Below, piece after piece: positions 1 through 32,637 of a DNA stretch of 32,637 nucleotides. The position numbers and the translations under genes are program-made. Below the pieces are notes generated by a model. That model did not search any database and was not told where the DNA came from. It was given only the letters and a program-made list of their open reading frames with translations. This DNA comes from a virus, in the IMG/VR virus record IMGVR_UViG_3300042892_001906, positions 1-32,637 of that record. One strand, written 5' to 3'. Positions within the stretch are counted from its first letter, which is position 1, and the number at the start of each line of letters is the position of its first letter.

Positions 1-50
1 CGGCTGCTGATCCGTCGAAAGGTGGTAGGCCCACAGATAATCAGCAATAA
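1..50 (+). CDS. Partial C-terminus of upstream gene, probably portal protein
   Basis: Reading from base 3, the frame encodes AADPSKGGRPTDNQQ and stops at TAA 48-50. The gene begins outside the window. A polar tail with a G-R-P motif directly before a prohead protease gene fits the end of an HK97-type portal protein, which is the usual neighbour here. Only 15 residues are visible, so the assignment rests mainly on gene order. The stop lies 9 bases before the next start, and the AGGGG of the next ribosome binding site follows it at once. Confidence 0.5.
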   Translation, partial: AADPSKGGRPTDNQQ

Positions 51-59
51 AGGGGTAAT

Positions 60-2000
60 ATGGTAGATAAAAGTAAAGTACTGTTTTTAAACAGTTCATT
101 TATCAAGAGTACTGCCACCGACGGAAAAACAACCAGTATAACAATCGAAGGGTACGCAAGTACTACTGATATTGATAGACAAGGTGACGTAGTTCCTGTA
201 AGCGTTTGGGAAAAAGGTATTCAGAATTACTTGAAAAATCCAGTAATTTTAGCTTACCATGACCATAGCGAGCCAGTTGGTAGGATGGTAGAACATAGAA
301 TTGACGGCAAAGGGTTATGGATTAAAGCCAGAATCTCTTCAGCAGCCAATGAGGTGTTCAATCTTGTAAAAGACGGCGTTTTAACGGCGTTTAGTATCGG
401 ATTCCGAATCGTAGATGCGGAGTACAACTCAGCTGCAGAGCTGTTTGTGGTAAAGGAATTGGAACTACATGAAATTTCAGTAGTATCAGTGCCAGCTAAT
501 CAAAATACACTATTTAGTCTTTCTAAGGCGTTTGATACAGCCGAAGAATTTAAATCTTTCAAAATGCAGTTTGCACCCAACAGCGAATCAGCTAAAGGGC
601 TAGAATCCTCAACGGAAGCAAGCAGCGAAGTCAAAAAGGAAATGGAAATGGATCCAAAACAATTAGAACAAATGTTAGCTGATGCAGCTAGCAAAGCGGC
701 TGAGCAAACTGCAAAAGCCATCGCCGATACACAGGCAAAAGCATTGGCTGAAAAAGCTGCTGCTGACAAGGCTGAAGCCGAATTAGATGCACGCGTTAAA
801 GCCGCTGTTGCCTCTATCTCTACTGGTGACACAGGTGCTGAGCGCTTGATGGCCGAAGTTGAGAAGCGTTTGGAAAAAGCTGAAGAGTCAAGCAAATCAG
901 TTATCGCTGGTTTAGAAGCTTCTTTGAAAGAAAAAGCTGCTGAAATCGAAGCAATCACAAAATCAAAAATGTCTTTCCAAGAAGCCAAAGACGGTATGTC
1001 TTATGCTGACAAAGAAAAGGCAGTTTTCTTAGCTAAAATGGCTGGCAAGTCAATCGACGGTACACGTACTGGTCGCGAATTAGTGCAAAAATACGGTGCT
1101 CACGTGCCTTCAGCTACATGGGAACTCGAAGTTTCTTTGAATCTTGAGTCTGAAGTTCGTCGTCGCTTAGTTGTTGCTCCTATTTTCCGCAACATTGCTA
1201 TGCAAACCAACGTTATGACCATTCCAGTGAATCCAGAAGCAGGTACTGCTACTTGGGTTACTAACGCTGAGTTTGGCGCCGTTCCTGCTACCCTTGGTGC
1301 AGCCGGTCCTTCTGCTGGTGGAAACGCTACTCACACCCTCAAAGAAATCACTTTGAATGCTTATAAACTTGCTACAAACGAGTATACAGCATACGAAGAA
1401 GAAGAAGATTCTTTGTTGGCTTTGATGCCAATTATCCGTGATGGTATGGTTCGTCGTGTTGCTCGCGCCGTTGACAAGGCTTTCTTGTTAGGTGCAGGTT
1501 CTGGTTCTGATCCTGTTAAAGGATTGAGTATCTGGGCTGCTAACACCACTGCTACAGGTAACACAGTTGCCGCTGGTATGAACGTTGCTAAGTTGCGCAC
1601 ATTGCGTCAAGGTTTGGGTGCTTGGGGTCTTGATCCCGCAGAAGTAATTTATATCATTAATACTGATACATATTACCAATTGCTGGAAGACACAACCTTC
1701 CAAACAATGAACCAAGTTGGTACACAAGCTACATTGTTGACTGGTCAAATCGGTCAAATCGGTGGAAGCCCCGTGTTGGTCTCTGCAGAGTTCGCTTCCC
1801 CAGGTACTGGTGTTGCAGGCGCTATCTGCGTGAACCCAGGCAACTTTATCGTTGGTAACCAGCGCGGTCTCCGCATTGATACCCAAGAATTGGTTGAAAC
1901 ACAGCGTCGCGTTATGGTGGCTAGCCTCCGTACCGGTATGACACGTGTTACTACTAACTTAGGTAACGCTGTTACAGCACACAAGTACACAGCATCCTAA
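60..2000 (+). CDS. Prohead protease-major capsid protein fusion (HK97 fold)
   Basis: This single 646-aa frame carries two functions usually encoded by separate genes. Residues about 20-155 match the HK97-type prohead protease (peptidase U35): the His region is AYHDHSEPVG (H67/H69), the Ser is in AFSIGF (S112), and an acidic residue follows in ELHEISVVSVP (E138), in the H...S...E order of the family. Residues about 197-310 are Ala/Lys/Glu-rich and probably coiled coil, like the scaffolding delta domain. Residues about 320-646 look like an HK97-fold capsid protein. The protease normally degrades the scaffold inside the prohead and frees mature capsid subunits. The start at 60 has AGGGG at 51-55. 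A terminator follows at once. A second in-frame start near 648 is described separately. Protease-capsid fusions are known in other phages. The family assignment is firm; residue-level catalytic calls are by pattern only. Confidence 0.9.
   Translation: MVDKSKVLFLNSSFIKSTATDGKTTSITIEGYASTTDIDRQGDVVPVSVWEKGIQNYLKNPVILAYHDHSEPVGRMVEHRIDGKGLWIKARISSAANEVFNLVKDGVLTAFSIGFRIVDAEYNSAAELFVVKELELHEISVVSVPANQNTLFSLSKAFDTAEEFKSFKMQFAPNSESAKGLESSTEASSEVKKEMEMDPKQLEQMLADAASKAAEQTAKAIADTQAKALAEKAAADKAEAELDARVKAAVASISTGDTGAERLMAEVEKRLEKAEESSKSVIAGLEASLKEKAAEIEAITKSKMSFQEAKDGMSYADKEKAVFLAKMAGKSIDGTRTGRELVQKYGAHVPSATWELEVSLNLESEVRRRLVVAPIFRNIAMQTNVMTIPVNPEAGTATWVTNAEFGAVPATLGAAGPSAGGNATHTLKEITLNAYKLATNEYTAYEEEEDSLLALMPIIRDGMVRRVARAVDKAFLLGAGSGSDPVKGLSIWAANTTATGNTVAAGMNVAKLRTLRQGLGAWGLDPAEVIYIINTDTYYQLLEDTTFQTMNQVGTQATLLTGQIGQIGGSPVLVSAEFASPGTGVAGAICVNPGNFIVGNQRGLRIDTQELVETQRRVMVASLRTGMTRVTTNLGNAVTAHKYTAS
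634..650 (+). promoter_or_regulatory. Internal ribosome binding site at protease/capsid junction
   Basis: The bases AAAAAGGA run directly into two in-frame ATGs, at 642 and 648. The second is ideally spaced (7 bases) from AAGGA at 636-640. The site lies exactly where the protease ends and the scaffold-like coiled coil begins, and where codon use changes. Confidence 0.5.
648..2000 (+). CDS. Major capsid protein from a proposed internal start
   Basis: This is an alternative shorter product of the same frame, 450 aa, starting at ATG 648 (MDPKQLEQM). AAGGA lies at 636-640 with a 7-base spacer. The product would be scaffold delta domain plus capsid, a normal size for an HK97-type capsid precursor, and the part upstream (about 196 aa) has the normal size of a separate prohead protease. 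All 21 Arg codons after this point are CGT or CGC, whereas the five before it are AGA, AGG or CGA. That fits strong expression from here on. A virion needs hundreds of capsid subunits but far fewer proteases. Internal initiation is inferred, not proven; ATG 642 is a weaker alternative because only one base separates it from AAGGA. Confidence 0.5.
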   Translation: MDPKQLEQMLADAASKAAEQTAKAIADTQAKALAEKAAADKAEAELDARVKAAVASISTGDTGAERLMAEVEKRLEKAEESSKSVIAGLEASLKEKAAEIEAITKSKMSFQEAKDGMSYADKEKAVFLAKMAGKSIDGTRTGRELVQKYGAHVPSATWELEVSLNLESEVRRRLVVAPIFRNIAMQTNVMTIPVNPEAGTATWVTNAEFGAVPATLGAAGPSAGGNATHTLKEITLNAYKLATNEYTAYEEEEDSLLALMPIIRDGMVRRVARAVDKAFLLGAGSGSDPVKGLSIWAANTTATGNTVAAGMNVAKLRTLRQGLGAWGLDPAEVIYIINTDTYYQLLEDTTFQTMNQVGTQATLLTGQIGQIGGSPVLVSAEFASPGTGVAGAICVNPGNFIVGNQRGLRIDTQELVETQRRVMVASLRTGMTRVTTNLGNAVTAHKYTAS

Positions 2001-2020
2001 TCAGATAGTGTAATTGTTAA

Positions 2021-2044
2021 CAAGACCCTTCGGGGTCTTGTTTT
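2021..2044 (+). terminator. Intrinsic terminator after the capsid gene
   Basis: The perfect 8-bp stem CAAGACCC/GGGTCTTG encloses a C(TTCG)G tetraloop, known to be exceptionally stable, and is followed by TTTT. It begins 21 bases after the capsid stop and probably limits read-through from the abundant capsid transcript into the connector genes. Confidence 0.9.
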
Positions 2045-2070
2045 ATAAAGGTATTATGTGCCTTTATAAA
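2042..2070 (+). repeat. AT-rich perfect inverted repeat in leader of connector gene
   Basis: TTTATAAAGG (2042-2051) and CCTTTATAAA (2061-2070) are perfectly complementary over 10 bp around a 9-base loop. The repeat overlaps the T-tract of the terminator and ends four bases before the GCGAGG ribosome binding site of the next gene. It could be an RNA hairpin that shapes initiation or stability, or an operator. No convincing -35/-10 pair accompanies it. Confidence 0.6.
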
Positions 2071-2085
2071 ACAAGCGAGGTATTT

Positions 2086-2652
2086 ATGGCAACAAATTTA
2101 GTAACAAAAGCAGAATACAAAGCTTACATGGGAATTAATAGTACAAACTCAGACGTAGAAATTGATTTTTTAATACCCAAAGTTAGCGATTTAGTAAAAA
2201 CATATTGCCGTCGTACCTTTGTAGATTTCTACGACGAGGCCAAGATAGAAGTATTTGATGGTGGCTTTAAACAGATCATTTTAAAAGAAACTCCTGTAGT
2301 TACAGTTAATTCCGTGGCTTACAGTGCAGATTACGGTAAGACATATACCAGTCTTGTAAAGTTTACAGATTGGGTTGCTCGCGAAGATTACGTTCTTAGT
2401 TTAAGCCCAACAGGATTCCCAGAACAAATCAATGGATATAAAGTAGTTTATTTTGCAGGATACGAAACCGTACCTAGTGATTTAAAATTAGCAGTACTTG
2501 ATTTAATAGAATACTACTCACGCAATAATGGAGTTGTACACAGTAGCCGTGATTTAAATCCTGGTACTACTCAAATCAATTATGTAGCCACCAGTAATTT
2601 TCCCGCTGCAATTAAACGTGTTCTAGACCAGTACATGGCGGACTTTACATAA
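2086..2652 (+). CDS. Head-tail connector (HK97 gp6/SPP1 gp15-like adaptor)
   Basis: The 188-aa protein has the usual features of the adaptor ring that docks under the portal: an N-terminal helical part with an acidic stretch (SDVEIDFLIPKVSDLVKTYC), the Cys-Arg-Arg-Thr-Phe segment, a central beta region, and a C-terminal part with VPSDLKLAVLDLIEYYSR followed by a helix ending at DQYMADFT. Position directly after the capsid gene agrees. A longer frame opens with TTG at 2014, but that would translate through the terminator and the inverted repeat, so ATG 2086 with GCGAGG at 2075-2080 is chosen. The stop overlaps the next start as TAATG. Confidence 0.85.
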   Translation: MATNLVTKAEYKAYMGINSTNSDVEIDFLIPKVSDLVKTYCRRTFVDFYDEAKIEVFDGGFKQIILKETPVVTVNSVAYSADYGKTYTSLVKFTDWVAREDYVLSLSPTGFPEQINGYKVVYFAGYETVPSDLKLAVLDLIEYYSRNNGVVHSSRDLNPGTTQINYVATSNFPAAIKRVLDQYMADFT

Positions 2653-4238
2653 TGGCAAAGATACAGGAATTTATAAGCCCAAACATTGCGGAAAATCTCG
2701 GTAAAGAGTTACTTAGTATAGTTGGTGATAATATAAAAACTGCCGACACAGCTCTTTACGAAAGAAAGTCTTTAAATTTTCGGGATATTATTGATAATAA
2801 TTTCCCAACAATGCTTGTAGTAGATTACGCAAGTATTAAGCAAGAGTTAAAACAGTATCAAGATATTGATACTGCACTAAAGACATATATCAGCGAAACT
2901 TATAGTCCTACACAAAAAGATTATAGTATAAATAAATTCTCAGATAGCGAAATAGATTTACTGTTAAGAGCCATTAAGTATGGTATCAATAAGTTTTCTT
3001 CAACTTCTGCTACAAAAATATCTTACAAGGACTTACAAAAAAGTCTTTCAAATATTGTACAATCAGAACAGTCAAACAGTACTACAGTAGCAAGAATAAA
3101 ACAGTTATTTAGTAAAGTATATAAGCTAACTGATATTTCAACAAGCTCAGTAGAAGTATTTATATTTCCTAATTTTGCTAATCTTGGCGGATTACTTCGA
3201 GGCCCACTAGATGTTGGACTTTCCATAGCGGAAGCTGAAGCAGGAAAATCAATCGGTAATCTAGACTCTGTCGGACAAATTTTAGCTTACGGGCACACTG
3301 CAGCAGGATATGTAGACAAAGACGGCAATGCTAAGTTAAATTTTAATAGTCCAAAACTATTGGCTGTAATGTTTGACGTTATGGCTTCAGCTAGCGATAA
3401 GTCTCCAGTGGCGGCACGAGCCGCTTTAGATGCAGCTACATTTTTTGTTAATGATACAAGACAGACAGAAGTATACATTAATATTGACAAAGAATTTAGT
3501 GAGGACTTTGTAAAGACTTTTGTGTCTATTGGCGGAAATATAGTAAAGCTTGAAAACAGTTTAATAAACTCCAGACGAGGATCCGTTTTAGAGAAACGCG
3601 AAAAACGGGGCGTAAATAAGTCTGTTTTAGATAAGCTAGCAAAAGAGTTTGCAAAAGCAGATAGCTTAGTAAGTAAAAGGCTTGCTAGATATATCTTAAC
3701 GCATAAAAAATCACCTAACGTTATAGAGTATTTAACACATAGTTTAGTTAATACTTTAAAGGGTGAGCCTGTAGAAAAATACAAAAGTAAAAGTAAGCAA
3801 TCTAATACCCGTAAAGAGGGTGTTAAAAAACAAGTAAGTTCAGGCGTAATAAAAGGTAAAGCAAAATTACCCGTATTACCAAAGCCTTCTACCCAACCGC
3901 CTAAATCAGCAACAAATTTATTAAATTTAACCAGTTTAATAAATTCTCAATTACAAGATGTAATTAGCGCTAATATGGGAGACGGGTCTAGTCGTAATGT
4001 TTTAAACTATCGTACAGGCAGATTTGCTAGCAGTGTTACAGTAGAAAATATTTCTATGAGTAGACAAGGTATGATAACCGCATTTTACTCATACATGAAA
4101 AACCCGTATGCAACATTTAGTGCTGGCGGACGTCAATCAACTCCTACAAGCAGAGACCCTAAGTTACTAATTTCTAAGTCAATTAGACAAATTGCAGAGC
4201 AGGTAGTAACTAATAAATTAAGGGCAGTAGCATTATGA
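2652..4238 (+). CDS. Unrecognised head-tail protein with a gp10-like C-terminal segment
   Basis: This 528-aa protein occupies the place where siphoviruses normally encode small head-closure and gp10-like proteins (about 110-150 aa each). The first 400 residues match no family I can name; they are rich in Lys, Ser, Asn and Ile and include a very basic stretch around residues 370-400 (KSKSKQSNTRKEGVKK). The last 120 or so residues contain RTGRFASSV near 453, similar to the RTG-R-S motif of HK97 gp10-like neck proteins, followed by aromatic segments and a C-terminal helix. A role in neck or head completion is inferred from position and this motif. The frame is intact and overlaps both neighbours (TAATG before, ATGA after), arguing for translational coupling. 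Codon use is AT-rich with AGA and TTA common, unlike the capsid. Confidence 0.7.
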   Translation: MAKIQEFISPNIAENLGKELLSIVGDNIKTADTALYERKSLNFRDIIDNNFPTMLVVDYASIKQELKQYQDIDTALKTYISETYSPTQKDYSINKFSDSEIDLLLRAIKYGINKFSSTSATKISYKDLQKSLSNIVQSEQSNSTTVARIKQLFSKVYKLTDISTSSVEVFIFPNFANLGGLLRGPLDVGLSIAEAEAGKSIGNLDSVGQILAYGHTAAGYVDKDGNAKLNFNSPKLLAVMFDVMASASDKSPVAARAALDAATFFVNDTRQTEVYINIDKEFSEDFVKTFVSIGGNIVKLENSLINSRRGSVLEKREKRGVNKSVLDKLAKEFAKADSLVSKRLARYILTHKKSPNVIEYLTHSLVNTLKGEPVEKYKSKSKQSNTRKEGVKKQVSSGVIKGKAKLPVLPKPSTQPPKSATNLLNLTSLINSQLQDVISANMGDGSSRNVLNYRTGRFASSVTVENISMSRQGMITAFYSYMKNPYATFSAGGRQSTPTSRDPKLLISKSIRQIAEQVVTNKLRAVAL

Positions 4239-4675
4239 CAAGAAGAATAAGCATTGTAACAGCTTTGGCTGAAAAATTTAAAATAATTGACGGAACTGGT
4301 AGTTATAAAACAGATTTATTTAATAATAGCTATCCTAAACTGAAATTCTGGGATGAAGTACAAGATTTTCCCTGCGTATATCTTACAGCAGGCACAGAAA
4401 TGCGCGAATATTTACCCGCAGACTTCACCTGGGGATATTTAAACATTAGCGTCAAAGTTTATGTTCGCAGTGAAACCGAAGCGCAACAACAGCTCGAAAA
4501 CTTACTAGATGATTTAGAAAATGTAATCGACGCTAACCGAGTATTAGTATACGATACTACTAATAACTTCTCAACTACTGAAATACTAATTCAGTCAATA
4601 ACTACTGACGAAGGGCTCTTAGCTCCTTATGGTGTCGGTGAAATCAATCTACAGGTGCGCTACGCATTAGTATAA
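4235..4675 (+). CDS. Probable tail terminator / tail completion protein
   Basis: The 146-aa protein opens with a short helix, then KFWDEVQDFPCVYLTAGTEM and a mixed alpha/beta pattern (LNISVKVYVRSETEAQQQLENLLDDLENVID), ending with EINLQVRYALV. This layout, 'D-F-P-x-x-Y-L-x-x-G-x-E' early and a long amphipathic helix after a beta strand, fits tail terminator proteins (gpU/gp17-like) that cap the growing tail tube and join it to the head. It sits just before the tube gene, as expected. Its ATG overlaps the previous stop. The 82 bases that follow contain no terminator or convincing promoter, only AAAGGAAAG for the next gene. Confidence 0.7.
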   Translation: MTRRISIVTALAEKFKIIDGTGSYKTDLFNNSYPKLKFWDEVQDFPCVYLTAGTEMREYLPADFTWGYLNISVKVYVRSETEAQQQLENLLDDLENVIDANRVLVYDTTNNFSTTEILIQSITTDEGLLAPYGVGEINLQVRYALV

Positions 4676-4757
4676 CTCGGATTTATACAAGCATAACAAC
4701 AGATAAATATCTAGTTACGATGCTTAAAATATTTCCAAAAATCATAAAGGAAAGAGT

Positions 4758-5969
4758 ATGGCATTAAATTTAATCCGTAATAGTCGCGTATTTTTCACGA
4801 CTAATTTAACTAGTAGTAACAATGTAGCTGCTAGTGGATTTACACCCTCAAATACATTCGAGCTCCAAGTTCAAGATGGATTCTCGTTTTCACAAAACAC
4901 AGGTACTGAAACAATTACCTTAAATGAAGCAGGCACAGCACCGGTCCGCGGTCAACGCAGTTTTAATACTAGCTTGGATCCAGTAGATTGGAGTTTTGCT
5001 ACTTATATTCGCCCTACATTCGTAGAAGGTTCGTCACCTGCAACAGTAGGTACATTAGATGCTGATGACACCATCGGTGCAGAAGAATCTGTATTATGGA
5101 ACGCTTTGGCGGGAACAAGTGAAATTGGCGGAGCCAGCCCAGGGTGGGTAGCTACACCTTATAGTGGAGGTACTGTTGGATCTCCATTTTCTACAGTTGC
5201 TTTTGGTAATTCTAATGCTCACCAACTCCAAGCTTTTGGTTTAATCATTATTTTTGACGCTGTTACATACGTTATCGATAACTGTGCTGTTGATTCTGCT
5301 ACTATTGATTTTGGTTTAGATGCTATCGCTTCTTGCCAGTGGGCAGGAAAAGGTACTACAATGCGTCCTTTAGCTACTGCAGCTACTGCAACAACAACTT
5401 CTCCAGTTACATTCGGTGGTGGTTTGTCAGGTACTGCTAAATTAAAAGATACTAGTGCACGGTATATTGCTAACAAGCTGTCTACTATGTCAGTTGTTTC
5501 TGATTCAAGCAATTACGGCGGAATTGCTTCAAATACTTACACAGTAGCTTTAACTGGCGGAAGTATTAGTATTAACAATAACTTAACATACTTGACTCCA
5601 GCTAACTTAGGCGTTGTTAATCAGCCAGTTACTTATTTTACAGGTACACGAGCCATTACTTCTAGTGTAACAGCTTATTTGAAGAGTGGATCTTCTACTG
5701 ATACAGCTGCTTTGTTAAAAGATATTTTAGCTGCCGCTGCTACTAACGTAGACAATAAGTTTGCAGTAACAGTTGACTTAGGTGGTTCTACCAGCTCGAC
5801 ACGCGTTAGTTTGTCTATGCCAACAGCTATGTTGACTATTCCAACAATTGCTTCTGAACAAGTTATTTCTACTTCTATCACTATTAATCCCCAGTCCTCG
5901 ACTTCGGGCGCATATGATGTTGAAGCTAAGAATGAGCTTACAGTTAAATACTTCTCAACAGCTAACTAA
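4758..5969 (+). CDS. Major tail tube protein
   Basis: The 403-aa protein is beta-rich and of low complexity in Ser, Thr, Ala and Gly, as tube proteins are. The N-terminal region has FELQVQDGFSFSQNTGTETI, then APVRGQRSFNTSLDPVDWSF and TYIRPTF, which resembles tail tube proteins of marine and freshwater siphophages. The C-terminus alternates strands (AMLTIPTIASEQVISTSI). It lies between the tail terminator and the G/GT chaperones, the standard place for the tube subunit. It has a good ribosome binding site (AAAGGAAAG) and its own terminator, consistent with a highly expressed gene. At 403 aa it is longer than lambda gpV (246 aa), so extra surface domains are likely. Confidence 0.85.
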   Translation: MALNLIRNSRVFFTTNLTSSNNVAASGFTPSNTFELQVQDGFSFSQNTGTETITLNEAGTAPVRGQRSFNTSLDPVDWSFATYIRPTFVEGSSPATVGTLDADDTIGAEESVLWNALAGTSEIGGASPGWVATPYSGGTVGSPFSTVAFGNSNAHQLQAFGLIIIFDAVTYVIDNCAVDSATIDFGLDAIASCQWAGKGTTMRPLATAATATTTSPVTFGGGLSGTAKLKDTSARYIANKLSTMSVVSDSSNYGGIASNTYTVALTGGSISINNNLTYLTPANLGVVNQPVTYFTGTRAITSSVTAYLKSGSSTDTAALLKDILAAAATNVDNKFAVTVDLGGSTSSTRVSLSMPTAMLTIPTIASEQVISTSITINPQSSTSGAYDVEAKNELTVKYFSTAN

Positions 5970-5990
5970 ACTTTACTGTTGAATTTTCAT

Positions 5991-6022
5991 AGAGACTGGG
6001 TTGATCTCCAGTCTCTCTTTTT
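5991..6022 (+). terminator. Intrinsic terminator after tail tube gene
   Basis: The 9-bp stem AGAGACTGG (5991-5999) / CCAGTCTCT (6008-6016) closes an 8-base loop and is followed by CTTTTT. It lies 22 bases after the tube stop and 15 bases before the chaperone start. Confidence 0.88.
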
Positions 6023-6036
6023 AAACTTATTATAAA

Positions 6037-6456
6037 ATGACTACTCTTTCCCTAAAAACACTTTTAGTGCCTTCTAAATCGGTACAAGTTGAATACCCCG
6101 GATTTCCAGGTTTTGTTGTTGATTTAGCTTTCTTATCTCGTGAGACTCTTTTGAGTATTCGTAAGAAATCTACTAAAACAAGTTTTAAAAACCGTCAAGC
6201 AGCAGAAGAATTTAACGAAGATTTATTCTTACAACTATATGTTGAAAATGCTGTTAAAGGATGGTCTGGACTTAAACTGAGTTATCTTGAGCAGCTTGCT
6301 CCAGTAGACTTAACTGGACAAAGCATGGACGACGAATTAAATTATACTGCTGAAAACGCACTATACTTAATGAAAAATTCCAGTAACTTTGATGCCTTTA
6401 TTAGCGAACAGGTCACAGACCTGGGAAACTTTTCGACGACCAACTCCAGCAAGTAA
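6037..6456 (+). CDS. Tail assembly chaperone, lambda gpG-like short product
   Basis: The 139-aa protein is the unshifted product of a G/GT chaperone pair. It has the usual beta-rich N-terminal domain (VQVEYPGFPGFVVDLAFLSRETLLSIRKK) and a helical remainder. These chaperones coat the tape measure and recruit tube subunits, and are absent from the finished virion. The gene lies between tube and tape measure, as in nearly all siphoviruses. The 20 bases before ATG 6037 (6017-6036) contain no G at all, so there is no Shine-Dalgarno; the gene may rely on an AT-rich unstructured start. It contains the frameshift signal eight codons before its end. Confidence 0.9.
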   Translation: MTTLSLKTLLVPSKSVQVEYPGFPGFVVDLAFLSRETLLSIRKKSTKTSFKNRQAAEEFNEDLFLQLYVENAVKGWSGLKLSYLEQLAPVDLTGQSMDDELNYTAENALYLMKNSSNFDAFISEQVTDLGNFSTTNSSK

Positions 6457-6815
6457 ACACGCAGTTGGTTAACTATATTCAAAATATGGGTGTTGGCATG
6501 ACCAAAGACCAGTATTTTGAAATGTGCGAAATGATGGGCAATGAGCCCATAGAATCCGAAGTCCCTATAGAATTTGAAGATCTTCACCTAGAAGTTCAAC
6601 AAGCACTTAATGCCTATAGAATGTTACGAGATGAGTGGGATACCATGAATGGTCACTATCTTGGAAAGTCCTTAATAGGCGTAAAAGATGTTTTAGAAGC
6701 AACGGAAATTGAGCCAGCGGATCAGAAGTTTATAATCATGTTAATACGCATGATTGACGCTGTAAGATCAGATGAAATCAATAATAAGAAAAAGATGGAA
6801 AAGCCCGCTAACTAA
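6037..6815 (+). CDS. Tail assembly chaperone, gpGT-like frameshift fusion
   Basis: A -1 shift at GGGAAAC (6423-6429) joins residue N131 of the G frame to LFDDQLQQVNTQLVNYI and onward in the second frame, giving a 259-aa fusion ending at TAA 6813-6815. The second frame is open from 6405, so it overlaps the end of G through the slip site. It has no good start of its own; the first possible one is TTG at 6465 without a Shine-Dalgarno. Its sequence (VQQALNAYRMLRDEWDTM..., GVKDVLEATEI) looks like the T half of siphovirus chaperones, which contacts the tube subunit while the G half binds the tape measure. Efficiency of shifting cannot be read from sequence. Confidence 0.88.
6423..6469 (+). promoter_or_regulatory. 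Programmed -1 frameshift signal with stem-loop
   Basis: The heptamer G GGA AAC is in the correct phase (X XXY YYZ); lambda uses GGGAAAG. After a 9-base spacer, ACCAACT (6439-6445) pairs perfectly with AGTTGGT (6463-6469) around a 17-base loop that contains the G stop codon. This is the expected spacing for a stimulatory structure. Confidence 0.9.
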
Positions 6816-6834
6816 AAATTGGCGGGCTTTTTTA
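6799..6834 (+). terminator. Intrinsic terminator after chaperone genes
   Basis: AAGCCCGCTAA (6801-6811) pairs with TTGGCGGGCTT (6819-6829 or nearby, one T-G wobble) around a short A-rich loop, followed by a run of T. The left arm overlaps the last codons of the GT product. Confidence 0.9.
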
Positions 6835-6852
6835 CGTTAAAAATTTTTTGGT

Positions 6853-6881
6853 TTGACAAAAGTGTGGTTGCATGTTATAAT
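6853..6881 (+). promoter_or_regulatory. Perfect sigma70-type promoter before tape measure gene
   Basis: TTGACA (6853-6858), a 17-base spacer and TATAAT (6876-6881) match consensus exactly; TG at 6873-6874 adds an extended -10. Transcription should begin near 6888, leaving a leader of about 50 bases with AGAGGAG before ATG 6938. It directly follows a terminator whose T-tract gives AT-rich DNA upstream of the -35. Confidence 0.9.
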
Positions 6882-6937
6882 GTACTCTAGTCAAATTATC
6901 AAAAAGTTTTGGCCACCAACCCTAAAGAGGAGTACAG

Positions 6938-9900
6938 ATGGCGACAAATCAAGTAAATATAAACCTAAGCTTACAGGACCAGTCACGCAGTATTAAACAG
7001 CGTACTGATGAAGTCAAAGGTTTAAATAAAGAATTACAAAAAGCACAGACGCTTGCTACAGGCACTAGAACTGGTAGTGCAGCCGTTTCTGCTAGCTATA
7101 GTGCAGCAGGCCAGAATATTGAGTATGGGCGTGCTCGTGGCTCAATGGGTTCTACAGGCGCAGCGGGACGGGACTTTGCAAATCAAGCGCAAGGTCTTGG
7201 TGGATTAGTGCGTTTATACGCTACATATGCTGCTAACGTATTTGCTGTAAGCGCTGCATTTAGTGCGCTTAGTCAAGCTATGAATACCTCAATGATGGTT
7301 CGAGGCTTAGACCAATTAGGTGCTGCAAGTGGTTTAGCATTAGGTGGCATAGCAAAACAATTTGCTAATGCAAGCGAAGGAGCTATTAGCTTTCGGGAAG
7401 CTATGGAAGCCACGGCAAAAGCAACTTCTAGTGGCTTAAGTAAAAAACAATTCATGGAATTAGGCACAGTAGCCAAAGGTGCTAGCCAAGCGCTTGGTGT
7501 CAATATGTCCGACGCTGTTAGTCGTTTAACTCGTGGTATTACTAAATTAGAACCTGAATTATTAGACGAACTTGGTATTTTTACCAAAGTTGGTAAAGCC
7601 TCAGAAGACTATGCACGTAGCGTGGGTAAGAGTGTAGATAGCTTAACAGATTTTGAAAAACGTCAAGCGTTTGCAAATGCAGTGTTAGCAGAAGGTCGCC
7701 AAAAGTTTGGCGAAATCGCATCAGAAACAAATGTTTACGATAAATTATTGGCTAACCTAAAAAACGTAGCACAAGAAATTTTAAGTACAATAAATACTGT
7801 AGTTGCACCAATAGCAAAAATATTTGCTAATAGTAGCGAGCTGATAGGATTAGCAATAGGCGTTATTGCTTTAAAAATCACAAAACAAGCTTTGCCTGCT
7901 TTAGCAAGTTGGAGAGAAGGCTTAACCGCAGCAGCAACTGACGCAGCAAAAAGCGCCCAAGATATTAATACTAGTTTTGGTGAAGCTTTTGTTGAGCGTG
8001 CACAACAACGTGCAAAAATACCTCAGTTACAACAACAAGAAAATGCGGAAAAATTAGCGTATACTCAAAGAGCAAAACAATTTTTAACTGAAGAAAATCA
8101 GCTTAAAAAGAATAGTGCATTGTCCCAAACAATAGCTTCTGGTCAAATAATGACTACTAGGCAGCTAGGTGCTCTTCAAGCAGAGATTACTAAAAAACAG
8201 AACGATACTAATGCAGCTACACAAAAACACGTAGAAGGTCTTAAAGCCGTACAGTCAATGCAATTACAGATGCGTAAAACTGCGCAAGATATTGTAGCTG
8301 CCAATGACTTAGTCCAAGAACAAGCAAACACAAGATCTAGATATTTAAGCGAAGAATGGCAGCGAGAAAAAATTGTCCAACAAGAACGCGCAAAAGCAGC
8401 CAGACTTACTTTACTAGCCGGAGTAGGCGAACGTGTGTCCAAAGAAGGCCTAGTTGACGGGTTTAAAGGATTCTATAGTGATACTATGGCTAGCAAAGAT
8501 CTAGGCAGAGTTAATAAGTTTAGAACAATAACAACAGGAGCCTTTGTAGCCGTAGGGCAAGCTGCATCTATTTTAGGAAGATCACTTAGTGGTGCTTTAA
8601 TATATTTAGAAATTGCAGTAGCAGTGTTTGGGATTTTAAACTTTGCTTTTTCAAAAAATGGTAAAGAAGCAGATGCTCTTAAATCCAGTATTGACAGTTT
8701 GTCTGAGTCTACTAAAACCGCCATTAATGTTACAGAAAAATTTGGAGACACATTAACTGTTGAAAGTATAAATGCAAAAGCAAATGCTTTTGGAAATTTA
8801 GCTGATGATATAAATACAGCTACTACTAATTTGTTAAAAGCTGATGCACGTGCAAGCGGTTTTGATAAATTTATAGATGGTTTTAAGACTATTTGGGGCG
8901 GAGATCTTCGCACACAGTTTACTAAGGGATTTACAGAGAGTATTAATGCAGCTATTAAAACAGCCCCAGCAGGTGAGATCAGAGATAATTTAGAGAAAAA
9001 ATTAATAAACAGTTTGGGCACTTTAGATATTGAAAAAGGTCTTGATTTAGTACCTACTGATAAAGTAGTTGAAAAAGCCAGAGAAATTAGTAAAATTTTA
9101 TCTGAGTCAGACAAAATCTTAAAAGCCAGTCAAGCTGTTACACAAGAAGTAGTTGTAACATCAAAAGCTACAAGTGAAGCTTTTTTAACTTTTTCTAACG
9201 CTGTATATGGACAAAGCCCCTTACAAACATTTTTAAATACTAGTGTTAAAGGGTTGTTTGCCCTAAAGAAAGCTTTTGAAGATACTTTGGGTAGTGCTGC
9301 AGAATTTCAAAAAGTATTGGCAGGTACTGCTAATTTACAATTTTTACCCAGTTCAGCAGTCACTACTATACAGGCAGTAAGCTCACGATTTCAGACAATA
9401 AGGCAAGAGCAGAATACCGCACAAGTAGGTTTAAAAGCCACTGAAGTTGCTTTACAAAAAGTTAGATCTAAATTCTTGTATGGAACACGTACAGACGAAG
9501 GCTTAAAGTTAGAAGTAAACGAAACAGCATTACTTGCCTCTATAGATAGATATAAACAAGTTATTAATAGAACCACCACTGAAATAGCAGGCTTAGGAAA
9601 ACAAGTAGCACAAGCTTTAGCAGAATCAAGCACACAGGCCTTAGATAATATACTGCGCGAGTTTAAACTAAAAGAGAAGCAAATAAGGATTAATACCCAA
9701 CAACAAGTATTAGCTTCTATACCTGTTAAAACAGAGGAATCTATTAAAGAAGCAACTAGACTTGCTATAGCTAGTATAGATGTGGAGATGCAGTTACAAA
9801 AATCTCAACAAACTTTGGTAAATTCTATTGATGCGTTAAAAGCTTCAATAGATGTTCGTAATGCACAAGAAAATTTAGCGGGTATAAGTTCAGGAGCATT

Positions 9901-11530
9901 TAGGGGAGATAGTGATGGTGTTAATAACAGAGCACAAGCTATAGCCCTGGCCCAGGCCGACTTAGAGTCTAAACAACGTATTCAACGAGTACTAGAAACA
10001 TCTAATATTAGCGGAATAACTAAAGAAGATCGTCAAGATCCTGCAATACAACGACTCTTACAAAATAAGCAAGCAGCCTCAGGATTTGAAGTTACCGCCC
10101 AAGAAAAGCGTAAACTTGCAAGGCTTAAGGAAGCTAATGATTTAGCAGACGTATTTTTTGCAAATTCCAAACAGGCATTAGATTATGAAATTAAGATTCG
10201 TCAAGCGAAATTTGAGGAACTAAAGCTTACTGCCGGAGTTGTAGGCAATGAAGTTGAAACAAAGAAAGCAGAAGAAAAGTATTTAAAAGACATACAACCA
10301 TTTCAGCGCGCTTTAGATATGTTGCCAGCAGCACAACAAACTGCTCAAACAATTAATGCACAAAAATTTGGTGTTCCTGCAGCGATTGCCGCTAGCGTAA
10401 CAAGTAAAATTGGTGCAGTAGAGGCCCAAAGAGCTGAAGTCGCTGGAACAAAAGCCACCACTGAAGTTACTGGATCAGAAAGAAACAGTGTATTAGCGCA
10501 AGCTAGACAATTTACTGCTGATCTTACTGTACAAGAAGAACTTAGGGCTGCTGCTGCTACAAATACTTTTAATATACAAAAAGAAGGTATTGCAGCTTCA
10601 AGAGAGCAATTAAGTTATGCACAAACAGTCGGGGCGTTAACCCAACAAGAAATTGCAGCAAAAACTAGATTACTTTCTATTGAAGAAGCAGAAATAGAAA
10701 GACGGCAAAAATTAGCCGAAATAGACAAGCAGCGTTTCCTAGAGTCTTTAGCTTATTCTGATAAACTTGCAGAAGCAGGCTATATAGAGACAGATGAGTT
10801 AAAACAACAGTTAGCTTTAATTAATGCAAAAGCTACATTTGGTACTGCAGCAGCTGAAAGAGAGTATCAAGCTAGACTTAAAACCGCAGACATTACCGCA
10901 TCTTTAGCATCCAAACAAATGCAATATGAAACTGTATTTAAAAATAGTTTTGAAGGCATGGCAGATGCAATAGTTGAGTTTGCTAAAACTGGTAAATTAA
11001 GTTTCAAAGACTTAACTAACACAATGCTTACAGAACTGTTACGTATTGAATTACGTATGCAAATGTCACAAATCTGGTCAGCAATACGACCTGGTTTTGG
11101 CAACATATTTACATCTATATTTGGAAGTGCACAAGGTTCTGTGTACAACGATGGCGGAGGCTTGCAGAAGTTTGGCAAAGGCGGAATGTTTACTAATTCG
11201 ATTGTAGACTCACCAACTTTATTCAAGTTTGCCAAAGGCACTGGAGTAATGGGCGAAGCAGGACCAGAAGCTATTATGCCTTTAAAACGCGATAGCAGTG
11301 GTAATTTAGGTGTTCGTTCAACCAACAGTGGCAGCAATGTTGAAGTTGTAGTTATTAACAATACTGGCGAAAAAGCCGAAACTCGTGAAACCACAGACTC
11401 ACGTGGTAACCGTAAAGTAGAAGTAATGATTGGTGATATGACTGCAGGAGAGATTTCTAGAGCAGGTAGTGCTTCACAAAAATCAATTCGTTCTACATTT
11501 GGTATTCAGCCACAATTGATTAGGAGATAA
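6938..11530 (+). CDS. Tail tape measure protein
   Basis: At 1530 aa this is the longest gene. It sets tail length and is carried in the tube lumen; at about 0.15 nm per residue it predicts roughly 230 nm. The N-terminal part is a coiled coil (QRTDEVKGLNKELQKAQ). Hydrophobic segments lie near residues 91-118, 301-325 and 553-575, as in tape measures that insert into the host membrane. A long helical region rich in Gln, Ala and Lys follows. Near 1330-1380 is FEGMADAIVEFAKTGKLSF, like the lambda H C-terminal region, and near 1436 is the typical VMGEAGPEAIMPLKRDSSG. AGAGGAG precedes the start. The gene is driven by its own strong promoter and followed by AGGAG and the next start three bases past the stop. 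Confidence 0.95.
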   Translation: MATNQVNINLSLQDQSRSIKQRTDEVKGLNKELQKAQTLATGTRTGSAAVSASYSAAGQNIEYGRARGSMGSTGAAGRDFANQAQGLGGLVRLYATYAANVFAVSAAFSALSQAMNTSMMVRGLDQLGAASGLALGGIAKQFANASEGAISFREAMEATAKATSSGLSKKQFMELGTVAKGASQALGVNMSDAVSRLTRGITKLEPELLDELGIFTKVGKASEDYARSVGKSVDSLTDFEKRQAFANAVLAEGRQKFGEIASETNVYDKLLANLKNVAQEILSTINTVVAPIAKIFANSSELIGLAIGVIALKITKQALPALASWREGLTAAATDAAKSAQDINTSFGEAFVERAQQRAKIPQLQQQENAEKLAYTQRAKQFLTEENQLKKNSALSQTIASGQIMTTRQLGALQAEITKKQNDTNAATQKHVEGLKAVQSMQLQMRKTAQDIVAANDLVQEQANTRSRYLSEEWQREKIVQQERAKAARLTLLAGVGERVSKEGLVDGFKGFYSDTMASKDLGRVNKFRTITTGAFVAVGQAASILGRSLSGALIYLEIAVAVFGILNFAFSKNGKEADALKSSIDSLSESTKTAINVTEKFGDTLTVESINAKANAFGNLADDINTATTNLLKADARASGFDKFIDGFKTIWGGDLRTQFTKGFTESINAAIKTAPAGEIRDNLEKKLINSLGTLDIEKGLDLVPTDKVVEKAREISKILSESDKILKASQAVTQEVVVTSKATSEAFLTFSNAVYGQSPLQTFLNTSVKGLFALKKAFEDTLGSAAEFQKVLAGTANLQFLPSSAVTTIQAVSSRFQTIRQEQNTAQVGLKATEVALQKVRSKFLYGTRTDEGLKLEVNETALLASIDRYKQVINRTTTEIAGLGKQVAQALAESSTQALDNILREFKLKEKQIRINTQQQVLASIPVKTEESIKEATRLAIASIDVEMQLQKSQQTLVNSIDALKASIDVRNAQENLAGISSGAFRGDSDGVNNRAQAIALAQADLESKQRIQRVLETSNISGITKEDRQDPAIQRLLQNKQAASGFEVTAQEKRKLARLKEANDLADVFFANSKQALDYEIKIRQAKFEELKLTAGVVGNEVETKKAEEKYLKDIQPFQRALDMLPAAQQTAQTINAQKFGVPAAIAASVTSKIGAVEAQRAEVAGTKATTEVTGSERNSVLAQARQFTADLTVQEELRAAAATNTFNIQKEGIAASREQLSYAQTVGALTQQEIAAKTRLLSIEEAEIERRQKLAEIDKQRFLESLAYSDKLAEAGYIETDELKQQLALINAKATFGTAAAEREYQARLKTADITASLASKQMQYETVFKNSFEGMADAIVEFAKTGKLSFKDLTNTMLTELLRIELRMQMSQIWSAIRPGFGNIFTSIFGSAQGSVYNDGGGLQKFGKGGMFTNSIVDSPTLFKFAKGTGVMGEAGPEAIMPLKRDSSGNLGVRSTNSGSNVEVVVINNTGEKAETRETTDSRGNRKVEVMIGDMTAGEISRAGSASQKSIRSTFGIQPQLIRR

Positions 11531-11532
11531 AA

Positions 11533-11898
11533 ATGGCATATAGTTATTCGTGGCCGGCAACACTTCCACAATCTCCACAAAAAGGATTCACAGAGACCGG
11601 AGGAGTTATGGTAATCAGAACTCCAATGGACTCTGGTCCTGCTAAACAGCGTCGTCGTGGTGTAGCAACAAAATCCCTGGATCTAAGCTTTATAATGACA
11701 AGTGCTCAAGTAGCCACCCTACAAAACTTTGTAGAAAATACTATATTGGGCACTGCTCGTTTTGGTTTTAATCATCCAAGAACTAATACTATAGCAGAAG
11801 TTAGAATGGTTCCACAACAAGACGGCGTACTTTATAATTTAACATATCTAGCACCAGGATACTGGACAGTAGCAACTAAATTTGAAGTATTACCATGA
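11533..11898 (+). CDS. Minor tail protein, lambda gpM-like
   Basis: The 121-aa protein has WPATLPQSPQKGF near its start, QRRRGV in the middle and LAPGYWTVATKFEVLP at the end, the pattern of the lambda gpM / minor tail family that forms part of the distal tail tip ring. It comes directly after the tape measure and before an L-like protein, the lambda order H-M-L. Its Shine-Dalgarno AGGAG lies inside the last codons of the tape measure gene. The stop overlaps the next start as ATGA. Confidence 0.8.
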   Translation: MAYSYSWPATLPQSPQKGFTETGGVMVIRTPMDSGPAKQRRRGVATKSLDLSFIMTSAQVATLQNFVENTILGTARFGFNHPRTNTIAEVRMVPQQDGVLYNLTYLAPGYWTVATKFEVLP

Positions 11899-12422
11899 GT
11901 AGATTAACAACAATGTCAGCTGAAGCAATCAAGGCAGTATTTTCGCCTGATGCTGATAGTGACTTAATACTACTGCTAACTATATATGATCCAAACGACC
12001 CAAATACAGTTGTACTAAGACTAGCTGACGGATTCACAGGTAGGCTAGCAGCCTTAGAAACGCCCCAAGATGTAGTATATGGCGTTACTAGTAGAAGTAA
12101 CGATTATGTGTTTTTACCAATGGAAATATCGCTGCCTACAGAAGAAGAAGCGCAAGCACCAAGATCTTCTATTGTACTACATGATGTAAGTCGCTACATT
12201 ATACCTTTTGTTCGTACAATCACAGGACCGCCCAAAGTAACACTAGAGATAGTATTATCCAAAACTCCTGATACTGTAGAAGTATCTTTTAGTGGATTTT
12301 ACATTAAAAACTTTTCGTACAATGCAGATACTGTAACAGCTGAGTTATCTATGATTGATTATGAGCTTGAGCCGTTTCCAATGCATTCATTTACACCAGC
12401 ATATTTTCCAGGGATGTTCTAA
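11895..12422 (+). CDS. Minor tail protein, DUF1833 / lambda gpL-like
   Basis: The 175-aa protein starts with an Ala/Glu-rich segment, then LILLLTIYDPND, a beta-rich core with MEISLPTEEEAQAPRSSI, and ends with PMHSFTPAYFPGMF, a close match to the usual C-terminal signature of DUF1833 tail proteins. In lambda this position is held by gpL, an iron-sulphur tip protein; here the only Cys-like ligands expected for such a cluster are missing (no Cys is visible), so the cluster is probably not conserved. The gene overlaps its neighbours at ATGA and TAATG, indicating coupled translation with the tip protein that follows. Confidence 0.8.
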   Translation: MSRLTTMSAEAIKAVFSPDADSDLILLLTIYDPNDPNTVVLRLADGFTGRLAALETPQDVVYGVTSRSNDYVFLPMEISLPTEEEAQAPRSSIVLHDVSRYIIPFVRTITGPPKVTLEIVLSKTPDTVEVSFSGFYIKNFSYNADTVTAELSMIDYELEPFPMHSFTPAYFPGMF

Positions 12423-15400
12423 TGTGGTCAAATAAGTATATAGGAATACCCTTCCAAGATAAGGGACGAGACTTTAACGGCATTGATTGCTGGGGATTAG
12501 CACGTCTTGTTTATCAAGAGCAATACAACATTACTTTACCTAGCTTTAGTAGTGAGTATGAGGGTTCTGATACTTTAAGAATGCAAGAACTGATTGCACA
12601 ATACAAAGAAGGCTGGGAACAGATTCCAGAGCCTATAGAAGGTGCTTTGGTACTATTTCGTGTGCTGGGTTCAGAAACCCATATCGGAATAGCCGTTAGT
12701 CCAACACACTTTTTACATGCCAGAGATGGTCATGATTCAGCAATTGAATCACTAGAATCCACAGGCTGGAAAAATCGAATTGTTGGATACTTTAAATACA
12801 GCAAGAAAAAAGGTGTAATTTTAAATGCTGTTCCGCACCCACTGCGAACAGAGCGCTTTACTACGCCTATTCCTCCCGGAACTAATTTACAACAGTTAGT
12901 TTCATGGGCTACAAAAGAGTGGAACATCGCTGAAGAATTAAAAAGTTCAGTAACTATTATAGTTAATGGGCGAGTAGTAGACAAAGCTGATTGGGCTACT
13001 ACTATATTACGTGACAATGATACTGTAGAGTATCGGGCTGTGCCTGGTAAAGATGCTGCACGTATTGTGCTGGTAATGGCGGTTGCACTTGCTGCACCTT
13101 ATTTAGCTACCAACCTATTGTTTCCTGCTCTTGAACTCTCAGCTGCAGGTGTTGCAGGTGCTTTTAAACTGGCACCGTTTGCAATGGCGGCCACAACAGC
13201 AGCAGTTAGTTTAGTTGGTAATGCATTAGTTAATGTTATTGCGCCTGTGCGCGTGCCAACTCAAAATGATCCTGGCAGTAGCGAACAAATGCTAATGGTT
13301 ACAGGTGGTGCAAATAGACCTAACCCATACGGAGCAATACCTGTAATACTTGGAAAGGTACGTGTTACTCCGCCGCTTGGCGCAAACAACTATTTAACTT
13401 ACGAAAATGAGCGAGACAGTTACTTATCCATGCTTCTTGTTTGGGGATACGGCCCACTAAACATTGATGCAGCAACTTTAAAAATTGGTGAAGTTGCGCT
13501 TACAGATTACATAGTACCTTCCGTAGTTACCTTAGACAGAAAAACTACAGTAACTGCCGAGCAACAAAAACTTTTTGATGCAGTTTATGGCTCTGATGTT
13601 ACGCAAATACAAAGCGGAGTAGAGTTAACTTGCCCTGGTAATCCTGAAGCTGTAGTAGCTCCCGGACCTTACTTAACCGCCGCTTCTACAGAAGGCGTAG
13701 ATCAATTTACAGTCTCTATTCACTTTCCACAAGGTTTAAGAAAAATTAAAACCAAAGGTAATGGAGCAGGAGACAGTACAACAGCTCCTGTAAGTTTTAC
13801 TATTCAATATAAAATAGGCACGGGAAATTATACAGAATGGAAAACATTTACTGTAGGTTCAGATGCACCTAAAAAAGATGGTTTTACAATATCTGAAACA
13901 CTAACCGGCCTAAATACTACTCAAACTGTCACAGTACAAGTACGTAGAAATACCGGTACTAACACTGAAGACAATCCTAATGAAAGATACAGTCATCAAA
14001 GTATGTTAGTAGGCGTAACTTTTATCAGAAATTCTACGCCTGCGGTAGATCCCAAAAATTGTACTATTGCCAAAACAGCTATTAAAATCAAAGCCAGCGA
14101 GCAATTAAATGGTCAGATTGAAGGTATTAATGCCATAGTACAAACATGGTGTTTGTCATGGAATGGTACTGCCTGGACGTATGCAGCCACAAGCAATCCC
14201 GCAGATCTATTTAGATATATACTACAACACCCGGCTAATCCACGCAGAATTACTGATTCTGAAGTATCTTCTAAAATAAACCTTACTCAGCTACAATACT
14301 GGAGTAACTACTGTACTACTAAAGGATTTACTTATAATAGCGTAATGGCTTCACAACGAAGTATCTTAGAAGTATTACGGGACATTTGTGCAGCTGGTCG
14401 TGCAAGTCCTGCACTAGTAGACGGTAAATGGACTGTTAATATTGATGAGCCAAAATCAACTGTTATACAACATTTTAGTCCTCACAATAGTTGGGGCTTT
14501 GAAGGTACTAAATCTTTACCAAAATTTCCTGACGGTTTACGTGTAACTTACTATGACGAAGATCAAGACTATCAGCAAGCAGAAATTATTGTATACACTC
14601 CTGGACAAGACCAGAATACTGCAGAGTTATTTGAAAGTATTCAACTACCTGGAGTTACTAAAAAGTCGCTTGTAATTGACCACGCTCGTTGGCACATGGC
14701 ACAAGCTAAATTGCGGCCTGAAGTTTACACACTAAATTCGGACATTGAATATTTAGTATGTAATCGCGGAGATCGTGTTAAAGTAACACATGATGTTCCT
14801 ATGTGGGGCCTTGGTAGTGGTCGTATAAAAAATCGTATAAGTAGTACCGTATTTGAACTAGACGAACCAGTTCCTATTGCAGCAGCTAGTCAGTATACTG
14901 TTAGAGTACGTGGTGTAAGTGGATCTACTACTGAACGTACGCTTAAAACTAGCTTTACTGTTACAAATGTTGCCAGAACTAGTAATGTTGTAACTGTTAC
15001 CCTTAGCGGAACAGGACACCCACTTAGCGTAGGAGATATAGTAACTGTAGCTTCTAGTAATTCTGGAGTGAATACTAGCACGGCAACTGTAACAGCCGTA
15101 ACTAGTACAACATTTTCCTATACACTAGCAGGAGCTAACATAACTAGCGTAGCAGTTTCAGGTTCTGTTACTTTAAACTCTGGCTATTACTATAAAATTG
15201 AAGTAACTGCAAGTACTACTCTTGCTGAAGCAAATGCTTTAGACTTATTCTTGTTTGGAGAATTAAATCAAGAGTCTCAAGACCTTATTGTATTAAGCAT
15301 TGAACCTTCTACAAACAAAACTGCGCGGATTACTTTAATTGACTATGGCGTAACTGATACATATAATATATTTACTGATTATACTACATTTACTGCAGCA

Positions 15401-16135
15401 ACTGTATTTGAGTCGCAAATTACACTTCCTCCTCTTATGTTGCAAAATAGTTTTGCTGCCGGAGAAGTACCTACAATTACACAAATACGTAGTGATGAAT
15501 CAGTTGCAGATATTATATCTCCAGGAACATATGCTTATAACATTAAAATAAGTTATACAAACATTGTAGAACTTCCTAAAACTGTAACACACGTAGAGTG
15601 CCAGTATGATTACAGCTCTTCAACAAGCTCAGCTAATTATAGAAGTATTTTAGTTAATTATATGTCTGGCTCCATTACTATTCCAGCAGTAATGAAAGGC
15701 GAAATATATAAAGTTCGTGTGAGATATGTGGGTAATGATGGTAGAACTGGAGCATGGTCTGCTTTTCAAAATCATACTGTAATTGGGCGAATCAATAACT
15801 ACAGTTTAGCAGACAGCGTTTCTGTTAGGCGAACAGGTAGACTTTTAACTATTACACCAGTAGTTGCAGTTAAACCCACTGATTTTAATTTCTTTGAGGC
15901 AAGAGTTTTTAAAGATGCGGGTAGCGGAGATTTCTGGACTAGCACTGATGCTAGTATTAAGAAAGTTATTATTACAGGCTCTTCTGGCACTGTAGACTTA
16001 AAAGATTTTTCAATACCCCGACTATCTGACTCAGGTACTCAGTACCGAGTAGCTTGCAGAATTGTAGATACTGCGGGAAACTATAGTGCTACTAGTACTT
16101 TGGCAACAATATCATTGACAAAAATTGCCCCATAA
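12422..16135 (+). CDS. Tail tip protein: NlpC/P60-gpI-gpJ type fusion
   Basis: This 1237-aa protein joins three lambda functions. Residues 1-128 are an NlpC/P60 peptidase with Cys23 in GIDCWG, His87 in HIGI and His99 in FLHA; it probably cuts cell wall peptides during entry (gpK-like). Residues about 130-280 resemble gpI: a small beta-grasp region (VTIIVNGRVVDKADWATTIL, DNDTVEYRAVPG) followed by a hydrophobic Ala-rich stretch at 213-277. From about 290 it is gpJ-like: ANRPNPYGAIPVILGKVRV and LLVWGYGPLNI. Residues about 840-925 form a repeat-poor beta insertion of the type VVTVTLSGTGHPLSVGDIV. The C-terminal third looks like Fn3-type domains. The frame is uninterrupted. A terminator follows. 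Overall identity is firm; domain borders are approximate. Confidence 0.88.
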   Translation: MWSNKYIGIPFQDKGRDFNGIDCWGLARLVYQEQYNITLPSFSSEYEGSDTLRMQELIAQYKEGWEQIPEPIEGALVLFRVLGSETHIGIAVSPTHFLHARDGHDSAIESLESTGWKNRIVGYFKYSKKKGVILNAVPHPLRTERFTTPIPPGTNLQQLVSWATKEWNIAEELKSSVTIIVNGRVVDKADWATTILRDNDTVEYRAVPGKDAARIVLVMAVALAAPYLATNLLFPALELSAAGVAGAFKLAPFAMAATTAAVSLVGNALVNVIAPVRVPTQNDPGSSEQMLMVTGGANRPNPYGAIPVILGKVRVTPPLGANNYLTYENERDSYLSMLLVWGYGPLNIDAATLKIGEVALTDYIVPSVVTLDRKTTVTAEQQKLFDAVYGSDVTQIQSGVELTCPGNPEAVVAPGPYLTAASTEGVDQFTVSIHFPQGLRKIKTKGNGAGDSTTAPVSFTIQYKIGTGNYTEWKTFTVGSDAPKKDGFTISETLTGLNTTQTVTVQVRRNTGTNTEDNPNERYSHQSMLVGVTFIRNSTPAVDPKNCTIAKTAIKIKASEQLNGQIEGINAIVQTWCLSWNGTAWTYAATSNPADLFRYILQHPANPRRITDSEVSSKINLTQLQYWSNYCTTKGFTYNSVMASQRSILEVLRDICAAGRASPALVDGKWTVNIDEPKSTVIQHFSPHNSWGFEGTKSLPKFPDGLRVTYYDEDQDYQQAEIIVYTPGQDQNTAELFESIQLPGVTKKSLVIDHARWHMAQAKLRPEVYTLNSDIEYLVCNRGDRVKVTHDVPMWGLGSGRIKNRISSTVFELDEPVPIAAASQYTVRVRGVSGSTTERTLKTSFTVTNVARTSNVVTVTLSGTGHPLSVGDIVTVASSNSGVNTSTATVTAVTSTTFSYTLAGANITSVAVSGSVTLNSGYYYKIEVTASTTLAEANALDLFLFGELNQESQDLIVLSIEPSTNKTARITLIDYGVTDTYNIFTDYTTFTAATVFESQITLPPLMLQNSFAAGEVPTITQIRSDESVADIISPGTYAYNIKISYTNIVELPKTVTHVECQYDYSSSTSSANYRSILVNYMSGSITIPAVMKGEIYKVRVRYVGNDGRTGAWSAFQNHTVIGRINNYSLADSVSVRRTGRLLTITPVVAVKPTDFNFFEARVFKDAGSGDFWTSTDASIKKVIITGSSGTVDLKDFSIPRLSDSGTQYRVACRIVDTAGNYSATSTLATISLTKIAP

Positions 16136-16136
16136 C

Positions 16137-16170
16137 AAACTACTGTAGAAATACAGTAGTTTATATTTTA
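16137..16170 (+). terminator. Probable terminator after tail tip gene
   Basis: A perfect 11-bp stem AAACTACTGTA (16137-16147) / TACAGTAGTTT (16152-16162) closes a GAAA tetraloop, followed by ATATTTTA. The T-tract is interrupted and the stem is AT-rich, so termination may be partial. Confidence 0.7.
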
Positions 16171-16181
16171 GGAATTAATAC

Positions 16182-17528
16182 ATGAGTTATACTATAACCG
16201 CAGGACCTTCCTCGATTGTACTTAATGTTAATAACCCGTTAGATACAGATACTATTACGCCTACCGATGACTTACGGGATGACTTAATCGGTTTAAGAGT
16301 ATGGTACTCTACTACTAGTGGATTTACTCCTTCAGGTACTAATTTAGTTTATGATGGTGCTGGTTTAACTACTACTATTACTGGCTTAACTGCTGGAACT
16401 CCATACTATCTTAGGTATGCACTAATATCAGAAATTGAGCCTGACAACTATACCCTATCAAGTCAAATAACAGCAACGCCTACAGCAGCAATAGCACCTA
16501 AAAATAGTACGGCTTACTTATACCAGTGGGCTACTTCACAGCCTGGAAATCCAAATGGTGCCAGTACTTATACATGGTCAACTGGCACAAATTCAAGTTA
16601 TACTGGCAGCAACGGTTGGTCTACAACTATTGGCAGTAATCCTGGAACTGCATTAGTACAATTATGGACAGCTAGCAAAGCAGTTACAGATGCGGGAGAC
16701 GCAGTTACAACCCAAGTAAGTTGGTCCACAGGATTTTCAGTATCTTCAATAAGCCAAAATGGTGCTTTTGGAACTAATGGAACTAATGGAACAAATGGCA
16801 CTAACGGAACTAATGGCACTAACGGAACAAATGGTGCTAATGGTATTAATGCTGTAACTGTACGTGTTTATAAAACAGCTATTACAATTCCATTACCTCC
16901 AAGCGGTACTTCTACGTATACTTGGTCTACTGCGAGCTTTGCAGCTCCTAGCGGCTGGACTTTGACTCCTCCTACTGACACAAGCGGATTGGCAGGACAA
17001 ACTTTATGGGCAGCTTTAGTTAATATAACAGACAGTGCTACGAACTCTACAACTACTATTAATTGGGCTACTTCTGCAATTATAGCTGAAAGCTATTACG
17101 GTAATAATGGTACACCTGGAGTACAGGGCGTTAGTGCACGAGTTGCTTATGCAGTTAGCACAACAACGCCAAGTAGTACGCCTGCAAATGTTGTTGTTAC
17201 TGGCGATGTTGTACCAACTACTGGATCTTGGTTTGCTAGCGTACCTTGGTTAAGCAACGCACCTTCTTCGTTATCAGAAGGTCAATTTTTATATCAAGTA
17301 GACGGTTTATATAATCCAGTTACTAATCAAACCACCTGGGTAGGTATACCTTATTTAAGTTCTCTTAAAGTAGGAAACTTATCAGCTATATCTACAAATA
17401 CCGGTACATTAACGGTTACAGGAACTATTAGTGTAGTTGGAAATGACTCTAACGGTGTGCTAATTAAAACTGATGGTATATACATTTATAATAGCGGTCA
17501 AGTTCGTGTTAAATTAGGAAATGTTTAA
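16182..17528 (+). CDS. Tail tip accessory protein with Fn3 and collagen-like repeats
   Basis: The 448-aa protein starts with an Fn3-like domain (residues about 1-97, GLTAGTPYYLRYALIS). Two related segments with 'TYTWST' follow, separated by nine collagen-like Gly-X-Asn triplets at residues 197-223. The end, KVGNLSAISTNTGTLTVTGT to QVRVKLGNV, resembles the C-terminus of gpJ-type tail tip proteins, in which a short beta segment ends in 'VRVKLG'. It therefore looks like the distal part of a J protein encoded as a separate gene, and probably extends the central tip or binds receptor. AGGA lies 9 bases before the start. The stop overlaps the next ATG (TAATG). Confidence 0.75.
   Translation: MSYTITAGPSSIVLNVNNPLDTDTITPTDDLRDDLIGLRVWYSTTSGFTPSGTNLVYDGAGLTTTITGLTAGTPYYLRYALISEIEPDNYTLSSQITATPTAAIAPKNSTAYLYQWATSQPGNPNGASTYTWSTGTNSSYTGSNGWSTTIGSNPGTALVQLWTASKAVTDAGDAVTTQVSWSTGFSVSSISQNGAFGTNGTNGTNGTNGTNGTNGTNGANGINAVTVRVYKTAITIPLPPSGTSTYTWSTASFAAPSGWTLTPPTDTSGLAGQTLWAALVNITDSATNSTTTINWATSAIIAESYYGNNGTPGVQGVSARVAYAVSTTTPSSTPANVVVTGDVVPTTGSWFASVPWLSNAPSSLSEGQFLYQVDGLYNPVTNQTTWVGIPYLSSLKVGNLSAISTNTGTLTVTGTISVVGNDSNGVLIKTDGIYIYNSGQVRVKLGNV
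16770..16850 (+). repeat. Nine 9-bp repeats encoding collagen-like triplets
   Basis: Nine copies of a GGN-ACN-AAY unit encode seven Gly-Thr-Asn triplets, then Gly-Ala-Asn and Gly-Ile-Asn. Third positions vary between copies (ACT/ACA, AAT/AAC), so the repeat is not freshly expanded. Confidence 0.95.
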
Positions 17529-17857
17529 TGGCAACATATGCATTAAAAACATATAAAAGTGATGGCAGTACGGTAGTCTTACAACCTTCTACAAATAGTG
17601 CAGTATATGGTCAAGCATATACAATAGGAGCTCCTACTAGATATATAAGCGGCTTCCCGGTAAAAGATTTCCCAGAGTATACAGGTAGATCAATAAGAGT
17701 ATTTCAACTTAGACCTGGGCCGCATAATTGGGGTACCGGAGTAGAAAATGGGGTTCCTTATATATCATGGCTACCTACAGCAAACCCTGCAGATTACGGA
17801 GTAGCAATTCCAGATTTTTACTACACCACTACAACTTTATATATATTTGTTAAATAA
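17528..17857 (+). CDS. Small hypothetical tail-associated protein
   Basis: The 109-aa protein is rich in Tyr, Thr, Pro and Gly, has no Cys and no membrane segment, and is predicted to be mostly beta. Notable segments are APTRYISGFPVKDFPEYTG and LRPGPHNWGTG. I do not recognise a family. It is coupled to the tail tip accessory gene by a TAATG overlap and lies 8 bases before the large adhesin gene, so it is most likely a virion component at the tail tip or a folding partner of the adhesin. Confidence 0.75.
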   Translation: MATYALKTYKSDGSTVVLQPSTNSAVYGQAYTIGAPTRYISGFPVKDFPEYTGRSIRVFQLRPGPHNWGTGVENGVPYISWLPTANPADYGVAIPDFYYTTTTLYIFVK

Positions 17858-17865
17858 GGTAATTT

Positions 17866-20508
17866 ATGGCATATGGTCTTAGAATTACAAATGATGCTAA
17901 TGAATTGCTAGTAGATAGTAATTACGTTAATCCAACTTTTGTACAAAAACTCGAATTTAACACTACTCCCGCAGCTGGAGAAGAATTAGACGGACCAATA
18001 CTACATCCTGGGTATATTCGAAGATACTATATTACTCCTACAGTATCTATAGGTACAGGTACCTATATAGTATTGTGGACATTGCCAGATTCATCTGCTA
18101 ATGTATGGTATTTATTTCCAACTTCTGTGGCTGAAAATAACTTGCAATTTGAGTGTTCAGTTTTTGCAACTACTAGCACAAGCTCTACTTCTTATACTTT
18201 ACCTACTGCATATATTTTTACAGTAGATGCAGATGGTATAAACGCAATGAGTTCAACTGGTCCAGCATTGCGAATGTATAACGGTGCTACTCCACAGAAA
18301 AAAACTTTTGACAGTAATTTCACCCAACTAGTGCCATATAGCTTATCAGATTTATTTAATTTACCCTCTGACCCTCTTAACGATGCCAGCTTATCTTTAG
18401 CTACTCCAACTAACCCAATATATCTACTACCTAAATGCTCCATACTTTACGTTGCAGATGCATATCAAACTATCTTCAGCGGACAAACACAAAAAACTGA
18501 TTATACAGGAACAAACATTGTTTATAGACGCACAGGAAATACAGTCTACGCCAAAAATATGACAACTTATTATAGTCGTGAAGACTATGCGGCAACAAAT
18601 GTAATGTTTACTGCAGGTACTCTTACTAATCTAAGTGTTATAGTTGCAGATGCTGATTTGTACCAAACGCCTAGTGGGGGCACTGGCGGTGGCATTAATC
18701 CTACCTACAACTTAAGCCGTAGCACCGCTACTGTAAATGAAGGCAGTAGTTTTACTATAACACTAACAACAACTAATGTTGCTAATGGTACTACAATAGG
18801 ATATAATGTAACAGGTATACAACAAGCAGATTTAAGCTCAGGAACTACTACAGGCAATTTTACTGTAAACAATAATACTGCTACCGTAGGTTTTACATTG
18901 GCCAATGATAATCTTACTGAAGGCACAGAAACTTTTAGGCTAGAGTTGTTGACGGGCACGACTCCATATATAGACATAACTGTAGCTGTAAACGACACAA
19001 GTACAGCTGTAATAAGTTATTCAATATCACCACAAACTGCTAGTGTAAACGAAGGTTCTTCGATAACGTTTACAGTTACTACAACTAATGTGGCAAACGG
19101 CACTACACTATATTGGGCAATTAATGGTGGTTCAGCAAATGCAGTAACTGATTTTTCAGCATATAATGGATCTTTTACTATTTCAAGCAATAGTGGTACT
19201 TTTACAGTATATCCTACGGCTGACTCATTTACTGAAGGATCTGAAACTTTTGGTGTAGGAGTTCGTACGGTAAGTGTGTCGGGAACAGAAGTTGCTACTA
19301 GCGGAACTATTACAATAAATGATAGTAGTACAACTCCATATAATGAAGCCATAACTGGTCCTAGCACAGTGGGCATTGGTACTAGTTTTACATTAAATAT
19401 TTCAGGCGGTGCGCCTAATACAAATTGGAGCTATAACTCAGGATTTAGCTCGTCTAGTGGCACATTAGACGGATCAGGAGCTACCTCAATTACTGTACCT
19501 GGTAGTGCCCAGCCGTATCCTGGAACATATACTTATGATTTTTACTTCTTAGGAACAGGCAACTCTAGAAGTAAATCAGTAACTGCAGTACAATTATACA
19601 ACGAATCTTTAAGTATATCGCCATCAACAGTTAGTGTAAGTAACTATACAACTATTAGTATTAGTGGTGGTCAGCCAAATGCTACGGTTAATTATGCTAC
19701 AACTAATTATGGCGACCCTCAACCGTCAAGTTTTCCAGATTCAGTTACTTTAAATAGTTCTGGTAATTATAGTAATTACTTAACAGGTGGAGCTATTACT
19801 GGCGGGGTTACTGGCGATAAAATGTTGTGGGTATACTTTCCTTACGGTGGTAACAACGTCAGAAGTGCTCGTGTTACAGTAGTTCCAAACGCTGGGCAGC
19901 CCGTGGGTGGTCAGTATTGTAGCGGTACTACACTATACCAAAACTACACAGACGGATCTGGCGGAACTTACGCTAGTGTTGTAGAATATAATAGCAGTAG
20001 TTGTGGATATAGTCCACCTCCTGCAGGCCAACCAGTTGGTGCTCAGTATTGTAGCGGTACTACACTGTATCAAAACTACACAGACGGATCTGGTGGAACT
20101 TATGCGGGTGTTGTCGAGTACAACAGTACTACTTGTGGGTATACAGCACCACCAACAGCAACATGGACGGCAGTGTTTAGTAATAGTGGGTCCCCTGGAG
20201 ATATTTATTGTGGAGTAGAAGTGTATTTAACTGCACCAACACCAACAACTGTAACATTTACCTTTACTGGTAGTGTTCTACAAAATGGAGATTCATTCTA
20301 CGTGCCTAGTGTTACTATTACTGCCGGCAATACTGCTGGTGCAGGATATGAGTATTCTGGTTTTGCTAACGGATCGCCCCCATATGGTCCACTTACACTA
20401 GTAATATCAACTAGTTCTGCACCTTATACTGTTACGAATGGAAGTACTAAATCTTACAACTTCTTGTATAGTAGTAATTTTGGTGGTGGCGGCGGTATTG
20501 AGCCGTAA
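17866..20508 (+). CDS. Large tail adhesin with Calx-beta-like domains
   Basis: This 880-aa protein begins MAYGLRITNDANELLVDSNY, a start common in tail tip associated phage proteins, with about 270 residues of beta-rich sequence. Two Calx-beta-like domains follow, about 280-382 and 383-490, each with 'VNEGSS.T.T.TT.NVANGTT' and a 'TEG.ETF' segment. Two Ig-like beta domains (about 492-577 and 578-676) come next, then two tandem 44-residue units (678-721, 722-765), and a C-terminal beta domain ending in a glycine-rich tail. Such arrays usually form extended, calcium-binding adhesive stalks, so host attachment is likely. AAGG precedes the start. A strong terminator follows. Modular identity is clear; receptor specificity is unknown. 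Confidence 0.8.
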   Translation: MAYGLRITNDANELLVDSNYVNPTFVQKLEFNTTPAAGEELDGPILHPGYIRRYYITPTVSIGTGTYIVLWTLPDSSANVWYLFPTSVAENNLQFECSVFATTSTSSTSYTLPTAYIFTVDADGINAMSSTGPALRMYNGATPQKKTFDSNFTQLVPYSLSDLFNLPSDPLNDASLSLATPTNPIYLLPKCSILYVADAYQTIFSGQTQKTDYTGTNIVYRRTGNTVYAKNMTTYYSREDYAATNVMFTAGTLTNLSVIVADADLYQTPSGGTGGGINPTYNLSRSTATVNEGSSFTITLTTTNVANGTTIGYNVTGIQQADLSSGTTTGNFTVNNNTATVGFTLANDNLTEGTETFRLELLTGTTPYIDITVAVNDTSTAVISYSISPQTASVNEGSSITFTVTTTNVANGTTLYWAINGGSANAVTDFSAYNGSFTISSNSGTFTVYPTADSFTEGSETFGVGVRTVSVSGTEVATSGTITINDSSTTPYNEAITGPSTVGIGTSFTLNISGGAPNTNWSYNSGFSSSSGTLDGSGATSITVPGSAQPYPGTYTYDFYFLGTGNSRSKSVTAVQLYNESLSISPSTVSVSNYTTISISGGQPNATVNYATTNYGDPQPSSFPDSVTLNSSGNYSNYLTGGAITGGVTGDKMLWVYFPYGGNNVRSARVTVVPNAGQPVGGQYCSGTTLYQNYTDGSGGTYASVVEYNSSSCGYSPPPAGQPVGAQYCSGTTLYQNYTDGSGGTYAGVVEYNSTTCGYTAPPTATWTAVFSNSGSPGDIYCGVEVYLTAPTPTTVTFTFTGSVLQNGDSFYVPSVTITAGNTAGAGYEYSGFANGSPPYGPLTLVISTSSAPYTVTNGSTKSYNFLYSSNFGGGGGIEP
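19897..20160 (+). repeat. Tandem duplication of a 44-codon unit
   Basis: Units at 19897-20028 and 20029-20160 encode near-identical 44-residue segments beginning QPVG and containing QYCSGTTLYQNYTDGSGGTY. Each unit has two Cys (positions 8 and 36). The DNA is also close to identical in the first two thirds of the unit. The two units are in frame and of equal length. Confidence 0.95.
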
Positions 20509-20527
20509 CCCTAAATCTTCGTATCCA

Positions 20528-20564
20528 AAATACCCTGTCCATTAATTGGGCAGGGTATTTTTTT
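20528..20564 (+). terminator. Strong intrinsic terminator after adhesin gene
   Basis: AAATACCCTGTCC (20528-20540) pairs with GGGCAGGGTATTT (20548-20560; one T-G wobble) around a 7-base loop and leads into a run of T through 20564. Confidence 0.92.
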
Positions 20565-20567
20565 GCA

Positions 20568-20596
20568 TTGACAACTCACAGCCCTTGTGGTATAAT
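20568..20596 (+). promoter_or_regulatory. Perfect sigma70-type promoter for fibre operon
   Basis: TTGACA (20568-20573), 17 bases, TATAAT (20591-20596), with TG at 20588-20589 as an extended -10. This is the same architecture as the promoter at 6853, again right after a terminator. Predicted start near 20603, giving a leader of about 117 bases. A second TTGACA at 20631 has no -10 at suitable spacing. Confidence 0.9.
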
Positions 20597-20648
20597 ATAC
20601 CAAAATGTCAGAACGTTTCAATATTTTTTCTTGACAAGCTTTTATCCC

Positions 20649-20678
20649 AATCTAAAAGGCGGACTTGCCGTTTAGATT
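20649..20678 (+). other. Hairpin in the leader of the fibre operon
   Basis: AATCTAAA (20649-20656) pairs with TTTAGATT (20671-20678); inside, GGC/GCC or CGG/CCG can extend the stem with a mismatch or bulge. It lies in the long leader between promoter and ATG 20720, with no T-tract, so it is not a terminator. No known riboswitch or leader family is recognised. The rest of 20509-20719 holds only the terminator, promoter and AAGGAG (20706-20711). Confidence 0.6.
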
Positions 20679-20719
20679 ACAATTAAATATATAACCACTG
20701 CTAATAAGGAGATCTGATT

Positions 20720-21076
20720 ATGGTGGAGATTGATAACCACAGCCTCATTCAGACAGTTTCACTAGTTGCGTTAGCAGTTGTTGCTTTCTCAGTTGGAATA
20801 CAGAAACTGCTAAAAGACTGGAAAAGTACTAATGCGGAAACTAGCGTTATTACACTAATGCACACAGAACTAGAACGCATGAGTGAACAAAACGGCATAC
20901 TAGCAACTGAATTAAATCGCTTGCAGCAAGAAATGATTTTGCTAAATACTCAACTAGCACAGTTATGCGTTGAGAATCAGCAACTGCAAACCGAAGTTGT
21001 TGCACTAACCGAAGAAGTTAATAAGTTCCGAGTGTCTGCTACTATAGCAGCAGCTAAGAAAGTTCAGGTGCGCTAA
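20720..21076 (+). CDS. Membrane-anchored coiled-coil protein of unknown function
   Basis: The 118-aa protein has one predicted membrane segment at residues 8-27 (SLIQTVSLVALAVVAFSVG), then Lys residues 29, 32 and 35, then a long coiled coil from about 40 to 103 (LERMSEQNGILATELNRLQQ and similar heptads). The acidic N-terminus and basic flank after the segment suggest N-outside, C-inside orientation. It is the first gene after the second strong promoter, with a good AAGGAG. An inner spanin has a comparable layout but the opposite expected orientation and normally sits next to an endolysin and outer spanin, which are absent here. Other possibilities are a holin-like or infection-related membrane protein, or a fibre assembly factor. 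The stop overlaps the next start (TAATG). Confidence 0.75.
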   Translation: MVEIDNHSLIQTVSLVALAVVAFSVGIQKLLKDWKSTNAETSVITLMHTELERMSEQNGILATELNRLQQEMILLNTQLAQLCVENQQLQTEVVALTEEVNKFRVSATIAAAKKVQVR

Positions 21077-21669
21077 TGCAACCAGCAAAGCTTAACTACA
21101 AAATTTATCAAGGTAGCACGTTTGAAGAGGCTTATCGTTGGGAATCAGAAACAAAAGTTTATGTACCCATCGCTAGCATTACAAAAGCAGCTCCTTGTGA
21201 AATCACAACAACTACACCTCATAATCTGCCTATTGGCTGGAGGTTTAAAGTTGTTGGTGCGGGTGGTATGAAAGAAATTAACTCAGTTTCTGATAGTACC
21301 CAAATCGCATCGTATACAACAAGTACTCTTATTAGAGTTAATCAAGTAAATAGTCTTGGGTACACTACTTATACCAGCGGCGGTGTAGTAGAATTTAATC
21401 AACCAGTACCCTTAGCTGGATATAGTGCTAGGATGCAAATCAGAGAGTCTGTGGATAGCCCAACCGTTATCTACGAAGCTAGTTCAAGTGCTGGACAAAT
21501 TGTGCTAAATAATAATTTAGGCACAATCACAATCACAATACCTGCTAGTGCAACCACTCTTTTTACATTCACAACAGCAGTATATGCAGTAGAACTATTT
21601 GACTCAAACGGCAAAGTTATACCCTTTTTAGTTGGTAATTTGACTTTAGTCCCAGAGGTGACAAGATGA
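21076..21669 (+). CDS. Putative fibre-attachment protein with inserted beta domain
   Basis: The 197-aa protein begins with KLNYKIYQGSTFEEAYRW and resumes at LAGYSARMQIRESVDSPTVI, ending with YAVELFDSNGKVIPFLVGN. These two halves together resemble a small phage protein common beside tail fibre genes, normally about 110 aa ('...GATF...W...DLTGYTARMQIR...'). Between them, residues about 28-115 form an inserted beta module (ITKAAPCEITTTTPHNLPIG, then VVGAGGMKEINSV) of the kind found in several phage surface proteins. I infer a role in joining fibres to the tail or fibre assembly. Upstream gene and downstream gene overlap at TAATG and ATGA. Confidence 0.65.
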   Translation: MQPAKLNYKIYQGSTFEEAYRWESETKVYVPIASITKAAPCEITTTTPHNLPIGWRFKVVGAGGMKEINSVSDSTQIASYTTSTLIRVNQVNSLGYTTYTSGGVVEFNQPVPLAGYSARMQIRESVDSPTVIYEASSSAGQIVLNNNLGTITITIPASATTLFTFTTAVYAVELFDSNGKVIPFLVGNLTLVPEVTR

Positions 21670-21929
21670 CAGAAACAGTAGTCACCACTAGTAATAATAC
21701 AGTAGTAGTGGACAACGCAACAACGCAAACCGTAGTAGACGCAAATCCTACTACACTTATTGTTACTGGTATGATGGGGCCTCCTGGTTCTACTACCATT
21801 AACGGCATGGCGGATACTGATGTGTCGAATCTAACTGCTGGAAGCCTGCTTGTGTATAATACACAAACAGCAAAATGGACTTCAACCACATTATTAAATC
21901 AACAATACGTTGATTGTGGACAATTTTAA
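21666..21929 (+). CDS. Small fibre-associated protein
   Basis: The 87-aa protein has a Val/Thr-rich N-terminal half, a TGMMGPPGSTTI segment with a collagen-like GPPG, and a C-terminal part (DTDVSNLTAGSLLVYNTQTA then KWTSTTLLNQQYVDCGQF) that matches a motif often found at the junction or C-terminus of phage fibre proteins ('GS.LVYN...KW..TT'). A single Cys is near the end. It lies between the attachment protein and the first long fibre, overlapping the former (ATGA) and 15 bases from the latter, so it probably belongs to the same fibre complex. Confidence 0.65.
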   Translation: MTETVVTTSNNTVVVDNATTQTVVDANPTTLIVTGMMGPPGSTTINGMADTDVSNLTAGSLLVYNTQTAKWTSTTLLNQQYVDCGQF

Positions 21930-21944
21930 AAAGGAGTGTAATAG

Positions 21945-24002
21945 ATGGCTTCTATTATAAGAATTAAACGTTCGGACACGGCAGGTAATCCAGCGGTACT
22001 AGCACAAGGCGAATTAGCTTACAGTGCTTTAACAGATAATGGTTCAAACGGCGGTGACAGACTTTATGTAGGTATGGGCACCGAAACTACTGGTAACGCT
22101 GTTAATCACGTTATTATTGGTGGTAAATATTATACGGACTTAATGGCAGGTACAGCAGGTACATTAAATATTGCTGCTAAATCAGTTCCAATCTTAAGTG
22201 CTACAGGCACAATTGACCAGTGGTTAGCTGGTAATTTAAAATTAACAGGCAATATACTTAGTTCTACAAATACCAATGGTGATATTAACGTTACGCCAAA
22301 CGGTACTGGTAAAACTGTATTGTCAAATGTGTACATTGGTGATAACGCCACAACCCTGCAAGAGTATATTTACGATCAGGTAGGCGGAACAGTTACCCAA
22401 GGTACTGGTATTACAGTTACGGTTAGTGATGCGTCAAATACAACCACAGTTGCTATTGACTCAACTGTTGCTACACTAACTGGTACACAAACACTAACAA
22501 ACAAAACACTTACTGCTCCAGTAATTTCAAGTATTGTTAACACAGGTACATTAACCCTACCTACTTCAACAGATACTTTAGTTGGACGTGCTACTACTGA
22601 TACTCTTACAAACAAGACTATCAACTTAGCAAATAATACACTAACAGCTACCAGCGCACAAATCGCAGCTGCGGTTAGTGATGAAACAGGTAGTGGTGCT
22701 TTAGTATTTGCTACTAGCCCAACACTGGTAACTCCTGCTTTGGGAACTCCTGCAAGCGGTGTAATGACCAACGTAACTGGTTTACCACTTACAAGCGGTG
22801 TTACGGGTACATTGCCAGTTGGCAATGGCGGTACAGGTACTAGTACTGGATCTATTACAGGTACAGGTGCACTAACCTTTACAGCTGGTGGTACAAATAC
22901 CAACGTTAACTTAGCACCAAACGGTACAGGTACAGTTGATGTTGCTTCTAAGCGCATTACTAACGTTGCTACACCTACACAATCTACTGATGCTGCTAAC
23001 AAAGGTTACGTTGACGGAATCAAGCAAGCACTAGATATCAAAGACAGCGTACGCGTTGCTACTACTGCTAACTTAACAGCTACTGCTGCTGGAAGTGGGC
23101 CTACTAAAACTCTTACAAATGCTGGCACACAAGCCGCAATTACTGTTGATAGCATTGTACTGGTTGCTGGTAACCGTATTTTAGTTAAGGATCAAACCAC
23201 TGGCGCTGACAACGGTATATATACGGTTACTGTAGTAGGTACTGCAAGCACAAACTGGGTACTTACTCGCGCAGAAGATGCAGATACTAGTACTGAAGTT
23301 AGTCCTGGCATGTTTGCCTTTGTTGAAGAAGGCACAGTTAATGGAAACAATGGTTTCGTATTAACCACAGATGCTCCAGTAACACTTGATACAACAGCTT
23401 TAGTATTCGTACAGTTCTCTGGCGCAGGTCAAATTGTTGCTGGTGCTGGTTTAACAAAGTCTGGTAACACAATCGATGTGGTTGGTACTGCTAACCGTAT
23501 TACTGTTGCTGCTGATAGCGTTGATATTGCTTCAACTTATGTTGGTCAAACATCAATCACTACATTAGGAACAATTGGTACTGGTACTTGGCAAGGTTCA
23601 GTAGTTGGTGCAACCTACGGCGGTACTGGTGTTAATAACGGGGCTAATACCTTAACACTGGCTGGTAGCGTTACTCACTCAGGTGCGTTTACACAAACCT
23701 TTACGGCAACTGCAGCTACTTCAGTTACATTGCCAACAACAGGTACATTAGCTACACTAGCAGGCTCTGAAACATTTACCAACAAAACACTAAGCACTGG
23801 ATCTACTTGGAACGGTAATACAATTACTGTTGCTTATGGTGGTACAGGACTTACAACAGCAACAGCTCGTGGCGTTATCTTTGGTAACGGTACTAGTGCA
23901 ATGGGTGTTACCGCAGTTAGCGCAATTGATGGTAGCTTCTTACGCGAAGATGCAACAGGAAATCCATACTGGTCAAACACAATTGACGGTGGAACATACT
24001 AA
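21945..24002 (+). CDS. Tail fibre protein 1
   Basis: The 685-aa protein starts with [20 protein letters not shown] and DRLYVGMG, the conserved fibre N-terminus thought to attach to the tail. The shaft holds repeated '[11 protein letters not shown]' strands and 'GGTGTSTG'-type linkers. Near residue 335-355 is [20 protein letters not shown], a widespread fibre motif, followed by a globular module (about 356-495; [40 protein letters not shown]) seen in many phage fibres. The end is [13 protein letters not shown]. No Cys-based or enzymatic motif is visible. AAGGAG precedes the start and a terminator follows. It is the best-recognised fibre of the window. Confidence 0.85.
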
Positions 24003-24007
24003 AATAT

Positions 24008-24031
24008 AAGAGGGGTTTTTACCCCTCTTTC
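24008..24031 (+). terminator. Intrinsic terminator after fibre 1
   Basis: AAGAGGGGT (24008-24016) pairs with ACCCCTCTT (24021-24029) around TTTT. The T-tract after it is short (TTC then T-rich), so read-through to the next fibre is plausible. Confidence 0.8.
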
Positions 24032-24052
24032 TAATCCTTATTAGGAACCCAG

Positions 24053-27000
24053 ATGCCAAATAAAGTTTTACTTAAAAAGTCATCCGTAGCCGCTAAAGTG
24101 CCAGTTGCTGCTGACTTAGATTATGGCGAAATCGCCCTTAACTATCAAGATGGTAAGATATATTACAAAAAAGCTGATAACAGTATTGACTCTTTTACTT
24201 CTGCTAGTGCCGTAACTGGAGTTTCTAGCGTAGCGGGTAATACTGGTGTAGTTACAGCAAATCAGTTGCTAACAGCTATTAATACTGTTGATGGTAGTGG
24301 TTCCGGATTAGATGCAGATTTATTAGATGGTATTAACGGAGCTTCCTTAATACGATCAGACACAGCAGATACCTTTTTAAATATAACTAGTGAAAACGGT
24401 ATCGAATCTCTTAAAGTTGGTGGTTACACCACCACAGCGGCTATTCAGGCCAGCTACAGTACTTCTTTTGCAGCACAGCCAATGTCTACTCAGATTTGGC
24501 ATGATTTGTTGGCATTTTCAAAGAACTATACTACAACTTATGAAACTTATAATGGCACAACATGGTCTTCTGCCACAGTAAATAAAGAACTATTTGCTCA
24601 AAAAGAAAATCAAACAGTTCAAATAACAAACGGTACTACAATTACGCGAGCTCGTTGGACATTTACTGATGTTGGATATAGCTCAGCAGATTGGTTAGTA
24701 ATAGGGCACACTTGGAATACCCCAACACCAAACAAAACCATACTAGTAGAATCTAGTCCAGACGGTGTTACTTGGTATACAAAACACAATTCAACTTATG
24801 ATAACATTGCTGTAACTATGTTTCATAAGCTAGATCCGTATTACGGAGATTCTAGACTAAGAATTACAATTACATGGAACTCTGGCGGGGATGTTAGATT
24901 AAGTAATATTAAGTTACTTACTTGCCGACCAGGAGATCAAGGCCGCGGTGTTGAAGACGAGTTTCCATATACTGCTGATGGTAATCAAAACATAATAACA
25001 GGCGGTAATCTTACAATAGGTGCTGGAAAAACACTTTCAAGCCCTACAGCAATCGTAAGTACACTTGCAACAGGCACAGCGCCTTTTACAGTTGCCTCTA
25101 CTACTAAAGTAAATAACCTTAATGCAGATCAATTAGATGGTTTAGATTCTAGTAACTTTTTATCTTTTAGTGAACCTCACGGAAGTAACTGGGTAGTTGG
25201 TGGATTAGGTACACAGTTTGGAAGTTATCACAATAACGCAGCAAGTTCAGGATATATTTCTTTTGGCGTTGCTGGTGCTAATAATTTAAGTTTAATTATT
25301 GATGGCGAGTATTATGCTAATGCAAGTATTGCTAATAAAGTATGGCACGCAGGAAATGACGGAGTAGCTTCAGGATTAGATGCTGACTTATTAGACGGAC
25401 AACAAGGTAGCTACTATTTAGATACTTCTGCAACCGCACAAACAAAAACTGGTGATCTTACAATTACAGGCAACTTAACTGTAAACGGTACAACAGTCAC
25501 CATCAACTCAACTACATTAACAGTTGATGATAAAAATATTGAATTAGGTTCAATAGCGTCACCAACAGATACTACTGCAGATGGTGGTGGTATTACACTA
25601 AAAGGTGCAACAGACAAGACTTTTAACTGGGTTCAGTCAACAGGATATTGGACAGCAAATAACAGCATTTCAGCACCACGTTTAATTTCTACTGTAGCAA
25701 CAGGCACATCTCCACTAGTAGTAGCTTCTACTACCCTGGTAAGTAACTTAAACGCAGACTTATTAGATGGTTTAAACTCTTCGTCATTCTTAAGAAATGA
25801 CGTACTTAATCAAGAAGTCCTGTCATATTTAACAATTAATACCGATAACGGTTTTGCCGTACTAGAATTTGAAGATGCGAGTAATGTAACAAGAGCACAC
25901 GTATATCACGCCACCGCTAGTAATTATTTAGGTATTGGCGTATTTGACGCAGCAGGTGCAAATCGTAAAGATCTAGTACTTAATCAAAACGGTACTATAA
26001 CTTGGAATAATAACACAGTATGGCATGCAGGTAATGATGGTACTGGAAGCGGGTTAGATGCAGATTTATTAGGTGGAGTAGCTAGCTCTAGTTATGTTAC
26101 TTTAACTGGTACTCAAACACTAACAAACAAAACATTTACCGGAAATGTTAATGTAAATAATAGTTTAAAGATAAATTCTTTAGACGGATATTTTACTGTT
26201 CAACAAAATAACTCTGCTTGGACAACTAGCACGGATCATCCAATTATTAAATGGAACTATAATGCAACTTATGATGATCATTTGTATCTTGCATCTGGTG
26301 GTAATCAAGCTGTTAGCAGTCAAGCAGTATTAGTAATTTCTGAAAATAGTGGTTTATTATTTGGTCTAGGCAGTAGTGCTAGTGTAACTACACTTGGCAC
26401 AAAATATTTTCAAATAACAAATACTGGTAATGTTGGTATTGGAAACATTACCACTACACCATCTACACGATTACAAGTAGGCGTAAAGGTAGCCGACGAC
26501 AATAGCTACACTTACGACGGAAATTCACTGTATGTTGTTCACCAAACTGCAACTGGCACAGCAATACTAAACGACCCCAAAGAAGTTTTATTGCTAGCAA
26601 GACAAGGTACAGGCGGCCAAGCATACGGAGCAGCAGCAAGCTTTAGGCTGTCAAGATATGAAAACAACGGCGTAAATTCACGAACAAGGCTAGACTTAGT
26701 TCTTGCTCATGATAGTTTCTTAGGCTCGCCTGCAACAGTATTAACTGCTAGATCTGACGGCAACATTGGAATCGGAACTACAGCTCCTGCTTACAAACTT
26801 CAAGTTAACGGCTCGTTTGCAGCAACAACTAAATCGTTCGTAATAGATCACCCAACTAAACCTGATATGAAACTGCGTTATGGCAGCTTAGAAGGTCCAG
26901 AGAACGGTGTTTATGTACGTGGAAGATTAAAAAACAACAAGATTGAGTTACCAGATTACTGGACTAAATTAGTTGATCCAGAGTCAATAACAGTAAGTTT

Positions 27001-27163
27001 AACATCAGTTGGTAAACACCAAGACTTGTATGTTAAATCAATCGAAAACAATACCATAACAGTTGCAAACAGCAATTTAGTTGCAAAAGGTATTGATTGT
27101 TTCTATGTAGTTTATGGTGAGCGTTGCGACGTTGACAAATTACAAGTAGAAATAGCCAACTAA
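24053..27163 (+). CDS. Tail fibre protein 2 with LDADLLDG repeats
   Basis: The 1036-aa protein starts KVLLKKSSVAAKVPVAADLD and then YGEIALNYQDGKIYYKK, a typical fibre attachment end. Its body contains at least five copies of an L-D/N-A-D-L/Q-L-D/G-G motif, often after VWHAGNDG, marking repeated shaft units, plus a globular beta domain (about residues 120-300). Residues about 465-576 form a module duplicated in the partial fibre at the window end. The C-terminus (from about 925: SFVIDHPTKPDMKLRYGSLE, NGVYVRGRLKNNKIELPDYW) is a conserved domain I know from tail fibres of cyanophages and other aquatic phages; it may act as a trimerisation or receptor module. AGGA lies 6 bases before ATG 24053. 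Confidence 0.85.
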   Translation: MPNKVLLKKSSVAAKVPVAADLDYGEIALNYQDGKIYYKKADNSIDSFTSASAVTGVSSVAGNTGVVTANQLLTAINTVDGSGSGLDADLLDGINGASLIRSDTADTFLNITSENGIESLKVGGYTTTAAIQASYSTSFAAQPMSTQIWHDLLAFSKNYTTTYETYNGTTWSSATVNKELFAQKENQTVQITNGTTITRARWTFTDVGYSSADWLVIGHTWNTPTPNKTILVESSPDGVTWYTKHNSTYDNIAVTMFHKLDPYYGDSRLRITITWNSGGDVRLSNIKLLTCRPGDQGRGVEDEFPYTADGNQNIITGGNLTIGAGKTLSSPTAIVSTLATGTAPFTVASTTKVNNLNADQLDGLDSSNFLSFSEPHGSNWVVGGLGTQFGSYHNNAASSGYISFGVAGANNLSLIIDGEYYANASIANKVWHAGNDGVASGLDADLLDGQQGSYYLDTSATAQTKTGDLTITGNLTVNGTTVTINSTTLTVDDKNIELGSIASPTDTTADGGGITLKGATDKTFNWVQSTGYWTANNSISAPRLISTVATGTSPLVVASTTLVSNLNADLLDGLNSSSFLRNDVLNQEVLSYLTINTDNGFAVLEFEDASNVTRAHVYHATASNYLGIGVFDAAGANRKDLVLNQNGTITWNNNTVWHAGNDGTGSGLDADLLGGVASSSYVTLTGTQTLTNKTFTGNVNVNNSLKINSLDGYFTVQQNNSAWTTSTDHPIIKWNYNATYDDHLYLASGGNQAVSSQAVLVISENSGLLFGLGSSASVTTLGTKYFQITNTGNVGIGNITTTPSTRLQVGVKVADDNSYTYDGNSLYVVHQTATGTAILNDPKEVLLLARQGTGGQAYGAAASFRLSRYENNGVNSRTRLDLVLAHDSFLGSPATVLTARSDGNIGIGTTAPAYKLQVNGSFAATTKSFVIDHPTKPDMKLRYGSLEGPENGVYVRGRLKNNKIELPDYWTKLVDPESITVSLTSVGKHQDLYVKSIENNTITVANSNLVAKGIDCFYVVYGERCDVDKLQVEIAN
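25451..25780 (+). repeat. Fibre module, copy A (second copy at 31811-32122)
   Basis: This segment encodes GDLTITGNLTVNGTTVTI through STTLTVDDKNIELGS, DGGGITLKGATDKTFNWV and LNADLLDGLNS. Nearly the same residues recur in the last gene of the window, where six codons are missing near the start. DNA identity is visibly high but not perfect. Confidence 0.9.
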
Positions 27164-27177
27164 TTATAAGAGGTCTT

Positions 27178-27426
27178 ATGAATAAATTACCAACAAACAT
27201 TCAGTCAATTGTTCACATTATTAATAACTGGAACTTTGTTTATGAGGATAGCAAAGTAAAAGCTAACCTAGAAGTGTTTGTGGATACTGAGGAATTAAAG
27301 ATTTTACGCAATGAATATAATGCAGTTATATCTAGCGGAGATCATTTATCAGACGAAGATAAAAAAGCTTATGTAGACGCAATTAATGATCTTAATTTAG
27401 CTATCTCGGAACTGGAGACTAATTAA
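27178..27426 (+). CDS. Small acidic protein between fibre genes
   Basis: The 82-aa protein is acidic and mostly helical by appearance (NKLPTNIQSIVHIINNWNFV, EELKILRNEYNAV, SDEDKKAYVDAINDLNLAIS), with no Cys, no membrane segment and no signal peptide. AGAGG lies just before ATG 27178, and the stop overlaps the next start (TAATG), so its translation is coupled to the 1298-aa adhesin. I do not recognise it. By size, charge and position it could be a fibre assembly chaperone, as found beside several phage fibres, but this is inference only. Confidence 0.75.
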   Translation: MNKLPTNIQSIVHIINNWNFVYEDSKVKANLEVFVDTEELKILRNEYNAVISSGDHLSDEDKKAYVDAINDLNLAISELETN

Positions 27427-30400
27427 TGGCAGCAATATCTAGTGTAACTGGTTCAGGTGCAATTGGTACTACCCTAAACTGGAATTCAACAGCAACTTGG
27501 CAAGGTGGGGTGATCCCCACCAGTGCTGACGATGTTACCATAGCAGCGTTTAGAACAACAATTAACCAGTCAGCTATTGCAAAATGGACAACTGGTTCTA
27601 TTACAATTACAGTTGCTTCTACTTCAGGATTTCCAGCTAGCGGTTACTTTTTTGTAGGCACTGAGCGTGGTGAAGTACTAAAAGTTAATTATACTGGTTT
27701 AACCGCTACAACATTTACTACTTGTACACTAGATTTAACTAATCCCTTTTATTACTGGGATTTAGGTGGAAACATTCCTAACGGTTCTTATGTACACAGT
27801 CCTGCACCTATTATCAATATTCCCGCAGGTGTAACAGGCAGTTGCAGCACTTTATTAGTACAAAATGGTGGCTGGCTAAATATTGCCGCAGGCGGCATAC
27901 TACGAGCATATAACTACATTACTCACCGCGACGGACGAATCGTTGGTAGTGGCAGTGTTGGTAACATTGGACGTATGCAAATTACTCGTGCAGAAGCTAA
28001 CGGGGTTGGCTACTATATAAGTGAAGATTACCAAATGTGTATATTGGATCTTAATGGTGGCGAGCTTCGTGCACATGCTTCTATTACCGCTCCAATTGCA
28101 GTTGGGGGTACAAGTTGTACTATTGGTGCTATTACCAATGGTAGTTTTGTGGTTGGTGATGAAGTAGCCATTTATGACACTTCATTTGGAGCAAAAGGTC
28201 GTCGCCCTAGACTTTATGGAGTATTTCGTGATAGCGTAAATGATTATCGCAACATGGACGAAGGCTTTGATGTTGTGGGTGTAGCAGGTTCTACTATCCA
28301 CTTAGGTCGTCGTAACGGTGCTCGTGGTACTATTAAGCAATCTGCTACATCGGGTGCTCAAAAGATTTTAACTGTTGACAAAAACGATCACCTAAGCCAA
28401 ATGAATTTCAAGGCAGGTGATAAGATTGTTGTTAACAATGTAGCTTATACCATTGACAAAGTAGAAGACTCAACATTTCCACTAGCCACATACGACTTTC
28501 AAACTGGTAGTACATTAGCTGACTTTTTAATTGATGATATTTCTGTAGAAGATGCTTGGGCTATTGATGCCTTTGGAGCATACGCAACAAATACCAGTTA
28601 CAACACACTAGTACACAAAAGCTTGTATCGTCGTGAAATGTCCATGACAGTGGAAATGAGTCCGCTTAGTCAGTATACAACAGGAACTCGTGGTACTGAT
28701 CAATTTGGTTTGCTGTGGTGTTATAACCCTATTTGGCGACAAGGTCATCGTGGAGTAAATGATCCAGTAAAAACTGGATACTTTAGAATTTCAGACGGCA
28801 GCGATACATGTATGTTAGCAGATTTTGCTGCTGGTGCTAATGACTGGATGCAGCTTAGTTTAGATACAGCAGGATTACGTACTCCAATGCAAACTGCGGC
28901 TACTTATCGGTATGAAACTCGTAATAATACTGTCAAGCTATTTTTAAACGGCGAGCAGATTGCCGAACGTTTTGGCAGCGGCGGTGGGTATCGAGGATTG
29001 TTTGGAGCATATGTTAATAACAATACCAATGCTAGAATTAAATCTATTACGTATGCCGCTCCCTGCCAAAACTTGTTTATAACTACCACAGACACATTTA
29101 CCAATGGACACGTTGTATACGAATCAGGCGCTGAAAAGACTCATACAACTGGTCGCAGAATTTTAAAAATATCAAGTTTTATTACAAACATTGAAGGTCA
29201 CGATGACTTGGCTTTTGCTTATCGTGGAAAATATGATCCTGGTGTTTGGCCTGTTATTCGTGGATTGAATACTAACATTGGTAATAATTCAAGTGCTGGT
29301 TGGTTAACCAATCATGACATGGGCTTAGACTATTGGACTGATTTAGGTGGGGGCACGGCTTTTGCTGTTCTAGACCTTACCGCACAAAAAACATTTACAC
29401 ACGTTAGCTTTACGCCTCGAGCAGAAGAATATGGTACTAATCCTGGAATGGTTGGTGTAACTATATATGGTTCTAATGATGGTAGTACTTGGACTACTGT
29501 TTATGCGACCGCAACAGATACCAAACGTTATCAGAGTGGTGCTTGGTATAATCAAATAGGAATGTATGCCACAGGCACACAAACTTATCGTTATGTAAAA
29601 TTTCAAACCACTGGACATAATGGTACTTCAAACACAACATTAAATCGTTATGTTAACTTAGGTGTACATAACTTTTCTGCAGGATTTAAGATTACCATTA
29701 ATAATGCCAGCGACTTTGCTGTTGGCGATATTATTGGCATACAGTGCCATAACGGCTGGTATAGCTGCGAAGACCTAGGACACTATCAAGCTGTTAAATT
29801 ATCACAAAACTACGAAACTTATTTTCATACACCAAATACACACGCTACAATTACTGCTATCACAGGCAACACACTAACACTGGACAAAGCCGTTAACTGG
29901 GGCTACCTAGAGGGTGGTGAAACAGTTGTTAAAATTAACCGTAATTTTAAAATCGAAGGATTTTTAGCACGTGGAACTGGTACGGAGTTTCAAAAACCTT
30001 ATTTTAGTTATAATGGTGGATCAGCTACACCCAAAGTGCGCTGGTTAGATAATGTTTACTTTGAGCATGTAGGATCTAGTCGTGTAGGTGGTAGTAACTG
30101 GTATCGCGGCATTAATCCCGCTTCTCAAGATTATAACAATCCTGGTGTTGTTGACAATTGTACTATTGAAGGTTATAATAACTCAGGAGCTAACGGCTTA
30201 ACATTTGTAAGTGCGCACGGAATTGTCCGTAACTGTTATATTGGCAATGTATACGAAATACGTCCAGCATATAATGTTGGTTTTAGCGGAACAATGTTAA
30301 CCAATAATAAATTTAATAATCATTTTCGTGTTTATTTGGAGAACTTCCGTAACAGTATTTTTGCTTATAATGAAGTAGCCTCATGCTATCATTCTATCAG

Positions 30401-31322
30401 TGAAGGCCAAGGTTATAATATGGGTACTCCTGTAGAAGCATCTGAATACCGCCGAAATAGTTATCACGGTATGCGAGATCTTCCTGGTAATTATTCTCAT
30501 AATAATGGAGGTACCGGAAGTGTAAGTCCAGTAATTAAAAATGAATATAACCGAATATACGCAGCAAATTTTTGTGCCTGGCAACAAAGACCTACTGCAA
30601 AAATAAATCAAATGCGAGGCTGGGATATTCATCCAGAACATCCAGGTCAGCGACTAACTCAGTATAGATGGGAAACATTTTTAGGTTGGTACGGTTTATC
30701 AGATGCCTCTGATCCTTTTAGTGGTGTTAATGATTTTTTACGATCCGGTACAGATATAGTTGTAACAGGCGTGTACAATGCTTGGGCAGTAAAATTACCA
30801 AACACAGATTTTATAAGATTTTATAGTCCTAGCGCTGATGGACAACTACCCTCAATGGGAGGGTTAACGCTTTATCGCGATACAGCAGTACCAGTTAGGA
30901 TTACAATTGAATTTGACTACCGACATCCAATGCGATACAATCGTATTCAAAATGGTAACTGGGACAACGGTAGATTCCGAGTAGGCTGTATTAGTAACGG
31001 AGTTTATGTGACAAATTCTGCACAGTATACTGTAATACCTTCTACAATAGCTTCAGATAACTGGCAGCGTTTTACATATACATTTAACGCTATTCCCACT
31101 GAAATTGGTCATTTATATGTGTTTATCGGTCGTGGTGCAAGTAGCACTTTTGCGGATGTTCGTAATATGCGTGCAGTAGTGCAATGTGATACACCAGCCA
31201 GTTTGCATATTATCAATAACACAATAGATGATACTAAGTTCTTTGATATAACAAATGACAATAAAGGTATCGTACCTATAACAGGATATACTAACCTAAC
31301 GGCTAGACGACTTAAACTCTAA
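27426..31322 (+). CDS. Large multidomain tail adhesin (beta-helix, discoidin-like)
   Basis: This 1298-aa protein has clear modules. Residues about 1-170 (TATWQGGVIPTSADDVTIAA, LVQNGGWLNIAAGGILRAYN) resemble a G8-type beta domain. About 355-545 (FLNGEQIAERFGSGGGYRG) resemble a laminin-G/concanavalin-like fold. About 605-770 (LDLTAQKTFTHVSFTPRAEE, GVTIYGSNDGSTWTTVYAT) resemble an F5/8 type C (discoidin) sugar-binding domain. About 839-985 (VVDNCTIEGYNNSG, IVRNCYIGNVYEI) look like a right-handed beta-helix. About 1109-1258 look like a carbohydrate-binding jelly-roll (NWQRFTYTFNAIP). The combination suggests binding, and possibly degradation, of surface polysaccharide, but no catalytic residues can be named. 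It has no signal peptide, as expected of a virion protein. Domain calls are by pattern. Confidence 0.75.
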   Translation: MAAISSVTGSGAIGTTLNWNSTATWQGGVIPTSADDVTIAAFRTTINQSAIAKWTTGSITITVASTSGFPASGYFFVGTERGEVLKVNYTGLTATTFTTCTLDLTNPFYYWDLGGNIPNGSYVHSPAPIINIPAGVTGSCSTLLVQNGGWLNIAAGGILRAYNYITHRDGRIVGSGSVGNIGRMQITRAEANGVGYYISEDYQMCILDLNGGELRAHASITAPIAVGGTSCTIGAITNGSFVVGDEVAIYDTSFGAKGRRPRLYGVFRDSVNDYRNMDEGFDVVGVAGSTIHLGRRNGARGTIKQSATSGAQKILTVDKNDHLSQMNFKAGDKIVVNNVAYTIDKVEDSTFPLATYDFQTGSTLADFLIDDISVEDAWAIDAFGAYATNTSYNTLVHKSLYRREMSMTVEMSPLSQYTTGTRGTDQFGLLWCYNPIWRQGHRGVNDPVKTGYFRISDGSDTCMLADFAAGANDWMQLSLDTAGLRTPMQTAATYRYETRNNTVKLFLNGEQIAERFGSGGGYRGLFGAYVNNNTNARIKSITYAAPCQNLFITTTDTFTNGHVVYESGAEKTHTTGRRILKISSFITNIEGHDDLAFAYRGKYDPGVWPVIRGLNTNIGNNSSAGWLTNHDMGLDYWTDLGGGTAFAVLDLTAQKTFTHVSFTPRAEEYGTNPGMVGVTIYGSNDGSTWTTVYATATDTKRYQSGAWYNQIGMYATGTQTYRYVKFQTTGHNGTSNTTLNRYVNLGVHNFSAGFKITINNASDFAVGDIIGIQCHNGWYSCEDLGHYQAVKLSQNYETYFHTPNTHATITAITGNTLTLDKAVNWGYLEGGETVVKINRNFKIEGFLARGTGTEFQKPYFSYNGGSATPKVRWLDNVYFEHVGSSRVGGSNWYRGINPASQDYNNPGVVDNCTIEGYNNSGANGLTFVSAHGIVRNCYIGNVYEIRPAYNVGFSGTMLTNNKFNNHFRVYLENFRNSIFAYNEVASCYHSISEGQGYNMGTPVEASEYRRNSYHGMRDLPGNYSHNNGGTGSVSPVIKNEYNRIYAANFCAWQQRPTAKINQMRGWDIHPEHPGQRLTQYRWETFLGWYGLSDASDPFSGVNDFLRSGTDIVVTGVYNAWAVKLPNTDFIRFYSPSADGQLPSMGGLTLYRDTAVPVRITIEFDYRHPMRYNRIQNGNWDNGRFRVGCISNGVYVTNSAQYTVIPSTIASDNWQRFTYTFNAIPTEIGHLYVFIGRGASSTFADVRNMRAVVQCDTPASLHIINNTIDDTKFFDITNDNKGIVPITGYTNLTARRLKL

Positions 31323-31330
31323 GGAGAGAT

Positions 31331-32637
31331 ATGGCAAACGATGTAATTATTACACCAGCTAGCGGCCTGGTAGAGTTTAAAGATAACACTGTACTCAAAG
31401 GTTCTATTTACGAACTAGCAGGCGACATTGTTATAAATCCTGTAACAGGTTCAGTAGTATTAGGCGACGGCACTCCTGCAAACATAATTGTAGGCGGTGT
31501 CGGAGTCCCAGTTAATATTACACTACAAGGTGGTGGTAATTTAAGTTCTAATGCTGGAACATTGGGTATAGGCGTCAACGGTGATACAGTTAACTTTACT
31601 GTAACTGGCGTTACCTACAACTGGCCTACTACGCTGATGCGTACATCAGATTATACTGCCACAGACATATTAACTAAAATTAAAACAGTTGATGGAGCGG
31701 GTAGTGGATTAGATGCAGACTTACTTGATGGGTTAAACTCTACTGCATTTGCGCAACTAAGTGGTGCAACATTCACAGGCGCAATAAGTGGAACAAGCTT
31801 AACACTTAGTGGTGATCTAATTGTTAATGGTACAACAACCACAATTAATTCAACTACACTAACTGTAGATGATAAAAACATTGAATTAGGTAGTGTTACT
31901 ACTCCAACTGATGTAACTGCTGACGGCGGAGGTATTACACTCAAAGGTGCTACAGATAAAACCTTTAACTGGGTTAGTGCAACAGGCTACTGGACTTCAA
32001 ACCAAAGTATCTCTGCCCCACGTTTTGTTTCAACTCAAGTAACAGGTACATCGCCTTTTATAGTAGCCTCTACTACTCTAGTAACAAACTTAAACGCTGA
32101 TTTATTAGATGGATTAAATTCTGCTACAACAAATACAGCTTCTACTATTGTTGCTCGTGATGGCTCAGGGAACTTTGCAGCAAATACAATAACTGCAGCA
32201 TTAAGTGGAAATGCAACAACAGCTACTACTGCTACTTATTTAAATTCTGCTCAATCTTCGTCAACTAAAGCTAATATTACAACAAGGACTGAGTCAGGGT
32301 TCTGGGAATCAAATACCACAACTATAGCTAATGGCTGGCCTGAAACTAGTGCTAGTTGGTTTCATCTATTAAGTAGTACGCATAGTAATGGTGCTAATTA
32401 TTATTCAATGCAGTTTGCGGGTAGTTTTTATGATTCAAACGCTTTATACTATCGTGCAACAAATGGCTCTGGTACAACTGCATGGAATAAATTATGGCAT
32501 GCAGGTAATGACGGTACAGGTAGCGGATTAGACGCAGACTTATTAGATGGATATAATGTTGGTACTAGCGGTGGAACTATTCCACTACTTAATACCGCTA
32601 ATACTTGGTCAGCCACACAAACCATACCAACACTAGC
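31331..32637 (+). CDS. Tail fibre protein 3, partial (runs off the end)
   Basis: The frame opens at ATG 31331, with AAGGAG at 31321-31326 (overlapping the end of the previous stop) and stays open to the window edge, giving at least 435 residues. The N-terminus (ANDVIITPASGLVEFKDNTV, LKGSIYELAGDIVI) differs from the other fibres. From about residue 120 it shares the LDADLLDG shaft units and, at 161-264, the same module as fibre 2. Near the end is LWHAGNDGTGSGLDADLLDG, again as in fibre 2. It is therefore a paralogous fibre or a second receptor-binding protein. The C-terminus is not visible. Confidence 0.85.
   Translation, partial: MANDVIITPASGLVEFKDNTVLKGSIYELAGDIVINPVTGSVVLGDGTPANIIVGGVGVPVNITLQGGGNLSSNAGTLGIGVNGDTVNFTVTGVTYNWPTTLMRTSDYTATDILTKIKTVDGAGSGLDADLLDGLNSTAFAQLSGATFTGAISGTSLTLSGDLIVNGTTTTINSTTLTVDDKNIELGSVTTPTDVTADGGGITLKGATDKTFNWVSATGYWTSNQSISAPRFVSTQVTGTSPFIVASTTLVTNLNADLLDGLNSATTNTASTIVARDGSGNFAANTITAALSGNATTATTATYLNSAQSSSTKANITTRTESGFWESNTTTIANGWPETSASWFHLLSSTHSNGANYYSMQFAGSFYDSNALYYRATNGSGTTAWNKLWHAGNDGTGSGLDADLLDGYNVGTSGGTIPLLNTANTWSATQTIPTL
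31811..32122 (+). repeat. Fibre module, copy B (first copy at 25451-25780)
   Basis: It encodes GDLIVNGTTTTINSTTLTVD through DGGGITLKGATDKTFNWV and LNADLLDGLNS, matching copy A except for scattered substitutions and the absence of six residues. The copies are direct repeats about 6.4 kb apart in different genes. Confidence 0.9.

Follow-up and report, generated by a model that had tools for sequence, protein, structure and literature searches.

Tail assembly chaperones of a T5-related siphophage: a very probable −1 frameshift site and a probable change of direction relative to Demerecviridae

The overlapping genes found in positions 6,037–6,815 of the window (a virus record, 32,637 bases long) are in our estimate (a probability of about nine in ten) the tail assembly chaperone pair of a siphophage related to T5. 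A −1 slip of the ribosome would give its two products, gpG and gpGT. An earlier note on this DNA had proposed a frameshift of the lambda G/GT type, and this is still the best reading: it agrees with the position of the genes, their protein families, the retention of the slippery heptamer and the synonymous changes in the T frame. The comparison with related phages points to a second conclusion, which we consider quite likely: within a single family of tail chaperones the frameshift has changed its direction. The lineage of the window would use a −1 tandem slip on GGGAAAC or AAAUUUU, and the Demerecviridae a +1 slip of the phenylalanine tRNA in the P site, on UUU_CGN.

The chaperone genes and their predicted slip site

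The genes of the tail region are placed in the order tail terminator (4235–4675), major tail protein (4758–5969), G, T and tape measure (6938–11530). The major tail gene corresponds to phrog_3575 (E 8.5e-65) and the tape measure gene to phrog_3779 (E 4.8e-47). The G/T pair lies directly between these two genes, as is the case for lambda-type G/GT. In the PHROG collection G and T match two families of tail assembly chaperones, phrog_313 and phrog_3914 respectively; the value for T (E 9.1e-12) supports the claim of the earlier note that the shifted frame is chaperone-like. Neither protein has a match in NCBIfam, nor in Pfam above the cut-off. G was modelled with AlphaFold (44 sequences, pLDDT 87.5), and the model was compared with 912 chains by VIA-align. 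The top chain is YqbN (3klu; Z 6.5, rmsd 5.1, 97 residues aligned) and the second one 2ob9, the tail assembly chaperone of HK97 (Z 5.5, rmsd 6.2, 99 aligned); the third chain has Z 2.8. In Foldseek every E-value obtained with the model is above 0.8, with no confident match. For the predicted fold the top VIA-align chains agree with the family call, as agreement and not as proof.

Table 1. Features of the chaperone region in the window
Feature	Position	Strand	Basis
Tail assembly chaperone, G-like (139 aa, zero frame)	6037..6456	+	Open reading frame; phrog_313, E 4.8e-14
Slippery heptamer G_GGA_AAC, −1 phase	6423..6429	+	Sequence; conservation in relatives
Spacer, 9 nt	6430..6438	+	Read in the sequence
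Stem 5' arm, ACCAACT	6439..6445	+	Seven Watson-Crick pairs with the 3' arm
Stem 3' arm, AGTTGGT	6463..6469	+	Watson-Crick pairing; column shuffles
Zero-frame stop TAA, inside the loop	6454..6456	+	Read in the sequence
T-like extension after the −1 shift, 128 aa and stop	6429..6815	+	phrog_3914; coding signature
CAGGT, possible Shine-Dalgarno-like stimulator, ending 9 nt before the heptamer	6409..6413	+	CAG bias
In-frame ATG, conserved; T may have an internal start here	6498..6500	+	Kept in relatives

The features of the cassette are given in Table 1. Direct reading of the sequence bears out the heptamer and its phase, which is set by the G codons CTG GGA AAC TTT; the 9-base spacer, the perfect 7-bp stem and the zero-frame stop in its loop were also described correctly in the earlier note, with all their coordinates. 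The loop has 17 nt (6446–6462), and a closing G-U pair (G6438/U6470) may extend the stem. The −1 frame is open in 6405–6815, as had been noted, but the claim that it has no credible start of its own was overstated: TTG 6465, ATG 6486 and ATG 6498 are all in frame.

The sequence GGGAAAC as such is unremarkable in the window, with 3 copies found and 2.4 expected. Over the entire length of G the heptamer is the only in-phase XXXYYYZ motif. When the codons of G are shuffled 20,000 times, such a motif appears in phase within the last 17 codons in 14% of the shuffles; the combination of a heptamer with a perfectly paired stem (7 bp or more, spacer of 5–10 nt) appears in 0.12% of them. It is conservation, rather than fold energy, which gives the main support to the slip site and carries the case.

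Other elements are found around the pair. A terminator-like hairpin is located before G (5991–6016) and a GC-rich stem with a run of T after T, at about 6803–6832. The tape measure gene is immediately preceded by a consensus sigma-70 promoter in 6853–6881, with 12 of 12 matching positions (TTGACA-17-TATAAT, with TG before the −10 box). Further upstream, in 60–2000, a prohead protease (Peptidase_S78) and an HK97-type capsid protein are joined in one open reading frame of 646 aa, while T5 encodes them separately.

Conservation of the slip site among relatives

Relatives were collected by the similarity of their G protein, ignoring the motif. They amount to 332 stretches with 169 distinct sites of 120 nt, and come from four collections (the best 80 each of 295, 220, 256 and 463 relatives), one extra locus, 21 stretches of named phages, and the window with its own copy. 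Many stretches share contigs; our counts use only distinct sites. The 15 divergent G proteins, when scanned together, gave no usable pattern; a narrower alignment worked.

The frame of T was assigned at each site with a profile: it is −1 in 126 of the 169 distinct sites and +1 in 41. The two other sites could not be assigned and were dropped: L138, in which T is truncated and GGGAAAC is present, and L248, from Aeromonas phage AhSzq-1 (MG676224.1). In this phage stops interrupt the chaperone region in all forward frames, and no genes are annotated there; TTTCGA is still visible. The stops are probably sequence errors.

Every one of the 126 distinct −1 sites has an in-phase XXXYYYZ heptamer, which is GGGAAAC in 113 and AAATTTT in 13: where GGGAAAC has been lost, an in-phase A_AAU_UUU replaces it. 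The first collection comprises the 80 best matches out of 295 relatives of G in IMG/VR, and all 80 keep GGGAAAC in phase. We built an unrooted tree with 99 representatives of the 327 usable stretches. The three motif classes need five changes on this tree, one of them the change of direction, which indicates that it is the motif class, not its letters, that is conserved within the −1 group. Tandem-slip heptamers have thus been swapped more than once, with the −1 relation retained.

Coding of the T frame and alternative readings

The least improbable alternative makes T a protein of its own: ribosomes would reinitiate beyond the stop at 6456, either at ATG 6498 or at ATG 6486 or TTG 6465, with no need of a frameshift. 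An ATG at the 6498 codon is indeed found in 117 of the 126 distinct GGGAAAC sequences, and T5-like records often annotate the second chaperone from an internal ATG (T5.142, bombadil, 1586). Such a start leaves unexplained why the stretch that lies after the zero-frame stop and ahead of ATG 6498 evolves as a protein read in the T frame. In 93 sequences with the main layout, the pairs of which are not independent, the synonymous fraction over this stretch is 0.634 in the T frame, with 0.242 expected; in the other two frames it is 0.219 and 0.202, with 0.258 and 0.259 expected. The contrast between frames over identical letters is large, and the pattern of substitutions indicates that the T frame is protein-coding upstream of the conserved ATG, not merely from a start of its own. 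Moreover, among the 73 −1 representatives which have that ATG only 10 show a Shine-Dalgarno-like match of at least 4 nt before it, and 32 of the 117 sequences have no ATG, GTG or TTG between the heptamer and the conserved ATG. The retention of the heptamer at every −1 site would also be left without explanation. A free T started at ATG 6498 may exist too, but translation has to proceed above that ATG as well. As a substitute for the frameshift we consider a separate T improbable.

A +2 slip has an even smaller chance of being correct. The phenylalanine tRNA would move from UUU to UUC on the sequence UUUUC, in positions 6430–6434 just after the heptamer, as a relic of a +1 site of the T5 type. 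In 109 of the 113 GGGAAAC sites the next letters are TTTTC, which resembles the TTTC of T5-like phages, but the heptamer is kept without TTTTC in the remaining 4 sites and in 8 of the 13 AAATTTT sites. To our knowledge +2 slips are not an established mechanism in phages. Finally, the idea that the overlap is one broken gene, either a pseudogene or a sequencing artefact, has nothing in its favour beyond the break itself and is already refuted by conservation, since the same break is found at 126 distinct sites in many contigs and the T side is under purifying selection.

Candidate stimulators

The −1 slip on the heptamer could be helped by nearby elements. The region 6434–6474 folds with −9.1 kcal/mol, a value equalled by 9 of 200 shuffles, and for 6423–6500 z is −0.2: the fold energy of the stem-loop is modest. 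Its geometry in the window (8 bp, 17-nt loop) is identical in 50 of 119 distinct sites. On the other hand, 18 of the 119 have no stem of at least 5 bp near the heptamer, which is still present there; the stem-loop described in the earlier note does exist in the window, but it is not a universal part of the cassette. Some relatives have other stems, such as GAGCAGC/GCTGCTC in the L079 group. In 79 aligned sequences the fraction of paired stem cells is 0.823, while 500 column shuffles give a mean of 0.767 and a maximum of 0.790; slid versions of the pairing give 0.07–0.52. Judged from the alignment, the stem is real within its clade, limited to subclades and not general. Its arms are under coding constraint too.

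A second candidate is found upstream of the heptamer. Within 108 distinct GGGAAAC sites, CAG is used in 82 of the 104 glutamine codons at the position of 6409, whereas its fraction is 0.31 in the 585 glutamine codons elsewhere in the same genes. It is also present in 10 of the 13 AAATTTT sites. Counts of 108 in 108 for GGA, for AAC and for a leucine codon NNG are circular, as these sites were chosen by GGGAAAC, and they have not been used. A Shine-Dalgarno-like stimulator is found 5' of the slip site in dnaX, and by analogy a similar role of CAGGT is plausible. The same letters could form instead a hairpin, CAGGUC-ACA-GACCUG (6409–6423), which abuts the heptamer. The aspartate codon of this hairpin is GAC in 94 of 105 aspartate codons, with a background of 0.35. 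In the 10 AAATTTT sites which keep CAG the codon is GAT in place of GAC, and for this reason we prefer the Shine-Dalgarno-like role over the hairpin.

The earlier note had also suggested a pseudoknot between the 17-base loop and downstream bases. The longest match of the loop with the downstream region has 6 nt (6446–6451 with 6491–6496); it is equalled in 33% of shuffles, no better than chance. A search of Rfam over 5900–7000 gave 10 matches at E up to 1, none of them at gathering score.

A putative +1 site in T5-like phages

Demerecviridae have a G protein homologous to that of the window (tblastn E 2e-22 to 1e-10; 60 records among the matches listed), and the alignment indicates that T is homologous as well. 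The pair, T5.143/T5.142 in T5, is likewise placed before the tape measure gene; T5-like phages differ by an extra minor tail gene upstream. G has a match in 900 phage records, of which our sample includes 20 named phages with an intact site; further IMG/VR loci were added to them.

In all 41 distinct +1 sites, T5 included, T lies in the +1 frame after a zero-frame TTT CGN (UUU_CGN). The putative sites are those of T5 (L244, AY543070) and of loci L082–L094, L245–L247 and L249–L251. Across the +1 loci the −1 frame never stays open for more than 35 codons, and no −1 heptamer was found in position. The site reads ACT TTT CGT in 24 cases and the other 17 are spread over ten further combinations: the codon before TTT varies, so that the slip looks as one of a single tRNA, not a tandem one. 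The junction in T5 is HLDTF followed by VAQKRKELLDAVADFADKCIKSSASKMTKQQY, 26 codons upstream of the annotated ATG of T5.142. From the +1 site to that ATG, 28 sequences have a synonymous fraction of 0.922 in the +1 frame, with 0.244 expected; the other frames have 0.042 and 0.036. TTT is used at the site by 18 of 18 +1 representatives, as compared with 0.46 of the 114 phenylalanine codons in the same genes, in which TTC is slightly commoner. This preference fits what would be needed for a slip from UUU to UUC.

The window itself is outside this class: its T is in the −1 frame and it has TTT TCG instead of TTT CGN. The junction is mostly AAC TTT TCN in the −1 group and NNN TTT CGN in the +1 group, so that the frames of the two groups would differ, in effect, by one base. 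The tree shows a single change of direction, across a branch with SH-aLRT 100. Gain and loss of either direction cannot be distinguished, because the branches are long and the tree is unrooted.

The second chaperone is annotated as overlapping G in KEY, Kpn13-P1 and AAS21, and the pair is annotated as joined in none of the 21 named-phage regions. A genome paper of 2018 presents T5 and Sugarland as phages without a predicted frameshift signal (PMC6256483). We found no prior report of the T5-like +1 site or of a switch of direction in the open literature; subscription journals may hold one.

In the six Vibrio phage regions examined (L086, L090, L094, L246, L247 and L250), T and the tape measure gene are separated by an extra open reading frame of about 250 aa; in T5 this place is occupied by T5.141. 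T5-like chaperones are also present in two records with other labels, a Corynebacterium phage (H42, 41 kb) and a Klebsiella phage of Straboviridae (H51, 261 kb). These records are possibly mislabelled or mixed assemblies.

Comparison with known systems

The −1 shifts of tail chaperones are described as widely conserved in a review (PMC5009743). The earlier note gives GGGAAAG as the heptamer of lambda; the window shares with lambda the class G_GGA_AA- and the G and T parts, and differs by the last base of the heptamer, C in place of G, and by a stem with the stop in its loop. The proteins of the window fall in phrog_313 and phrog_3914, and they are likened to lambda G and T by analogy. The earlier note was right about the last base, but the difference is unremarkable: GGGAAAC is also reported, in the same kind of gene, for Caulobacter phage Colossus (PMC3556154), for Burkholderia phage KL1, where it stands directly before the stop codon (PMC3483164), and for the haloarchaeal virus HCTV-1 (PMC5009743). 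The likeness to these three viruses is drawn through the published heptamer, and it makes the cassette of the window one of a known kind.

The closest parallel to the T5-like sites comes from an animal virus and an unrelated protein, and it applies to the T5-like group, not to the window. Influenza A makes PA-X by a +1 shift at UCC_UUU_CGU, which was found by mass spectrometry; the authors' preferred explanation is slipping in the P site, on UUU_C, and they foresee a class of such sites (PMC3498833). The sites NNN_UUU_CGN of T5-like phages appear to belong to this class, and Pectobacterium phage DU_PP_V, with TCC TTT CGT, has the same nine letters.

Proposed mechanism in the window

From the anatomy of the site, its conservation, the coding constraint on T and the family matches, we infer the following course. 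Most ribosomes would make gpG (139 aa), which ends at 6456. In a minority of them the glycine and asparagine tRNAs on GGA AAC would slip back together by one base, onto GGG AAA. Reading would then go on as ...LGN-LFDDQ... and give the fusion gpGT, with 131 + 128 = 259 aa. The stem (6438–6470) would raise the rate of slipping, and pairing of CAGGU (6409–6413) with 16S rRNA perhaps too. In E. coli A_AAA_AAC is far less prone to shift than A_AAA_AAG, as stated in the same review (PMC5009743), and the efficiency of a site ending in AAC is for this reason uncertain in the host of the window phage. On the model of lambda, the tape measure protein would be coated with many copies of gpG and few of gpGT, and the T part would recruit the major tail protein.

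Conclusions

The cassette of the window looks like a classic −1 site, from a lineage of uncultured phages in IMG/VR, and as such is useful for annotation. The comparison with T5, a model phage, matters more. A conserved +1 site at UUU_CGN would explain the long chaperone of T5, the second chaperone being now annotated from an internal ATG. If this is true, T5 would have had all along a frameshift signal whose absence has been published, and the UUU_C class of +1 sites, foreseen from an animal virus, would have natural users among bacteriophages. It would also mean that the direction of a frameshift can flip while its position and its two products stay.
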